Assembly: GCF_003934165.1 (NCBI RefSeq)
Contig: NZ_RKST01000006.1
Span: 124,001 to 188,000 of the forward strand
Length of the DNA stretch: 64,000 bases
Reading direction: 5' to 3'
DNA from: Borborobacter arsenicus
GTDB taxonomy: Bacteria; Pseudomonadota; Alphaproteobacteria; Rhizobiales; Rhizobiaceae
Shown here: positions 1 through 64,000 of the stretch, one piece after another
How positions within the stretch are numbered: position 1 is the stretch's first letter
Layout: each line of letters begins with the position of its first letter
Notes under the pieces: model-generated
The model's database searches: none
Told to the model about the DNA's origin: nothing
What the model saw: the letters and a program-made list of their open reading frames with translations, nothing else
Position numbers and translations under genes: made by a program

Positions 1-189
1 CAGGCGCGGCGACCCGAAGGTCGCGATGGAGAATTCGACGAGATAGTAGAGCGCGCCGACGGCATAGCAGCAGGCAATCCAGCGCGCCGCCATCTCCTTG
101 CGGTCATAGACAGCAACCAGCGCAAAGGATGCAGACAACAGACCCGCGACGGCCAGATTGATTGCCAGGATGAATCCTCCGCCATTCAT
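1..189 (-). CDS. N-terminal fragment of a membrane protein, probably a GGDEF-type diguanylate cyclase (partial)
   Basis: An open frame begins with ATG at 189 on the minus strand (MNGGGFILAINLAVAGLL...) and runs off the left edge without a stop. The visible 63 residues form hydrophobic helices broken by a charged turn (YDRKEMAARW). This layout resembles the N-terminal membrane sensor of rhizobial GGDEF proteins, and the next gene on the same strand is a GGDEF protein. The catalytic domain is outside the window, so the GGDEF assignment rests on N-terminal resemblance and on the neighbour only. Confidence 0.5.
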   Translation of the reverse strand, partial: MNGGGFILAINLAVAGLLSASFALVAVYDRKEMAARWIACCYAVGALYYLVEFSIATFGSPRL

Positions 190-318
190 GCGTCGCGCGC
201 TCCCTTGTCGGCGGAAACAATCACGTTTCGCCAAAAAAGCGGTTAACGCGCGATTTGCGGGTCGTATTTTTCAGCTGCCAGGCTGATCAATTTTTCGGTT
301 TCGGCGTGACCCTTGCCC

Positions 319-1488
319 TCACGGCCGCAGCGCTGAAGCACTCCGCCCGTTGACATGCTGATGGGCAAGACAGACGCTGTCGCGACCGCCCTTCTTGGCC
401 TTGTAAAGGGCATCGTCGGCGCGGCAGATCAGCCCGGCAAGGTCTTCGCCCATGCCGAGGGCAGCGACGCCGAAACTTGCGGTGACCCTTCCGGGATTTG
501 CCGACAGGCCGAGGATACCGTCCCGCGAGAAGGATGCTCTTACGCCTTCGGCAAAAAGCCGCGCCGTCGCCAGGTCGACAGCCGGCAGGACGACCGCAAA
601 CTCCTCGCCCCCGATGCGGGCAACAACGGCGCCCTTGCCGCCTGCGGCACGCAAATGGGCGCCAAAGGCGGAGATCACCCGGTCGCCGACCGAATGGCCA
701 TAGGTGTCGTTGATCGCCTTGAAGTGATCGAGATCGGCGAGCACCAGGGCAACCGGCAATCCCTTGCGCACCGACTGATCCAGACAGAGCAGCGCCTCAC
801 CCTCGAAGCCGCGGCGATTGAGCAGTCCCGACAATGGGTCGGTGTGGGATTCGGTCTGCAACTCCTCAAAAACGTCCATCGCGATGCCGGTGACGAGGCA
901 AAGGGTGATCAGCACCGAGAAAAGCACCGCTGAGAAATTCAGGAACACCCAGGATGCGGACGTGTAGAAATCCGAATAGCTTTCGTCATAGGAACCATCG
1001 AGCCAGACGGTGATGATAGGGCGGATAAGGAAATTGAACCCGCCCAGGATCGCCACCACCATCAGGGCGCGGTCGGCAAGCTGGTTGCGTACCGATGCGC
1101 GCAATTCGGCCGCCACCACGAAGGCCACCGCCGCGAAGGTGAAATTGACGGCGAAGAGGCGCTTGATCAGGCTCGGATCGACAAACATGAACCATGATAG
1201 GGCCGCCATGCCAACCAGCACCAGGCCGCCAAGGACGGGCCATGGCACCTGCCGGCCCTGACGCGCGATCATCGCCGTCGACAGGCCGAGCACGGCCACC
1301 GCAAACAGCGAATTGGCGAGGAATTTGGTGCCCAGAAGGCCAATTGGCAAAGTCACATAATGGAGCAGGAAACCGCCGCCAACGGCCAGGTAGGAGAGGC
1401 AGAGGATCAGAATATATTTGCGCTGGCGCTGATAGGTCCAAAGCACGAAGAACGCCATCGCCAGGATGGCCGACAGCATCGGCATCAA
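319..1488 (-). CDS. Membrane-anchored diguanylate cyclase (GGDEF)
   Basis: Predicted to make cyclic di-GMP from two GTP. The N-terminal ~200 residues hold about six hydrophobic helices. A GGDEF domain follows, with DPLSGLLNRRGF, DLDHFKAINDTYGH and the active-site signature RIGGEEF, and it ends with ADDALYKAKKGGRD. The R-x-x-D inhibitory I-site expected five residues before GGEEF is not visible, so product inhibition may be absent. The listed start at 1488 is TTG with an ATG directly after it. The frame stays open upstream (GWELFIEF...), so the true start may lie further 5' at a non-canonical codon. It lies beside another likely GGDEF fragment and may be its paralogue. Confidence 0.88.
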   Translation of the reverse strand: MMPMLSAILAMAFFVLWTYQRQRKYILILCLSYLAVGGGFLLHYVTLPIGLLGTKFLANSLFAVAVLGLSTAMIARQGRQVPWPVLGGLVLVGMAALSWFMFVDPSLIKRLFAVNFTFAAVAFVVAAELRASVRNQLADRALMVVAILGGFNFLIRPIITVWLDGSYDESYSDFYTSASWVFLNFSAVLFSVLITLCLVTGIAMDVFEELQTESHTDPLSGLLNRRGFEGEALLCLDQSVRKGLPVALVLADLDHFKAINDTYGHSVGDRVISAFGAHLRAAGGKGAVVARIGGEEFAVVLPAVDLATARLFAEGVRASFSRDGILGLSANPGRVTASFGVAALGMGEDLAGLICRADDALYKAKKGGRDSVCLAHQHVNGRSASALRP

Positions 1489-1680
1489 GAATTCAATGAA
1501 TAGTTCCCAGCCCAGGATACTGCCCGCTGCTCCGCCCGCGATAGCAGCACACTAGCGCGAAGGGCCAAACAACCGGTTAAGCGGCAGGCCACAATCCGGC
1601 GCAAAGGCAAAAAAGAGCGGGCATTGTGAGGCGGGGTTCGCTGGGGCGACCGGACAGATGCCGACCGCCCCATGCAAGCT

Positions 1681-3090
1681 TTACTGCCAGTCTCGAATGT
1701 CGACGAAACGGCCGGCGATCGCGGCAGCCGCGGCCATGGCCGGCGACACCAGATGGGTACGGCCCTTGAAGCCCTGGCGGCCCTCGAAATTGCGATTCGA
1801 GGTGGAGGCGCAGCGCTCATGCGGCTTCAGCCGGTCGTCATTCATGGCAAGGCACATGGAGCAGCCCGGCTCGCGCCAGTCGAAGCCGGCCTCGATGAAG
1901 ATCTTGTCGAGCCCTTCGGCCTCGGCCTGTTCCTTCACCAGGCCGGAACCCGGAACGATCATGGCGTTGACGCGCGGATTGACTTGTCTGCCCTTGGCGA
2001 CGGCAGCCACGGCGCGCAGGTCTTCGATGCGGCCATTGGTGCAGGAGCCGATGAAAACCCGGTCGATCTCGATGTCGGTGATCTTGGTGCCGGCGGTCAG
2101 CCCCATATATTCGAGCGCGCGCTTCTTGGAATTGCGCTTGTTCTCGTCCTCGATGAGATCGGGATCGGGAACCACGCCGGTGACGGCCACAACATCCTCG
2201 GGCGAGGAGCCCCAGGTGACGATCGGCGGCAGTTTGGCTGCGTCGAGCACCACCACCTTGTCGAAATGCGCGCCTTCATCCGTCTTCAGCGTCTTCCAAT
2301 AGTCGAGCGCCATGTCCCACGCATGGCCCTTCGGCGCACGCGGCTTGTCCTTGACATAGGCGAAGGTCGTTTCGTCGGGCGCAATCAGGCCAGCGCGGGC
2401 GCCACCCTCGATCGACATGTTGCAGACCGTCATGCGGCCTTCCATAGACAGCGCGCGGATCGCCTCGCCGGCATATTCGATGACATAGCCGGTGCCGCCG
2501 GCGGTGCCGATCTCGCCGATGATGGCAAGGATGATGTCCTTGGCGGTGACGCCCTCAGGCAGTTGCCCGTCGACGCGCACCAGCATGTTCTTGGCCTTCT
2601 GCTGGATCAGCGTCTGGGTGGCTAGGACGTGCTCGACCTCGGAGGTGCCGATGCCATGGGCAAGCGCGCCGAAAGCGCCATGAGTCGAGGTGTGGCTGTC
2701 GCCGCAGACGATGGTCATGCCGGGCAGCGTGAAGCCCTGCTCCGGTCCGATGATATGGACGATGCCCTGGCGGCGATCCTTCTCGGAATAATATTCGACG
2801 CCGAAGTCGGCGGCATTCTTTGCCAGCGCCTCGACCTGGATGCGGCTTTCCTCGTTCTTGATGCCGTTGACGCGATCGGGCGAGGTCGGCACGTTGTGAT
2901 CGACCACGGCCAGCGTCCGCTCCGGATGGCGGACATTGCGGCCCGACATGCGCAGCCCCTCGAAGGCCTGCGGACTGGTGACCTCATGCACGAGATGTCG
3001 GTCGATATAGAGCAGGCAGGTGCCGTCGTCCTGGCGGTCGACGACGTGGTCGTCGAATATCTTGTCGTAGAGGGTGCGTGGTGCGTTCAT
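1681..3090 (-). CDS. leuC: 3-isopropylmalate dehydratase large subunit
   Basis: Isomerises 2-isopropylmalate to 3-isopropylmalate in leucine biosynthesis, as a heterodimer with LeuD (not in the window). The 469-aa protein has the aconitase-family layout. The [4Fe-4S] ligands are visible as the single Cys in FIGSCTNGR and the CxxC in [11 protein letters not shown]. The ATG at 3090 ([17 protein letters not shown]) is chosen because the family starts here; the longer frame adds 23 residues unlike LeuC. There is no leuD beside it, and leuC stands alone on this strand. Confidence 0.97.
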
Positions 3091-3374
3091 GATCTGACAT
3101 CCGTCGATGTATCGGGAGTTCTGGAACCAATGGCCGGCATGCCGCCGGAAATCTCGCAAACGAGACGCGAAAGCTCAGGAAAGTCGGCAGCTAAGCGCGC
3201 CTGAAATCCGGGCAAAGAACCGGCTGGGCAGGCGCTTGTGGTCCTGCAGCACGAAGCCCTTATAGGCCGGATGTCCGAAAAGCTCTTCCATTCAGCCGCT
3301 CATACCAATCTTTCGGCATTTCGGCAATCGCAACGGCATGCCTGCCTGCACAAGCCGCTCCGGCATTGCAATAC

Positions 3375-3926
3375 TCAGGACCGGCCAGCCTTTCCCTTCG
3401 TCTTCTTCAGGCTCTCCATCGGCTTTTCGCCCTCTTCGCTGCCAGCCGGCGGGCGGGAGGGGCTTCGTACTTCAAGGCGCTGCAGGAAGCCCAGGACGAC
3501 CAGGGCGACAAAGGTTGCAAAACCTGCGATCTGCCAAAGCCCGAATCCGCAAGCAACGCCGATAGCGCCGGCAAGCCACATGCCGGCCCCCGTGGTCAGG
3601 CCGTGCACCTCGCCGCGCGCAAACAGGATCGTGCCGGCAGCCAGGAAGGCCACCCCGGCAGTCACCGCCTCCACCGCACGGATCGGGTCGAAGCGGGACG
3701 CTTCCGAGGCGAACATCGGCGCATGGATGATCTCTATGGTGAGTATGGAGAAGGTCGCGGCGGCCACGCACACCAAAATATGGGTTCGCAAACCGGCCGG
3801 CCGGTTTCGCCATTCACGCTCGAAACCGATGAGGGCGCCAAAGACCGCCGCAAGCAGCAACCGCGCCATGATGACCGGGAACGAGGTCCAGGTCGGATGG
3901 CCGAATTCCTCGATAAGCTGCTCCAT
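3375..3926 (-). CDS. MgtC/SapB family membrane protein
   Basis: A small polytopic membrane protein of the MgtC/SapB family. Members are linked to magnesium limitation and to modulation of the F-type ATP synthase, though the role of this copy is unknown. The family signature is visible: ALIGFEREWRNRPAGLRTH, then GVAFLAAGTI and GLTTGAGMWLAGAIG, with about five hydrophobic helices. The C-terminal ~30 residues are charged and lie outside the family core. The start at 3926 (MEQLIEEFG) has GGAAAGGG just upstream; a frame 11 residues longer exists. Confidence 0.85.
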   Translation of the reverse strand: MEQLIEEFGHPTWTSFPVIMARLLLAAVFGALIGFEREWRNRPAGLRTHILVCVAAATFSILTIEIIHAPMFASEASRFDPIRAVEAVTAGVAFLAAGTILFARGEVHGLTTGAGMWLAGAIGVACGFGLWQIAGFATFVALVVLGFLQRLEVRSPSRPPAGSEEGEKPMESLKKTKGKAGRS

Positions 3927-4063
3927 GGACCCTTTCCGTGACGATGCCGCGTAACGCACCGCGAGGGCTACGGGTTCCCGAGCCGGCTAGATCAGCACGC
4001 CCGCTTCACCGCGGCAAAAGCACGGAAAGGCCCGAAAAGTCTGCAACTTTTCGGGATCATACC

Positions 4064-5338
4064 CTAAGCGTAGATCGGGAAGCGGCGGCAGAGCTCGCGC
4101 ACCTCGCCCAGCACCGCGGCCTCTACAACCGCGTCGCCTTCAGCGCCCTTCTCAGCTAGCGCGTCAATGACTTTGAGGATCAATTCGCCGATGCGACGGA
4201 ACTCCGCCTCGCCGAGGCCGCGCGTGGTGCCCGCCGAGGTGCCGAGGCGCACGCCGGAGGTCACCGCCGGCTTTTCCGGATCGAAGGGGATCGAATTCTT
4301 GTTGCAGGTGAGACCGGCGCGCTCCAGCGCCTGTTCGGCATCGCGGCCCTTCACGCCCTTCGGCCGCAGATCGACCAGCACCATATGGCAGTCGGTGCCG
4401 CCCGAGACGATGTCGAGCCCACCGGCAAGCAGTGTCTGGCTGAGCGCCTTGGCATTGGCGACAACCTGCCCGGCATAGGCCTTGAACTGAGGCTGCAAGG
4501 CTTCGCCGAAGGCTACGGCCTTGGCGGCAATCACGTGCATCAGCGGACCGCCCTGATTGCCCGGAAACACCGCCGAATTGAACTTTTTGGCCAGCGCTTC
4601 GTCATTGGTCAGGATCATGCCGCCGCGCGGCCCGCGCAGCGTCTTGTGGGTGGTGGTGGTCACCACATGGGCATGCGGCAGCGGCTCGGGATAGAGCCCG
4701 GCCGCGACCAGCCCGGCATAATGGGCCATGTCGACCATCAGCCAGGCACCGATCTCGTCGGCGATGCGACGGAAGGCGGCAAAGTCGATGGCGCGCGGAT
4801 AGGCGGATGCACCGGCAACGATCAGCTTCGGCCGCATCTCAAGCGCGCGGGCGCGCAGATCGTCATAGTCGATCTGCTGGTCGGACTGGCGCACCTCATA
4901 GCTGACCACGTCGAACCACTTGCCGGACATAGTGACGGGCGAGCCATGGGTAAGATGGCCGCCATGGGCGAGCGACATGCCCATAATGCGGTCGCCCGGC
5001 GACAGCAGCGCCAGGAACACCGCCTGGTTGGCCTGCGCGCCCGAATGCGGCTGGACATTGGCAAAGCCGCAATTGAACAGCTTCTTGGCCCGCTCGATGG
5101 CCAGCGTCTCGACCTCGTCGACAAATTCGCAGCCGCCATAATAGCGGCGGCCCGGATAGCCTTCGGCATATTTGTTGGTCAGCACCGAGCCCTGCGCGAT
5201 AAGGACATCTCGCGACACGATGTTTTCCGAGGCGATCAGTTCGATCTGGTTTTGCTGGCGATCGAGTTCCCGGCCGATGGCGGCGGCAATCTCGGAATCC
5301 CCCAGCGAGGCGTCGAGGTTGGTCTGGTGCAGGGTCAT
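4064..5338 (-). CDS. glyA: Serine hydroxymethyltransferase
   Basis: A PLP enzyme that interconverts serine and glycine with tetrahydrofolate and 5,10-methylene-THF. The 424-aa protein shows [11 protein letters not shown] near the N-terminus and the PLP-lysine motif [11 protein letters not shown]. Of two adjacent ATGs, the second (5338) is preferred because GGAGG lies 5 nt upstream of it but only 2 nt from the first. It is the last gene after soxBDAG. That context suggests it serves sarcosine breakdown, using the glycine and methylene-THF released by sarcosine oxidase to form serine. Confidence 0.96.
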
Positions 5339-5351
5339 CATTACCTCCAAT

Positions 5352-5909
5352 TCAGATTTCGAGCGCAATCTCGCGGCCTGCCGCCTGCAGGATGCCCCAG
5401 ACGTGATCGGCAAAGGATTGCCAGACCTCGATGCGGAAGCTGTCCTGGCCCTGGCGGATCAGGACGATCTGCGCCTTGTCGAAAATGGTGCGGGTGGCAC
5501 TGCCGACAGCCATTTCGTCGAGGTCGAGCGGGCAGGCGGAGCGCAGCGCCAGAGCCGCATCCCTGCCCTCCACAACGATGCCTACCTCGCGGTGGCTGAT
5601 ATCGACCAGGCTGTGCGGCACCTTGGCATAGAGCGCGGCAAAAGCAGCTTCGAGCGCGTCGCGCTCGTCCAGCGGCGCCATCAACTGCCATTCGTCCGGC
5701 CCGAGGCAAAGGGCCAACCGGCCGCCGGCAGCGGTCATCCCGCCGATCTGTTTCGGCAGTGCGACGCCGAATGCCTTGCCGGCCTGAGCGATGCCCTCTT
5801 CGGCGATGCGCAGGCTGAAGCGGGTGCAATCATCGGCCATTGCGATGGCGAGAGCGCTATCGGGGGCGGCGATACGGCTTCCCTCAAGGCGGCGATATTC
5901 CTGCAGCAT
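5352..5909 (-). CDS. soxG: Sarcosine oxidase gamma subunit
   Basis: The smaller accessory subunit of heterotetrameric sarcosine oxidase, with a GcvT/YgfZ-like fold. The 185-aa protein contains [15 protein letters not shown] and [16 protein letters not shown], which are typical of SoxG. It starts 11 nt downstream of the soxA stop and ends 13 nt before the glyA start, so it is part of the same operon. The assignment comes from its position in the soxBDAG order together with these motifs. Confidence 0.92.
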
Positions 5910-5920
5910 AGCAACGTTCC

Positions 5921-8920
5921 TTAAGCGTTGAGGCGCTTGTTTTCAGGGTCGAGAAACACCGTGCCGGTGATCTCGGCGGCATGTGCCTTGCCCGGCATCG
6001 GCACATGGATGGTCTGGCCCTGGCGCGCGCGTCCGCCCTCGATGACGGCAAGTGCGATCGAACGGCCTAGCGCCTCGCTCCAATAGGATGAAGTGACATG
6101 ACCGATCATCTTCATCGGCAAAGCCTGGCTGGGATCGTCGACGATCTGCGCACCCTCCTCCAGCACTGTAGCGGGATCGCGGGTGAGCAGGCCGACCAGC
6201 TGCTTGCGGCCGGGGCTCAGCATGTCGGACCGCGTCAGCGAACGCTTGCCGACGAAATCCGGCTTGGCCTTGCCGATCGCCCAGCCGAGCCCGGCATCGT
6301 CCGGGGTCAGCGTGCCGTCGGTATCCTGGCCGACCACGATATAGCCCTTCTCGGCGCGCAGCACATGCATGGTCTCGGTGCCATAAGGCGTGATGTCGTA
6401 TTGGCGCCCCGCCTCATAGAGCGTTTCCCAGACGGCACGGCCATAGCGCGACGGCACATTGATCTCGAAGCCGAGCTCGCCGGTGAAGGAGACGCGGAAC
6501 AGCCGGGTCGGCACGCCGCAGATCCTCCCTTCAGCCACCGACATATGCGGCAAGGCTGCGTCCGACAGGTCGATGCCTTCCACGAAAGGCTCGATCAGTT
6601 TGCGTGCATTAGGCCCGTTGAGGGCGATGACAGCCCATTGCTCGGTGGTGGAGGTGAGCCAGACCTTCAGATCGGGCCACTCGGTCTGCAGATAATCCTC
6701 CATCATGGCCAGCACGCGCGCCGCGCCGCCGCTGGTGGTGGTGACATGGAAGCGATCAGCGCTCAGGCGGCCGATGACGCCGTCGTCGCGGATGAAACCG
6801 TCCTCGCCGAGCAGCAGGCCATAGCGGAGCCGCCCCGGCGCGAGCTTCGACCAGGCATTGGTGTACATGCGGTTCATGAATTCGGCCGCATCCGGCCCGA
6901 CAATCTCGATCTTGCCTAGCGTGGACGCATCGAACATGCCGAGCGACTGGCGTGTGGCCCGGCATTCGCGCGCCACGGCCTGATGCATCGTTTCGCCGGG
7001 CCGCGGGAAATACCATGCCCGCCGCCACAGCGAGACAGGCTCGAACACCGCGCCGTTCTCCTCAGCCCAGCCGTCGATTGCCGTCTTTCGCGTCACCTCG
7101 AACAGGGAACCGCGATTATAGCCGGCAAACGCGCCGAAGGTGGTCGGCGTATAGGGCGGGCGGAAGGTTGTCAGGCCCACCGCCGGTGCCGGACGCTTCA
7201 CCGCGTCGGAAGCGATGGCAAGGCCGTTGATGTTGGAGGTCTTGCCCTGATCGGTCGCCATGCCGGTGGTTGTGTAGCGCTTGATGTGCTCGATCGACAG
7301 GAAGCCTTCACGCACCGCAAGCCTGATGTCCTTGGCGGTGACGTCGTTCTGGAAATCGACGAAGGCCTTGGCGCTCGACGGGTTGCGGTCGGTCGGCAAT
7401 TCCCTGACGCTGATGCCGGTGCATTCGAAGTCGCCTTCGACCCGATAGTCGGAGGCCTTTGCCTTGAAGCCGGCATCGGCGGCGGCTTCGGCACCGGCGG
7501 CAGCGCCCTCGCGCAGGGCCCCTGCCAAGCCGAACGTGCCATTGCCGGCGCCGGCGCAGCGGGTTTCTTCGGTCGGCGCGCCGGGCAGGAACATCTGGCG
7601 TTCCTCGTCCCAGTCGAGCTTGCCCTTGGTGTGCGAGAACAGATGGACGCTCGGCGTCCAGCCGCCGCACATCAGCACCGTGTCGCAGGCGATCACACGC
7701 GCGCGGCCTGCCTTGCCATTCGTGCCGACGGGATTGACGCGCACTGCCGAAACCCGCAGCCGACCCCTGGTTCCGGTCGCCGTCCAGCCGGTCAGCACCT
7801 CGATACCATGCGCCCTGGCGAGCCGGACGAGATGGTCCGAAACGGATGAGCGGATATCGACGATGGCCGCGACCTTCACGCCGACTTCGGCCAGATCAAT
7901 CGCGGCAAGCCAGGCGGAATCGTGCGAGGTAACGACCACGGCGCGATTGCCCACCTTCACCCCATAACGGTTGAGATAGGTGCGCGCGGCTCCCGCCAGC
8001 ATGACGCCGGGGCGGTCATTGCCATCGAACACCAACGGCTTTTCGATCGAGCCTTGCGCCAGCACCACCTGCTTTGCGCGCACGCGCCACATGCGCTCGC
8101 GCGGCGCGCCTTCCGGCAATGTGTCCAGGTGGTCAGTCAGCCGCTGGCACAGGCCAAGGAAATTCTCGTGATAATAGCCCATGGCCGTGGTGCGGGTAAG
8201 CACGGTGACATTCTTCAAGGCGGCAAGTTCGTCGCTCGCAGCCTTCAGCCACTGCCAGGCCGGCTGTCCGTCGATGCCTGTATCCGGCTCCGACAGCAGC
8301 GAACCGCCAAGCTCCGCCTGCTCGTCCACCAGAATGACCTTAGCGCCGCTGCGGCCGGCCTCAAGCGCTGCCGCGAGCCCGGCCGGGCCGGAGCCGACCA
8401 CCAGCACGTCGCAATGGGCATAGCGGCTGGCATAGGTGTCGGGGTCCGGCAGCGAAGGCGACTTGCCAAGGCCGGCGGCACCACGAATGAAGGGCTCGTA
8501 GACCTTGTTCCAGAAGCTCTTCGGCCACATGAAGGTCTTGTAGTAGAAGCCGGCCGAAAAAAGCATGTAGAATGCGTCATTGATCGCGCCGACATCGCGC
8601 TTCAGCGAGGGCCAATGGTTCTGGCTGACCGTGCTCAGCCCCTCGAAGACCTCCAGCACGGTGGCACGGGTGTTGGGCTCCGAGCGGCCCACGCCACGGC
8701 TGACGCCGACCAGCGCGTTCGGCTCTTCCGAGCCTGAAGACAGAATGCCGCGCGGCCGGTGATATTTGAACGAGCGGCCGATGAGATGCACGCCATTGGC
8801 GAGCAAGGCCGAGGCGAGCGTATCGCCTTTGCGGCCCTCGAAACGCTGGCCATTGAAGGTGAAGCGGACCGGCTTGCCGTGATCGACCCGGCCCTTTGCG
8901 GATATGCGATGGGTGCTCAT
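5921..8920 (-). CDS. soxA: Sarcosine oxidase alpha subunit
   Basis: The large subunit of tetrameric sarcosine oxidase. It carries the NAD-binding site and the folate-binding domain that receives the methyl-derived C1 unit. The 999-aa protein begins with a ferredoxin-like segment (FTFNGQRFEGRKGDTLASAL), then a dinucleotide-binding motif (VLVVGSGPAGLAAALEAG). It ends with an aminomethyltransferase (GcvT)-like domain from about residue 600. The ATG at 8920 overlaps the soxD stop by 4 nt, so translation is probably coupled. The longer frame to 9103 reads through soxD in another frame and is rejected. Confidence 0.96.
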   Translation of the reverse strand: MSTHRISAKGRVDHGKPVRFTFNGQRFEGRKGDTLASALLANGVHLIGRSFKYHRPRGILSSGSEEPNALVGVSRGVGRSEPNTRATVLEVFEGLSTVSQNHWPSLKRDVGAINDAFYMLFSAGFYYKTFMWPKSFWNKVYEPFIRGAAGLGKSPSLPDPDTYASRYAHCDVLVVGSGPAGLAAALEAGRSGAKVILVDEQAELGGSLLSEPDTGIDGQPAWQWLKAASDELAALKNVTVLTRTTAMGYYHENFLGLCQRLTDHLDTLPEGAPRERMWRVRAKQVVLAQGSIEKPLVFDGNDRPGVMLAGAARTYLNRYGVKVGNRAVVVTSHDSAWLAAIDLAEVGVKVAAIVDIRSSVSDHLVRLARAHGIEVLTGWTATGTRGRLRVSAVRVNPVGTNGKAGRARVIACDTVLMCGGWTPSVHLFSHTKGKLDWDEERQMFLPGAPTEETRCAGAGNGTFGLAGALREGAAAGAEAAADAGFKAKASDYRVEGDFECTGISVRELPTDRNPSSAKAFVDFQNDVTAKDIRLAVREGFLSIEHIKRYTTTGMATDQGKTSNINGLAIASDAVKRPAPAVGLTTFRPPYTPTTFGAFAGYNRGSLFEVTRKTAIDGWAEENGAVFEPVSLWRRAWYFPRPGETMHQAVARECRATRQSLGMFDASTLGKIEIVGPDAAEFMNRMYTNAWSKLAPGRLRYGLLLGEDGFIRDDGVIGRLSADRFHVTTTSGGAARVLAMMEDYLQTEWPDLKVWLTSTTEQWAVIALNGPNARKLIEPFVEGIDLSDAALPHMSVAEGRICGVPTRLFRVSFTGELGFEINVPSRYGRAVWETLYEAGRQYDITPYGTETMHVLRAEKGYIVVGQDTDGTLTPDDAGLGWAIGKAKPDFVGKRSLTRSDMLSPGRKQLVGLLTRDPATVLEEGAQIVDDPSQALPMKMIGHVTSSYWSEALGRSIALAVIEGGRARQGQTIHVPMPGKAHAAEITGTVFLDPENKRLNA

Positions 8921-9219
8921 GAACGTGCCTTCCCGATCTCGGCTTCGCTCGGACGCGGCAAGCCGGCCTTGTAGGTCATGGCGAATTTGTCGCTGACGGT
9001 GTCGCGCACCGCATTGAAGAAGCGGCCGCAGCCATGGATATGGCGCCAGCGCTCGAAATGGGTGCCGCGCGGATTGGAGCGGATAAACAGATGGTCCTTC
9101 CACTGCTCGTCGCTCAGCGCCGAAGGATCCTGCGGGCGGGCGATATGCGCCTCACCGGCATAGGCGAATTCGACTTCGGGGCGCTCGACAGCACAATAGG
9201 GGCATCTTATGAGCAGCAT
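8917..9219 (-). CDS. soxD: Sarcosine oxidase delta subunit
   Basis: The small zinc-binding subunit of tetrameric sarcosine oxidase. The 100-aa protein begins MLLIRCPYCAVERPEVEF and ends its conserved part with RHIHGCGRFFNAVRDT. The Cys and His residues in these two motifs are the expected zinc ligands. It lies 12 nt downstream of soxB and overlaps soxA by the 4-nt ATGA. Confidence 0.95.
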   Translation of the reverse strand: MLLIRCPYCAVERPEVEFAYAGEAHIARPQDPSALSDEQWKDHLFIRSNPRGTHFERWRHIHGCGRFFNAVRDTVSDKFAMTYKAGLPRPSEAEIGKARS

Positions 9220-9231
9220 GTCGTCCCTCCC

Positions 9232-10485
9232 TCAGTGCGCAACGGCGGCGGCCGCCGCCTCGTCGATCAGCCGCCCGGTGGTAAAGCGCTCCAGCGTATA
9301 GGGCGCATTGATCGGGTGCGGCTCACCCCGCGCGATGGTGTGGGCAAAGACATGCGCCGAACCAGGCGTTGCCTTGAAGCCGCCGGTGCCCCAGCCGCAA
9401 TTGACATAGAGGCCTTCAACCGGCGTCTTGCCGATGATCGGCGAGCGGTCGGGCGTGACATCGACGATGCCGCCCCATTTGCGCAGCATGCGCATGCGCG
9501 TGAAGATCGGGAACACTTCGCAGATGGCCGACACGGTATGCTCGATCAGATGCATGCCGCCGCGCTGGCTGTAGGACACATACTGGTCGGTGCCTGAACC
9601 GATGACCAGCTCGCCCTTGTCGGACTGGCTGATATAGGCATGCACCGTGTTGGACATGACCACGCAGGGGAAGACCGGCTTGACCGGCTCCGACACCAGC
9701 GCCTGTAGCGGATAGCTTTCGAGCGGCAGGCGCACCCCGGCCGTATCCATCACCACGGAGGTGCTGCCGGCCGCCGACACGCCAACCTTCTTGGCCTTGA
9801 TGAAGCCGCGCGGCGTATCGACGCCCATAACCTTGCCGGAGGCATCGCGGCGGATCGCCGTCACCGGGCAGTTCTGGATGATATCGACGCCGCGCGCAGC
9901 GGCGGCGCGGGCATAGCCCCAGGCGACCGCATCGTGACGGGCGACGCCGCCACGCCGCTGCAGGGTCGCACCCATCACCGGAAAGCGCGCATCCTTGGCG
10001 ATGTTGAGCGGCGGGCAATATTCCTTCGCCTGCTCGGGCGTCAGCCATTCATTGTCGACGCCATTGAGGCGGTTGGAATGGAGATGGCGCTTGAAGCTCT
10101 GCACATCATGCACGGAATGGGCAAGCATCATCACGCCGCGCTGCGAGAACATGACGTTGTAATTCAGCTCCTGGCTCAGTCCCTCCCAGAGATCGAGCGC
10201 ATGGTCGTAAAGCCTGGCGCTTTCGTCATAGAGGTAGTTGGAGCGGATGATGGTGGTGTTGCGGCCGGTATTGCCGCCGCCGAGCCAGCCCTTCTCGATC
10301 ACCGCGACATTGGTGATGCCGTGCTCCTTGGCCAAATAATAGGCCGCGCCGAGACCATGGCCGCCAGCACCCACGATAATGACGTCATATTCGGCCTTCG
10401 GCTCGGCGTCCGGCCATTGCCTCTGCCAGTTCTTGTTGCCGCTGACCGCATTGCGCAGCAGGGAGGAAAAGGAAAAATGGGTCAT
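9232..10485 (-). CDS. soxB: Sarcosine oxidase beta subunit
   Basis: The flavin-bearing catalytic subunit that oxidises the N-methyl group of sarcosine. The 417-aa DAO-family protein shows the Rossmann motif [18 protein letters not shown] near residue 35 and the later FAD contact [14 protein letters not shown]. It is the first gene of the soxB-D-A-G-glyA operon. The ~95-nt gap to the divergent regulator at 10581 should hold its promoter. Confidence 0.96.
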
Positions 10486-10580
10486 CGCCGGAACCTGATT
10501 TCACCGTGACGCCGATCTTCGCATCTCTGGCCGGCTTGAACAGAATGGGTGCGTCATCGTAATGTTATCTTTGCGACAGC

Positions 10581-11645
10581 ATGCAGAATCCGACCGAAAT
10601 GTTTCCGCGGAGAATGGCAATGGCTTCCGGGCCGAGAATCCCGATGAGAAACCCAACCGACAAGTTGCGGCTATCGGTCGGCTTCATCCTGGCACGCCGC
10701 TTCACGCTGTGCGCCTTCGCCAATTTCGTCGATGTGCTGCGGCTGGCGGCCGACGAGGGCGACCGCAGCCGCCCGATCCGTTGCGGCTGGCGCGTGCTGT
10801 CCACCACGATGGAGCCGATCACCGCCAGTTCCGGCATCACGGTGCAGCCGGAGGAGCGGCTGGGCGACCCTTCGCGCTTCGACTATATCGTGGTGGTGGG
10901 CGGACTGATCGACGAGGTCGCCAATCTGCATCCCGACTATGTGCATTTTCTTCATGCCGCCGCCGAGGCGGGCGTGCCGCTGGTTGGCGTCTGCACCGGC
11001 GCCTTCATCCTGCACCGCATCGGCCTGATGGATGGCTATCGCTGCTGCGTCAGCTGGTTCCACCATGATGATTTCCTGGAGCAGTTCGACGGGCTCAAGC
11101 CGGTGTCGGACCAGATCTTCGTGGTCGACCGCGACCGGCTGACCTGTTCGGGTGGCGCTAGCTCGGCGCATCTGGCCGCCTTCCTGGTCGAGCGCCATGT
11201 CGGCCGCGCCGAAGCGACCAAGAGCCTTCACATCATGATCATCGACGAGGCGGAGCGGGCCGAGACACCGCAGCCGGGCATCCCGCTCGACCTGCGCAGC
11301 GGCGATCCGCTGGTGAAGAAGGCGCTGATCCTGATGCAGCAGAATATCGACACGCCGATCTCGATCGACGAAGTCGCCAGGCGGCTTGGGGTCAACAGGC
11401 GCCAGATCGAGCGGCGGTTTCAGGCCAGGATCGGCACCTCACCGACACATGCCTTCAAGATGATCAGGCTGGAACATGCCGAATATCTGTTGAGGCATTC
11501 CAACCGCTCGATTACGGCAATCGCGATCGAATCCGGCTTTTGCGATTCCTCGCATTTCATCCGGGCTTTCCGGGAGCGGAGCGGCCAGACGCCCGCGGCG
11601 TTTCGTGGCCTGACCGGCGAAGCTACTCTTCCTGAAACAGGCTGA
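10581..11645 (+). CDS. GlxA-family AraC-type transcriptional regulator
   Basis: An N-terminal DJ-1/PfpI-like sensor domain (roughly residues 30-200, with [17 protein letters not shown] carrying the nucleophile-like Cys) is followed by an AraC-type HTH pair ([21 protein letters not shown] and [20 protein letters not shown]). It is divergent from soxB. In related bacteria GlxA-type regulators such as GbdR or SouR activate glycine betaine and sarcosine catabolism, so control of this sox operon is a reasonable inference. Several in-frame ATGs occur in the first 22 codons, so the start is uncertain. The 3' end overlaps convergent ruvB by 23 nt. Confidence 0.9.
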
Positions 11646-12660
11646 TCTGCTGGACGGCAACGTCGCGCGGCATTTCCAGTCCGAGATGTTTCCAGGCATT
11701 GGCGGTAAGCACGCGGCCGCGCGGCGTGCGCTGGATGAAGCCCTGCTGGATCAGATAGGGCTCGATAATGTCCTCGATGGCGTCGCGCGGTTCCGACAGA
11801 CCGGCCGCGATGGTTTCGATGCCGACAGGCCCGCCACCGAAATTCATCGCAATCATTGAAAGATAGCGGCGGTCGAGCGCGTCCAGCCCAAGCGCATCGA
11901 CCTCCAGCCGGGTCAGCGCCTCATCGGCAACCTGCCGGCCGACATGATCGGCCCCGGCAACGGAGGCGAAATCGCGCACCCGGCGCAGCAGCCTTCCGGC
12001 GATGCGCGGCGTTCCACGGGCGCGTCTGGCGATTTCCAGCGCACCATCTTCGCCAAGCGGCATGCCGAGAATGCGTGCGCCGCGACGCACGATCATCTCC
12101 AGTTCCTCAACCGTGTAGAAATTGAGCCGGACCGGGATGCCGAAGCGGTCGCGCAGCGGATTGGTGAGCAGGCCAAGCCGCGTGGTGGCGGCAACCAGCG
12201 TGAAACGGGCAAGATCGATCTTGACCGAGCGTGCCGCCGGCCCTTCGCCGATGATGAGGTCGAGCTGGTAGTCCTCCATCGCCGGATAGAGGATTTCCTC
12301 GACCGCCGGATTGAGCCGGTGGATTTCGTCGATAAACAGAACGTCCCGCTCTTCCAGATTGGTGAGCAGCGCGGCCAGGTCGCCCGCCTTGGCGATGACC
12401 GGGCCGGAGGTCGAGCGGAAATTGACACCCATCTCACGCGCCATGATCTGCGCCAGCGTGGTCTTGCCCAATCCCGGCGGGCCGACGAACAACACATGGT
12501 CGAGTGCCTCGCCACGCCCTTTTGCCGCCTCGATGAATACTTTCAGATTGGCGCGCGCCGCCGCCTGACCTACGAATTCGTCCAGCGTCTGCGGCCGCAG
12601 CGTGGCATCGACATCCTCGCCGCGCTTTTCCGGGGTGATGAGGCGGGGGTTGGTGCTCAT
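11623..12660 (-). CDS. ruvB: Holliday junction branch migration helicase RuvB
   Basis: A AAA+ motor that drives branch migration of Holliday junctions together with RuvA. The 345-aa protein has Walker [10 protein letters not shown] at residues 60-68 and Walker B DEIH at 111-114. A C-terminal winged-helix part contains [10 protein letters not shown]. It follows ruvA by 43 nt in a ruvC-(vapBC)-ruvA-ruvB run. Confidence 0.98.
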
Positions 12661-12703
12661 GTGACCGTCCTCGCATGACGGACGCCCTCGGGCAAGGGCA
12701 CAA

Positions 12704-13324
12704 TCACCGCGCCAGTTCCTTCAGGCCAAGCCGGATCAGCTGCGAGGAATCCGCGCCCTCGCCGGCCGCCTTCAGCGCCGCCGATACCGCATTGGCGGCG
12801 ATGTCGCGCGAATAGCCGAGATTGACCAATGCCGACACCGCATCGGCAATCGGTGCGGGCGCCACGCCTTCGCCGAGTTCCTGCTTGAGGCCGATGGTGC
12901 CGGTGGCGGCACCCGCCAGCGCCGGGGCCTTGTTCTTCAATTCGGTGACGATACGCTCGGCCACCTTCTTGCCGACGCCCGGCGCGCGGCTGACCATGGC
13001 GATGTCGCGCAGCGCGATCGCATTGGCAAGGTCGGCCGGCGGCAGCGTGGACAGCACCGCAAGCGCCACCTTGGCGCCGACACCCTGCACATTGTTCTGC
13101 AGCAGGCGGAACCATTCGCGCTCCAGCGCGGTCTGGAAGCCGTAGAGCCGGATCATGTCCTCGCGCACATAGGTTTCAATGAACAGCACCACCGCTTCAC
13201 CCGCACCGGGCAGCGCGGCCAGCGTGCGCGTCGAGCAATGGGCGACATAGCCGACGCCATGCACATCGACGACGCAGTGGTCCTCACCGATCTCGTCTAC
13301 CGTACCCTTGAGCTTGCCGATCAT
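12704..13324 (-). CDS. ruvA: Holliday junction DNA-binding protein RuvA
   Basis: Tetrameric junction-binding partner of RuvB. The 206-aa protein begins [26 protein letters not shown], the OB-fold start, and has helix-hairpin-helix motifs ([14 protein letters not shown] and [13 protein letters not shown]). Its ATG directly follows the TAG stop of the upstream vapC-like toxin with no spacer. The likely ribosome-binding site (GGAGG, 8 nt before ATG) therefore lies inside the toxin coding sequence, and ruvA translation is probably coupled to toxin translation. Confidence 0.97.
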
Positions 13325-13759
13325 CTACTCGTCCTCCAGCGCGTAGGTTTCGGGGCTCAATATATTGAGATGGGGAAAATACGAGCGATATCTGCCCGCA
13401 TCACGTGTCAGCAGGCGATGTCCGGCCACCATTGCATGCGCACCGATAAGAAAGTCCGGCAGGGTTCTTTCCCGTTTCCCGCCACGCAGGCGGTAATATG
13501 TGTGGGCCGCTCCCGCAGAGAAAGCCGCGTCGAAAGGAAAGTCCTCGCGTAAAGGCCGAAGCCAGGCGAATGCCTGCGATAGCGCCTCTTCACCAAGAGA
13601 GGGCTTCGAAAGCTCGGCCCAGACGATCGCACTGAAAACTATCGGTCCTTCGCCAAAGGCATGCTTGAGAGCCGCCAGCGACCAGCGCCGGGTTTCGAGT
13701 TCCGCCGGACCAAGAATGTCGATCAGGACGTTGGTATCAACGAGGGTCGAGATCTTCAC
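13325..13759 (-). CDS. PIN-domain toxin, VapC family
   Basis: A 144-aa PIN-domain ribonuclease, the likely toxin of a type II pair. It begins KISTLVDTNVLIDILGPAE with the first conserved Asp in DTNVLID. The later acidic cluster appears as LPDFLIGAHAMVAGHRLLTRDAGRY. The start at 13759 is GTG and overlaps the antitoxin gene by 23 nt. The stop abuts the ruvA ATG. The pair sits between ruvC and ruvA, where Hyphomicrobiales normally have nothing. Confidence 0.9.
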   Translation of the reverse strand: MKISTLVDTNVLIDILGPAELETRRWSLAALKHAFGEGPIVFSAIVWAELSKPSLGEEALSQAFAWLRPLREDFPFDAAFSAGAAHTYYRLRGGKRERTLPDFLIGAHAMVAGHRLLTRDAGRYRSYFPHLNILSPETYALEDE

Positions 13760-14000
13760 GCGGTCCCCTCAGCCAATCCACATAGGCCTTCCCGTCCATT
13801 CCCATCGTGTCGAAAGTGCCGGCCACACTCGCAGCCCATTCCTCGAAAGTCGGCCTTCCCTCATCGACTGCCATCTCCCGCTTCTCCAGCACGACGACGG
13901 CATCCCGCTCAACGAATTGGACCTCGCTGCCGGGGCCGATCCCAAGCCGATCCCGGATTCGTTTGGGGATAGTAATCTGGCCTTTTTCAGTAACGCGCAT
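13737..14000 (-). CDS. AbrB/MazE-type antitoxin, VapB-like
   Basis: An 87-aa protein with an N-terminal swapped-hairpin AbrB DNA-binding domain (RVTEKGQITIPKRIRDRLGIGPG, read from residue 2) and a C-terminal arm ending in GPREDLDPR. The arm would wrap around and neutralise the PIN toxin encoded next, with which it overlaps by 23 nt. A perfect inverted repeat lies directly upstream and covers the ribosome-binding region, which fits autorepression by the complex. Confidence 0.88.
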   Translation of the reverse strand: MRVTEKGQITIPKRIRDRLGIGPGSEVQFVERDAVVVLEKREMAVDEGRPTFEEWAASVAGTFDTMGMDGKAYVDWLRGPREDLDPR

Positions 14001-14001
14001 A

Positions 14002-14022
14002 GTAATACCTCTATGGTATTAC
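14002..14022. promoter_or_regulatory. Palindromic operator of the ruv-locus vapBC pair
   Basis: GTAATACC (14002-14009) and GGTATTAC (14015-14022) form a perfect 8-bp inverted repeat with a 5-nt spacer. It begins 2 nt before the antitoxin ATG and covers its AGAGGT ribosome-binding site on the minus strand. AbrB-type antitoxins usually bind such palindromes to repress their own operon. Binding here would also affect ruvA and ruvB if they depend on transcription from this point. Confidence 0.7.
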
Positions 14023-14062
14023 CTAACCGAAACTACTAGAACAAGTCAAGAACATTTACCTG

Positions 14063-14575
14063 TCAGCCCGCGAGCGCGGCAAGCCTCGACGCCGCGCTCT
14101 GGCGGTGATGTGCGTGGCAGATGGCGATGGCCAGTGCATCGGCGGCATCGGCGCCGTCAAACTGCGCCCGCGGCAGCAGGACTTTCACCATCATCTGGAT
14201 TTGCGTCTTGTCGCCATGGCCGACGCCGATCACTGCCTTCTTGACCGCATTGGGCGCATATTCGGCCACCAGCAGTCCGGCGCGGGCCGGCACCAACATG
14301 GCAATGCCGCGCGCCTGGCCGAGCTTGAGCGTGGCGGCGGGGTCCTTGTTGACGAAGGTTGCTTCCACCGCCGCTTCCTGCGGACCTTGGCGCACGAGAA
14401 TCTCGCAGAGCCCGTCATGAAGTTGACAGAGCCTTGTCGCCAGCGTTGCCTTGTCGTCGGAGCGGACGGTTCCTGCGGCAACGAAGCGCAGCGAATTGCC
14501 CGACGTCTCGACGACGCCCCAACCGGTGCGTCGAAGCCCCGGATCGATACCGATGATGCGAATCGTTTCCCTCAT
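14063..14575 (-). CDS. ruvC: Holliday junction endonuclease RuvC
   Basis: Resolves Holliday junctions by symmetric nicking. The 170-aa protein begins with [17 protein letters not shown] (catalytic Asp in GIDPG). It continues with [23 protein letters not shown] (Glu) and ends with [16 protein letters not shown] (paired Asp). It is separated from the vapB ATG by about 60 nt, which hold the operator above. RuvC therefore has its own upstream promoter, and the toxin pair begins a second unit. Confidence 0.97.
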
Positions 14576-14635
14576 CCGGCGACCTTACCTCCGCCGGAGT
14601 GTCATGTCAGGAAATTGTGAACAAACCAGAAACGG

Positions 14636-15163
14636 TCACCCCCCGGCAAAGGCGGTGCGCAGGAGTGTGATCTGGTCGGAGACCGGGTTGCTGCGGCGTG
14701 CGGATGAAGCTGCCGGGGCACCGCCGCCATAGATCTCTTCATCCATGCGCCGCACCAGTGCCTGCAGGCTGAGCGAGCGATTGACCAGATCCAGGAACGC
14801 CGATGGCAGTTCGCTCCAGCCGGCCGCATCCTCGCGCGCCGAGGCCGTGTCGAGCCGAACCTTGGCTTTTTCCTCGGCCACCTGGTCGCGCGTCATCTCG
14901 CCGGAATTGGCGGCGCGCTGCAAAAGCAGCCAGGAGGCGACCTGCATCAGGCGCGTGGTCAGCCGCATGGATTCGGCAGCATAAAGGGTCGCCGCCAGCC
15001 GCGACAGGTTCTTGGCTTCCACCCGCCCCTTGCCGTCGAGATATTCGGCGGTCTGCTCCACGAGACCCATGCCCTCGTCGTAAAGCGGCTTGAAGGAGTG
15101 CGAGAACACCCGCCGCTCCGCCAATCTGATCGTGTTGCCGCTTCCCATCGAAGGCTCGCTCAT
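14636..15163 (-). CDS. rcdA: DUF1465 protein, RcdA-like cell-cycle adaptor
   Basis: A 175-aa helical protein of the DUF1465 family, to which Caulobacter RcdA belongs. RcdA is an adaptor that helps ClpXP degrade CtrA and other cell-cycle proteins. Visible family features are FSHSFKPLYDEGMGLVEQTA, LAATLYAAESMRLTTRLMQ and a helix ending DLVNRSLSLQALVRRMDEEI. The C-terminal ~30 residues are low in structure. The functional name is by family; regulatory wiring can differ in Rhizobiales. Confidence 0.75.
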   Translation of the reverse strand: MSEPSMGSGNTIRLAERRVFSHSFKPLYDEGMGLVEQTAEYLDGKGRVEAKNLSRLAATLYAAESMRLTTRLMQVASWLLLQRAANSGEMTRDQVAEEKAKVRLDTASAREDAAGWSELPSAFLDLVNRSLSLQALVRRMDEEIYGGGAPAASSARRSNPVSDQITLLRTAFAGG

Positions 15164-15346
15164 CCTTTTGCCTCAATATTCTTCGTCGCGCCGACTGGTG
15201 CCACATTTGCGGCCTGCGGTCGCGTACCCCGCCCCTAATAACGGTGGAAAATGCGCCTGTAGCCTACCGAAGGCAAGCTTATGTTTAACAGAAGGTTAAC
15301 GGCCGGTTGCGGCAGATTTTTGACTGAAAAACAGCGTGAAAACATG

Positions 15347-15374
15347 AAAAAACCCGCCGGAAAGGCGGGTTTTT
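15347..15374 (-). terminator. Rho-independent terminator of rpmE
   Basis: AAAAACCCGCC and GGCGGGTTTTT form a perfect GC-rich stem with a 5-nt loop (15359-15363). The minus-strand T-run lies about 35 nt past the rpmE stop. The A-tract on the other arm means it could also act on the plus strand. Confidence 0.85.
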
Positions 15375-15408
15375 GGGAATTTTCCGTCCGAAATCGGAAG
15401 GATTCGGC

Positions 15409-15630
15409 TCAGATTCCGAGGCCTTCGTAGCGCTTCTTGAACTTCGAAAGGCGGCCGCCGCGGTCGAGCAGGGTCTGCTGGCCGCCGGTCCAGGCCGGAT
15501 GCGTGGTGGGGTCGATGTCGAGATTCATCGTCTCGCCTTCCGAACCCCAGGTCGAACGGGTCATGTATTCGGTGCCGTCGGTCATGACGACCTTGATGGT
15601 GTGGTAGTCGGGATGGATATCGCTCTTCAT
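15409..15630 (-). CDS. rpmE: 50S ribosomal protein L31
   Basis: A 73-aa ribosomal protein of the large subunit, of the type lacking the zinc-binding Cys motif common in alphaproteobacteria. It begins [19 protein letters not shown] and contains [16 protein letters not shown], the conserved L31 segment. The ATG at 15630 gives the family length; the 35 extra upstream codons are not conserved L31 sequence. Confidence 0.97.
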
Positions 15631-15824
15631 CGGTCTGGTCCTGGCTGTCGCGCTGCGGCTCACGGCTTGCGCCTGCGGCGATGCGCCCCTTTTGAAAAAC
15701 CCGAAGCCGCAGCTATTCAAGGGCCACGGCTTCAAAAACGGTCGGCGTGCGTATACATCAGGCGAAATTGAATCACAAGGCCGCTAAAGCGCTTTCGCGC
15801 CATGCGACCGAAGGGACCGGCGAC

Positions 15825-17627
15825 ATGGCGAAAACAGAAGGAGGCGGGCAGGAAAACCGCCGGCGCTCGCTCAAGCCGCTAAGACGCCTTGCCCCCTATT
15901 TGCTGCGCTATCGCCTGCTGGTCGTCGGCTCGCTGATATCGCTCGTTCTGGCGGCAGCCACTACGCTGACGCTGCCGATTGCCGTGCGCCGCATGATCGA
16001 CCATGGCTTTTCCAACTCCGATTCCAGCTTCATCGCCAACTACTTCTCCATGCTGGTGGTCATTGCGGCAATATTGGCACTGGCCTCGGCGAGCCGCTAC
16101 TATTTCGTCATCACGCTTGGGGAACGCATCGTGGCCGATATCCGCCGCGATGTCTTTTCGCATGTGACGGCGCTGTCACCCGCCTTCTTCGATACGGCGC
16201 AATCCGGCGAGATCATCTCGCGACTGACGGCCGATACCACGCAGGTGAAATCGGCCGTCGGAGCAACCGCATCGGTGGCACTGCGCAATATCATCCTCGG
16301 CCTAGGCGCGGTCGCCATGATGGTGATCACCAGTCCCAAACTGTCGGGCCTGGTCATCGCCGCCATACCGGTAATCGTGCTGCCGCTGGTCGCCTTCGGC
16401 CGCTCGGTGCGGCGCAAGTCGCGCGCGGCACAGGACATGCTGGCCGATGCCACCGCCTATGCCAGCGAGCAGATCGGCGCGGTGCGCATCCTGCAGGCCT
16501 TCACCAATGAAAGGCTGGTAACCGGCCACTTCGCGAATGCCGTCGACATCGCCTTCAAGGCGGCTCGCGCCTCGGTCTTTGCCCGCTCCTTCCTGACCTT
16601 CTTCGCCATCTTCACCATTTTTTCCTCGGTGGTGGCCGTGCTGTGGTTCGGTTCGCGCGACGTGCTCGCCGGCACGCTGTCGGCCGGCACGCTCGGCCAG
16701 TTCCTGCTCTATTCGGTGTTTGCCGCCGGCGCGCTCGGTGCGCTGTCGGAAGTGTGGGGCGAACTGAGCCAAGCAGCGGGCGCTGCCGAAAGACTGACCG
16801 AGATCCTGGCCGAAGTGCCGGCCATAGCCGCTCCGGCCAAGCCACAAGCCTTGCCGAAGACGCCCAAAGGACTCGTCGAGTTCCGCGACGTTTCCTTCGC
16901 CTATCCGGCACGGCCCGACAAACCGGCGCTGCACGAGTTGAGCTTTACGGTAAAGCCGGGCGAGACGGTGGCGATCGTCGGGCCTTCGGGCGCCGGCAAG
17001 AGCACGGTGTTTTCGCTGATCCTGCGCTTCTACGATCCCGACAGCGGCACGGTGCTGATCGATGGCGTGGAGATCGACAAGGCCGATCCGCAGGCCGTGC
17101 GCGCCCGCACGGCCATCGTGCCGCAGGACGTGACCATTTTCGCCACTTCGGTGGCCGAAAACATTGCCTTCGGCCGGCCCGGCGCCTCCCGCGCCGAAAT
17201 CGAGGCGGCAGCCAAGGCCGCACTTGCCGACGAGTTCATTGAGAAACTCGAGCGCGGCTATGAGACGCCGGTCGGCGAGCGCGGCGTCATGCTCTCGGGC
17301 GGCCAGCGCCAGCGCGTGGCGATTGCTCGTGCCATATTGCGTGACGCGCCGATCCTGCTTCTCGACGAGGCGACCTCGGCGCTGGATGCCCAGAGCGAAA
17401 CGCTAGTGCAGACGGCGCTGGAAAGGCTGATGGCCGAGCGCACGACCATCGTCATTGCCCACCGCCTGGCAACGGTGCTCAAGGCAGACCGCATATTGGT
17501 GCTGGATGAGGGCCGCATTGTCGAGGAAGGCACCCATGCCAGCCTGGTGCGCAAGGGCGGCATCTATGCGGAACTAGCCAAGCTCCAGTTCGAAACCGGC
17601 GCGACCGCCTTCCAGGCGGCGGAGTAG
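15825..17627 (+). CDS. ABC exporter, fused membrane and ATPase domains (MsbA/LptA-like)
   Basis: A half-transporter that would work as a homodimer in the inner membrane. About six transmembrane helices occupy the first ~310 residues. An ATPase domain follows with Walker A GPSGAGKST, ABC signature [14 protein letters not shown], Walker [13 protein letters not shown] and the H-loop VIAHRL. Start choice: ATG at 15825 (MAKTEGGG), because the 26 residues before it in the open frame look non-coding. The substrate cannot be told from sequence; lipid or hydrophobic export is typical of this group. Confidence 0.9.
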   Translation: MAKTEGGGQENRRRSLKPLRRLAPYLLRYRLLVVGSLISLVLAAATTLTLPIAVRRMIDHGFSNSDSSFIANYFSMLVVIAAILALASASRYYFVITLGERIVADIRRDVFSHVTALSPAFFDTAQSGEIISRLTADTTQVKSAVGATASVALRNIILGLGAVAMMVITSPKLSGLVIAAIPVIVLPLVAFGRSVRRKSRAAQDMLADATAYASEQIGAVRILQAFTNERLVTGHFANAVDIAFKAARASVFARSFLTFFAIFTIFSSVVAVLWFGSRDVLAGTLSAGTLGQFLLYSVFAAGALGALSEVWGELSQAAGAAERLTEILAEVPAIAAPAKPQALPKTPKGLVEFRDVSFAYPARPDKPALHELSFTVKPGETVAIVGPSGAGKSTVFSLILRFYDPDSGTVLIDGVEIDKADPQAVRARTAIVPQDVTIFATSVAENIAFGRPGASRAEIEAAAKAALADEFIEKLERGYETPVGERGVMLSGGQRQRVAIARAILRDAPILLLDEATSALDAQSETLVQTALERLMAERTTIVIAHRLATVLKADRILVLDEGRIVEEGTHASLVRKGGIYAELAKLQFETGATAFQAAE

Positions 17628-17658
17628 ATTTCTCCCAAGTCTTGACCTGCACAGAGTC

Positions 17659-17683
17659 AGATATACATTTAGTGTGTATATCT
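17659..17683. promoter_or_regulatory. Perfect palindromic operator upstream of the second vapBC pair
   Basis: AGATATACA (17659-17667) and TGTATATCT (17675-17683) are exact inverted repeats with a 7-nt spacer. They end 11 nt before the antitoxin ATG and directly precede an AGGAGA ribosome-binding site. This is the expected position for an antitoxin-binding site that overlaps the promoter of an autoregulated toxin-antitoxin operon. Confidence 0.75.
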
Positions 17684-17694
17684 AGGAGACTGTC

Positions 17695-17925
17695 ATGCAG
17701 GTCGCAAAATGGGGCAACAGCCTTGCCGTAAGGTTGCCCGCTACGGTCGTCGAAGCCTTGCAACTGAAGGAAGGCGACGAAATCAACATCCGCATCGCGG
17801 GCGAGCGTGCATTCGATATCGAGCTGGACCTTAGCCGAGAGCGGGCGCTTCAGCGCATAAGGCAGTTGCGCAAGCCGCTCCCCGTTGGCTGGAAGTTCGA
17901 CCGCGGCGAGGCGAATGCGCGCTGA
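17695..17925 (+). CDS. AbrB/MazE-type antitoxin, VapB-like
   Basis: A 76-aa antitoxin that begins MQVAKWGNSLAVRLPATVVE, the MazE/VapB DNA-binding hairpin. It continues with LQLKEGDEINIRI and a basic C-terminal tail, KPLPVGWKFDRGEANAR. The stop TGA overlaps the toxin ATG by one base (17925). It is preceded by an AGGAGA ribosome-binding site and the palindrome at 17659-17683. Confidence 0.9.
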   Translation: MQVAKWGNSLAVRLPATVVEALQLKEGDEINIRIAGERAFDIELDLSRERALQRIRQLRKPLPVGWKFDRGEANAR

Positions 17926-18329
17926 TGTCTGCACCGGATGAGTTTCTCGACACGAACGTCCTCATCTATGCATTCACCACCGATCCGCGCGCCGTCACTG
18001 CAGAAAAGCTGCTGGCCAAGGGCTGCGTCATCAGCGTTCAGTGCCTGAACGAGTTTGCCAATGTGGCGAGGCGTAAGCTCGGCATGTCATGGGAAGAAAC
18101 CCACGATGCTCTCGGGGCAATCAGAAGTCTCGCCAAGACCATTCTGCCTGTCGATCTGGACACACATTCCCGCGCGCTTCGCCTGGCCGAGCGTTACGCG
18201 TTGTCATTCTTCGATGCCCTGATGCTGGCTGCAGCCCTCCAGGGCGGCTGCGCCACCTTCTGGTCGGAAGACATGCAGCATGGAACTGCGATCGAAGAGC
18301 GCTTGCGGATCGTCAACCCGTTCGCCTGA
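17925..18329 (+). CDS. PIN-domain toxin, VapC family
   Basis: A 134-aa PIN-domain ribonuclease. The N-terminal acidic motif is FLDTNVLIYAFT. The middle acidic residue lies in QCLNEFANVARRK, and the C-terminal part has LSFFDALMLAAALQGGCATFWSED, all typical of VapC. It overlaps its antitoxin by one base, so expression is coupled. It shows little similarity to the ruv-locus toxin, so the two pairs look independent rather than a recent duplication. Confidence 0.9.
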   Translation: MSAPDEFLDTNVLIYAFTTDPRAVTAEKLLAKGCVISVQCLNEFANVARRKLGMSWEETHDALGAIRSLAKTILPVDLDTHSRALRLAERYALSFFDALMLAAALQGGCATFWSEDMQHGTAIEERLRIVNPFA

Positions 18330-18347
18330 TATCACTTTCGAACGTGC

Positions 18348-19832
18348 TCACGCCCCGTAGCGTTGCGTCAGGTGTCCGGTGAAATAGCGGGCATTGAGCG
18401 TCTCGCCGGTCGCGAGCTTCATGATCTCGGGCGTCGAACGGCTGGAGGCGAGCGACCAGATATTGTCGTGCCGCCAATCCGTCACCATGTCGAAACGGCC
18501 TTTGGCGATGTCGCCATCGATGCCGGGATTGAGCCGAATGATTGCCGCCCATTGCTGCGCGGCCATCATGGCGCCCAGCGTGTAGGACGGGAAATAACCG
18601 AAGGCGCCGCTCGGCCAGTGCACGTCCTGCATCGGCCCGTCCTGTGGCGTGTCGATGGTGGACAGGCCGAGAGTGTCGCGCATCTTGGCGTCCCAGGCCT
18701 CGGGCAGGTCGGAAACGGAAAGCCGTCCGGCAACCAGCTCCTGCTCCAGTTCGTAGCGCAATATGACATGCAGCGGGTAGGTGACTTCGTCGGCATCGAC
18801 GCGGATCAACCCCCGCGCGACATGGTGGACATGCGGCAATATATCCGCCTTGCTCCATTTCTCGCCGAGATGCTGCTCGACCAACGGCAGCGCCCAGTCC
18901 CAGAAGGCGGGATTGCGGCCGAGCTGCTTTTCCACGAACAGGCTCTGGCTTTCATGCATGGCCATGCCGCGCGCCTTGCCGAGCGGCCAATGCGCCCATT
19001 TTTGCGGCAGGTTCTGCTCATACATGGCGTGCCCCGTCTCGTGCAGAACGCCCATCAGCGCCGACAGGAATTCGGTGGTCCGGTAGCGGGTGGTGATGCG
19101 CACATCCGTGGGCACGCCGCCGCAGAAGGGATGGTGCGAGACCGACAGGCTGCCGCGCGTGAGGTCGAAGCCGACCGCCGCCATCATGGCGAGGCCAAGT
19201 TCGCGCTGGCGCTCGACCGGATAGGTTCCCGAAAGCGGCCGCAGCGGCGTTTTCGCCAGCCTTTCCTCCTGCACCGCCAGCGCCTGGGGCACGAAACCCC
19301 TCAGGAAGGCCTTCAGTTCGGCAAAGACCGGCGTGATGTCGGCGGCGCGGTGGCCGGGGTCGAACTGCTCCATCAGCGCATCGTAGGGGTCGAGGTGAAG
19401 AACCTCGGCTCGCATCGCCGCCTCTTCGCGCACCAGCGCCACCACGCCTTCGAGCGCGGGCAGGAAACCGCTCCAGTCATTCTTGGCGCGCAGGTCACGC
19501 CAAAGCTGCTCACAGCGCAGGCGTGTCGTGGTCTGGCGCTCGACGAACTCCACCGGCAGGCAGGTCAGATTGGTGTAGTGGCGCCTGAATTCGCGCAGTG
19601 CCACTTGTTGCTCTTCGTCCAGCGCCTCGTTTTCAGCCGCCTCGATCCAGTCGGCGATTTCGGGTGCGGTGGCGCGGGCATGATGCATTCCGGCCAGGGC
19701 AGCCATCGCCTCGGCGCGCTTCTCGCCGCCGCCCACCGCCATGTGGGTCGCCTCGTCTGCGCCCAGAATGGCCAGCGCATGTTCCAGCGCTTCCAGCTTG
19801 CGGCCGAGTTCGTCGAGCTTGGCAAAGGACAT
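18348..19832 (-). CDS. Carboxypeptidase Taq, M32 family metallopeptidase
   Basis: A cytosolic zinc carboxypeptidase. The 494-aa protein is the usual M32 length, and its zinc motif HETGHAMYEQ carries HExxH. Other conserved M32 segments are DVRITTRYRTTEFLSALMG just before the motif and HESQSLFVEKQLGRN after it, where the third ligand lies. The ATG at 19832 is used; it is monocistronic. Confidence 0.95.
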   Translation of the reverse strand: MSFAKLDELGRKLEALEHALAILGADEATHMAVGGGEKRAEAMAALAGMHHARATAPEIADWIEAAENEALDEEQQVALREFRRHYTNLTCLPVEFVERQTTTRLRCEQLWRDLRAKNDWSGFLPALEGVVALVREEAAMRAEVLHLDPYDALMEQFDPGHRAADITPVFAELKAFLRGFVPQALAVQEERLAKTPLRPLSGTYPVERQRELGLAMMAAVGFDLTRGSLSVSHHPFCGGVPTDVRITTRYRTTEFLSALMGVLHETGHAMYEQNLPQKWAHWPLGKARGMAMHESQSLFVEKQLGRNPAFWDWALPLVEQHLGEKWSKADILPHVHHVARGLIRVDADEVTYPLHVILRYELEQELVAGRLSVSDLPEAWDAKMRDTLGLSTIDTPQDGPMQDVHWPSGAFGYFPSYTLGAMMAAQQWAAIIRLNPGIDGDIAKGRFDMVTDWRHDNIWSLASSRSTPEIMKLATGETLNARYFTGHLTQRYGA

Positions 19833-19956
19833 GACGGCTTCTCCTCATTCATGCGCCAAAGAGCGGGCTGACATTCTCGTGCATCTTTGGCAAGAGGGAG
19901 CGCGCAAGCAAAGCCCGATGCCTTGGTAAATCATCCGCCATTGGGCTCGAACCGCC

Positions 19957-21060
19957 ATGGGGACAATGCAAATGAATACCAGCAGCCGGCCATTGACGAG
20001 CCTTGCCGGGTGGCTGGATGGCCAGATCGCCGCGCTCTATCCCGGCTGCTTTGCGCTGGTCATGGCGACCGGCATCATCTCCAACGCGCTCTTTCATGAG
20101 CAATACCGGCTGCTGTCGGATATTCTTTTCTTCGTCAATCTGGTCGCCTATCCCGTCCTGATTGGCTTTACCCTGCTGCGCCTCCTTCGGTTCCGGACAT
20201 TGCTTTGGTCCGATCTCGTCAATCCGCGCCTAGTCTTCTCCTTCTTCAGCATCGTGGCCGGCACCGATGTCTTCGGGGCAGGTGTCGCCCTGCGCGGCGG
20301 CGAGACGGCCGTGCTTTTCCTGTGGCTGTTTGCCTTCGCAGCCTGGCTAGCGCTGATCTATTTCAGTTTCGGCGTATTGATTTTCCTCAACAGCACACAG
20401 GGCGCCAATGTCGTCCATGGCGGGTGGCTGATCGCCATCGTCGGCACGGAATCGCTGGTCGTGCTCGGTACGGTGGTCGCGCCCGCGCTCGGCCAGACGG
20501 GTCCGCTTGTCTTTGTGCTCATCCATGTGCTGTGGGGCGTGGGCCTCGGACTCTATGCCATATTCATCGTGCTGTTTGCCCACCGCATCTTCTTCCTCGA
20601 TGTGGAGCCTGACGACATCACGCCGTTACTCTGGGTGGTGATGGGTGCGGCGGCTATCAGCACCAATGCCGGCTCGGCACTGATACTGACGGATAGCGAC
20701 ATGCCTTTCCTCGCCTCCATGCGCCCCTTTATCGACGGCGTGACCCTGCTGATGTGGGGCTGGGCGACGTGGTGGATCCCGCTGCTGGTAGTGCTGGGCG
20801 TATGGAAGCACATCGCCTACCGGGTGCCGATCGTCTACACGCCGATGCTGTGGAGCCTGGTGTTTCCGCTCGGCATGTATGCGCTGGCGACGCGCCGGCT
20901 GGCGCTGGCGGCCGATTTCCCGCCGCTGCAAAGCGTGTCATTCGCCATGGTGTGGATTGCGCTTGCCGTGTGGGGGCTCACGGCAGCCGGCTTCGTGCAT
21001 TCGGCCTGGCGCAGCTATCGGCTGGGCCTGGCCGCATCCCCGCCGCTCGCCAGAAGCTGA
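19957..21060 (+). CDS. TDT-family membrane channel/transporter (TehA/SLAC1-like)
   Basis: A 367-aa protein with about ten hydrophobic helices and the family start YPGCFALVMATGIISNAL. It belongs to the tellurite-resistance/dicarboxylate transporter (TDT) family, whose members conduct anions or carry C4-dicarboxylates or sulfite. The substrate here is not predictable. ATGs at 19957, 19966 and 19972 are all possible starts. The convergent modE gene follows after ~60 nt. Confidence 0.82.
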   Translation: MGTMQMNTSSRPLTSLAGWLDGQIAALYPGCFALVMATGIISNALFHEQYRLLSDILFFVNLVAYPVLIGFTLLRLLRFRTLLWSDLVNPRLVFSFFSIVAGTDVFGAGVALRGGETAVLFLWLFAFAAWLALIYFSFGVLIFLNSTQGANVVHGGWLIAIVGTESLVVLGTVVAPALGQTGPLVFVLIHVLWGVGLGLYAIFIVLFAHRIFFLDVEPDDITPLLWVVMGAAAISTNAGSALILTDSDMPFLASMRPFIDGVTLLMWGWATWWIPLLVVLGVWKHIAYRVPIVYTPMLWSLVFPLGMYALATRRLALAADFPPLQSVSFAMVWIALAVWGLTAAGFVHSAWRSYRLGLAASPPLARS

Positions 21061-21120
21061 CCACGCCTCAGCCCGGAGGACCCTTGCCTTATATGCAGTG
21101 AGATACTTCGGGCCCGCCGA

Positions 21121-21462
21121 TCAACCCGACACGATCTCGGCCTGGAGCGCGGCGAGATGCTGTTCGGCCGCCGAGGCGGCGGCACGTTCGATCGCACGAA
21201 ACCGGCTCACTATGGCAAGCCCGACCGGCGTGAGCTGGGCGCCGCCGCCGCGCTTGCCGCCGGTCTGGGCTGCAACCACCGGCTTGCCGAACAGCTTGTT
21301 CATTTCCTCGACCAGATCCCAGGCATGTTTGTAGGACATGTTCATCTGGCGCGCGCCAGCCGAGATCGAGCCGAAGGCGGCAATCTGCTCAAGGAGTTCA
21401 ATCTTACCCGGTCCGATGCGACCATCGGGGTCGAGATTTACCCGCAAGCTCAGTGACGGCAC
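21121..21462 (-). CDS. modE: ModE-type winged-helix molybdate regulator (N-terminal domain only)
   Basis: A 113-aa LysR-like winged helix of the ModE family: IGPGKIELLEQIAAFGSISAGARQ, then MSYKHAWDLVEEMN and GGKRGGGAQLTPVG. The C-terminal molybdate-binding Di-MOP domains of E. coli ModE are missing, as in many alphaproteobacterial one-domain versions. It lies ~190 nt downstream of modABC on the same strand. The start is GTG at 21462. It probably regulates modABC, but how it senses molybdate without a MOP domain is unclear. Confidence 0.85.
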   Translation of the reverse strand: MPSLSLRVNLDPDGRIGPGKIELLEQIAAFGSISAGARQMNMSYKHAWDLVEEMNKLFGKPVVAAQTGGKRGGGAQLTPVGLAIVSRFRAIERAAASAAEQHLAALQAEIVSG

Positions 21463-21652
21463 TGTCGCCTCTCAGTCTGAAACATGTCGCCCGAAAGTGG
21501 ATCCGGTTTCTGGATACCGACATGCGAAAAACAAGAACTCAAGGCGCATCGCATGACGCGACACGCACTGCCCTACCGTCCTTATCTTCGCTCGAAGCAG
21601 GAAAAACAAGGCGCGTGTGCACAGCCTGCCTGAGGCTAATGAGTACGTATGC

Positions 21653-22753
21653 TCAGATCGTGATGCCGCGCGTCGTGCTGTCGGGATCGAAACTGACCGT
21701 CTTGATGACGGCAAAGGCCGACTGGCCGGGCTTCAGGTCAAGCATCCGCGCCGACCGGCTGGTGATGCGGGCGATGACAGGCTGGCCGCCGCAATCAATC
21801 GTGACGTCGCTGAGCATGCCGGGCCCTTCGCGGACCTGGCTGACCTTGCCGGACAGCACGTTCAAGGCGCTCAGGCCCTCCGGCGGCTGCGTTGCGACCA
21901 TGACGTCATTGGCCCGGATCCGCACCCGCACCCGGCTGCCCACAAGCGCGTCGTGGCCGAAGATGCGAATCTCGCCGGCCGGCGAGCGTAGCACCGACAT
22001 GCCGAAGGCGGTGTCGTGCTCGGCCACTATCATCTCCAGCAGCGAGCCGCCCTGATGGCGCTCTTCTGCCGGCAACAGGTCGAGCCGCCGCAATATGTCT
22101 TGCGCCGGGCCGGATGCCGAAACCTTTCCCCCTGCGAGCATCACGATATCGGTGGCGAGCCTGGCCACTTCGGCAACCGAATGGCTGACATAGACGATCG
22201 GGATTCGGGCCTCGTCGCGCAGCCTTTCGATATAGGGCATGATCTCGGCCTTGCGCGCATCGTCAAGCGAGGCGAGCGGCTCGTCCATCAGGATCAGCTT
22301 CGGACTGGCGATCAGCGCCCGGCCGATCGCCACGCGCTGCTTTTCGCCGCCCGAAAGCAGGCTCGGCCGGCGATCGAGCAGATGGCCGATGCCGAGCAGA
22401 TCGACCACAGCGTCCAGTTCGGCATAGCGTTCGCCGGCCGGCGTAAAAAAGCGGCCATAGCGCAGGTTCTGGCTCACCGTCATATGCGGAAACAGCCGCG
22501 CATCCTGGAAGACATAGCCGATGCGGCGCCGATGCATCGGCACGAAAATGCGCTTTGCCGTATCGACCAGCACCCGCCCATCGACCAGGATGCGGCCCTG
22601 CATGGGCCTGATCAGGCCGGCGATCAGATTGACCAACGAGGTCTTGCCCGAGCCGGACGTGCCGAACAGCGCGGTCAATCGGCCGCTGCTTTCGAAGCCC
22701 GCCTCCAGTTCGAAACTGCCGAGGCGGTGGCGAATATCGACCAGCAGCGTCAT
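21653..22753 (-). CDS. modC: Molybdate ABC transporter ATP-binding protein
   Basis: The ATPase of the molybdate importer. The 366-aa protein has Walker A GTSGSGKTS, signature LSGGEKQRVAIGRAL and Walker B LILMDEPLASLD. A C-terminal TOBE/MOP-like domain from about residue 290 (NVLSGKVSQVREGPG) is typical of ModC. Its start overlaps the modB stop by 4 nt. Confidence 0.96.
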   Translation of the reverse strand: MTLLVDIRHRLGSFELEAGFESSGRLTALFGTSGSGKTSLVNLIAGLIRPMQGRILVDGRVLVDTAKRIFVPMHRRRIGYVFQDARLFPHMTVSQNLRYGRFFTPAGERYAELDAVVDLLGIGHLLDRRPSLLSGGEKQRVAIGRALIASPKLILMDEPLASLDDARKAEIMPYIERLRDEARIPIVYVSHSVAEVARLATDIVMLAGGKVSASGPAQDILRRLDLLPAEERHQGGSLLEMIVAEHDTAFGMSVLRSPAGEIRIFGHDALVGSRVRVRIRANDVMVATQPPEGLSALNVLSGKVSQVREGPGMLSDVTIDCGGQPVIARITSRSARMLDLKPGQSAFAVIKTVSFDPDSTTRGITI

Positions 22754-23451
22754 TCGATGTCCATTCGCCGGCTGACACGGCGGGCCAGCACTTCCGACAC
22801 AACGAGCGCAATCATCGCAATGACGATCGACACCAGCGTCAGCCGCAGCGCACCAAGGTCGCCGCCCGGCACCTGGGTGAAGGTGTAGATGGCGGAAGGA
22901 AGTGTCTGGGTTTCGCCCGGAATGTTGGAGACGAAGGTGATGGTGGCGCCAAATTCGCCCATCGCCTTGGCGAAGGACAGGATCATGCCGGCGATGATGC
23001 CGGGCAGCACCAGCGGCAGCGTGATGGTGGCAAAAACGAAGGGCGGGCTGGCGCCGAGCGTGCCCGCCGCCGCCTCAAGCTTGCGGTCCACCGCCTCGAT
23101 CGACAGCCTTATGGCGCGCACCATCAGCGGAAAAGCCATGACGCCGCAGGCGAGTGCGGCACCGGTCCAGCGGAAGGAAAAGACGATGCCGAAATTCTGG
23201 TCGAGGAACGCCCCGATGGGACCGCGGCGCCCGAAGGTCAAGAGCAGCAGATAGCCTGTGACCACCGGCGGCAGGATCAACGGCAGATGGACGATGCCGT
23301 TGAGCGCAGCCTTGCCCCAGAACTCCTTGCGGGCGAGCACATAGGCGATCAGGATCCCCAGCGGCAGGCTTGCCACCGTGGCCCAGATCGAAACCTTTAT
23401 GGAGAGCCGGACCGCGATCCACTCTTCCGGACTGAGATGCAGCCACTCCAT
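22750..23451 (-). CDS. modB: Molybdate ABC transporter permease
   Basis: A 233-aa inner-membrane permease with about five helices. The EAA-loop region appears as EAVDRKLEAAAGTLGASP, followed by FVFATITLPLVLPGIIAGM. It lies 17 nt downstream of modA and overlaps modC by 4 nt. Confidence 0.96.
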   Translation of the reverse strand: MEWLHLSPEEWIAVRLSIKVSIWATVASLPLGILIAYVLARKEFWGKAALNGIVHLPLILPPVVTGYLLLLTFGRRGPIGAFLDQNFGIVFSFRWTGAALACGVMAFPLMVRAIRLSIEAVDRKLEAAAGTLGASPPFVFATITLPLVLPGIIAGMILSFAKAMGEFGATITFVSNIPGETQTLPSAIYTFTQVPGGDLGALRLTLVSIVIAMIALVVSEVLARRVSRRMDIE

Positions 23452-23468
23452 GCCTGAGGTTCAGACCC

Positions 23469-24275
23469 TTAATTGGACACTGGCGGCAGCAATACCGTGA
23501 AACCCTGTGCCTCGAAAAGCTCCCTTGCCTTCGACGACTGCAGGCACTTCAGGAAAGCACCGGCATCATCGTCCTTGGATTCGGCAAGTTGAGCGACCGG
23601 ATAGATTATGGGCGGATGGCTGTCTTCGGGAAACTGGGCGACGATCTTCACCTTCGGTTCGGCTGCCGCGTCGGTCTGATAGACGATGCCGAAGGGCGCT
23701 TCGCCCGTTGCCACCAGGGCAAGTGCGGCACGGACATTCTCGGATTGAGCGACCTTGCCTTCCACCGCGGCCCATGCGCCGAGCTTTTCCAGCGCAGCCT
23801 TGCCATATTTGCCGGCGGGAACGGAATCCGTGTTCGCCATCGCCAGCTTGCCATCGCCGACCAGCCCGGCAAGATCGAAGCCGTCCTTGATCTCGGCGGT
23901 GACCGAAGAATCGGCAGGCGCGACCAGAACGATGCGGTTACCCAGCAGCCTGGTTTCCGTATCCTTCTTCGTCAGGTTCTTTTCCGACAAATATTCCATC
24001 CAGTCGAGATCGGCCGAAATGAAGATGTCGGCGGGTGCGCCCTGTTCTATCTGCTTGGCAAGTGCGGAACTGCCGGCATAGGAAATCGTCGCCTTTTCAC
24101 CGACATCGGCCTCACAGGCGGTGTTGATGTCATCTAGCGCATTCTTCAGGCTCGCTGCGGCAAACACCGTGACATTTTCCTGCGCAAGGGCAGCTGGCAC
24201 CCCTGAGATCAGCAGAGCCGCGATGCCGCCAATGGCGGCCGCCATCCCCAATCCGAAACCCTTGCATGCCAGCAT
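23469..24275 (-). CDS. modA: Molybdate ABC transporter substrate-binding protein
   Basis: A periplasmic molybdate-binding protein. The start at 24275 gives a signal peptide (MLACKGFGLGMAAAIGGIAA... cut near ALAQE). The mature protein then begins with VTVFAAASLKNALDDI and has SYAGSSALAKQIEQGAPADIF, the oxyanion-binding segment. The longer frame adds 24 residues that would mask the signal peptide. First gene of modABC-modE. Confidence 0.95.
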   Translation of the reverse strand: MLACKGFGLGMAAAIGGIAALLISGVPAALAQENVTVFAAASLKNALDDINTACEADVGEKATISYAGSSALAKQIEQGAPADIFISADLDWMEYLSEKNLTKKDTETRLLGNRIVLVAPADSSVTAEIKDGFDLAGLVGDGKLAMANTDSVPAGKYGKAALEKLGAWAAVEGKVAQSENVRAALALVATGEAPFGIVYQTDAAAEPKVKIVAQFPEDSHPPIIYPVAQLAESKDDDAGAFLKCLQSSKARELFEAQGFTVLLPPVSN

Positions 24276-24320
24276 GACATTTCCCCCAAATGGTGCGTGA
24301 TGATCCGTGTCAGACAGCGG

Positions 24321-24348
24321 ATCGATATATACAGTCAAACATAACAAT
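24321..24348. promoter_or_regulatory. Possible molybdate-box (ModE operator) upstream of modA
   Basis: ATCGATATAT (24321-24330) and ACATAACAAT (24339-24348) form an imperfect inverted repeat (7/10 pairs, 8-nt spacer), 46 nt upstream of the modA start. The left arm resembles the half-site I recall for ModE operators (ATCG-N-TATAT type). This fits the modE gene at the end of the operon, but one arm is weak. Confidence 0.4.
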
Positions 24349-24569
24349 CACGCGCCGTCCATAGGCCGATGAGACACTTTCAGTCTTTTTGTTCAATTCT
24401 TTAAGCCAAGTCGCCAGTTGACGGCGCCTTTGCCGGCACGCTACGCCATCGACATATAATTGCGGCCAGGCACATGGGCATCGCCGCAGACTCCAGCAGG
24501 CAACGGCCCCGGCACCTCTCCAGGAACAGGTGCAGGCGGACGGCCGCGAGACCAGGAAGGAATTTCAAG

Positions 24570-26084
24570 ATGAATGTGCAGCAGGAAACCTCCGAGCTTC
24601 TTTCGCGGCTGGGCGTGGCCGCCGAGGCGCTTTCGGGCGGCGATCTTGTCGTCTACAGCCCGGTGACGGGCGAAGAGATCGCGGCACTGAAGACGATCAT
24701 GCCTGCCGATGCCGGCAGGGCGATCGAGGCTGCGCATGAGGCCTTCAAGGCCTGGCGCATGGTGCCGGCGCCGCGCCGCGGCGAACTGGTACGCCTGCTC
24801 GGCGAGGAGTTGCGCGCCCACAAGGAAGACCTCGGCCGGCTGGTCTCGATCGAGGTCGGCAAGATCGCCTCCGAGGGGCAGGGCGAGGTGCAGGAGATGA
24901 TCGACATCTGCGATTTCGCGGTCGGGCTGTCGCGCCAGCTCTATGGGCTCACCATCGCCACCGAACGGCCCGGCCACCGCATGATGGAGACCTGGCATCC
25001 GCTCGGCGTGGTCGGTGTCATCTCGGCCTTCAACTTCCCGGTCGCGGTGTGGTCGTGGAATGCCGCGCTTGCGCTGGTCTGCGGCGATGCGGTGGTGTGG
25101 AAACCTTCCGAAAAGACGCCGCTGACCGCGTTGGCCTGCCAGGCGATCTTTGCCCGCGCGGCAATGCGCTTCGGCGCCGATGCGCCGGCCGATTTGCTCA
25201 CCGTGCTGATCGGCGACCGCGCCGTCGGCGAGGTGCTGGTCGATCACCCCACGGTGCCGCTGGTCTCGGCCACCGGCTCGACCCGCATGGGCCGTGAGGT
25301 GGGGCCAAGGCTGGCCAGGCGCTTTGCCCGCGCCATCCTCGAACTCGGCGGCAACAATGCCGGCATCGTCTGCCCGTCGGCCGATCTTGACATGGCGCTG
25401 CGCGCCATCGCCTTCGGCGCCATGGGCACGGCCGGCCAGCGCTGCACCACGCTGCGCCGCCTGTTCGTGCATGACAGCGTCTATGACCAACTCGTGCCAC
25501 GCCTGAAGAAAGCCTATCGGAGCGTATCCGTGGGTAGCCCGCTGGAAACCTCGGCGCTGGTTGGGCCGCTGATCGACAAGGCCGCTTTCGACGGCATGCA
25601 GGCCGCGCTCGACAAGGCACGTGCAGCCGGCGGCTCGGTGACCGGCGGCGAACGTGTCGAGACCGGTCCGGCGCAGGCCTATTATGTCCGCCCGGCTATC
25701 GTGGAAATGCCGCGCCAGGTTTCGCCGGTGACGGAGGAGACCTTCGCGCCGATCCTCTATGTCATGAAATATTCCGACTTCGACGCCGTGCTCGGCGAGC
25801 ATAATGCGGTGGGGGCCGGCCTGTCGTCCTCGATCTTCACCCGTGACCTGCAGGAAGCTGAGCGTTTCCTGTCGGCCGAGGGCTCGGACTGCGGCATCGC
25901 CAATGTCAATATCGGCACCTCAGGCGCCGAGATCGGCGGGGCGTTCGGCGGCGAGAAGGAGACCGGCGGCGGCCGAGAGAGCGGATCGGATGCGTGGAAG
26001 GCCTATATGCGCCGCGCCACCAACACGGTGAACTATTCCACCGCCCTGCCGCTCGCCCAAGGCGTCTCCTTCGACATCGATTAA
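24570..26084 (+). CDS. ALDH7-type aldehyde dehydrogenase (probable aminoadipate-semialdehyde/piperideine-6-carboxylate dehydrogenase)
   Basis: An NAD-dependent aldehyde dehydrogenase, 504 aa. General ALDH residues are visible: Asn in SAFNFPVAVW, Glu in LELGGNNAGIV and the catalytic Cys in AGQRCTTLRRLF. The GQRCTT-x-RRLF context and ELGGNNA are typical of ALDH7 (antiquitin), which oxidises alpha-aminoadipate semialdehyde in lysine breakdown. The ATG at 24570 follows AGGAAGGA. No lysine-catabolic partner is nearby, so the substrate is inferred from the subfamily. The CRISPR array begins within ~40 nt of its stop. Confidence 0.88.
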   Translation: MNVQQETSELLSRLGVAAEALSGGDLVVYSPVTGEEIAALKTIMPADAGRAIEAAHEAFKAWRMVPAPRRGELVRLLGEELRAHKEDLGRLVSIEVGKIASEGQGEVQEMIDICDFAVGLSRQLYGLTIATERPGHRMMETWHPLGVVGVISAFNFPVAVWSWNAALALVCGDAVVWKPSEKTPLTALACQAIFARAAMRFGADAPADLLTVLIGDRAVGEVLVDHPTVPLVSATGSTRMGREVGPRLARRFARAILELGGNNAGIVCPSADLDMALRAIAFGAMGTAGQRCTTLRRLFVHDSVYDQLVPRLKKAYRSVSVGSPLETSALVGPLIDKAAFDGMQAALDKARAAGGSVTGGERVETGPAQAYYVRPAIVEMPRQVSPVTEETFAPILYVMKYSDFDAVLGEHNAVGAGLSSSIFTRDLQEAERFLSAEGSDCGIANVNIGTSGAEIGGAFGGEKETGGGRESGSDAWKAYMRRATNTVNYSTALPLAQGVSFDID

Positions 26085-26119
26085 GGCCGGCCGCGACACT
26101 GCAAATTTTGCAACACTAT

Positions 26120-26155
26120 GGAACGCGGCTAACCCTGCGCCAGAACGGCTAAGCT
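26120..26155 (+). repeat. Degenerate terminal CRISPR repeat (upstream end)
   Basis: The last 15 nt (26141-26155, CAGAACGGCTAAGCT) match 13 of 15 bases at the 3' end of the array repeat, while the 5' half is not recognisable. It lies exactly one spacer length (30 nt) before the first perfect repeat, so the phase is right. It keeps the 3' part of the repeat, including the TGnTA-like element discussed under findings (here GGCTAAGCT). Confidence 0.7.
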
Positions 26156-26185
26156 CAACTGGGCCTACGCAAAGGGCAACCACTA

Positions 26186-28401
26186 GTTGCCGCTGGACCG
26201 CGTTTTCTGAACTGCTAAGCTGACCCAGCCTACTTCTGACCACTTTCGGGCGTTGCCGCTGGACCGCGTTTTCTGAACTGCTAAGCTCAAGCAGTTCTGG
26301 CAGCAGAGAATCAACGAGTTGCCGCTGGACCGCGTTTTCTGAACTGCTAAGCTGTGCCGAACCGCAATCATCGAACCGCTGGCGTTGCCGCTGGACCGCG
26401 TTTTCTGAACTGCTAAGCTAGCCGGGAAATAGACAACCGGTTGCCGACCTGTTGCCGCTGGACCGCGTTTTCTGAACTGCTAAGCTATTGGTGTAACGGT
26501 GAACAACTCGCCTTCAGGTTGCCGCTGGACCGCGTTTTCTGAACTGCTAAGCTTCCGTGTAGGCGTTGCCGTCTATGGCAACGGTTGCCGCTGGACCGCG
26601 TTTTCTGAACTGCTAAGCTCCGTTGCGTACGGCGTGCCGTGTCCCTCTTGTTGCCGCTGGACCGCGTTTTCTGAACTGCTAAGCTGCCCAATGAGGCAGT
26701 AAATAGATACGTACTGTTGCCGCTGGACCGCGTTTTCTGAACTGCTAAGCTCGCCTATGCCCTGACAGTCAATAGCAACGTGTTGCCGCTGGACCGCGTT
26801 TTCTGAACTGCTAAGCTCAGCCCGCCGGTACGGTTTATGGCACCGGCGTTGCCGCTGGACCGCGTTTTCTGAACTGCTAAGCTTCTGTTCATCAGTTCAC
26901 CTTTTGCGCTTCCGTTGCCGCTGGACCGCGTTTTCTGAACTGCTAAGCTAGGTCCTCTGCGCGCCTACCGTTCCTATCTGTTGCCGCTGGACCGCGTTTT
27001 CTGAACTGCTAAGCTGGGCGATCTGCTCTGCCGTGACGATGCCAGGTTGCCGCTGGACCGCGTTTTCTGAACTGCTAAGCTAGGTCGACGAGGCGGTCGT
27101 CTTCCGGCGCCGTTGCCGCTGGACCGCGTTTTCTGAACTGCTAAGCTCATCGCGCCGAGCGCATAGGTCCGCGGTTGGTTGCCGCTGGACCGCGTTTTCT
27201 GAACTGCTAAGCTAGGTCGACGAGGCGGTCGTCTTCCGGCGCCGTTGCCGCTGGACCGCGTTTTCTGAACTGCTAAGCTCATCGCGCCGAGCGCATAGGT
27301 CCGCAGTTGGTTGCCGCTGGACCGCGTTTTCTGAACTGCTAAGCTCAACGCCGACAAGCTGAAAGTCGCCGTCAAGTTGCCGCTGGACCGCGTTTTCTGA
27401 ACTGCTAAGCTGTTCCCGCAGAGACGCAAAAAGCCCGTCCAGTTGCCGCTGGACCGCGTTTTCTGAACTGCTAAGCTCAAGGCCGAATTGTGGAAGTATA
27501 TCGATCAGTTGCCGCTGGACCGCGTTTTCTGAACTGCTAAGCTGGCGTTTTCCTCATCTGACTTATTCGGATCGTTGCCGCTGGACCGCGTTTTCTGAAC
27601 TGCTAAGCTATGCCGCAAGGCTGACCGCTGGCCCGGATAGTTGCCGCTGGACCGCGTTTTCTGAACTGCTAAGCTTTCGATGAAATCTTGAACAAGGCAA
27701 AGAACGTTGCCGCTGGACCGCGTTTTCTGAACTGCTAAGCTGTCGCCGATCATCTGCCGTGCTTCGCGATAGTTGCCGCTGGACCGCGTTTTCTGAACTG
27801 CTAAGCTGCCGGCCGCGCGGGTACCGTCCGGCCGCAGTTGCCGCTGGACCGCGTTTTCTGAACTGCTAAGCTGCCATACTTCATCGGCATCAGATCGCCA
27901 AAGTTGCCGCTGGACCGCGTTTTCTGAACTGCTAAGCTGCGCGGCATGGGCGGTGTCCTGCAGTGGCTGGTTGCCGCTGGACCGCGTTTTCTGAACTGCT
28001 AAGCTAGGCTCGATCCGTGATGACTGGGCGCTTTCGTTGCCGCTGGACCGCGTTTTCTGAACTGCTAAGCTTCGCACGCGCCACGGGCGCCTCCTGGCTT
28101 TGTTGCCGCTGGACCGCGTTTTCTGAACTGCTAAGCTTCTGCGAAGCCTATGGTCAGCCGCTTCGCCGTTGCCGCTGGACCGCGTTTTCTGAACTGCTAA
28201 GCTAATTCACCGCCCAACGCGTGTTCAAGCGGTGTTGCCGCTGGACCGCGTTTTCTGAACTGCTAAGCTATTGTGCGGCACATCATGAAGGCCGCGCCTG
28301 TTGCCGCTGGACCGCGTTTTCTGAACTGCTAAGCTCGGCAAGGGTGTGCTGAAAGGCACCAATCGGTTGCCGCTGGACCGCGTTTTCTGAACTGCTAAGC
28401 T
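26186..28401 (+). CRISPR. Type II-C CRISPR array, 34 perfect repeats
   Basis: Thirty-four identical 36-nt repeats start with GTTGCCGCTGGACCGCG and end with TTTTCTGAACTGCTAAGCT. They are separated by 33 spacers, mostly 30 nt; 31 nt at 26420-26450, 26487-26517 and 27939-27969; 29 nt at 27808-27836. Two more 30-nt spacers (26156-26185 and 28402-28431) are bounded outside by partial repeats. The tracrRNA anti-repeat shows that crRNAs read on the plus strand, toward cas1 and opposite to cas1/cas9, as in Neisseria II-C loci. Spacers at 27082-27111 and 27214-27243 are identical, and the next pair differs by one base. No spacer obviously matched elsewhere in the window by eye. Confidence 0.99.
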
Positions 28402-29313
28402 GCTTGTTGCCGATGCCGATGAGCAGCTTGCGTTGCCGCTGGGCAGTGCGACCGAGACACTGCCTGTCTCGAAGCTGGTGGCAACCGAGTGGACGAAACG
28501 CTGGACCTGGACACCGAGCGGCGAGACGGTGCCGTCACCATTCTCCAGATCGAGCGTGGTGATTGCCGTCAGCTCACGCTTGGCCTCGCTCGTCACCTCG
28601 ACATTTCCTTGGGCGACCATTCCAAGCACGATGCGATCAACCAGCGGCCGGTAGGGCTCCATCAGGTCATCGGAAAGCGCAAAGGCATTGGCCCGGTTGG
28701 CATGGAACACACCGATGGTCGGATGCAAACCGGCCGCACAAACCGCCCGCGAGACTGCGGCCCGCAGCACGGTATAACCATAGTTCAAGAGCGCGTTGGC
28801 GCCGTCTGCGGTGCGATCACGCGAAAAATCCGGTCCGAACAAAGCCTTCCAATAGCGCCTTGCGGCCTGCGCCTCGATATTGTCGGGATCGCCCGAACGC
28901 ACCTTGCGAGCCAGGAGATCAAAAGCGCCAGCCTCCTTTCCCGCCAAGGACAGGACATGACCCTGCATGCGTATCTTGGCCGCCACGATCTGACGCCAGA
29001 TCTGCTTGCCGAGCGGGCGGGAAGCGCCAATCTGCGCACGCATGCGCGCGCCCTGCTGGTAATGGCCCTGCATGGGCCAGACACAGGCGACCGGTGCGTG
29101 ATTTGTGCCGCAGATCACGATCGGAACCGCACGCTCGGACAGGCGCAGCATGACCGAATTGGACCAGCTCGTGCCATGGGCATGCACGATCAGCGCGCTG
29201 ATATCATCAAGCGCGATACGCCCTTTTTCCTCGCCCGCCTCGCTTACGGTCAGAAAGCCGCGATGCGTAGCAAGGAAAAGCCCATCGGTTTCAATATCGA
29301 CCACACGCTCCAT
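28225..29313 (-). CDS. cas1: CRISPR integrase Cas1 (type II-C), reading frame fused into the array
   Basis: The metal-dependent integrase of spacer acquisition. From ATG 29313 (MERVVDIETDGLFLA) residues 1-290 are a full type II Cas1 core. Likely catalytic residues are E147 (NIEAQAARRYW), H204 (GVFHANRANAF) and the D215/D216-E219 group (LSDDLMEPYRP). From residue 291 the frame enters the truncated repeat and the array. It then reads through three repeats, giving three copies of SLAVQKTRSSGN, and stops in a spacer at 28225. The usual C-terminal tail and the following cas2 are missing. An 8-residue-longer start (29337) exists. It lies 57 nt after the cas9 stop. Confidence 0.93.
   Translation of the reverse strand: MERVVDIETDGLFLATHRGFLTVSEAGEEKGRIALDDISALIVHAHGTSWSNSVMLRLSERAVPIVICGTNHAPVACVWPMQGHYQQGARMRAQIGASRPLGKQIWRQIVAAKIRMQGHVLSLAGKEAGAFDLLARKVRSGDPDNIEAQAARRYWKALFGPDFSRDRTADGANALLNYGYTVLRAAVSRAVCAAGLHPTIGVFHANRANAFALSDDLMEPYRPLVDRIVLGMVAQGNVEVTSEAKRELTAITTLDLENGDGTVSPLGVQVQRFVHSVATSFETGSVSVALPSGNASCSSASATSSLAVQKTRSSGNRLVPFSTPLPSLAVQKTRSSGNRRGLHDVPHNSLAVQKTRSSGNTA
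28432..28442 (+). repeat. Truncated CRISPR repeat inside the 3' end of cas1
   Basis: GTTGCCGCTGG is an 11-nt exact copy of the start of the repeat, one spacer (30 nt) after the last full repeat; then the match stops. On the minus strand it encodes the PSGN of ...VALPSGN in cas1. The junction between array and cas1 therefore lies here. Confidence 0.8.
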
Positions 29314-29370
29314 AATTGTATGATAATATATATACAATCACTAGGTGCACAGAAGATATGTATTTTGTGG

Positions 29371-32300
29371 TTAATCTCCCAGCCTCGCCTTTCTCTCCAG
29401 CCGGGTCTCCCGGTCCTGCGGGCCGGGATCGAACACTCGCCCGGTCCCATCGACACGGAGCTGGCGCGCGCCGATCTCACGCAGCCCACTGGCCGCCTTC
29501 GAAAAATATTTGAACGGGTCGTCCTTATCGGCATCCCGTGCCTTCAATGCGCCGGCCTCGTTATGCCCGGCAAGATAAATCTGGCCGGCCGTACTGAATT
29601 TGACGACACGGCCGATCGTCAGTCCGTCCTTCGGGTGTTCATAGGCCACCATGTCGTTCTGCTTCAGGCTCAGGACCTTGCGTGCAGCCGGATGCGGCCT
29701 GGCGGCCTGAGGGTCCCGGTCGGGCCGGTGGGCGTCGAACATGGTGACGACATCGGCGACCCATTTGCCGTCCGGCAATTCCCACACGTCGTAGCGGAAA
29801 TTGGCGTCGCCCTTATAGCCCTTGTAGGCGCGGCCCTCTTTGTCGCGGATCGGGATGACTGACAGGGATTCGGTCAGCCGCACATGGCGGATCCGATGGA
29901 ATTTCTGGTCGGTCTTGCGAAAATAGTCGAGCGCCGCAGCAAACTCCCTGCCGGTCAGGCCGCTGGTGGCGGAATAGAGGCGGCGACGCAACTCATCATC
30001 GCGGATGTTAGGGATGTCCTTGTCGGTGAGCGACAGGAAGGGCTTGCGCCGTACCACGATGGTGTTTCCCCGCGCGTCACATTCGCCGGTGATGCCATAG
30101 GCGGTGTCGTTATGAAGCTGACCGGCGGTGCGCCCGTTTTCACCGGGCTTCGGCAGCGTGCCGTGGTCGGGCTTATGGCTGACGACGATCCGCTCGACCA
30201 TGGCCTTGAGGTCGTCGCGGAAAGTCGGCCACGGTTCGGGAATATCCGCAACCGTTTCCTCCAGCGCGATCGTCTCGCGCAGGGCCGCCTGGGTGGAGAT
30301 CTTTTGCAGCAGGCTGCGCGTGGTGACGCCGACCACGGCGGCGTCAATGGCATGATGGCGATGATCCTTGCGGTTCTTGGCCTGCGCGGTGCCAGCGAAA
30401 TTGTGATCCGGCAGGATCGAGTTCAGCCCCCAATTGCGCCGCAGCATCTCGGTCAGGCGGCCTGGAATGACGCGGACATGCCGGCGGCGCTTCAGCACAC
30501 CGTCGCCATCGGCTTCCTCGGCGGGATAAAGCGCGACAAGATATTCATGCGCCAGGCGTGACAGATACTGTGTGTCCGTCAATTGCCGGGCAAGAAAGTC
30601 CTCCTCGTCCTGATATTTTTCCATCGCGTCGCGGGCAAAGCGCCAACGCTTGTTACGCGGCAGGCGGTTGGCACGTTCCAGGATCGCGTCGTAATCGCTC
30701 GCCCATTCGGCCACCTCGGCCGGCGCGCGATCGCGTTTGACGCGATTGGCCTCGACCACGCAGAGGATGCGGTTTGCCTGGCTGTCATCGAGCGTGCGCG
30801 ACCAGGGCAGGATATGATCGACATCGACGGCGCCGGAAAACAGCATGCGGATGCCGATCGGCCTGCCGGTATAGATGCAGACGCGGTCCTCCGGATTGTC
30901 CGGGTTGAGTTCCTCCCACAGCTTCAGCAGGTTGCGATTGTGGCCATTGTCCTTCTGGCCGAGTTCGCGCAGCTTTTCAGAGCGCTTTGCGGCGGCACGC
31001 GTGTTTTCACCGATCTTGCGGTTGACTTCGGCTTTCTCTTTTTCGTTAAGCTTCAAGTCCCGGGCAAGCTCGATGGCGATCTGCTCCGGCTTGCCATATT
31101 GCCGGATGAGCCCGTTCACCACCTGTTGCATCTGGTTCAGCGCGATGTGCACCGTCGGGTTGGTGATGCGCCCCTTGGCGACGTCGTAAGGGTCGTCGGG
31201 CTCGCCGGTACCCGGCGGAATGCGACGCTCCAGAATTTCCTGGTATTTGGGCAGCCGATCAAGATCACCATCCGTGGGCGCCAGGGCATGATCGTAGCCT
31301 GCCCGCTTTGCCGCTTCCGCCTCGGGAATCACGTCGGCTTTCAGTTCCTCCAGCATCGACGATATAGCCGTCAGGCCCAGCCGGCCATAGCCGTCGGGTA
31401 GATGGATGCTCGCCACCACCTCGGCCGCATCGTCCGGAACACCGTAGGTTACGACCAGCCATTCATGCAGGGAAAGCGGATCTTCCTGCTCGCGCAGTTG
31501 ATCGATGACCGTCCATTGCTCGTCAGTGGAGAAGGTCGCCCAGCGATTGCCGAACGCCTTCTTGTCCGACAACGCCGCATTAACCTCGTCGCCGATCATG
31601 TCGACGCGATTGTCGGTTTCCTTGTTGAAGCGAAATTCCGAACCAGAAAGTTTGAGGGTCTTCCTGAGCGTTTTATAGGTTGTCTTCCGAATACCTTTAA
31701 GCTGCCGCACCAAGGTATCACGCTCATCGAGCGTCAGCTTGCGGTGGGACTGGTCGGGCAACACGATTTCCAGCTCATTGACCTCCTTGTAGAGCCGGAA
31801 TTGCTGGAACAGCGGATGCGCCTTGGGCAGACGGGTTTCAGCCGGATTGAAGCTGCATTTGCCGACAATGGCCGCCTTGAGGGGCCGCTGATAGAACATC
31901 ACCCTGAACAGATGGCTGCGACGATCCTCCGTCAGCACCTCAGGGTAATATGGCTGCTGCATCTCCCAGATCGCATTGAATTCCTCTTCAAGCAGTTTGC
32001 GGACGGGATAGAAATCATAGGTAGTCTTTGAGTTTCTCCCGTCATCGGCGCCCTCCTCGCCGAGCGCGCCGCTACGCACGCGCACCCATTCGCCTTTGGC
32101 GCGCCGCATGGCCAGGAACTGGCCGAGCGTGCGGGCGCCGGCCTCCTGCATTTTTTCATGCAGCCGATTGGCCCCGATCTCGATGGCGCCCTTCTCGTTG
32201 CTTTTGCGATCCGCCTTGCGGTTCGACTTGAAGCCGCGGCGCTGGTTGAGGTGAAACAGCGCCCGGCCGATATGATGCAGCGGCAGCTTTTCCGACAGCG

Positions 32301-32664
32301 CCCGCGCCCGCAGATTGTAGACATCGGCAAGCGCTTGCTCGACCGCCTCCCGCGGGCTGCGATCACTGGTTTCGGCCAGCAGTTCCTTGCGCGCCTGCTG
32401 GTCGGCCGGCATCAGGCCATATTCGGTCAGCGTGCGCAGAACCGCCTTGCGCCGGCGCTTGTAGCGGTCACGCCGGCGCGCCATGCCACGCGCCACGCGA
32501 CGCCCCTCGGCCAGCGAATTGCCGGATTTCGGCTCGCGGCCATCCGAGAAGATGCGTACAAGCATATGTTCTAAAGCGATGGGGCGCCCGTCAGTATCTA
32601 GCTTGAAAACACAGCCGCCTAGGCTGTTGGTTCCAATATCGAACGCAAATGCACGCTCTGTCAT
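29371..32664 (-). CDS. cas9: CRISPR-associated endonuclease Cas9 (type II-C)
   Basis: A 1097-aa RNA-guided DNA nuclease in the II-C size range. RuvC-I is AFAFDIGTNSLGG with D9. The Arg-rich bridge helix is at ~55-75. RuvC-II is QIAIELARD with E532. HNH is VDHILPWSRTLDDSQANRIL with H617 and N631. RuvC-III is HHAIDAA with H771 and D774. All catalytic positions are intact, so it should be an active nuclease. The C-terminal ~150 residues are the PAM-interacting region; the PAM is not predictable here. ATG 32664 is preferred to 32760 because GGGGG lies 5 nt upstream and the family begins here. A crRNA-like RNA downstream of its promoter may regulate it. Confidence 0.97.
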   Translation of the reverse strand: MTERAFAFDIGTNSLGGCVFKLDTDGRPIALEHMLVRIFSDGREPKSGNSLAEGRRVARGMARRRDRYKRRRKAVLRTLTEYGLMPADQQARKELLAETSDRSPREAVEQALADVYNLRARALSEKLPLHHIGRALFHLNQRRGFKSNRKADRKSNEKGAIEIGANRLHEKMQEAGARTLGQFLAMRRAKGEWVRVRSGALGEEGADDGRNSKTTYDFYPVRKLLEEEFNAIWEMQQPYYPEVLTEDRRSHLFRVMFYQRPLKAAIVGKCSFNPAETRLPKAHPLFQQFRLYKEVNELEIVLPDQSHRKLTLDERDTLVRQLKGIRKTTYKTLRKTLKLSGSEFRFNKETDNRVDMIGDEVNAALSDKKAFGNRWATFSTDEQWTVIDQLREQEDPLSLHEWLVVTYGVPDDAAEVVASIHLPDGYGRLGLTAISSMLEELKADVIPEAEAAKRAGYDHALAPTDGDLDRLPKYQEILERRIPPGTGEPDDPYDVAKGRITNPTVHIALNQMQQVVNGLIRQYGKPEQIAIELARDLKLNEKEKAEVNRKIGENTRAAAKRSEKLRELGQKDNGHNRNLLKLWEELNPDNPEDRVCIYTGRPIGIRMLFSGAVDVDHILPWSRTLDDSQANRILCVVEANRVKRDRAPAEVAEWASDYDAILERANRLPRNKRWRFARDAMEKYQDEEDFLARQLTDTQYLSRLAHEYLVALYPAEEADGDGVLKRRRHVRVIPGRLTEMLRRNWGLNSILPDHNFAGTAQAKNRKDHRHHAIDAAVVGVTTRSLLQKISTQAALRETIALEETVADIPEPWPTFRDDLKAMVERIVVSHKPDHGTLPKPGENGRTAGQLHNDTAYGITGECDARGNTIVVRRKPFLSLTDKDIPNIRDDELRRRLYSATSGLTGREFAAALDYFRKTDQKFHRIRHVRLTESLSVIPIRDKEGRAYKGYKGDANFRYDVWELPDGKWVADVVTMFDAHRPDRDPQAARPHPAARKVLSLKQNDMVAYEHPKDGLTIGRVVKFSTAGQIYLAGHNEAGALKARDADKDDPFKYFSKAASGLREIGARQLRVDGTGRVFDPGPQDRETRLERKARLGD

Positions 32665-32737
32665 GTCGCCCCCTACCTTCACAATTGTTCGTATAATGCT
32701 TACTTTTTGGGGAACGTCAAATGAAGCTAATATAGTA

Positions 32738-32754
32738 AATGCGCCACCTATATA
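32738..32754 (+). promoter_or_regulatory. Candidate self-protospacer in the cas9 promoter region
   Basis: AATGCGCCACCTATATA lies 74-90 nt upstream of the cas9 start. It matches 15 of 17 bases of AATGGGCCACCTATGTA (32951-32967), the 17 nt directly 5' of the degenerate repeat at 32968. Counting from the repeat, differences are at positions 3 (guide G opposite target-strand T, a wobble) and 13. Further 5' the match stops. The 3' flank, where a II-C PAM would lie, is AGGCATAT. Cas9 bound here would cover minus-strand TATATA/TATATT elements that are candidate -10 boxes of cas9. Confidence 0.7.
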
Positions 32755-32775
32755 AGGCATATGAGTTTATGTAAT

Positions 32776-32806
32776 TTGACAGGCGAAGCGACTCAGTAAA
32801 TATTAT
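32776..32806 (+). promoter_or_regulatory. Candidate plus-strand promoter for the RNA between cas9 and tracrRNA
   Basis: TTGACA (32776-32781) is followed by TATTAT (32801-32806) after 19 nt, with an alternative TAAATA after 15 nt. Spacing is not ideal. Transcription would start near 32812, divergent from cas9, and end at the hairpin at 33000-33037, giving an RNA of about 225 nt that contains the degenerate repeat. Confidence 0.35.
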
Positions 32807-32967
32807 CTACTATTGTGGGTGTCGTGCCGACTCTCCAGCGTCCACAGTTGAATGTGTCGACACGCCGTAACTCATAGTTACAACCCACAGAAGCGCTGCC
32901 TCCAACGCAGCGGAAGGCTACTTGAGGTGCATTCATGTCAGATTGACCAGAATGGGCCACCTATGTA

Positions 32968-33003
32968 GTTACTGTCAGACGGCGTCTTCTGATCTGCTGG
33001 GCG
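32968..33003 (+). repeat. Solitary degenerate CRISPR repeat between cas9 and tracrRNA
   Basis: It aligns without gaps to the array repeat at 25 of 36 positions, in the same orientation. The best block is GCGTCTTCTGATCTGCTGGGC against GCGTTTTCTGAACTGCTAAGC (17/21). It starts with GTT like the true repeat. Several departures from the array repeat (GTTA at the 5' end, CAGAC in place of TGGAC) restore complementarity to the tracrRNA, where the counterparts are TTAAC and GTCTG. That suggests selection for tracrRNA pairing rather than simple decay. Confidence 0.75.
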
Positions 33004-33037
33004 GATTCCTCCACAAGAGGAATCCGCCTCTGTTTTT
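33000..33037 (+). terminator. Rho-independent terminator after the degenerate repeat
   Basis: GGCGGATTCCTC (33000-33011) and GAGGAATCCGCC (33017-33028) form a perfect 12-bp stem with a CACAA loop, followed by TCTGTTTTT. The left arm begins inside the last four bases of the degenerate repeat. No protein gene on the plus strand ends here, so it must end a non-coding RNA. Confidence 0.85.
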
Positions 33038-33099
33038 ATAGTCTCTCTCCTATTAAGTATTTACGCTTTGATTTTTGATTGTTGGATGATATGTACTAA

Positions 33100-33188
33100 T
33101 TACTGCCTAGCAGTTCAGAAAACGCGGTCTGGCTGTTAACAAGCTTCGACAGCACCAAATAAGGCCCTCGCCACGGCGGGGGCTTTTT
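33100..33188 (+). ncRNA. tracrRNA of the type II-C system
   Basis: TAGCAGTTCAGAAAACGCGG (33108-33127), continuing with TC, is a 22-nt perfect reverse complement of the array repeat. A partly complementary stretch (TGGCTGTTAAC) follows. A small hairpin GCTGT/ACAGC lies at 33132-33153. The terminator stem GCCCTCG/CGGGGGC (33164-33183) is followed by TTTTT. The order anti-repeat, tail hairpin, terminator is that of a tracrRNA on the plus strand. The 5' end is approximate; the sequence just upstream is AT-rich, but I see no strong -10/-35 pair. Confidence 0.92.
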
Positions 33189-33469
33189 GGTTTTGCGGAG
33201 AACCCTTGGGGGGACGCCTCGTGCCTGTTTTGCTCAGGCAAAATTGTCGGCAATGTATGCGGAACGACATCATTTCGACGATGTTTGCGCCGGATGCCGG
33301 CATCGGCATGGCCGGCTCCGGGACCATGCCTGTCCTGTCTTCATCGCCGCAGGATTGCTGCCTGAGCCCAAGCAGATCGGTGTCGCTCGACACCCTGTCG
33401 CTCGCAGCCGTGATCTTCAATAAAGGGAGATAAGGGTGCGAGCCTGAATGAATCAGGCTCTGCGGATGA
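33189..33469. other. Intergenic stretch between tracrRNA and tRNA-Leu
   Basis: About 280 nt with no convincing gene. Short open frames overlap each other and lack ribosome-binding sites. GAGCCTGAATGAATCAGGCTC (an AGCCTGA/TCAGGCT hairpin at about 33441-33459) is a possible structure just downstream of the tRNA gene; it lacks a strong T-run. Confidence 0.5.
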
Positions 33470-33554
33470 TGGTGCCCAGAAGAGGACTCGAACCTCCACG
33501 CCTCGCGGCACACGGACCTGAACCGTGCGCGTCTACCAATTCCGCCATCTGGGC
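33470..33554 (-). tRNA. tRNA-Leu (anticodon CAG)
   Basis: The 85-nt gene reads GCCCAGATGGCGGAATTGG at the 5' end. The anticodon stem-loop CACGG-TTCAGGT-CCGTG gives anticodon CAG, with a long class II variable arm, T-arm GTTCGAGTC, and a 3' end TCTGGGC-A-CCA with CCA encoded. Acceptor arms GCCCAGA and TCTGGGC pair fully. Confidence 0.97.
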
Positions 33555-33670
33555 TGGTGGGCGCTGATGTAAGCGGGCAGCGTCACCGTGTCAACGCGCA
33601 TTTTGCCGAAATACCATTTCAGGTCGAAGTTGAGACAAAATGGCCGCCTGCCAGCGCGGGGCCGGGAGCC

Positions 33671-34291
33671 TTACCCGGCCAGTACCTCTTTTGAAGCCAC
33701 CGTCGAATCGGCGTTGAGCTTGTAGACAATGGGAACGCCGGTGCCGAGTTCCAGGTTGACGATCTCCTCTCCCGAAATCCCCTCCAGCGCCATGATCAGC
33801 GCGCGCAGCGAATTGCCATGGGCGGCGACCAGCACGGTTTCGCCGCGCAACACATGCGGCTGCATATCGTGCATGTAATAGGGCCATACGCGCGCACCGG
33901 TGTCCTTCAGGCTTTCGCCGCCGGGCGGGGGCGTGTCGTAGGAGCGGCGCCATATATGCACCTGCTCCTTGCCCCATTTTGCCCGCGCATCGTCCTTGTT
34001 GAGGCCGTTGAGGTCGCCATAGTCGCGCTCGTTCAGCGCCGCGTTGCGGATGGTCTCAAGATCGCCCTGGCCGGTGGCATCCAAAATGTACTGGCAGGTG
34101 TTCTGGGCACGCGTCAGCGCGGAGGTGAAGGCGATGTCGAACTTCAAGCCGCGCGCGGCAAGTTTCGCGCCTGCTGCCTTGGCCTCGGCGACGCCCCGCT
34201 CGGTCAGGCCGGGGTCGCGCCAACCGGTGAAAAGATTCTTCAGGTTCCATTCGCTCTGGCCGTGGCGCACGAGCACAAGGGTTCCGGTCAT
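33671..34291 (-). CDS. gpmA: 2,3-bisphosphoglycerate-dependent phosphoglycerate mutase
   Basis: Interconverts 3- and 2-phosphoglycerate in glycolysis. The 206-aa protein begins [24 protein letters not shown] with catalytic His10 in RHGQS. It continues with [18 protein letters not shown] and ends with the second catalytic His region [15 protein letters not shown]. The short form (no C-terminal extension) is common in Rhizobiales. ATG 34291 is chosen on family length. It lies 47 nt after dapB. Confidence 0.95.
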
Positions 34292-34338
34292 AACTTGCTC
34301 CTTGAAGGTGAAAGGGGAGGCTGGTCCGTCACGAGTCT

Positions 34339-35151
34339 TCAGGACAGGCCCAGCACGTCGTGCATGGAATAGAGGCCGGGTTTGCGGCCATGGGCCCAAA
34401 GGGCGGCCTTTACCGCGCCGCGGGCGAAGATCGAGCGGTCTTCCGAATTATGGGTAAGCGTCAGGCGTTCGCCGGCGCCGGCGAAGATGACCGAATGGTC
34501 GCCGACCACAGAGCCGCCGCGCAGCGTGGCAAAGCCGATCGAGCCCGCCTGCCGGGGGCCGGTATAGCCGTCCCTTACGCGCACGCTGTTGTCCGGCAGC
34601 TTGATGTCGCGGCCGGCTGCCGCCGCCTCGCCAAACATAAGCGCGGTTCCGGACGGAGCATCGACCTTGTGGCGGTGATGCATTTCGAGGATCTCGATGT
34701 CGAAATCGTCCGGCCCGAGCGCCCGGGCAGCCTGCTCCACCAGCTCTGCCAGCAGATTGACGCCAAGGCTCATATTGCCGGATTTGACTATAGTGGCGTG
34801 CCGCGCCGCGGCGGCTATGGCAGCGTCGTCTTCGGCCGAGAAACCGGTGGTGCCGATCACATGGACGATACGGGCCTGGGCTGCATAGCCGGCAAATTCC
34901 CGGCTTGCCGCCGGTGACGTGAAATCGATCACCCCATCAGCCTTGGCAAAGGCCGGAAGCGGATCGTCGGTGATCGGAACATTGACGATGCCGATGCCGG
35001 CCAATTCGCCGGCATCGCGCCCGACATAGGGCGAGCCGGGACGTTCGATTGCGCCCGCCAGCCGCGCACCCGGCATTGAATGGACCGTGCGGACCAGCGT
35101 CTGGCCCATGCGGCCGCCTGCCCCGACAATGACAAGACCCATATCGCTCAT
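34339..35151 (-). CDS. dapB: 4-hydroxy-tetrahydrodipicolinate reductase
   Basis: Reduces 4-hydroxy-tetrahydrodipicolinate in the lysine/diaminopimelate pathway. The 270-aa protein has the nucleotide-binding motif [14 protein letters not shown], the substrate motif [16 protein letters not shown] with catalytic His and Lys, and VIGTTGFS. Its ATG overlaps the stop of the upstream ABC exporter gene by 4 nt, and gpmA follows. Confidence 0.97.
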
Positions 35152-37007
35152 GCGGTTTTTCTCCGTGTCGGCCGTGCCGGCCCTGGAGCCTTGGCCGGGG
35201 GCTCCATCTGTTTCGTATCGTCCACCAGGCCGAGCCCCTTGCCGCTTTGCAGTCGGTGGAAGCGCGCATAGACGCCATGCGGATTGGTGATCAGTGCGTC
35301 GTGTGTTCCTTCCTCTACCAGCCGGCCCTCTTCCAGCACGATGATATGATCGGCATTGACCACGGTGGAAAGCCGGTGGGCAATCACGATGGTCGTGCGC
35401 CCTTCCATGACCGTGGCCAGCGCCTCTTGCACACGTGCTTCCGATTCATTGTCCAGCGCCGAGGTCGCTTCGTCGAGGAGCAGGATCGGGGCCTGCCGCA
35501 CGATGGCTCGGGCGATCGAGATGCGCTGGCGCTGGCCACCCGACAGAGTCACGCCGTTTTCGCCAACCAGAGTATCATAGCCCTGCGGCTGCTGGCCGAT
35601 GAACTGGTCGGCGGCAGCGAGATCGGCCGCCTGCCTGATCTCCCCATCATTCGCGCTTTCGCGGCCATAGCGGATATTATCGGCAATGGTCCCCTCGAAG
35701 AGATAAGGCTGTTGCGAGACATAGGCGATCGCGTTGCGCAGCGAGGCCTTGGTGACCTTGGATATGTCCTGTCCGTCGATGCTGATCGAGCCGCTATCGA
35801 CATCGTAGAAGCCTTCGAGCAGTGCGGTGATGGTGGATTTGCCGGCTCCCGAGGCGCCGACAATGGCGGTGGTCTTGCCGGCCGCGGCGACGAAACTGAT
35901 TTCGTTCAGCACGGGCAGGTCAGGCGCATAGGAGAAGGATACCCTCTCGAAGCGGACCTCGCCCTTGTCCACCTTCAGTTCGGGTGCCCCCGGTGCGTCG
36001 CCCTGCTGCGGCTCGATGTCCAGGATCTCATAGATCATCCGTGCATTGACCAGCGAGCGCTCGAGCCCGACCTGGAGGCGTGCGAGACGGCGGACGGGAT
36101 CGTAGGCAAGCAACAGCGCCGTGATGAAGGAAACGGTCGAGCCCGGCAGCAACCCGCCATGGGTGGAGCGGTAGCCGGCATAGGCGATGACACCCGCCAC
36201 GGCGAAACCGGCCAGCATTTCGGAAATCGGCGTCAATCGCTCCGACACGCGCGCGATCTTGTTGGAGCGCTCCTCGGCATGGTCGATGAGCTGGCTCATC
36301 TTGCGCGAAAGCTGGCTTTCCATGGTGAAGGCCTTGACCACCGACACGCCCTGAGTCGCTTCCTGCATGGAGCCTATCAGATGCGAATTGATCTCCACCG
36401 CCTGCCTTGTGACACGCCGCAGCCGCCGCATCAGATAGTTGACGGCATAGATGAGCGGCGGGCCGATAAGGAACGCGATGACCGACAGCAGCGGGTCCTG
36501 CATGACCATGACGGTGACCAGGGCCACCAGCGACACCAGGTCGCGCGCCACAGCCGTCAGCGTCATCGACAGCAGATCGCGGATGCCGCCGACATTCTGG
36601 TTGATCTGGGCGGCAAGATGGCCCGATCGCGTCTCGGTGAAGAAGCTGACATCGAGCTTCATCAAATGGTCGAACAATCGCCTCTGGTAGCGGGCGACCA
36701 GATTGTTTCCCACCTTGGCCAGGATGACGGCCTGCATATAGCTTGCCACGCCGCGAAGGGTGAAGGCCGCCAGGATCGATGCGCAGATCAGCACGATCAG
36801 GTCGCTGCGCTGGCGATAGAATATGTCGTCGATCACGTCGCGCATGATCCATGCGGGGTAGGCGGTCGTGAGCGCCACGGCGACCATGCAAACGGCCGCT
36901 ATCGCATAGGACCCAACATATTCCCGGCCATTTTCGGCCAGAACGCGCCGAATCACGGCTACGATCTCGCCTCGATCGACTTCAGACTTTCTACGGCTGG
37001 AGCTCAA
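35148..37007 (-). CDS. ABC exporter, fused membrane and ATPase domains (MsbA-like)
   Basis: A 619-aa half-transporter. The N-terminal ~320 residues form six predicted helices with the intracellular-loop motif [20 protein letters not shown]. The ATPase part has Walker [10 protein letters not shown], signature [15 protein letters not shown], Walker [13 protein letters not shown] and VIAHRLSTV. The start is TTG at 37007, with no better ATG nearby. The C-terminal ~20 residues are basic. Lipid or lipid-linked export is typical of the group; the substrate is unknown. Confidence 0.9.
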
Positions 37008-37151
37008 ATTCTGGACCGTCTTGCGTTTCCGTTCGGGCGGGCATCGCCAAAGGTGACCCTATTAGACTGATCGCGCGGGCTTGCCTATGCCTGTGCAGGC
37101 GAAACTTCGACATCGCCAATTTATGCGCAGCCGTGCTTGCCGGAACAGGGT

Positions 37152-40100
37152 TCAATAATCTTTTTCGTAGAAGACGCCGAGGCTCGAATCGCCGCCGGAG
37201 CCGACCGCCCCGCGCGCCTTGAGATCCTCGGTGATATCGAGATTGATCGTACCGCGCGTCGTGCCCTGGGCGCCCGCCTCGACACCCAGATAGATATTAT
37301 CCTGGATATAACGACCGGCACGCAGGGCCGCATTGCCCTCGCTATCGGTCACCACATCGAGATCATCCAGGCCGGTCGCGCCACGCAGGCTGCCGAGCAG
37401 CGAGGTGTTGGAGCCGCCGGCAAGCTCGGCGGCGGCCGCCGCAAGCTGGGCGATCTGGAAGGCCGACAATTCATTGATGCTGCGGTTGAAGATCAGGCGC
37501 GCCAGCACTTCGTCTTCCGGCAGTTCCGGCTGCGAGGAGAATTTCACGCTGATGTCGGAGGCCCTGCCGGTGACGGTGATGAAGACGGTGATGTCATTGC
37601 CGCCCGAACGCGCGACGAAGTTCAGGAACGGATCGAGGTCGCCCACCAGCGTTACCGTGCCCTCGTCGAAGGTGATGCGCTGGCCGAGAATGCCGAGGCG
37701 GCCACGGATGAGTTCAAAGCCCCCGACCGGGTGGATATCGGTGACCGGCCCGGTCAGCCGCACCGAGCCACCAAGCTCGGCATCGAGCCCACGCCCGCGC
37801 ACGAATATGCGGGCAGGAGCGTTCACCGTCACATCGAGCCGCGCCACGCTCGGCCTGCTGGTCGGTGTCGGCGTGCCGTCGTCGGCACGTGCCCGTCTCA
37901 GCGTCGCCTGAACGCCTGCCGGGGCGTTGCGATGCTTGACGTCGAGGGCTGCAGCCCCGCCGGCAAAACTGTCCGGCACGGTGATCTCAGCGCGGCTGAC
38001 GGTAATCGTGCCGGCAATCAGCGGGTCACGGGCCAGGCCGCCGGTGACAGTCAGCACACCGCCGACCGTGGCGACCACCAGATTGCCATCGGCATAGCGG
38101 GCATCGTTGAGAGTGATGCGCAGATCGGCAGGGAAAGCGGCGGCCGCGTCCAGCGATATGGTGCCGGCGGCTGCAACCGAACCGCCCGCAGCCAGATTGG
38201 CCGAGGCGTTGCGAAGCGTGACGCGATCACCGTCGATCGTGCCCATGACGGCGATGGAGCGCAGGCGGGTGTTGCTCTCGGGATCGATGAATTCCGCACC
38301 CTGTGTCGAGAACATTCCGTGAATGACGGGATTTTGAAGACTGCCGGAAACGGTGGCATTCGCCTGCAGCGTTCCGCTCACCTGCGCCCCGCGCTCGGCG
38401 AGGAACCGGTTGGCAAGCGCCAAGGGGGCTTCGCCGCGCACGGAAAGCTCCACGCCGGTGCCGGAAACCGGCAGGCGGCCACTGGCCGAGACGGATAGCC
38501 CTTGCGGCCCGTTGGCCTCGGCCGAAGACAGCGTCAGCACCCTGCCGGTGAAATTGCCTGTCGCGTTGATCTCAAGCGGTGCGGCACCTGCCGATTGAAG
38601 CGCTGCAGCACGCACCCCGGCGCCCCGCAGCGTAAAGGCTGCAGCCGGGTCGGCAAATGTACCTGTCAGCCTGGCCGTGCCCGACAATGTGCCGCCAAGC
38701 TCCTGGCCGGGGGCAACCGCGTTGAGGACTGCCAGCGGAAATGCTTCGAGGGCAACGTCGAGCGTCATAGCGCCCTTGTCGAGCGGCACCGCGCCGTTGA
38801 CGGTGGCACGCAGGCCTTCCGGGCTGGTGACGGCGGCTTTCACATTGAGCCGGCTCGTGGTGGAAGTGCCCTCGGCGTCGAGGTTGATCGAGCGCAGCCC
38901 TGCCTGCCGCAATGCGGCGGCGGCAAGTGAACGGCCCTGTGCCGAAAAGCTTATATCGGGCTGGGCGCGGGTGCCGCCGATATTGGCCGTGCCGTTGAGG
39001 GTTCCGGCAAGCGCCAGATCGGGCTTGATCGTATTGGCGATCGCCAGCGGCAGATCCGTTATGTTCACGGCCAGGTCGAGCCGGTCGGCAATCTCTCCGC
39101 GTGCACTAACACGCCCGCCGCCCACATCGAGCAGCAAATTATCGATGCCGATCCTCTGGCCACGCATCTGGAGGGCGGCGGGCTCGACCAGCCGGGCTGC
39201 CAGATTGCCTTGCCGGACCTCCAAATCACGCAAGGCGAGGCGGTAACCGCCTTCGACGGGCGACAATGCTCCGGTGGTGGAAGCCGTGGTGCCGTTCTTC
39301 AGCGTCGCATCGGCGCTGAAATTGGTGGTCTGGAATTCCTGGCGGGCCGTCGCCTGCAAGGTGGCGATGTCGATGCCGGCAGCCGACACGTCGCTTGCGC
39401 CCAATGTGCCATTGGCGATGGGGACGTTGAAGATATCCTCCAGCGTGGCGTCGAGATTGGCCTTGCCGAGCCTGATCGTGTCGACCGCAACCCCGTTGGC
39501 ATCGGCCCTGATGGCGGCGTTCTGCTTGCCGCCGCGATGGCTGAGGGCGATATCGGCATTGACGGCGCCGGTCGCCTCGCGAAGCAGCAGGGCAGCGGCG
39601 GTCGAGATGTCGGCGGCGTCGAGCACCAGCTTGCCCTCGATCAGCCCTTCCCTGGTCTGGGTCACGTCGCCCGTGATCTTCGCTCCACCGGCGGTAAATG
39701 CGAGGTCGCCGAGGCGCTTTTCATTTTCCGAAACGGCCAATGCCGATGCCAGTTCGACCCTGACGCCGTCGAGAAAGGCATTGCCGGTCAGCTGGCCGTT
39801 GAGGTCCTTGTCGCGCAGCGTGCCTTCAAAGCCGATCACCGCTTCCCGCAGCGTCTTGCCGACAAGAGAACCGGTGGGCACTTCGGCGCCGAAGGTCAGG
39901 CCGATGAGGCCATCGCTGCCGCTGGCGCGTCCCTTGGCCGCCAGCCTGCCGGCAGCTTTTTCCGACACCAGCGCCAGATCGCTGATTGCAAGATCGAAGT
40001 TGAAGTCGGACGCGCCGGTGGCGAAGCTGCCATCCGCCGTCACCTCGACCTGGTCGTTGAAGATGCGCAACTGGCGCGCCATCAGACCGGTTTCGCCGCG

Positions 40101-41744
40101 GGCGATGCCGCCGGTAATGCGGGTCTGGCCTTCCAGAAGATTGTCGGCGGCAGGGGTGCCTATGCCAAGACCGGTGGCGGTTCCGTCCAGCGCGAGGTCG
40201 AAAGCGCCGGTCAGCGGCTTCACCTCGCCCTTGGCGGCAAGATCGATGCCGCCGGACAGGTCTCGCCCGGCAAGGGCGGAGAAAGGTGCCAGCGCGCTTG
40301 CCTTGATGCCGATGTCGCCATTGAAGGCATATTCGGCAATATCGCCTTCCATCGACAGGCTGAGGCCGTTGGCGGCAAGCAGCGCCTTGGCCAGCTTGAC
40401 CGGTTGCCCGGCCTGCCAGTCACCGCCGATGTCGAGGGTGACCCGGTCGCCAAGCGCTTCGGCGATATCGGCACGGGTGGCGGTGACGCCCGACGCACCG
40501 CCAGTGGCCGTAAACGTGATCCGGCGTTCCGCCGGCGTGGCGATGTTCTGCGCCAGACCCGAAAGAAGCACTTCCACCGACTTCGATGAAAAGGTTTCCG
40601 TCGAAAGATCGTCTATCTGGACCGAGCCGGTCCATTCCTCACCCGCGCTATCGCCGAAAGCGAGCTTCACGGCCGCGCGCTGCACAGTGTTTTCGCCCGG
40701 AAGCGGCAGAAGCACTTTCTCGGCCGTGCCATTGTCGACGCTGGCATCGAGCGTCAACCGCTGGAGGAAACCATCGGCTGTAGTTTGTGCCGCTGCCTTA
40801 ACCTTGAGAGCCGCGCTTTGCAGGTCGAGATTGTCGAGGACCATTCCTCCGCCATCCTTGACGGAGCCGGCTGCCTGCAGCGTCGTATTGGTTCCAAAGA
40901 AAGAACGGAACCTCGGCGAGATCAGCCGTGCGATCGGGCCTTCGACATCGGCGTTGAAGGCAAGCCCGTCGCTTTGCCGGCGCAACCGGGTGGTGCCTGT
41001 CAGTACACGCTGGGCGTCGGCATCAAGGGTCAGAGCAAGGTCGAGCTCGGCAAGCGGCCCCTCTCCCTGCAAGGCGAGCGCCACCGGCGGGCGGCCCTCT
41101 ATATTGAGGAGGTTGGCAACGACGCCATTTGCCGGTTCGTCGAGCTTGAGATCGAGATTGAGCACCTGGCTGGCATTGGCATAGGCGGCGGTCAGGGTGA
41201 GCTGGCCGCCTGGGCCATCCAGCCGTGTAACGTTAAGGGCGGTGTCGAGCGAGCCGCCGGCGAGTTGCAGCCGGCCGGTGATGGCCATTTCCGACGCCAA
41301 CCCGAACACGTCTTCGCCGAAAGTGACATGCGGGATCTCGAGCGCGCCAAGCGAAATGGAAATCGGCAGTTCCGGCACCCGGAATCCCCCTGCCTCGGGA
41401 GCCGGCGCACTCTCGTCGGGCAGCGGCTTGCGCAACACGTCGATGCGATCGGCGGCGAGCGTGTCGATATTCAGCCGCCCCAGCAGCAGCGCGGAGCGCG
41501 TCCATACGATGCGTGCATTGGTGATACGCAGCCAGATTCCCTCCCGGTCGGCGATGGTGATCTCGCCGATGGTGGCATTGGAGGAGAGAGCGCCCTGGAT
41601 ATTGTTGATGCGTATCTGGCGGTTGGGGCTGGAAAGCTGATCCTCGACGAAGCCGACGAAATAGGAGCGGTCGGCCTGCTCGTCCTGCGCAAGGGCCGGC
41701 AGGGCAAGTAAGAAAAGGGCGATGGCCAGAAAGATCCGGGTCAA
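37152..41744 (-). CDS. tamB: TamB, translocation and assembly module inner-membrane protein
   Basis: A 1530-aa protein anchored by an N-terminal signal-anchor (MTRIFLAIALFLLALPALA). A long repetitive beta-rich body follows and ends with the conserved DUF490/TamB C-terminal domain from about residue 1150, with SDISVKFSSQPELPEDEVLARLIF and a final YEKDY. With TamA it forms an envelope-spanning bridge implicated in outer-membrane protein assembly and phospholipid transport. The start TTG (41744) overlaps the tamA TGA, so the pair is translationally coupled. Confidence 0.95.
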   Translation of the reverse strand: MTRIFLAIALFLLALPALAQDEQADRSYFVGFVEDQLSSPNRQIRINNIQGALSSNATIGEITIADREGIWLRITNARIVWTRSALLLGRLNIDTLAADRIDVLRKPLPDESAPAPEAGGFRVPELPISISLGALEIPHVTFGEDVFGLASEMAITGRLQLAGGSLDTALNVTRLDGPGGQLTLTAAYANASQVLNLDLKLDEPANGVVANLLNIEGRPPVALALQGEGPLAELDLALTLDADAQRVLTGTTRLRRQSDGLAFNADVEGPIARLISPRFRSFFGTNTTLQAAGSVKDGGGMVLDNLDLQSAALKVKAAAQTTADGFLQRLTLDASVDNGTAEKVLLPLPGENTVQRAAVKLAFGDSAGEEWTGSVQIDDLSTETFSSKSVEVLLSGLAQNIATPAERRITFTATGGASGVTATRADIAEALGDRVTLDIGGDWQAGQPVKLAKALLAANGLSLSMEGDIAEYAFNGDIGIKASALAPFSALAGRDLSGGIDLAAKGEVKPLTGAFDLALDGTATGLGIGTPAADNLLEGQTRITGGIARGETGLMARQLRIFNDQVEVTADGSFATGASDFNFDLAISDLALVSEKAAGRLAAKGRASGSDGLIGLTFGAEVPTGSLVGKTLREAVIGFEGTLRDKDLNGQLTGNAFLDGVRVELASALAVSENEKRLGDLAFTAGGAKITGDVTQTREGLIEGKLVLDAADISTAAALLLREATGAVNADIALSHRGGKQNAAIRADANGVAVDTIRLGKANLDATLEDIFNVPIANGTLGASDVSAAGIDIATLQATARQEFQTTNFSADATLKNGTTASTTGALSPVEGGYRLALRDLEVRQGNLAARLVEPAALQMRGQRIGIDNLLLDVGGGRVSARGEIADRLDLAVNITDLPLAIANTIKPDLALAGTLNGTANIGGTRAQPDISFSAQGRSLAAAALRQAGLRSINLDAEGTSTTSRLNVKAAVTSPEGLRATVNGAVPLDKGAMTLDVALEAFPLAVLNAVAPGQELGGTLSGTARLTGTFADPAAAFTLRGAGVRAAALQSAGAAPLEINATGNFTGRVLTLSSAEANGPQGLSVSASGRLPVSGTGVELSVRGEAPLALANRFLAERGAQVSGTLQANATVSGSLQNPVIHGMFSTQGAEFIDPESNTRLRSIAVMGTIDGDRVTLRNASANLAAGGSVAAAGTISLDAAAAFPADLRITLNDARYADGNLVVATVGGVLTVTGGLARDPLIAGTITVSRAEITVPDSFAGGAAALDVKHRNAPAGVQATLRRARADDGTPTPTSRPSVARLDVTVNAPARIFVRGRGLDAELGGSVRLTGPVTDIHPVGGFELIRGRLGILGQRITFDEGTVTLVGDLDPFLNFVARSGGNDITVFITVTGRASDISVKFSSQPELPEDEVLARLIFNRSINELSAFQIAQLAAAAAELAGGSNTSLLGSLRGATGLDDLDVVTDSEGNAALRAGRYIQDNIYLGVEAGAQGTTRGTINLDITEDLKARGAVGSGGDSSLGVFYEKDY

Positions 41745-43672
41745 AACGCTTGTCCTATTCCGACATAGAAAGCGACGTCTGGGTCGCCGTCCCGCGGATC
41801 GAGCGGTACGGCCGCATCGAGCCGGATCGGTCCGAGACCGGTGAGATAGCGCAGGCCCCCACCCGCGCCCAGGCGCAGATCCTCCGAAAAATGCGGGAAT
41901 GTGTCGGCCCCGACATAGCCGGCATCGATAAATCCGACGAGGCCTATTGTGTCGGTCACCCTGGCGCGCAACTCGGCAGAGCCCTCGATCAGGGAGCGTC
42001 CGCCTGTTATCGTGCCATCCGGGCCCGGCAAGCCGATATTGCGATAGGCGTAGCCGCGAACGGAACCACCGCCGCCGGCAAAGAACAGCTTGTCGGGCGC
42101 GATCTCGTCGATCGGCGCGCCGCCGATGCTGCCGATCTTCACGCGGCCCGCGGCGACGATGCGATCGTCTTCGCCGAAGCCGTAATAGGCGCGGGCCTCG
42201 GCGGTCATCCGCGCAGCGGCATTGCCGTAGTTGAATTCGTAGAAGGGTTCGAGCGTGGCTTCGAAATAATAGCCTTCCGTGGCGTCGACCTTGTTGTCGC
42301 GACTGTCATAGATAACGCCGCCAAGCAGGCCGATATTGGCGAATTCTCGTCTCCCGAAGACATCGTCATCGAAGCGCGAAACGCCGCCGGTGAGCAACAA
42401 GCGCGCTGAAAGCTCCGGCGTGAACATATGGGTGAAGCCGACTTCGGCATTGACCGAGGTGCGGGTATAGGGCTCCAGCACCTCCCGGTCGCCGATCAGC
42501 GAGGCGACGAAATCGGTGTCGGGCGTATAGACGCCCGGCTTCAGGAAGGTCGCCCCGATCCGGTAGGTGAAGTCGGCCGGGTCCAGGGTCTCGCCAATAC
42601 CGGCGACCTTGGCTTCGAGACGAAGACGTTCGGCCCTGCCGAACAGGTTGCGGTGCAGCCAATAGGCTTCGAAGCCGGCACCATCCAGCGTGGAATAGCT
42701 GGCGCCGACGCCGAAACGCCGCGGCAGACGCTCCTGCACCACCAGGTTCATCGGCAGGAATCCGTCGGCGCCGATCTCGTCACCTTCCTGGAAGCGCATG
42801 GCGCGGAAGACGTCGAGCCGCCCCAGCCTTTTGGTGGCGCGGTCGAGATCGTCAGGATCATATTCCTGCCCCGGTTCGAGCCCCGTCATCCAGGCGATGA
42901 ATTTCGGGTCGATCCGCTCGGTGCCCTCGACGGTGACAGGCGCATAATAGGCTTTGCGGCCGGGCTCTAGCGTCAGCGTAGCATCGACGATGTCGCGATC
43001 ATGCGCTGCCTCGACGCTGCGGCTCGCCACCCTGGCCTTCGCATGGCCCTGCTGCCGCCAGGCCTCGACGGCGAGACGTTCTGCCTGCAGGATGACGCCG
43101 GAACGGGCAAGCTGTCCGGGCGCAAATCCCTCGTCCTCCGGCAGTTTCACCTCGTCACGGCGCGAAGATGGCGGCGGCGCTCGATTGACGATGCTGGTTT
43201 GCCCGAACAGGAATTCCGGGCCGGGGTCGATCGAGACATGAATGGCTGCCGGGTCGGGCAGAACGGTATCGGGCGGCAGGTCGGCAGCCTCACGCCCATC
43301 CACCAGTATGCTGATCGTGCCGCCATAGCGGCCTTCGCTGTAGAGTGTGGCCAACAGCCGGCGGTAGTCACCGCGCGCCTTGGCCAGAAGCCCGGCGGCG
43401 CCCGAAGCCGGCTTTTCGCGGTCCTTCCATAAGGTCGACGCACCCTTGAGCTTTTTTTCGATGTCGCTGTCTTCGCCCGAGACGGCGACATCGACCGAAT
43501 AAGCTTGCGGATCACCAATCACCTCTTCGGCGTCGGCCTTCTTACCCTCGAAAAACTTGAGGCCGAACAGCTCGAACGCCGGTGCGGGCGCCAGAGCAAC
43601 CATGCTGCTGACGAGACTTGTGCCTAAAAGCAGGCAAAGGCGCCGGGAAGTTTTAGATTTCGGAACTCTCAC
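41741..43672 (-). CDS. tamA: TamA, outer-membrane Omp85-family assembly factor
   Basis: A 643-aa Omp85 protein. An N-terminal signal peptide (start GTG 43672, cleavage near PAPAFE) is followed by POTRA domains (residues ~100-320, including ISVEAWRQQGHAKARV-like repeats) and a C-terminal 16-strand barrel. Barrel features are FFAGGGGSVRGYAYRNIG, the substrate/lid motif, and a final strand ending in IGQAF with the C-terminal Phe signal. It overlaps tamB by 4 nt. Confidence 0.94.
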   Translation of the reverse strand: MRVPKSKTSRRLCLLLGTSLVSSMVALAPAPAFELFGLKFFEGKKADAEEVIGDPQAYSVDVAVSGEDSDIEKKLKGASTLWKDREKPASGAAGLLAKARGDYRRLLATLYSEGRYGGTISILVDGREAADLPPDTVLPDPAAIHVSIDPGPEFLFGQTSIVNRAPPPSSRRDEVKLPEDEGFAPGQLARSGVILQAERLAVEAWRQQGHAKARVASRSVEAAHDRDIVDATLTLEPGRKAYYAPVTVEGTERIDPKFIAWMTGLEPGQEYDPDDLDRATKRLGRLDVFRAMRFQEGDEIGADGFLPMNLVVQERLPRRFGVGASYSTLDGAGFEAYWLHRNLFGRAERLRLEAKVAGIGETLDPADFTYRIGATFLKPGVYTPDTDFVASLIGDREVLEPYTRTSVNAEVGFTHMFTPELSARLLLTGGVSRFDDDVFGRREFANIGLLGGVIYDSRDNKVDATEGYYFEATLEPFYEFNYGNAAARMTAEARAYYGFGEDDRIVAAGRVKIGSIGGAPIDEIAPDKLFFAGGGGSVRGYAYRNIGLPGPDGTITGGRSLIEGSAELRARVTDTIGLVGFIDAGYVGADTFPHFSEDLRLGAGGGLRYLTGLGPIRLDAAVPLDPRDGDPDVAFYVGIGQAF

Positions 43673-43904
43673 TCAAGCATCCTGGACGCGGTCAGATAGG
43701 CTTTGCGCAACAGTCCCGCACGCCGCACACTTAACTCCCGCCCCCGCAGAAGGGCCGCAATGTAGGGGATTGTCCGGCGATAGGGAAGCGCGAAGCCAGA
43801 CGCCGGCATTCGGCTCGATGCAATTTTCGGTCGTCATGTGTTGGAAAATAGACACGAAAGGTTGCGAGAGTGCGAATGCTGGAGAAAGCGGCCGACGTCG
43901 GCCG

Positions 43905-44225
43905 TCAGTGCCCGGAGCTGAGTTTCAGGCCGGTCAGGCCGGCAACGATCAGGCAGACACTGACAATCCTGAAGATCGTGGCTGGCTCGCTGAAAAACAC
44001 GAGGCCAACGATGAATGCTCCAACCGCGCCAATGCCGGTCCAAATGGCGTAGGCGGAGCCCAGAGGCAGGGTCCGCATCGCCAGTGCCAGGAGCCCGAAG
44101 CTGATGAACATCGCGACCATGGTGATGATTGTCGGCGTCAGCTTGGTAAAGCCCTCGGACTGCTTCATAGTCGAGGCCCAGACGACTTCGAACAGGCCCG
44201 CAAAAAACAGATAGATCCATGCCAT
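43905..44225 (-). CDS. Small multidrug resistance protein, Gdx/SugE-like
   Basis: A 106-aa four-helix SMR exporter. It begins MAWIYLFFAGLFEVVWASTMK, where the conserved Glu of FEVVWA binds substrate and protons. It continues with LPLGSAYAIWTGIGAVGAF and ends with SSGH. The FEVVWA-x-x-MK pattern and SEGFTKLTPT fit the Gdx (guanidinium exporter, formerly SugE) subgroup. Many Gdx genes are preceded by guanidine riboswitches; here the leader has two hairpins but I could not match a known class. Confidence 0.88.
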   Translation of the reverse strand: MAWIYLFFAGLFEVVWASTMKQSEGFTKLTPTIITMVAMFISFGLLALAMRTLPLGSAYAIWTGIGAVGAFIVGLVFFSEPATIFRIVSVCLIVAGLTGLKLSSGH

Positions 44226-44634
44226 GCTAGATTTTCCTTGTCTGGAAAGAGAGGGTATCGGCCGTCGGCCGTCAATCACGCATAGCCGCGCGTGATTGCT
44301 CCCGGTGGGCGAAGCCGGGCTCGGGCATAATGAATGGTGATTGTGAAGAGAGAGTTCGGGCAAATTGGCCAACCATTACTTCGGATCTCCGAAATCAATG
44401 GGGCCGTCCCCGAACGTCCTTAGGTGCGGGCCGTCCCGCACGCGCCTTACCTAGCGTCTTGCGCCGCAAATTTCCAGAGCAGAATGACAGATTGGCTGAA
44501 ACTGGGTCCATGAGGACACAGACAACCTCGGTCGGGGGCTTTCGCGTCTTGTGGCGGCGGCGCGAACACGGCATAGGCTCGCGACGAAAAGTTCAGTGCG
44601 GAAAAGACCGGGCTGATTGAGCAGCCTGTGGAGA
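44226..44634. other. Divergent intergenic region with leader hairpins
   Basis: About 400 nt between the SMR gene (minus) and the MATE gene (plus). The SMR leader holds a perfect 9-bp hairpin CAATCACGC/GCGTGATTG (44273-44281 and 44290-44298) and a second, CCCGG/CCGGG (44301-44319). A candidate guanidine-II riboswitch was considered, but its ACGR tetraloops are not in the right stems. The rest shows no convincing gene. Confidence 0.45.
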
Positions 44635-45957
44635 ATGAATGTGTCGGGGTCCGTGGCGGCTCAGGTGAACTGGAACCGCCGCATGCTCACGCTGGCGCTT
44701 CCCATCATCCTGGCAAATCTGGCGCAACCGATCCTTTCGCTGGTCGACACCACCGTTGCTGGCCATCTGCCCGGCGCCTGGTATCTCGGCGGTGTGGCGC
44801 TGAGCGGCGTGCTGTTCAATTTCCTGTTCTGGAGCTTCGGCTTCCTGCGCATGGCGACAACGGGACTGATCGCCCAGGCCTGGGGCGCATCGGATGCCGT
44901 GCTGATGCGCAAGCATATCCTGCGCGCCCTTTTGGTTGCCGCGACCGGCGGCACCGCCATCATCCTTTTGCAGACGCCACTCATCAACATCGGGCTGACG
45001 CTTCTGGGCGGCAGCGATGCGGTCAAGGAAAGCGCGGCCGCCTATTCTTCCGCGCGCATCTGGTCGGCTCCGGCCACTCTCGGCAATTTCGTGCTGCTCG
45101 GCTATCTGCTTGGGCAGCAGCGGGTCACGGTGTCGCTGCTGCTGCAGGTCGCCCTCAATTTCATCAATCTGATCGCCACCCTCACCCTCGTATTCGTCTT
45201 CGATTGGGGTGTCGCCGGCATAGGTGCCGGCACGGCCATTGCCGAATGGATCGCCTTCGCCGCCGGGTTGGTCATCGTCAAGCCGTTCGGCTCCGCCTTT
45301 CCTATTGCCTGGCGCGATATCCTTGACGGAACGGCGCTGCTGCGCCTGTTTGCCGTCAATCGCGACATATTCCTGCGCACCCTTTTCCTGCTGATATGCT
45401 TTGGCTGGTTTGCCCGCAGCGGTGCGGCCGAGGGCGACGCGATCCTGGCTGCGAATGCGGTGCTGCTCAATCTCCACAGCTTCATGTCCTATGGCCTGGA
45501 TGGGTTTGCCCACGCCACCGAAACGCTTGTCGGTGCCGCCATCGGCGCCCGGAACCGCGATACACTTTATCGCGTCATCAAGGCGGCCTTCCTCTGGGCA
45601 GCGCTGGTGGCCACGCTTTTTGCTGCCTGCTACGCGCTTGCAGGCCCGGCGATCGTTTCATTGCTCACCAACCAGAACGAGGTGCAGCTGGCGGCGGCGG
45701 AATTCCTGCCCTATGTGGTCATTCTTCCCCTCGTTTCGGTGGGCAGCTACATGCTGGACGGCGTCTTCATCGGCGCATTGCGGACATGCGAATTGCGCAA
45801 CAGCATGTTTGTCTCCACCCTTGTCTTTCTGGCGTCTGCCATCGCTCTCCAGCAGCTTCTGGGCAACCATGGCCTCTGGCTCGCGATGATCGTGCTCATG
45901 ATCGTACGCGCGGCGACGCTTGGATCTTATTTGCGGCGTATTTTTGCAGCCCTTTGA
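44635..45957 (+). CDS. MATE-family efflux transporter (DinF-like)
   Basis: A 12-helix multidrug/toxin extruder driven by Na+ or H+. The N-terminal half begins MLTLALPIILANLAQPILSLVDTTVAGH, a MatE start (residues following the first few). The second half has YGLDGFAHATETLVGAAIGA, the typical DinF-type repeat. ATG 44635 has GGAG only 2 nt upstream, so GTG 44641 with better spacing is a real alternative. Substrate unknown. Confidence 0.88.
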   Translation: MNVSGSVAAQVNWNRRMLTLALPIILANLAQPILSLVDTTVAGHLPGAWYLGGVALSGVLFNFLFWSFGFLRMATTGLIAQAWGASDAVLMRKHILRALLVAATGGTAIILLQTPLINIGLTLLGGSDAVKESAAAYSSARIWSAPATLGNFVLLGYLLGQQRVTVSLLLQVALNFINLIATLTLVFVFDWGVAGIGAGTAIAEWIAFAAGLVIVKPFGSAFPIAWRDILDGTALLRLFAVNRDIFLRTLFLLICFGWFARSGAAEGDAILAANAVLLNLHSFMSYGLDGFAHATETLVGAAIGARNRDTLYRVIKAAFLWAALVATLFAACYALAGPAIVSLLTNQNEVQLAAAEFLPYVVILPLVSVGSYMLDGVFIGALRTCELRNSMFVSTLVFLASAIALQQLLGNHGLWLAMIVLMIVRAATLGSYLRRIFAAL

Positions 45958-46080
45958 TGGCGTGGCGACGGCCGCTGCACGGCGCATCTTCCGGTTTTTG
46001 AGGAACCAAAGCGGCCGCTGTCGGTTTCCCGCTTGGCACCCGGGCTGGTTGCCGGCCAGATTTTACCGACACGCAGACTT

Positions 46081-47172
46081 ATGAGAATTGCCCAGATCGC
46101 TCCGCTTTACGAAGCCATCCCGCCACGCCTTTATGGCGGCACCGAGCGGATTGTCTCCTACCTTACCGAAGAACTGGTCGCACGCGGCCACGATGTCACG
46201 CTTTTCGCCACCGGAGAGGCGGAGACGAGCGCTAGGCTGGCGGTGGTACGTGAACGGGCCCTGCGGCTCGACCCGTCGCCGCTGAAATCGGCAATCGCCG
46301 CGCACCTGGCCATGCTGCATGAGGTCCAGCGCCGCGCGGCGGAATTCGACATCTTGCATTTTCATCTCAGCCACTTCCTGCATTTCCCGATGTTCGAGCA
46401 TATGCGCGAGTGCACCGTCACCACGCCGCATGGGCGTCTCGACTATAGCGACCTCGCCCCGGCCTATGCGCTTTGGCAGGGCTTTCCGATGATCTCCATA
46501 TCGAACCGCCAAAGGCGGCCGTTGCCTGCCGCCAATTGGGTCGGCACCGTCCATCACGGCTTGCCGCTGGACCTTTATGAGCCGCTGCCTGAATCTCAGC
46601 GTGGCATCGGTGAACCATATCTGGCCTTTCTCGGCCGGCTGTCACGAGACAAGCGTCCCGACCGGGCGATCGAGATCGCGCGCCGAAGCGGGATGCGACT
46701 GAAGATCGCCGCCAAGATCGGCGATGACGACCGGCCCTATTTTCACGAAGTGGTCGAACCGCTGCTCGATCACGATATGGTCGATTTTATCGGCGAGATC
46801 GATGAGACGGAAAAACCGGCTTTCCTCGGCAACGCGGCAGGATTGCTGTTTCCCATCGACTGGCCCGAGCCGTTCGGGCTGGTTGTCATCGAGGCGATGG
46901 CCTTCGGCACGCCGGTCATCGCCTGGAACGAAGGCGCGATGCCTGAGATCGTTGACAACGGTGTCACCGGCTTCGTGGTCGATACGGTCGACAGCGCCGT
47001 GAAATGCGTCGGCATGCTTGATCGCCTTGATCGACGCGAGGTGCGCAGGGTTTTCGAGCAGCGTTTCTCGGCCACGCGCATGGCGAGGGACTATGAGGCG
47101 ATCTATGCCGCAATGGCCGCCGGGTCCGGTTGCAGCGAGAGGGTCCGAACCGATCATGAAAGAGCTGAATGA
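46081..47172 (+). CDS. GT4-family glycosyltransferase
   Basis: A 363-aa GT-B fold glycosyltransferase. The N-terminal domain begins MRIAQIAPLYEAIPPRLYGGTERIVSYL (glycine-rich acceptor loop). The C-terminal domain has AFLGRLSRDKRPDRAI and the nucleotide-sugar motif WPEPFGLVVIEAMAFGTPVIA with the E-x7-E pattern. ATG 46081 is chosen because the 16 upstream codons look non-coding. It overlaps the debranching-type gene by 17 nt and heads a run to otsB, suggesting a role in storage or stress sugars. Confidence 0.9.
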   Translation: MRIAQIAPLYEAIPPRLYGGTERIVSYLTEELVARGHDVTLFATGEAETSARLAVVRERALRLDPSPLKSAIAAHLAMLHEVQRRAAEFDILHFHLSHFLHFPMFEHMRECTVTTPHGRLDYSDLAPAYALWQGFPMISISNRQRRPLPAANWVGTVHHGLPLDLYEPLPESQRGIGEPYLAFLGRLSRDKRPDRAIEIARRSGMRLKIAAKIGDDDRPYFHEVVEPLLDHDMVDFIGEIDETEKPAFLGNAAGLLFPIDWPEPFGLVVIEAMAFGTPVIAWNEGAMPEIVDNGVTGFVVDTVDSAVKCVGMLDRLDRREVRRVFEQRFSATRMARDYEAIYAAMAAGSGCSERVRTDHERAE

Positions 47173-49321
47173 ACGCCACCTCGACCCGGCGATAGCCCTG
47201 GCGGCGCTGGACGAAGCCGCACCCCGCGAACCGCACCGCCAGTTCGCGCTCAAGCATGAGGACTGCTTCGTCGTCGCGGACGGGCATGGCGACATCAACG
47301 GCAAAGGCGACGGCCTGTTTCGCAACGACACCAGGGTGCTTTCCAGCTTCCGGCTCTTTGTCGGCGGCAGGCGGCCTTCCCTGCTGGGGGCTTCGCTGTC
47401 GCAAGACAACATCATGTTCACCGCCAATCTCACCAACCTCCAGCTGACCATGGCGGATGGTAGACAGACGCCGCAGGGCGTCGTCCATATCGAGCGGACC
47501 CGTTTCCTGTGGCAGGACAGGATGTTCGAGCGCATCGCTTTTTCGAACTATTCCGGGCACGACATCCTGATTCCGCTGCGGCTCGATTTCGGGGCCGATT
47601 TTCGCGACATGTTCGAAGTCCGCGGCACCGCGCGCAGCCGCCGCGGCCGCTCGCACGAAGCCGAGGTCGATGCGCACAGCGTTTCGTTCTGCTATGACGG
47701 GCTCGACGATGTCAGCCGGCAATCGGTAATCTCATTCTCCCGCCCCGCGGACCTGATCGAGCCGGACCACGCCGAGTTCCTATTCGAAGTCGCCCGGCGA
47801 GGACACGAAACACTGTTCGTGGAAGTCGGGGCGGAGTTCGCGCCCCCCGATCGTGACCGATTTCGTGCGGCGGCGGCACGGGCGCGCTTTGCCATGCGCT
47901 CGAAGCGCCGGCACGGTGCCACCGTCCACAGCTCCGGTCGTGTCTTCAACGACTGGCTGATCCGCGCGCGCGCCGATATCGCGCTGCTCACGACCGAACT
48001 GAGGACCGGACCCTATCCCTACGCCGGCATACCGTGGTTTTCGACCGCCTTTGGCCGTGACGGGGTGATTTCCGCGCTGCAGATGCTTTGGCTCACGCCC
48101 GGCCTGGCGCGCGGGGTACTTGCCTTCCTGGCCGAGCACCAATCGACCGAGACATCGCCTTTCAGCGATTCCGAGCCCGGCAAGATCATGCACGAAACCC
48201 GCAAGGGCGAGATGGCGGTGCTGCGCGAGTTGCCCTTCGGACGCTACTATGGCGGGGTCGATACGACACCGCTCTATATCTATCTCGCCTCCTCCTACGC
48301 CGACCGCACCGGCGACATGGATTTCGTCGACCAGATGTGGCCCTCGCTCTGCGCGGCGGCAAAATGGATGGAGGAAGCCGGCGCCCGCAATGGCGATGAC
48401 TTCGTGACCTACAAGCGCGCCGCCGAAACCGGTCTCTCCAACCAGGGCTGGAAGGACAGCGCCGACGCGATCTTCCATGCCAACGGGCGCATTCCCGCCG
48501 GGCCGATCGCCCTGGTCGAGGTGCAAGGCTATGTCTTCGCCGCATACAAAGGCCTGGCCTCGCTTGCCGAGCGCCGTGGCGAGGACAAGCGCGCCGAGCA
48601 TTGGCAGGCGATGGCGGAAAAAATCCGCGTCGCAGTGGAAAGCCGGTTCTGGATGGAGGAACAGGGCTATTATGCCCTTGCGATCGACGGCGAAGGGGCG
48701 CAATGCGCGGTGCGGACGTCGAATGCCGGCCATCTGCTCTATGTCGGCCTGCCCTCGCCCGAGCGTGCGGAAAGGGTGGCGACCCAGCTTCTGGCCGCAT
48801 CGCTCAATACCGGCTGGGGCATACGCACCCTTGCCGATGACGAGATGCCCTTCAACCCCATGTCCTATCACAACGGGTCGATCTGGCCGCATGACACGGC
48901 GATCTGTGCCGCAGGCCTGTCGCGCTATGAAGAGCGGGCAAGCGTGGTGAAGCTGATGAGCGGCATGTTCGAGGCGGCCGTGCAGTTCCAGATGCGTCTG
49001 CCCGAACTGTTTTGCGGCTTCACCCGCGCTCCGGGCGAAGCGCCGGTCGCCTATCCCGTTGCCTGCCTGCCGCAGGCCTGGTCGGCCGGCTCCGCCTTCA
49101 TGCTGATGCAGGCCTGCCTTGGCATCAGGATCGACGGCTGGACGGGTGAGATCTGCGTCGAACGCCCGCAACTGCCCATCGGCATCGACAATCTGTCGAT
49201 CCGCCATATCGGCGTCGGCGACGCCAAGGTGGATATCATCTTCGAGCGGCTAGGCGATCGCGTGGTCTGCTATCTCGACCACCGCCACGAAGGTCTTGCG
49301 CCCCTCATCGTGCGGTCCTGA
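47156..49321 (+). CDS. Amylo-alpha-1,6-glucosidase-type enzyme (glycogen-debranching family)
   Basis: A 721-aa protein with an N-terminal debranching-type domain (residues ~25-230: FVVADGHGDINGKGDGLFRNDTRV) and a C-terminal (alpha/alpha)6 catalytic barrel. The barrel shows AGIPWFSTAFGRDGVISALQ, where the Asp of GRD is catalytic in related families. It also shows DSADAIFHANGRIPAGPIALVEVQGY and SIWPHDTAICAAG. It should hydrolyse alpha-glucosidic links in a storage or stress glucan. ATG 47156 overlaps the glycosyltransferase end by 17 nt. Confidence 0.88.
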   Translation: MKELNERHLDPAIALAALDEAAPREPHRQFALKHEDCFVVADGHGDINGKGDGLFRNDTRVLSSFRLFVGGRRPSLLGASLSQDNIMFTANLTNLQLTMADGRQTPQGVVHIERTRFLWQDRMFERIAFSNYSGHDILIPLRLDFGADFRDMFEVRGTARSRRGRSHEAEVDAHSVSFCYDGLDDVSRQSVISFSRPADLIEPDHAEFLFEVARRGHETLFVEVGAEFAPPDRDRFRAAAARARFAMRSKRRHGATVHSSGRVFNDWLIRARADIALLTTELRTGPYPYAGIPWFSTAFGRDGVISALQMLWLTPGLARGVLAFLAEHQSTETSPFSDSEPGKIMHETRKGEMAVLRELPFGRYYGGVDTTPLYIYLASSYADRTGDMDFVDQMWPSLCAAAKWMEEAGARNGDDFVTYKRAAETGLSNQGWKDSADAIFHANGRIPAGPIALVEVQGYVFAAYKGLASLAERRGEDKRAEHWQAMAEKIRVAVESRFWMEEQGYYALAIDGEGAQCAVRTSNAGHLLYVGLPSPERAERVATQLLAASLNTGWGIRTLADDEMPFNPMSYHNGSIWPHDTAICAAGLSRYEERASVVKLMSGMFEAAVQFQMRLPELFCGFTRAPGEAPVAYPVACLPQAWSAGSAFMLMQACLGIRIDGWTGEICVERPQLPIGIDNLSIRHIGVGDAKVDIIFERLGDRVVCYLDHRHEGLAPLIVRS

Positions 49322-49483
49322 AGCCCGGCCGCAAAATTTACCGGATGTGGGAACCTCCGGCGTCCCCGGCAGTTTCCAAACATATCCCATAGTCTCGGCG
49401 TGGCGTCTCCGGTTGCGGATGCGCGAGCGTCGCTGATTGCAAGGAGAAAACGCCGGCACGTTTTTACGCCGGAAAGTGTGAAG

Positions 49484-51280
49484 ATGGCCGCCGAAATCAC
49501 CGACCCCGCGTTCAACCCCTTCCTGTTGTGGGGGTTTGTCTTCCTGAGCTTCAGTCTTTCCGTTGCCGCGGTCGTGCTCTCGATCTTCTTTCGTCGTCGT
49601 GACAGGCGTCAGCGTGCTGCACCGGCTGATGCCCAGCCCGCCGCCTACATGCCGGTCATTCGCGAAAGCGAAAGGAACGGCTCGCCGGTCGAAGAGGTCA
49701 TGGTCCAATGGACACCCGACATGCTGCGGCAGGTTCTGGATTCCGAGATGCCCGATGCGGAGGTGATCGTCGTCTCCAACCGCCAACCCTATATCCACGA
49801 ACTGGTGAACGGCCGCATCGAGCTTCAGATTCCGGCAAGCGGACTGGTTTCGGCGCTGGAGCCGATCATGCGCACCTGCTCGGGCACCTGGATCGCGCAT
49901 GGCAGCGGCTCTGCCGACCGCGAGACGGTCGACCAACACGATCACATCAGCGTGCCGCCCGACAAGCCGGCCTATACGCTGCGGCGGGTGTGGCTGACCG
50001 ACGAGGAATATAAGGGCTATTATTACGGTTTCGCCAATGAAGGGCTGTGGCCGCTCTGCCATATCGCCTTCACGCGCCCGGTTTTCAGGGCGGCCGATTG
50101 GGAATGCTACCAGGCGGTCAATCGCAAATTCGCCGATATCGTCCTGGAGGAGGCCAAGGGCAAACGCCCGATCGTGCTCGTGCAGGATTATCATTTCGCC
50201 CTGCTGCCGCAATTAATCCGCGAAAGGCTGCCGGAGGCGATCATCATCACCTTCTGGCATATTCCCTGGCCGAATTCGGAAGTCTTCAGCGTCTGCCCAT
50301 GGCGCGACCAGTTGCTGGAGGGTCTGCTCGGCAGTTCGATCGTCGGCTTCCACATCCAGTTCCACTGCAACAACTTCATCGACAGCGTGGACCGTTTCCT
50401 GGAATCGCGGATCGACCGTGAAACCTCCGCCATTTCGCATGCCGGGCGAACGACATTGGTCCATTCCTATCCGATCTCGATCGAATGGCCCGACGCAACC
50501 GAAACACAGGCGAAATGCAACTCACGCGCCCGGATCTTCGAACGCTTCGGGCTGCGTGAAGACATGAAACTGGCAGTCGGTGTCGAGCGGCTCGACTATA
50601 CCAAGGGTATCCTGGATCGCTTTCATGCGCTGGACGAGTTCTTCCACCAGCATTCGGACTGGATCGGCCGGCTGGTATTCGTACAGGTGGCCGCACCCAG
50701 CCGCGATACGCTGCCGGCCTACCGGTCGCTGCATCAGGAATGCCTTGATCTCGTCGCCGACATCAACGAGCGCTACGGCTCCGGCGACTATCGCCCGATC
50801 CTGCTGCTGGCAGAGCATCATGGCCAGGGGATGCTCGGCGAACTTTATCGCGCCGCCGATCTCTGCGTGGTCAGCAGCCTGCATGATGGCATGAACCTCG
50901 TCGCCAAGGAGTTCGTGGCCGCGCGCGACGACGAAGCCGGCGTGCTGGTGCTGAGCACTTTCGCCGGTGCCTCGCGTGAGCTTCTGGAGGCGCTGATCGT
51001 CAATCCCTACGATCCAGCCGCCATGGGCGAGGCCTTCTTCAAGGCGCTGAGCATGCCGCTGGAAGAGCAGCGCGAAAGGATGCGGCGCATGCGCGAAGTC
51101 GTGCGCTCCAACAATGTCTTCCGCTGGGCCGGCAGCATGCTGGTCGATGCCGCAAGGCTGCGTGATCGCGAACGACTACGCGACAGCTGGAGCAGGCCCG
51201 AAGGCTGGGACGAGCCGCCTGCCGGGCACTACCGCAGCGGTGGCTCGGCACAAAGAGAACCGACCGACCTTTGGAGATGA
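49484..51280 (+). CDS. otsA: Trehalose-6-phosphate synthase with N-terminal membrane anchor
   Basis: Makes trehalose-6-phosphate from UDP-glucose and glucose-6-phosphate. The GT20 domain starts near residue 90 ([14 protein letters not shown]) and shows [42 protein letters not shown] and [16 protein letters not shown]. Unusually, residues ~15-36 ([21 protein letters not shown]) form a transmembrane helix followed by a basic linker. The enzyme is therefore probably tethered to the inner membrane; classical OtsA is soluble. It ends in ATGA overlap with otsB. Confidence 0.94.
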
Positions 51281-51999
51281 CCTTGCAGCCACCTGCACTC
51301 CCCGACGACGCGGCACTTTTTCTCGACATAGACGGCACGCTGCTGGAGCATCAGCCGCATCCGGAAGGGGTCGTGGCCGATGCCCGGCTACTTGAACAAC
51401 TTGTGGCGTTGAAGACGCGGCTGGATGGAGCGCTGGCCTTCATCACCGGCCGGAGCGTCGCCATGGCCGACCGGCTGTTTGCGCCTTTGCGCCTGCCGAT
51501 TGCCGGCCTTTATGGCCTCGAGCATCGGCTGGTCGCCGGTGGAAAGACAGAAGCCGCGAGTGAACCGGAAGATGTCGCGGCAGTCGCGGACGCCCTGCAG
51601 GCCGAGTTTGGCAACACGAAAGGGGTTTATTTCGAGCGCAAGGGGCCGGTGCTTGCAATCCATACCCGCGCGGCGCCCGAAGCGTTGGAAGCAGTGCGCA
51701 TCGCAGCGGAACTGGCGCTCCCCGGCTTGCCCGCGGGCTACAGGATCGTCGCCGGCAATGCCGGCCTGGAATTCCTGCCCAAGGGTGCGCTGAAAAGTGC
51801 TGCTATCCACCGTTTCATGCAGGAAAAGCCCTTTTCCCACAGGCGCCCCGTCTTCATCGGCGATGATATTTCCGACGAAAGCGGGTTCGACTATGTCAAT
51901 GAACTCGGCGGTATTTCCATCCGCGTGAAGCCAGCCGGGTCGACTGGCGCACGCCATACCCTTGAGAACGTCGCGGCCGTGCGGCGATGGATCGGATAG
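51277..51999 (+). CDS. otsB: Trehalose-6-phosphate phosphatase
   Basis: A HAD-superfamily phosphatase that completes trehalose synthesis. The 240-aa protein has motif I ALFLDIDGTLLEH with the nucleophilic Asp, motif II FITGRS, the Lys of motif III in FLPKGALKSAAIHRFM, and motif IV FIGDDISDESGFDYVN. ATG 51277 overlaps the otsA stop by 4 nt. A frame 2 codons longer starts with TTG. Confidence 0.96.
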   Translation: MTLQPPALPDDAALFLDIDGTLLEHQPHPEGVVADARLLEQLVALKTRLDGALAFITGRSVAMADRLFAPLRLPIAGLYGLEHRLVAGGKTEAASEPEDVAAVADALQAEFGNTKGVYFERKGPVLAIHTRAAPEALEAVRIAAELALPGLPAGYRIVAGNAGLEFLPKGALKSAAIHRFMQEKPFSHRRPVFIGDDISDESGFDYVNELGGISIRVKPAGSTGARHTLENVAAVRRWIG

Positions 52000-52115
52000 G
52001 GGCCGGGAGAGACGCGACCCAAACATCCGGAGAGTGATACCTGTCCTGTATTGCCCGCTGCCGGTTCAAACGATACAATTTTCTCATCATTTGGCTGCCA
52101 GAGCCGCTGAAGGCG

Positions 52116-55100
52116 ATGCCTTTCTGTCTACGTTTGCTTGGTGGATTCGAGCTCTACCGAAACGAGACGCAGCTTCATATCGCGTCTGCAAAACAGCGTT
52201 GCCTGATTGCTTCGCTTGCGCTTGCGATGCCGGGGATTTGCAATCGCGACGACCTCGCCGAGAAGCTGTGGGGCTGGCGTCACGACGGAAGCGCCAAGCA
52301 GAGCCTGCGCACGGCGCTGACGCATTTGCGCAAACAGTTCACGCCGGACCAGCTGCTTGTCGCCCATCATGAGGAAGTCGGCCTCGATCCCGAACAGATG
52401 ACGGTCGATGCCCTGCAATTCCAGGCGCTTCTCGGTTCGGATGACCCGCAATCCCTGCGGGCGGCCGCAGATCTCTATCGCGGCGATTTTCTTGATGGCC
52501 TGCGCGTGCGTGAAGGCGATATCGAGCGCTGGATCTCCGACCAGCGCGGCTGGTACCGGTCCCGGGCGCTGGAAGTGTTCGTGAAATTGTCGGGACTGGC
52601 GCTCGCCAGCAGCGATTTCGATCTCGCCATCGACTCCGCCCGGCGTGCCGTCGTCCTCGACGATCTGGCCGAGGAAGCGCATCGCGCCCTGCTCAATGCA
52701 CTGATTGCGGGAAACCGGCGAGGCGAGGCCATGCGCCATGCGCGCTCGATGCTCGATCTGTTCGAGAGCGCGCTTTCGGTGACCCCATCGGCCGAGACAA
52801 TGGCTGTCATCGACAAGATCAGGATGGAGTCCGAAACGCGCGAGCGGGCGGCCGAACCCGAAGCCCCGGCGCCTATTGCGGACAGCCCGATAGCCGCCTC
52901 GACCGAGCCTGAACCGGCGGCAGGCAAGCAAGGCCTGATCGAACAAAGCCTGATCGTCGCACTGAGTTATGAAATAGCCGGCGTGGGACAGCTTGCCGCA
53001 AACGGCGCCGATGCCGAGGAGCTTGCCGAAGTCGTCGATGATCTGACCCGCATCCTGCTGAATGTTGCGGGAGAATGGTTCGGTGTTGCCAGTGCGCTTG
53101 GGCCCGAACACGGGGCGATTTTCTTCGGCGTCGAGGGCCAGACCGAAGACTACGCCAGTGATGGCCTGACCGCCGCGATCGAGCTCAGCGAGGCGATTTC
53201 GAATTATCGCTCGGCGAAGCATCCGGAACATGGTTTCGCACTCAAGGCCGCGCTTGATGATGGCGTGGCGCTGGTCATCACATCCGGAACGGTGCGGGTC
53301 GTCGGCGCACCGGAACTGCGGGCGCGGGCAGCGCTGCGGAAAATCGCCGAGCCCGCAATCGTGATAACCGAATCGCTTCGCTCCCATATCAGCGGCTATT
53401 TCAGGCTGCAGCCTTACCCAGGTCAGCAGGCAAACGGCGGCGACATCCACGAGACGCTATGGACATTGATCGCTCCGAAGCGGCAGCCTGACCGGTTTCA
53501 CGCGATGCGCCGGCGCATCCTGCCCCTCATCGGCCGCCGCAGCGAATTGGAAATGCTGACCGGGCGTTGGGCCGATGCCCGTGCGGGCAACGGGCAGGTG
53601 GCAATCCTTCGTGGCGAATCCGGCATTGGCAAATCCCGGCTCGTGCATGATCTGCGCGGTCGTCTCAGGGCCGCCGGCGCCAGGCTTTGGGTGCTGCAAT
53701 GCAATCCGAACGGGCGCCAGACGCCCTTTGCCCCATTGCTCAACATGTTTGCCGGGCCACGGCGAAAGCGCGACAGGCCGGAGCAGCTGTTCGTCCGCGC
53801 ATTGCGGCGGCTGGGCCTGGAACAAACTGAAAGCATCATCCAGCTTGGCACCACCGCCGGCATTGTCTCTCTCGCCCGACCGGCACCGGCTGCCCTTCCG
53901 GTCAAGGAGGCGTTGCGGCTCACGCGCCGGGCGATTGGCGAGATCGTGAATGCCCTTGCCTCGAGGGGGCCTGCCTGCCTGATCGTGGAGGACATTCACT
54001 GGGCGGACGCATCCACGCTCGCTGAACTGGAGGCGCTGGGCCGCTGGATCGAGGACAAGCCGATCCTGATCGTCGCAACCACCCGCGACGATGCGCTGCG
54101 GGCAATGTCCAGCGAAGGCAACACGCTGGATCTGACCCTGCGGCGCCTCGACAAGGAGGAGGCTGCCGCGCTGGCCACGGCGATGTGGGAAATGGCGGCC
54201 GATGAACGGCCCTCTCCCGAACAGATCGCTTCAATTGCCGGATTGAGCGACGGTATCCCGCTCTTCCTGGAGGAAATGGTGCTGTGGCGCATTCGCGCCG
54301 GCCAGCATATCGGGGCTAGCGCCCCGTTGCGAGCGGATGAGGCAGACAATCCGGCAATCCCCCTCACCAATCTCCTGATCTCACGCATCAATGCATTGGG
54401 ACAGGCGCGCATACTGGCCCAGATCGCTGCCGTCATCGGCCAGAACTTCGATTTTTCGACGCTGCGCGAGGTGGCGCAGAACATGCTGCCCGACGAGACT
54501 TTGCCGGAGCTGGCAAGCCTGCTGGTCGATCAGCACATATTGCGCCAGACCTGGCCGCTGCCCGAGGCGGAATATGAGTTCCGCCATACGCTTCTTCGCG
54601 AGGCCGCCTACAGTTCGCTGCGCGACACCGACCGGCGTGTCCTGCATGAGCGGGTATTTCGACGGCTTGAACGCGAACAGGCGGCGGGATTGCCGGTCAA
54701 TCACGCCGATCTGGCCTGGCATGCGGAACGCGCCGGAAATTTTCGTGAAGCGGCAGACATACTGACCCGGTGGGGTCGCGAAAGCGCCGCACGCTCGGCG
54801 ATAAGCGAGGCCCGCTCGGCGCTGGCGCGCGCCTTGCGCCTGACCGAGAATGTCGACGAGATCGATGCACGCTCGCGCCTGCAGCTCGACATCATCGCCG
54901 CCTACGGGCCGCTGGTCATCAGCCATGCCGGCCCGCGTGACGAGCAGGCCAAACAGCTCTATGCCCGCGGCGTCGATATTGCGCGCCAGCGCCCCGCAGC
55001 GGAGCGGGTCGACTGGTTCCCGGTCTTTTGGGGCTGGTGGTACACCGGCTCGGATTTCCGGGTGATGCATGACCGTGCCATGCGCGTCCAGGAAATGCTG

Positions 55101-55928
55101 TCGGACGTGGATGATCCCGAAATCGTCCTGCAGATCAATCATTGCATCTGGGCGATCGACTTCAATCTCGGCCGCCATCGCGCCACACTGGAGGCGATCG
55201 ACAATGGCCTGGCCCATTATGACGAGAACCGTGCCCGGCTGAACCGCGCATTATTCGGCGGGCATGATGCGAAGGTCTGCGGGCTGGGCCAGAAGGCCCT
55301 GTCGCTCTGGCTGACCGGGCGCACGGCGGACTCGGACCATGCGCTGCAAGAGATGGTGGAATTTGTCGATGGCATCGGCCATCTGGCCAGCAAGGCCCAT
55401 TCGCTCGACACCGAGGCCGTGTCTGCCTTCTACCGCAACGACCATGCGCGTCTGGCGGAAGTGGCAACACGCATGGACCATTTTGCATCCGAGCATGAGA
55501 TGGATTTCCTGGCCGGGCTCGCCATGCTTTTCGGCGGCTGGGCCGAAGCGCATCGGCACGATCCCGCAGGCGGGCTGCTACGCCTGCAGCGAGGCCTGGA
55601 TACGCTGAAGCAGCTTGGTTCGGTGGTCGACCTGCCGATCTATCTCGACATGCAGGCAACACTGCTGGCGCGCGACGGCAGGATCCGGGAAGCGTTCGAC
55701 GTCGTCAGCGAGGCAATCGCCGAGGCCGAGCAGAGCGGCCATGCCTATTGGCTGGCGGAACTGTATCGGCGGCGCGCGGACCTGCGTTCGCAATTGCAGG
55801 ACGAGCCCGGCGACGTTGCCGCCGACCTGAAGGCAGCGCTGGCCGCCGCTCGCGAGCAAGATGCTGTGGCGCTGCTCCGCCGATCCGAGCAGTCGGTCCG
55901 GGAGATCGGCCTTGCCGTCGAGATCTGA
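52116..55928 (+). CDS. Large BTAD-type regulator with cyclase-like, AAA ATPase and TPR domains
   Basis: A 1270-aa multidomain protein. Residues ~1-90 are an OmpR/SARP-like winged helix, and ~95-235 a bacterial transcriptional activation domain. About 280-450 is a nucleotide-cyclase-like fold that lacks clear metal-binding Asp residues, so it is probably a sensor. About 480-800 is an AAA/STAND ATPase with RGESGIGKSRLVHD (Walker A) and CLIVEDIHWADAST (Walker B). The rest is helical TPR-like. It lies directly upstream of, and overlaps, the YcaO gene, so it may control that operon. ATP binding would relay an unknown signal to DNA binding. Confidence 0.82.
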   Translation: MPFCLRLLGGFELYRNETQLHIASAKQRCLIASLALAMPGICNRDDLAEKLWGWRHDGSAKQSLRTALTHLRKQFTPDQLLVAHHEEVGLDPEQMTVDALQFQALLGSDDPQSLRAAADLYRGDFLDGLRVREGDIERWISDQRGWYRSRALEVFVKLSGLALASSDFDLAIDSARRAVVLDDLAEEAHRALLNALIAGNRRGEAMRHARSMLDLFESALSVTPSAETMAVIDKIRMESETRERAAEPEAPAPIADSPIAASTEPEPAAGKQGLIEQSLIVALSYEIAGVGQLAANGADAEELAEVVDDLTRILLNVAGEWFGVASALGPEHGAIFFGVEGQTEDYASDGLTAAIELSEAISNYRSAKHPEHGFALKAALDDGVALVITSGTVRVVGAPELRARAALRKIAEPAIVITESLRSHISGYFRLQPYPGQQANGGDIHETLWTLIAPKRQPDRFHAMRRRILPLIGRRSELEMLTGRWADARAGNGQVAILRGESGIGKSRLVHDLRGRLRAAGARLWVLQCNPNGRQTPFAPLLNMFAGPRRKRDRPEQLFVRALRRLGLEQTESIIQLGTTAGIVSLARPAPAALPVKEALRLTRRAIGEIVNALASRGPACLIVEDIHWADASTLAELEALGRWIEDKPILIVATTRDDALRAMSSEGNTLDLTLRRLDKEEAAALATAMWEMAADERPSPEQIASIAGLSDGIPLFLEEMVLWRIRAGQHIGASAPLRADEADNPAIPLTNLLISRINALGQARILAQIAAVIGQNFDFSTLREVAQNMLPDETLPELASLLVDQHILRQTWPLPEAEYEFRHTLLREAAYSSLRDTDRRVLHERVFRRLEREQAAGLPVNHADLAWHAERAGNFREAADILTRWGRESAARSAISEARSALARALRLTENVDEIDARSRLQLDIIAAYGPLVISHAGPRDEQAKQLYARGVDIARQRPAAERVDWFPVFWGWWYTGSDFRVMHDRAMRVQEMLSDVDDPEIVLQINHCIWAIDFNLGRHRATLEAIDNGLAHYDENRARLNRALFGGHDAKVCGLGQKALSLWLTGRTADSDHALQEMVEFVDGIGHLASKAHSLDTEAVSAFYRNDHARLAEVATRMDHFASEHEMDFLAGLAMLFGGWAEAHRHDPAGGLLRLQRGLDTLKQLGSVVDLPIYLDMQATLLARDGRIREAFDVVSEAIAEAEQSGHAYWLAELYRRRADLRSQLQDEPGDVAADLKAALAAAREQDAVALLRRSEQSVREIGLAVEI

Positions 55929-57129
55929 CGGCCCCTTTCCACATATTGAAGCTCCGCCAGATGAGTGGCGCGAGGCCTTCCTTGCCTCGGCGGCGGAGCC
56001 TTTGTCATCCCGCCTGGAGACGGATTACGAGCGCATATTGAGGCATCTGCTGCCGTTTTGCCACCGCCTCGGCATCACGCGATTGGCCGACATCGCCGGG
56101 CTCGACCGCATCGGCCTGCCCGTCGTCCAGGCCATTCGGCCGGCGGCATTGTCCGAGGTAACCGCGCTTGGGCGTGGCGGCACGCTGGCGCGGGCGACCA
56201 TTGGCGCCATCATGGAATCTTGCGAGCGCTATTTCGCCGAAGTCATTCCGGCATGGCGCGTCTTCACCGCGAAAGCGGAAGAATTGGCAGTCGAACCGGG
56301 GCTGTTCGAAGGGGCCGTCCGCCCGGAGGGTGCCGATGGCTGGCGACGGCGTTACCTGCCGTGGATCATGGGCATCGAACTGCCGTCCGGAACGCCGGCA
56401 CCAGTCCCGTTTGAGCTTGTGCATACGCGCTACACCCACCCGCCGCCGGATGGAGACGGCGTCTTCACCCGCAGCACGACGGGACTTGCCTGCCACCATT
56501 CGGCCGGGGAGGCCCTGCTGCATGGGCTGTTCGAGTGCATCGAGCGAGATGCGCTGGCGCGTGCCTTCCAGACACATGGGTTTTTCGACCGTTTCCGGCT
56601 CGAGCCATCAAATACCGACGAAACCGCCAAACTCCTGCAGGTGGCGGGTAATGCCGGCATTTCGGCGGCCTTCTGGCAACCGCCGTCGCCGACCGGCCTG
56701 CCTGTGGTCTGGTGTCAGACCATCGAAGCCGGATCGGCACGACCGATCCTCGCCCTGCCCACCGAGGGCTATTCGGCACGCGGAAGCATCGAGGCCGCAT
56801 GCAAGGATGCGTTGCGCGAAGCGCTGGTGACGCGAGCGGCGACGGTCTCAGGCGCACGCGATGACCAGACCGCCCCGCATTACGCAGAAGGTCGGTTTGC
56901 GGACGCATTGGCCAAAGCGCGTGACCTGATCGTAAATGGTAGTCCGAAGCCGGATTATCCCGGTTCGACAGTCCCCCCGCCGGCCAGCCTTGGCGACTTG
57001 CTCGCCTTGGTGGCGGCATCCGGCCTGGGGCCAGCCTTCGCCGTTCCGGTCGGGCTCGATCACGAGGCCGGCGTATTCTGTGTCCGGGTTGTACTCGGCA
57101 GGGCGCAGGCCTTTTCCATTGTTCGCTAG
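55912..57129 (+). CDS. YcaO-domain protein (ATP-dependent amide-backbone modifying enzyme)
   Basis: YcaO enzymes activate peptide-backbone amides with ATP to form azolines, or thioamides when a TfuA partner is present. The family signatures are visible: LARATIGAIMESCERYFAE (ATP/Mg Glu residues), STTGLACHHSAGEALLHG, LFECIERDALARAF and AACKDALREALVTRA. There is no E1-like or cyclodehydratase fusion, and the C-terminus lacks a PxPxP tail. The start is uncertain: TTG 55912 has GGGAG 7 nt upstream, while ATG 55861 lies 68 nt inside the regulator gene with a weak site. The pair with the next gene points to thioamidation. Confidence 0.87.
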   Translation: MPSRSDGPFPHIEAPPDEWREAFLASAAEPLSSRLETDYERILRHLLPFCHRLGITRLADIAGLDRIGLPVVQAIRPAALSEVTALGRGGTLARATIGAIMESCERYFAEVIPAWRVFTAKAEELAVEPGLFEGAVRPEGADGWRRRYLPWIMGIELPSGTPAPVPFELVHTRYTHPPPDGDGVFTRSTTGLACHHSAGEALLHGLFECIERDALARAFQTHGFFDRFRLEPSNTDETAKLLQVAGNAGISAAFWQPPSPTGLPVVWCQTIEAGSARPILALPTEGYSARGSIEAACKDALREALVTRAATVSGARDDQTAPHYAEGRFADALAKARDLIVNGSPKPDYPGSTVPPPASLGDLLALVAASGLGPAFAVPVGLDHEAGVFCVRVVLGRAQAFSIVR

Positions 57130-57137
57130 GGGATAGG

Positions 57138-57941
57138 TTGGCTGATATCGAAAAGACTGAAGATTGCCAAACGACCATCTCGCCGCGAGAAATCCTGGTG
57201 TTTCTCGGGCCGACGCTGCCGCTTGCAAAGGCCCGGGCCCTTCTGGGTGCGACCTATCTTCACCCTGCATCACAGGGCGATATCCTGCTTGCCGCCCACG
57301 CCTTTCGGCCGAAGGCGATGATCCTGATCGACGGGCAGTTCGAGGATCGGCCGGCGGTGCGCCACAAGGAAATCTTATGGGCCATGGCCCAAGGCATCGT
57401 CATGATCGGGGCGGCGAGCATGGGTGCGCTGAGGGCGGCCGAACTGTACCCCTTCGGCATGATCGGCGTGGGCGCCATCTTCCGCTGGTATCGGCGCTGG
57501 CCGCTGGCGCCCGACGACGCCGTCGCCGTTCAGAATGGACCGGCGGAACTGGGTTTCCTGCCACTGACAGATGCCCTGATCGATTTGCAGGCGACATTTG
57601 CCGACTTGGCCCGTCGCAACATGATTTCACCGGAACTCCGACGTGAGTTGGTCAAAATTGCGCGACAGATGAATTTCCGGGACCGTTCGTTGAAGCAAGT
57701 CCTGCGCCGGGCGGATTTGCCGGAGGATGAAGCCGATCGAATTCTAGCCGGAATGGTCCACAAGAAATCCCAGGATGCGGAGCATGCACTCAAAACCGCG
57801 ATGGGCTTGGTCAATTCCCACAAAAGTCAATCTGCTTCATCTTTTAGTATAACCAATACATTCATCAGAGATCTGGAAGCAGGCGGCATTGACCCTGATC
57901 TCGCCTATAATTACAATAAGCATCGTGACGTTGGGGGCTAG
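57138..57941 (+). CDS. TfuA-like protein
   Basis: A 267-aa TfuA family member. TfuA proteins were named from the trifolitoxin locus of Rhizobium and act with YcaO in thioamide formation, probably delivering sulfur. Family features are ILVFLGPTLPLAKARALL near the N-terminus, LHPASQGDILLAAHAFRPKA, and HKEILWAMAQGIVMIGAASM followed by GALRAAEL. The start is TTG 57138, preceded by GGGGA. It lies 8 nt after ycaO. The C-terminal ~90 residues are charged and helical. Codon and base use near the 3' end (57820-57930) is distinctly more AT-rich than the neighbours. Confidence 0.88.
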   Translation: MADIEKTEDCQTTISPREILVFLGPTLPLAKARALLGATYLHPASQGDILLAAHAFRPKAMILIDGQFEDRPAVRHKEILWAMAQGIVMIGAASMGALRAAELYPFGMIGVGAIFRWYRRWPLAPDDAVAVQNGPAELGFLPLTDALIDLQATFADLARRNMISPELRRELVKIARQMNFRDRSLKQVLRRADLPEDEADRILAGMVHKKSQDAEHALKTAMGLVNSHKSQSASSFSITNTFIRDLEAGGIDPDLAYNYNKHRDVGG

Positions 57942-57967
57942 CGTTCTGCTTTTGCAAAGCTCTGGCA

Positions 57968-59158
57968 ATGGAAGAATTGGCATCCAGTTTTACCGACGGT
58001 GCCCGGGAACGGCTGGGCACGCGGTTCTGGATTTTTCCTCAGGCGCCTTTCATTCCCGGCTATGAGCAGCCGGATCGCGTGTGGCTGCAGCTTTCGCCAG
58101 ATGAGATCGCCGAAGGTCCCAGCGATGAGGCCATGTATGTGGTCGATCCGCTGTTCGAAAAGACGCCCTATGGCTCCACCCTGCTGCCGCCATTCGACGG
58201 CGCACGCCGGCCGCCGGTGCAGCCCGGCCCTGACCGCAATTACGATAATCTCGACCCCAAGCAGCGCGAATTTCTCGGCGCGCACGCCTATGCCTGCACC
58301 CATTTCGTGCTCGACATCTGGCGCAGCTATCTCGGCCGTCCGATCCGCTGGTTCTTCGCCGACACATTCGAGCGCCTGGAGATCGTGCCGATGGTCGAAT
58401 GGCAGAATGCGCAGGCAGGCTACGGCTTTCTGGAACTCGGCTATTCCGAGGTCGGCAGTGAACTCCACCCCTATGCGCTGAATTTCGACACGATCGCGCA
58501 TGAGATCGGCCATCTGATCAGCCTGTCAGAGCTGGGCCTGCCATCAAACCTCGACGCCGACAGCGATTTTTTCCCTTATACGGAGTCGATTTCCGACCTC
58601 ATTTCACTGATCTCGTTTCTTCATTTCGACTCGGCAATCGACAGGCTGCTCAGGCGCACGCAGGGCAATCTGCTGCTTTTCAACGAGCTCAACCGCTTTG
58701 CCGAAACCAGCCCGGAAACCCAGATCCGGCGGGCAACAAATTTCCGCCGCATGTCGCAGGTGACACGCGAGGTGCATGATCGATCGCTGCCCTTTACCGG
58801 GGCGATTTTCGACAGTGTCATCGAACTCTATCATCGAAATCTGGTGGCCAATGGCTGTGCCGATCCACGCCTGCTCGATCTGGATATCCGCCAATTGTCG
58901 CGCGCCGAGTGGGACTGGTTCGGCAAATTGACGGTCGAGGCTTTCCGCGAGCGGCCCTTGCTGTTCAAGGCAGCCCTTGTCGCCGCGCGCGACGCGGTCG
59001 GACAGGCGCTTGCCGGCTCCCTGCGGATTTTGCAGGTCGAGGGGCTGCTGCTTGCCGAAGCAGCGGAGGCCGTCATTGCTGCGGCCGGGCGTGGCCAGGT
59101 GGCCGATACGCTGGAGGCGAATTTTTCATGGCGGGAAATCACGAGCGGGGTGCTCTAG
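57968..59158 (+). CDS. Gluzincin-type metalloprotease-like protein in the YcaO/TfuA operon
   Basis: A 396-aa protein that I do not recognise as a named family. It has HEIGH at residues 178-182 and an E-x-x-S-D motif (ESISD, E206-D210). This is the spacing and pattern of gluzincins such as thermolysin (HExxH plus downstream Glu in ExxSD). No signal peptide is visible, so it would act in the cytoplasm. It starts 26 nt after tfuA and ends 15 nt before the next gene. In this context it could cleave a leader or process the YcaO substrate; that role is inference. Confidence 0.65.
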   Translation: MEELASSFTDGARERLGTRFWIFPQAPFIPGYEQPDRVWLQLSPDEIAEGPSDEAMYVVDPLFEKTPYGSTLLPPFDGARRPPVQPGPDRNYDNLDPKQREFLGAHAYACTHFVLDIWRSYLGRPIRWFFADTFERLEIVPMVEWQNAQAGYGFLELGYSEVGSELHPYALNFDTIAHEIGHLISLSELGLPSNLDADSDFFPYTESISDLISLISFLHFDSAIDRLLRRTQGNLLLFNELNRFAETSPETQIRRATNFRRMSQVTREVHDRSLPFTGAIFDSVIELYHRNLVANGCADPRLLDLDIRQLSRAEWDWFGKLTVEAFRERPLLFKAALVAARDAVGQALAGSLRILQVEGLLLAEAAEAVIAAAGRGQVADTLEANFSWREITSGVL

Positions 59159-59173
59159 CAAGAGGAGAGGCAA

Positions 59174-59851
59174 ATGGACTGCGACGACAAGCCGGCCGTC
59201 GGCGATACGCCTGAAGGTTTGCAACCCTGCACCTACGGCTCCTACCGGCCGGGTGAATTGAGGCTCTATGGCTGCCCATCCCCCCCGGCGCCAGCCCCGG
59301 CATCCATCAACCAGGACAAGCTTGAGGAATTGAATGCGGCTTGGGAGGAAACGCCGCCCGAGGCATCGGGCATGCAGACCCAGATGGCGACGATCAGGCG
59401 TCTATTGCGCGAGGTGTTTGCCGGCCCCGGCGAGGAAGAAGGCGACGTCATCCGTTTCAGCGTCAGCCAGCGGGGACCGGCCCAGCGAAGCCTCGGCTCG
59501 GCTCGCGTCGAATATTCGCTGACCATTTCGGAGCCTGGGGAGATCAGTCCACTCCGCAGCATCGGCATCATCTATGGCTATGCTTATGAAGGCCATTGCT
59601 ACAGGCTGCCGAAGCCGCGGATCATGGTGTTGCCGGTCGAGCCCTGCGAACTCGTCATGGGCGATTGCGGCTATGATCCGGAACTCGGCTACGCGGTATG
59701 GCGGATCGACAAGCTGGAGCGCGTGGTGGCGCTCGATGTGCGCACCGACAGCCTGAAGACATTGCTGCTCGACGAGAACATGCCCGGAAATCGATCGCCG
59801 CTCGCCTATGCCCAGGCAATGAATCTGGCGCCGCATCGCAACAGGGAATGA
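59174..59851 (+). CDS. Unrecognised 225-aa protein, last gene of the YcaO/TfuA operon
   Basis: No family recognised. ATG 59174 follows a strong AGAGGAGAGG site. The N-terminus is Cys/Gly/Pro-rich (MDCDDKPAV..., CTYGSYRPGELRLYGC, then PSPPAPAPAS). A charged helical part and a beta-rich core follow (RFSVSQRGPAQRSL..., YGYAYEGHCYRLPKPRIMV, MGDCGYDPELGYAVWRID), with Cys at several turns. No transmembrane segment. It may be the substrate of YcaO-TfuA or an accessory binding protein. Nothing in sequence decides which. Confidence 0.7.
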   Translation: MDCDDKPAVGDTPEGLQPCTYGSYRPGELRLYGCPSPPAPAPASINQDKLEELNAAWEETPPEASGMQTQMATIRRLLREVFAGPGEEEGDVIRFSVSQRGPAQRSLGSARVEYSLTISEPGEISPLRSIGIIYGYAYEGHCYRLPKPRIMVLPVEPCELVMGDCGYDPELGYAVWRIDKLERVVALDVRTDSLKTLLLDENMPGNRSPLAYAQAMNLAPHRNRE

Positions 59852-59880
59852 GCGCACGGACACTGCAAGCCGCAGCAACG

Positions 59881-59917
59881 CCGGCTGACAAGCCGGTGTG
59901 CGGCGGTCTTTTTGGTC
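59881..59917 (+). terminator. Possible terminator after the YcaO/TfuA operon
   Basis: CCGGCT (59881-59886), loop GACA, and AGCCGG (59891-59896) form a perfect 6-bp stem extendable by a few pairs. TGTGCGGCGG and then TCTTTTT follow. The T-run is 12-15 nt past the stem, so termination strength is uncertain. Confidence 0.4.
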
Positions 59918-60093
59918 CTCTACACGTTCGCCTGCTACCGGTAACCCATTATTTCTGCAGCAATTTTCAGCTTTAACGCTATTTTCACGCTGCCCGAACG
60001 CTCAGGACACGCACGTCTCCGACACTCAGGCTGCTCGATCTTTTCAACAAATGGGATCGGCCAATCTGAACGAAGCCAACAAGGAGACGTAAG

Positions 60094-60432
60094 GTGAAAA
60101 AAGAAATCCTGGCAATCGCAGCAATTCTCGTCACCACGGGCGTGGCGGCGGCAAACGACATCTCATCGCGCTATGTCTATGGCGATGCAGCCCCGCCGAT
60201 CAATGCACCGGTCGAACCGCGCGGCCTGGGCTATCCGTCGACCGAGTTTTCGATCATGCCGACTGAGCGCAACGGCGGCGACTGGAATGACCGTTACGGG
60301 GACCGGGCTCCTGCCTCCGTCATCATGAAGGCCCCGAATACGGTCGACTATTCGGCCGCTTCATCGATCGGCGCCGCTGAGCCCCGCCGCTCGCTCAGCG
60401 TCAGCCCACGTATTCTGGACGGGAGCAACTGA
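60094..60432 (+). CDS. Small exported protein of unknown function
   Basis: A 112-aa protein with a clear signal peptide (MKKEILAIAAILVTTGVAAA, cut before NDISS). The mature part of ~90 residues is rich in Pro, Asp and Ser and is likely disordered or small. The start is GTG 60094 with AAGGAG 7 nt upstream, and no ATG competes. It is separated from the YcaO operon by ~240 nt and is not obviously part of it. Function unknown. Confidence 0.8.
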   Translation: MKKEILAIAAILVTTGVAAANDISSRYVYGDAAPPINAPVEPRGLGYPSTEFSIMPTERNGGDWNDRYGDRAPASVIMKAPNTVDYSAASSIGAAEPRRSLSVSPRILDGSN

Positions 60433-60523
60433 GACCGACGATCCGAAGGGACACGTTTCAGACCATGCCCGACCAGATGGGCGGGGCGCCCATTGACGAT
60501 CCTGGAAAGACTGCTTTGGGGAT

Positions 60524-60633
60524 AAAAAAAGCCCGCCGCGGGAGGAGATGCGGCGGGCTTGATTGTAAATGCAGCGCGGGAGGAGGTACGCTGCATTCGT
60601 TGTCGGCTCTCGGGGAGGAGGTCGATCACCGAC
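60524..60633 (-). ncRNA. Trans-acting sRNA with three anti-Shine-Dalgarno hairpins (alpha-r14/NfeR1-like)
   Basis: On the minus strand three hairpins each show CTCCTCCC in the loop. The first is GTCGG/CCGAC (60602-60633), the second AATGCAGCG/CGCTGCATT (about 60567-60597), and the third GCCCGCCGC/GCGGCGGGC (60531-60558), followed by a T7 run (60524-60530) as terminator. The repeated anti-SD loops are the hallmark of the alpha-r14 family, whose rhizobial member NfeR1 affects osmoadaptation and nodulation. A promoter CTTGCC-N18-TATTTG (60640-60669) would start transcription near 60633, giving ~110 nt. Confidence 0.8.
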
Positions 60634-60639
60634 ACCGTG

Positions 60640-60669
60640 CAAATAAGAAGCCTCATGCGATCCGGCAAG
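60640..60669 (-). promoter_or_regulatory. Candidate promoter of the alpha-r14-like sRNA
   Basis: On the minus strand CTTGCC (60664-60669) and TATTTG (60640-60645) are 18 nt apart and lie 7 nt before the first hairpin. This position fits a -35/-10 pair for the sRNA, though the -10 matches the consensus only partly. Confidence 0.45.
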
Positions 60670-60794
60670 CCCGTGAAGAGGAAAAATATCGGTGCAGATT
60701 GTCGCAGCGCCCGCCCGGCCGATCGCTCTTTGCCTTTATGGCGAAACGGACTAAGAAGCGGGCGTAGCGACGCCTCATTTCGACGGAGCCAGGC

Positions 60795-61769
60795 ATGACC
60801 GAAATCCTGCAGACCCCGAAGCTTGTCACCGTTTTCGGCGGATCGGGCTTTATCGGTCGTTATGTCGTGCGGGAACTGGCCCAGCGCGGCTATCTGGTGC
60901 GGGTTGCGTGCCGCCGTCCGGATCTCGCCGGCCATTTGCAGCCGCTCGGCAATGTCGGACAGATTTCGGCCGTGCAGGCCAATCTGCGCGTGCGCTGGTC
61001 GGTCGATCGGGCGGTCCAGGGCGCGGACCATGTCGTCAATCTGGTCGGCATCCTCGCCGAAAGCGGCCGCCAGAAATTCTCCACCATACAGGAATTCGGC
61101 GCACGCGCGATTGCCGAAGCTGCCCGCTCGGTCGGCGCCGGGCTGACGCATGGCTCGGCGCTAGGTGCGGATCTCAATTCGCGATCGAACTATGCACGCA
61201 CCAAGGCGCTAGGCGAGAAGGCAGTTCTCGAGACGCTCGGCAATGCGGTGATCTTTCGCCCCTCCATCGTTTTCGGGCCCGAGGACCAGTTCTTCAACCG
61301 CTTCGCCGCAATGGCCCGCCTTTCGCCAGTTCTGCCGCTGATTGGCGGTGGCAAGACCAAGTTCCAGCCGGTCTATGTCGGTGACGTCGCCGAGGCGATC
61401 GCCCGTTCCGTGGATGGCGAAGTCGCTGGCGGCAAGATCTATGAACTCGGCGGGCCCAATGTGCTGAGCTTCAGGCAATGCATGGAAGAGATGCTTCAAG
61501 TGATCGGCCGCGAGCGCCTGCTGGTTTCGGTGCCGTGGTGGCTTGCCGGACTGCAGGGTGCGATCCTCGGCCGGCTGCCCGGAAAATTGCTGACCTCCGA
61601 TCAGGTGATATTGCTGCGCTCCGACAATGTCGTCTCCGCGCAAGCGGAAAATGAACGCCGCACCTTCGAGGGTCTTGGCATTCGGCCGCAATCGACCGCA
61701 GCCATCCTGCCAACCTATCTGTGGCGCTATCGTGCCGCCGGCCAGTTTACGCGCCGAACCTTCGCCTAG
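60795..61769 (+). CDS. NDUFA9-like NAD(P)-binding protein (atypical SDR, complex I-associated family)
   Basis: A 324-aa atypical short-chain dehydrogenase related to the mitochondrial complex I subunit NDUFA9. The nucleotide-binding motif is VTVFGGSGFIGRYVVREL, followed by VNLVGILAESG and SNYARTKALGEKAV with the Tyr/Lys pair, and IYELGGPNVLSF. Bacterial members are common in alphaproteobacteria and may assist complex I or act on quinones; the exact role is unknown. ATG 60795. Confidence 0.88.
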   Translation: MTEILQTPKLVTVFGGSGFIGRYVVRELAQRGYLVRVACRRPDLAGHLQPLGNVGQISAVQANLRVRWSVDRAVQGADHVVNLVGILAESGRQKFSTIQEFGARAIAEAARSVGAGLTHGSALGADLNSRSNYARTKALGEKAVLETLGNAVIFRPSIVFGPEDQFFNRFAAMARLSPVLPLIGGGKTKFQPVYVGDVAEAIARSVDGEVAGGKIYELGGPNVLSFRQCMEEMLQVIGRERLLVSVPWWLAGLQGAILGRLPGKLLTSDQVILLRSDNVVSAQAENERRTFEGLGIRPQSTAAILPTYLWRYRAAGQFTRRTFA

Positions 61770-61807
61770 AGCGGTTTTGGTTTTCACGGAATCGGCAGAA
61801 CCGCTCT
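61768..61807. terminator. Hairpin between convergent genes
   Basis: AGAGCGGTT (61768-61776) and AACCGCTCT (61799-61807) are perfect 9-bp inverted repeats with a 22-nt loop. They start at the stop codon of the NDUFA9-like gene and face the uppP end. AGAGCGGTT-type inverted repeats occur often between rhizobial genes. There is only a weak T-run. Confidence 0.45.
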
Positions 61808-61818
61808 ATCTCTTTGTT

Positions 61819-62625
61819 TTAGCCCCAGATCAATAGCGCAATCAGCCCCAGGCTGCCGACAATGAGCCGCCACCAGGCGAAGATCCCGTAACCCTTGCGC
61901 GAGACATAATCGAGCAGGCTGCGCACCACGATGACAGCCATGATGAAGGACGCCACGAACCCTGTGGTGATGATCGGCAGGTCGGCGGCTGAAAGGATGT
62001 CGCGGTTCTTGTAGAGGTCGTAGGCGAAGGCGCCGGCCATGGTCGGCATGGCCAGAAAGAAGGAAAATTCGGCGGCCGAGCGCTTGTCGGCGCCCAGGAG
62101 CAGCGAGCCGACGATCGTGGCGCCCGAGCGCGACGTGCCGGGGATCATCGCCAGGCACTGGAACAGGCCGATCTTTAGGCACAGCGAGAGCGGAAACTCC
62201 ATCACATCATGATATTTCGGCTTCAGCGCCAGCCGATCGACGCCAAGCAGGATGAAGCCGCCAATGATGAGCATGATGCAGATAAGCATCGGCGATTCGA
62301 ACAGGACCGTCTTGATGAAGTCATGCGCCAGTGCACCGATCACGGCGGCGGGCAGGAAGGCCACCAATATGCCGATGACGAATCGCTGGGTTGCAGCGTC
62401 GCGCGGCAGCAGGGTCAGCATCTTCCACAGCCGGGCGGAGTAGACCGTCAGAATCGCCAGTATCGCGCCGAGCTGGATCAGCACCTCGAAGGTCTTGCCA
62501 GTCGATTCGAAGCCGAGAAAATGGCCCGCCAGCAATATGTGTCCGGTAGACGAAACCGGGATGAACTCGGTCAGCCCTTCGAGCAGGCCGAGCATGAGGG
62601 CGTCCACAATCGTCTGGTTTTCCAT
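61819..62625 (-). CDS. uppP: Undecaprenyl-diphosphatase
   Basis: A membrane enzyme (BacA family) that recycles undecaprenyl pyrophosphate to the monophosphate carrier for peptidoglycan synthesis. The 268-aa polytopic protein has the conserved [19 protein letters not shown] near the N-terminus and the second motif [12 protein letters not shown] with the catalytic Arg. Loss or gain affects bacitracin sensitivity in other bacteria. ATG 62625; monocistronic. Confidence 0.96.
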
Positions 62626-62791
62626 CAGGCACTCAAGGATGTTGCAACTGGCTGTTGAAGCGGAGGCATTCGCTTGTCACGGCGCGGAACACCTCCTATA
62701 GGTCGTGACGCCTCGACCTTCCGGGGAATCGGGTGCATAGAAATACCGGCGCGGTTCCGAAATGACCAGCGCGCTTTTTCACCGCAGGACA

Positions 62792-63484
62792 ATGCTGACG
62801 CTTTTCCATCATCCTATGTTCGCCTCTTGCCGATTCGTTCGCCTTGCGTTCGGCGAATATGGCGAGGAGCTTGCGCTGATCGAGGAAAAGCCCTGGGTGC
62901 GCCGAAAGGAGTTCCTGGCGCTGAACGCCGCCGGCACGTTGCCGGTGCTTTTGGCCGAAGGCGATGTGCCGATCGTCGGCGCGGGCGTGATCTCCGAATA
63001 TCTCGACGAGACCCGCGGCGTGTTGAAGCGCGACAAGCGGCTGTTTGCCGAGGATCCGATGGAGCGGGCCGAAATCCGCCGCCTAGTCGACTGGTATCTG
63101 GTCAAGGCCGACAGCGAAGTGACCCGCCATCTGGTGCGCGAGCGCGTGCTGAAACCGCAAATGCCGAGCGATATGGGTGGCCGTTCGCCCGATTCGGCGG
63201 CCATTCGCGCGGCGCGCGCCAATATCCGCCAGCACATGAAATACACCAACTGGCTCGCCGGCACCCGGCATTGGCTGGCCGGCCCGCGCATCACCTATGC
63301 CGACCTCGCTGCCGCCGCCACCATTTCGGTGCTCGATTATCTCGGCGAGATCGACTGGAATGGGCACAGCGTCGCGCGCGAATGGTATGCGCGGGTGAAG
63401 TCGCGGCCCTCCTTCCGCCCGCTGCTCGGGGATCGGGTGCGGGGCCTTTCGCCGGTGTCGCATTATGCGGACCTCGACTTCTGA
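62792..63484 (+). CDS. Glutathione S-transferase family protein
   Basis: A 230-aa GST. The N-terminal thioredoxin fold begins MLTLFHHPMFASCRFVRLAF. The cis-Pro of GTLPVLLAE and the GSH-binding acidic/Ser-like segment (GVISEYLDE) follow, then an all-helical C-terminal domain (YADLAAAATISVLDYLG). ATG 62792 fits the beta-1 strand; ATG 62762 would add 10 residues with a weaker ribosome-binding site. It overlaps queG by 20 nt. Substrate unknown. Confidence 0.88.
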   Translation: MLTLFHHPMFASCRFVRLAFGEYGEELALIEEKPWVRRKEFLALNAAGTLPVLLAEGDVPIVGAGVISEYLDETRGVLKRDKRLFAEDPMERAEIRRLVDWYLVKADSEVTRHLVRERVLKPQMPSDMGGRSPDSAAIRAARANIRQHMKYTNWLAGTRHWLAGPRITYADLAAAATISVLDYLGEIDWNGHSVAREWYARVKSRPSFRPLLGDRVRGLSPVSHYADLDF

Positions 63485-64000
63485 ACGGCCTGACAAGGCT
63501 GCTGCCCTGCGGCAGTTGATCGACCGCGAGGCGCAGCGTGCCGGCTTCGATGCCGTCGCCGTGACCACGCCTGAGGCCATTCCGCAGGCGCCCGAACGGC
63601 TTGCCCAGTTCGTCGCGGCCGGCTTCCATGGCTCGATGGAGTGGATTTCGGAGACGCTTGCCCGGCGCAGCGCACCGAGCACGCTCTGGCCGGACGTCCG
63701 TTCCATCATCGTTCTGGCCATGAATTACGGCCCGGACCACGACCCGCGCGAACTTGCTCGCATGCCCGATCGCGGCGCCATCTCCGTCTATGCACGCAAT
63801 CGCGACTATCACGACGTGATGAAGGGCCGGCTGAAGGAGATTGCCGGCAAGCTGGTGGCCAGGGCCGGCGGCGACGTCAAGGTGTTCGTCGATACTGCGC
63901 CGATCATGGAAAAGCCGCTGGCGCAGGCCGCAGGCATCGGCTGGCAGGGCAAGCACACCAATCTGGTCAGCCGCGAATTCGGCTCCTGGCTGTTCCTCGG
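63465..64000 (+). CDS. queG: Epoxyqueuosine reductase (5' part, runs off the right edge)
   Basis: The frame opens with ATG 63465 (MRTSTSERPDKAAALRQL) in the end of the GST gene and stays open to the window end (178 residues visible). It shows GFHGSMEWI, RSIIVLAMNYGP, GAISVYARNRDYHDVMK and FVDTAPIMEKPLAQAAGIGW, followed by QGKHTNLVS. These are typical of QueG, the cobalamin and Fe-S enzyme that reduces epoxyqueuosine to queuosine in tRNA. The [4Fe-4S] cysteine motifs lie beyond the edge. Confidence 0.93.
   Translation, partial: MRTSTSERPDKAAALRQLIDREAQRAGFDAVAVTTPEAIPQAPERLAQFVAAGFHGSMEWISETLARRSAPSTLWPDVRSIIVLAMNYGPDHDPRELARMPDRGAISVYARNRDYHDVMKGRLKEIAGKLVARAGGDVKVFVDTAPIMEKPLAQAAGIGWQGKHTNLVSREFGSWLFL

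Follow-up and report, generated by a model that had tools for sequence, protein, structure and literature searches.

The natural single-guide RNA tracr-L of the S. pyogenes II-A system (PMC8616872, PMC11417352) holds Cas9 near the cas promoter through a match of about 11 nt beside an NGG, which permits binding but not cutting and feeds back on cas expression (PMC8616872). According to the cited section of a 2021 review, tracr-L is not found in other subtypes (PMC8616872). Solitary crRNA-like RNAs with partial complementarity to a cas promoter, termed CreR, autorepress I-B, I-E and V-A systems; reviews from 2025 and 2026 assign CreR to type I and V-A, and in the portions cited here name no type II CreR (PMC12737573, PMC13131331). 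The scaRNA of F. novicida (II-B) is a non-array crRNA-like RNA that pairs with tracrRNA, binds DNA through a partial guide and represses other genes (PMC13431127, PMC8616872). In N. meningitidis, a II-C scaRNA of non-array origin is bound by Cas9 and acts on efeO mRNA; the 2026 study found no sequence-guided target in the 5' UTRs of the regulated genes, and its cited part reports no autoregulatory guide (PMC13431127). Extraneous crRNAs of II-C arrays originate from the extra repeat of the array, an unusual repeat that no regular spacer accompanies (PMC12080349, in the part cited). Pairs of scaRNA and tracrRNA have been predicted for some II-C systems by Guzina et al. (2018), who, in the passage cited, regard target prediction as unsolved (PMC6199352). 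Structured RNAs of CRISPR operons were surveyed in 2022; the survey provides a II-C tracrRNA model and reports no comparable element in its cited sections (PMC9067536). The earlier note on the locus considered here knew of no described II-C case, and the open-access literature searched yielded none of guide-based Cas9 autoregulation in this subtype; the coverage excludes preprints and subscription papers, and the novelty is therefore provisional.

The window, a 64-kb stretch (64,000 nucleotides) of the Borborobacter arsenicus genome, contains a type II cas9 gene on the minus strand (29371..32664, 1097 aa; TIGR01865, 579.9 bits), a type II cas1 on the same strand (28428..29334, TIGR03639) and a plus-strand CRISPR array of 34 identical 36-nt repeats and 33 spacers (26186..28401). 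Upstream of cas9, a plus-strand tracrRNA is identified by its anti-repeat and terminator at approximately 33100..33186, with putative ends; it consists of the anti-repeat (33104-33139), the nexus GTTAACAAG from 33135 and a terminator reaching 33186. For cas9 we infer a start at ATG 32664, since most relatives align by tblastn from residues 1-9 onward when residues are counted from that codon. The frame stays open beyond 32664 up to another ATG at 32760, which leaves 32664 unproven as the true start. Subtype II-C is recognized by the gene set cas9-cas1-cas2 with csn2 and cas4 absent, and the genome displays cas9 and the type II cas1. A TIGR01573 profile search detected no cas2 in the assembly (98.5% complete), and cas2 was detected in 6/7 relatives tested. 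Judging by these searches, cas2 seems to have been lost in this genome, and spacer uptake may be dead with interference retained. The cas1 ORF extends into the array (region 28225-29337). Within the array, a 132-nt unit is duplicated (27082-27309), so that two spacers occur twice, one pair being identical and the other differing by 1 base, and the outer flank (26102-26185) carries an extra repeat-like remnant, GAACGGCTAAGCT, ahead of the first full repeat.

A degenerate CRISPR repeat lies between cas9 and the tracrRNA (32968..33003, plus strand), about 4.6 kb away from the array and on the far side of cas9. With 25/36 positions identical to the array repeat, it is the top plus-strand match to that repeat outside the array in the 64-kb window; the other matches are the tracrRNA anti-repeat at 33104 on the minus strand (28/36) and a next one at 22/36. 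Its predicted pairing with the anti-repeat is close in energy to that of the array repeat (-50.4 versus -54.7 kcal/mol). Over the first 30 nt alone, the degenerate repeat pairs with tracrRNA at -34.9, compared with shuffled sequences at -14.8 (sd 3.2) and the array repeat at -46.1. The 3' end of the repeat overlaps an intrinsic terminator (32999..33036, plus strand), made up of 32999-33029 and a T-run, at -23.9 kcal/mol. The top promoter-like site in 32500-33300 (10/12) is TTGACA at 32776, spaced by 17 nt from AATATT, and constitutes a candidate promoter of the element by consensus match only (32776..32804, plus strand). The transcript predicted from it (32811..33036, plus strand; the start is set by the putative promoter) would be well structured, with a z of -4.4. 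These results bear out the earlier description of a lone repeat followed directly by a strong terminator, with a TTGACA close by and no protein gene: the interval 32761-33135 is overlapped by no ORF of at least 60 aa. An Rfam search returned nothing over the element at E 1. We also considered a guide-masking hairpin, since the minimum free energy fold hides part of the guide, but the local hairpin was matched by 56/300 shuffles and the candidate was dropped.

The 17 nt immediately before the repeat form the guide segment (32951..32967, plus strand) and agree at 15/17 positions with a target in the cas9 upstream region (32738..32754, plus strand). The bases after the target read AGGCATAT and therefore provide an NGG PAM, with AGG at 32755..32757 of the plus strand. 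The details of the match claimed in the earlier note are all found in the sequence: it stops exactly at the guide/repeat junction, within the last 12 nt of the guide only position 3 differs from the target, a G/A difference that amounts to an rG:dT wobble, and position 13 is mismatched. The placement of the target 74-90 nt upstream of cas9 is correct for ATG 32664 and fails if translation starts at ATG 32760, in which case the target would fall within the coding frame. Shuffled guides reach 11/12 in the region in 44/50,000 cases, 3 of them beside NGG, and reach 15/17 in 1/50,000, with none beside NGG. The 12-nt seed with its NGG, GCCACCTATRTANGG, has 1 exact genomic site—the one upstream of cas9—in the 5.4 Mb assembly (98.5% complete, 107 contigs), and 2 further sites at one mismatch. 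A candidate cas9 promoter, TTGACG-16-CATTAT, is found at 32693..32720 on the minus strand, also by consensus match only. The two candidate promoters diverge, and the target with its PAM occupies the space between their -35 boxes, 17 nt from that of cas9 and 18 nt from that of the element.

We consider it very probable that the element is a gene for a solitary mini-crRNA that aims Cas9 at the cas9 upstream region, with autorepression by a partial guide. The mini-crRNA would be transcribed from the promoter near 32776 to the terminator at 32999-33036, pair with the tracrRNA through its degenerate repeat and load Cas9. The guide would bring Cas9 to 32738-32754, beside AGG and upstream of cas9, where the protein is expected to bind without cutting, obstruct the promoter region and lower cas9 transcription. 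Binding without cutting is suggested by the extent of the pairing, which comprises the 12-nt seed with one wobble and four matches past a mismatch; the mismatch at position 13 may, as the earlier note held, prevent cutting. Repression of the element's own promoter, which the earlier note raised as a possibility, may occur as well. The outcome would be a negative feedback, in which a rise of free Cas9 strengthens the repression and array crRNAs or an inhibitor occupying Cas9 relieve it.

The proposed arrangement would share with tracr-L the binding of Cas9 near the cas promoter via about 11 nt beside NGG, the absence of cutting and the feedback on cas. It differs in its probable subtype, II-C, with a Cas9 of 1097 aa, and in having the guide on a putative separate RNA, which would end at its own terminator and would need to pair in trans with the tracrRNA. 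CreR is likewise a solitary crRNA-like RNA partially complementary to a cas promoter and autorepressing, as predicted here, whereas the effector in the window is the type II Cas9, a tracrRNA is needed and the PAM is a 3' NGG (PMC12737573, PMC13131331, in the parts cited). The predicted pairing with tracrRNA, the partial guide and the predicted DNA binding recall the scaRNA of F. novicida, but in place of other genes the guide has its one exact seed and PAM site upstream of cas9, weaker sites being possible. With the N. meningitidis scaRNA the element would share the subtype and the binding of a non-array RNA by Cas9, but not the mRNA target. An odd repeat lacking a normal spacer partner also underlies the extraneous crRNA; there, however, it is part of the array, whereas here it stands beyond cas9 with a terminator of its own.

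To search for relatives of the element, we collected Cas9 loci from 101, 394, 397 and 385 genomes at the relative, family, order and class level, respectively, in overlapping sets; four named loci were added and 86 loci were oriented, the window and one duplicate included (loci other than the window are denoted by L numbers). The same device recurs in relatives with other guide and target words, as seen by eye and then by script. In a swap test, guides were paired with the cas9 regions of their own and of other loci. A repeat profile and a filter picked 16 loci with a repeat-like element for it, leaving out L062 (array upstream), L079 (from the genome of L023), L077 (first hit a mis-scored anti-repeat) and elements at least 420 nt from cas9. 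A seed match of at least 10/12 beside NGG is present in the own cas9 region for 8/16 elements, compared with 2/240 swapped pairings, none of which reaches 11. Mean matches of the 12-nt seed with NGG amount to 8.81 in own pairs and 6.51 in swapped pairs, and the observed sum is attained by 0/20,000 permutations, whether the PAM rule is applied or not; this rule and the scoring were fixed only after the first examples had been seen. That guide and cas9 upstream region should change together in relatives had been named beforehand as a check, and it was passed both in the swap test and in the comparison of L064 with L065.

We also scanned 82 loci, with L062, L079, L084 and L088 left out, for a repeat-like start (at least 9/14) together with a seed match beside NGG, using dinucleotide shuffles as the null. 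Ten loci outscore every one of the 820 shuffles; at the 0.5% level the number rises to 16, with 0.4 expected. L073, L093 and L114 exceed this level and were not accepted as members, so the shuffle null is somewhat lenient. The window is missing among the hits because its repeat start is 8/14, under the filter; the filter was lowered from 9/14 to 8/14 after this value had become apparent, and 1/500 dinucleotide shuffles then equals the window score. In 15 loci the element has an NGG-flanked target: the window, L021, L023, L049, L052, L054, L060, L061, L064, L065, L068, L077, L078, L081 and L086, the weakest being L060 (9/11). Among the 16 swap-test elements, those of L053, L063, L082, L089 and L109 are without a convincing NGG target, and those of L069 (9/11) and L071 (11/11) match their own cas9 region without NGG. 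L071 and L069 belong to more distant Cas9 clades, and their Cas9 may have another PAM. The clear repeat-like element of L053 sits approximately 116 nt upstream of cas9 and faces the gene from the opposite strand. No element was found in L048, the sole cas9-bearing congener in a set of 4 genomes from the genus, and additional genomes of three genera gave no new loci. As a held-out set we took nine cas9 loci carried on plasmids of more distant relatives, out of 44 records, 37 of them from one species represented by two; 0/9 scored above all their 200 shuffles. The best of them, L177, is equalled by 6/200 shuffles, and the tracrRNA nexus lies within 200 nt of cas9 in 6/9.

The joint change of guide and target is most directly visible between L064 and L065, which belong to one genus and have Cas9 proteins 83% identical: the repeat-like part and the tracrRNA align closely, while the guide and the target are both swapped for a new matching pair. 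Between the window and L021, the locus of Aquamicrobium sp. LC103 (Cas9 77% identical), the intergenic region barely aligns outside the tracrRNA, and each guide fits its own target. The targets, each with its flank, read CCCCCGATATA and TGGAAATT in L021, ATTCGCATA and GGGAAATT in L049, GTGGCGATGTA and AGGAATAT in L061, AAAGTGGTTTTGTA and GGGAATAA in L064, and AAGCGAGACTA and GGGAATTT in L068. Of 21 elements, many of which were chosen for a match, 18 pair with their target over 10 nt or more from the PAM without interruption when wobbles are allowed; 17 of these 18 pair over 10-14 nt and 8 over exactly 11. The pairing reaches 18 nt in L066 and falls below 10 in L060, L063 and L109. That pairing in relatives mostly ends after 10-14 nt is better support for non-cutting binding than the mismatch at position 13. 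L066 has the guide and target words of its sister L064 with a GGT flank where L064 has GGG, and is perhaps a decaying copy of the device; its cas9 frame spans only 734 aa.

NGG flanks the target in 13/16 elements with at least 10/11 matches (the exceptions are L066, L071 and L109), a count that is partly circular because L078, L081 and L023 came from the scan requiring NGG and L064, L066 and L077 were first noticed by eye. Nine elements that were picked up purely for their repeat-likeness have 10/11 matches or more, and NGG follows the target in 7 of them. A measured need for NGG is reported, in the cited part of the source, for EHCas9, a II-C protein with its closest homologues in Alphaproteobacteria, which also prefers T at PAM position 5 (PMC10281378); unlike in EHCas9, position 5 of the targets here is mostly A. 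Array spacers contribute little to the question: those of the window have only weak matches among phages and plasmids, none usable for the PAM, those of the L055 and L051 arrays gave nothing useful for it, and of two pattern searches of viral contigs one returned 10 contigs, none related over the whole spacer (20-22/30), and the other 0. If the reading of the element is true, autoregulatory targets offer a sequence-only route to a PAM, which is NGG here. The spacer at 28138-28167 has a 93% match on a Rhizobium lusitanum plasmid, in a frame that we take to resemble a Mu-like portal gene.

The element occurs in more than one layout. A terminator follows it in the window, L052 and L063, and weaker ones are present in L061 and L060; going by these terminators, the element of these loci would yield a separate mini-crRNA. 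L049 has a convergent tracrRNA. For L021, L064-L066, L068, L077, L078 and L081, no good terminator comes ahead of the one belonging to the tracrRNA; L064, L065, L068 and L077 have none between element and tracrRNA. A long transcript from such a locus would therefore amount to a natural single-guide RNA, and L064-type loci, in which the tracrRNA is preceded by the guide and the repeat-like part, thereby resemble tracr-L; in L064 the guide, the repeat-like part and the tracrRNA fold as one hairpin with a z of -3.8. The type II-C autoregulatory guide proposed in the earlier note is supported by relatives as a reading, and what the note treated as one locus is a recurrent device with two layouts. 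More tentatively, and at somewhat less than even chances, we propose that alphaproteobacterial II-C systems possess a recurrent, re-aimable autoregulator, in which a trans mini-crRNA and a one-piece long tracrRNA are interchangeable. In the two-piece layout the mini-crRNA and the array crRNAs would compete for the same tracrRNA and Cas9, and through that competition cas9 expression would sense crRNA load and anti-CRISPR attack. The guide/target pair would be redrawn repeatedly.

Other explanations of the guide/target match have to be weighed against autorepression by a mini-crRNA. The guide part might pair with the cas9 mRNA leader as an antisense RNA, whether Cas9 is involved or not: plus-strand targets are antisense to that leader and make up 12/15 loci with an NGG-flanked target, and N. 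meningitidis offers a described II-C non-array RNA acting on mRNA (PMC13431127, in the part cited). Yet the targets of L052, L060 and L061 are on the other strand, where the RNA cannot pair with the mRNA, an NGG flank and a fixed junction are required for DNA and not for RNA, and the window target may sit upstream of the mRNA start; we regard antisense regulation as quite unlikely. Binding of one transcription factor to two similar stretches, serving both units with the guide match accidental, would look alike in a single genome, where two near-identical 17-mers by divergent promoters are all that is seen. Across the 15 loci, however, one copy abuts a crRNA-like repeat and the other abuts NGG, the word varies by locus, and the pairing mostly stops near 11 nt on either strand, which makes a shared protein operator extremely improbable.

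The 11 differences from the array repeat and the patchy presence of the element would suit a functionless relic, a stray repeat unit decaying next to a self-matching spacer. Such decay is hard to reconcile with a predicted tracrRNA pairing near that of the array repeat, with the strong terminator and with guide-target complementarity maintained through sequence turnover in relatives, and we give a relic only a very small chance. The position of the target matters for the sign of the regulation. In the window, the target and PAM between both -35 boxes could mean that guided Cas9 activates or insulates the divergent promoters, for instance by protecting that of the mini-crRNA, and blocking by Cas9 bound 17 nt upstream of the cas9 -35 box would act less obviously than in relatives. 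By consensus promoter matches only, the target lies at or just past the predicted cas9 start in L064, L065, L066 and L061; in L064, L065 and L061 Cas9 bound there should block, and the autoregulation described for Cas9 and CreR is repressive in the cited parts of PMC8616872, PMC12737573 and PMC13131331. We thus find activation or insulation hardly credible, and prefer autorepression by the mini-crRNA.

If autorepression is true, RNA-guided self-control of CRISPR effectors extends to subtype II-C, with both known layouts together, and II-C systems too could respond to anti-CRISPR proteins with more Cas9. That guide and target have been exchanged together repeatedly would then be natural evidence that Cas9 binding through approximately 11 paired nt is selected for regulation.

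The occurrence of the element varies with the spacing between the cas9 start and the tracrRNA nexus. Counting 17 loci with an element (a curated list with L063 and L066 included, and L062, L079 and L084 left out), it is present in 16/26 loci at a distance of 260-600 nt, 1/10 at 200-260 nt and 0/33 below 200 nt, and in 0/14 loci where the nexus was not found or is further off. A Cas9 tree of 80 rows, built without L066, L093 and L115 (short) and without L079, L084 and L085 (alignment beginning only after residue 20), places 16/17 element loci within one 42-row part, the fork of which is unsupported; the remaining locus is L066, too short for the tree. Among the loci examined, no signal was found outside that one part. 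Repeat-likeness is also a property of some promoters: in L068, L082 and L086 the tracrRNA promoter resembles a degenerate repeat (TTGACC...TATCCT or similar), so repeat-like hits adjoining a tracrRNA can be promoters. Such tracrRNA promoters fit repeats that carry promoters.
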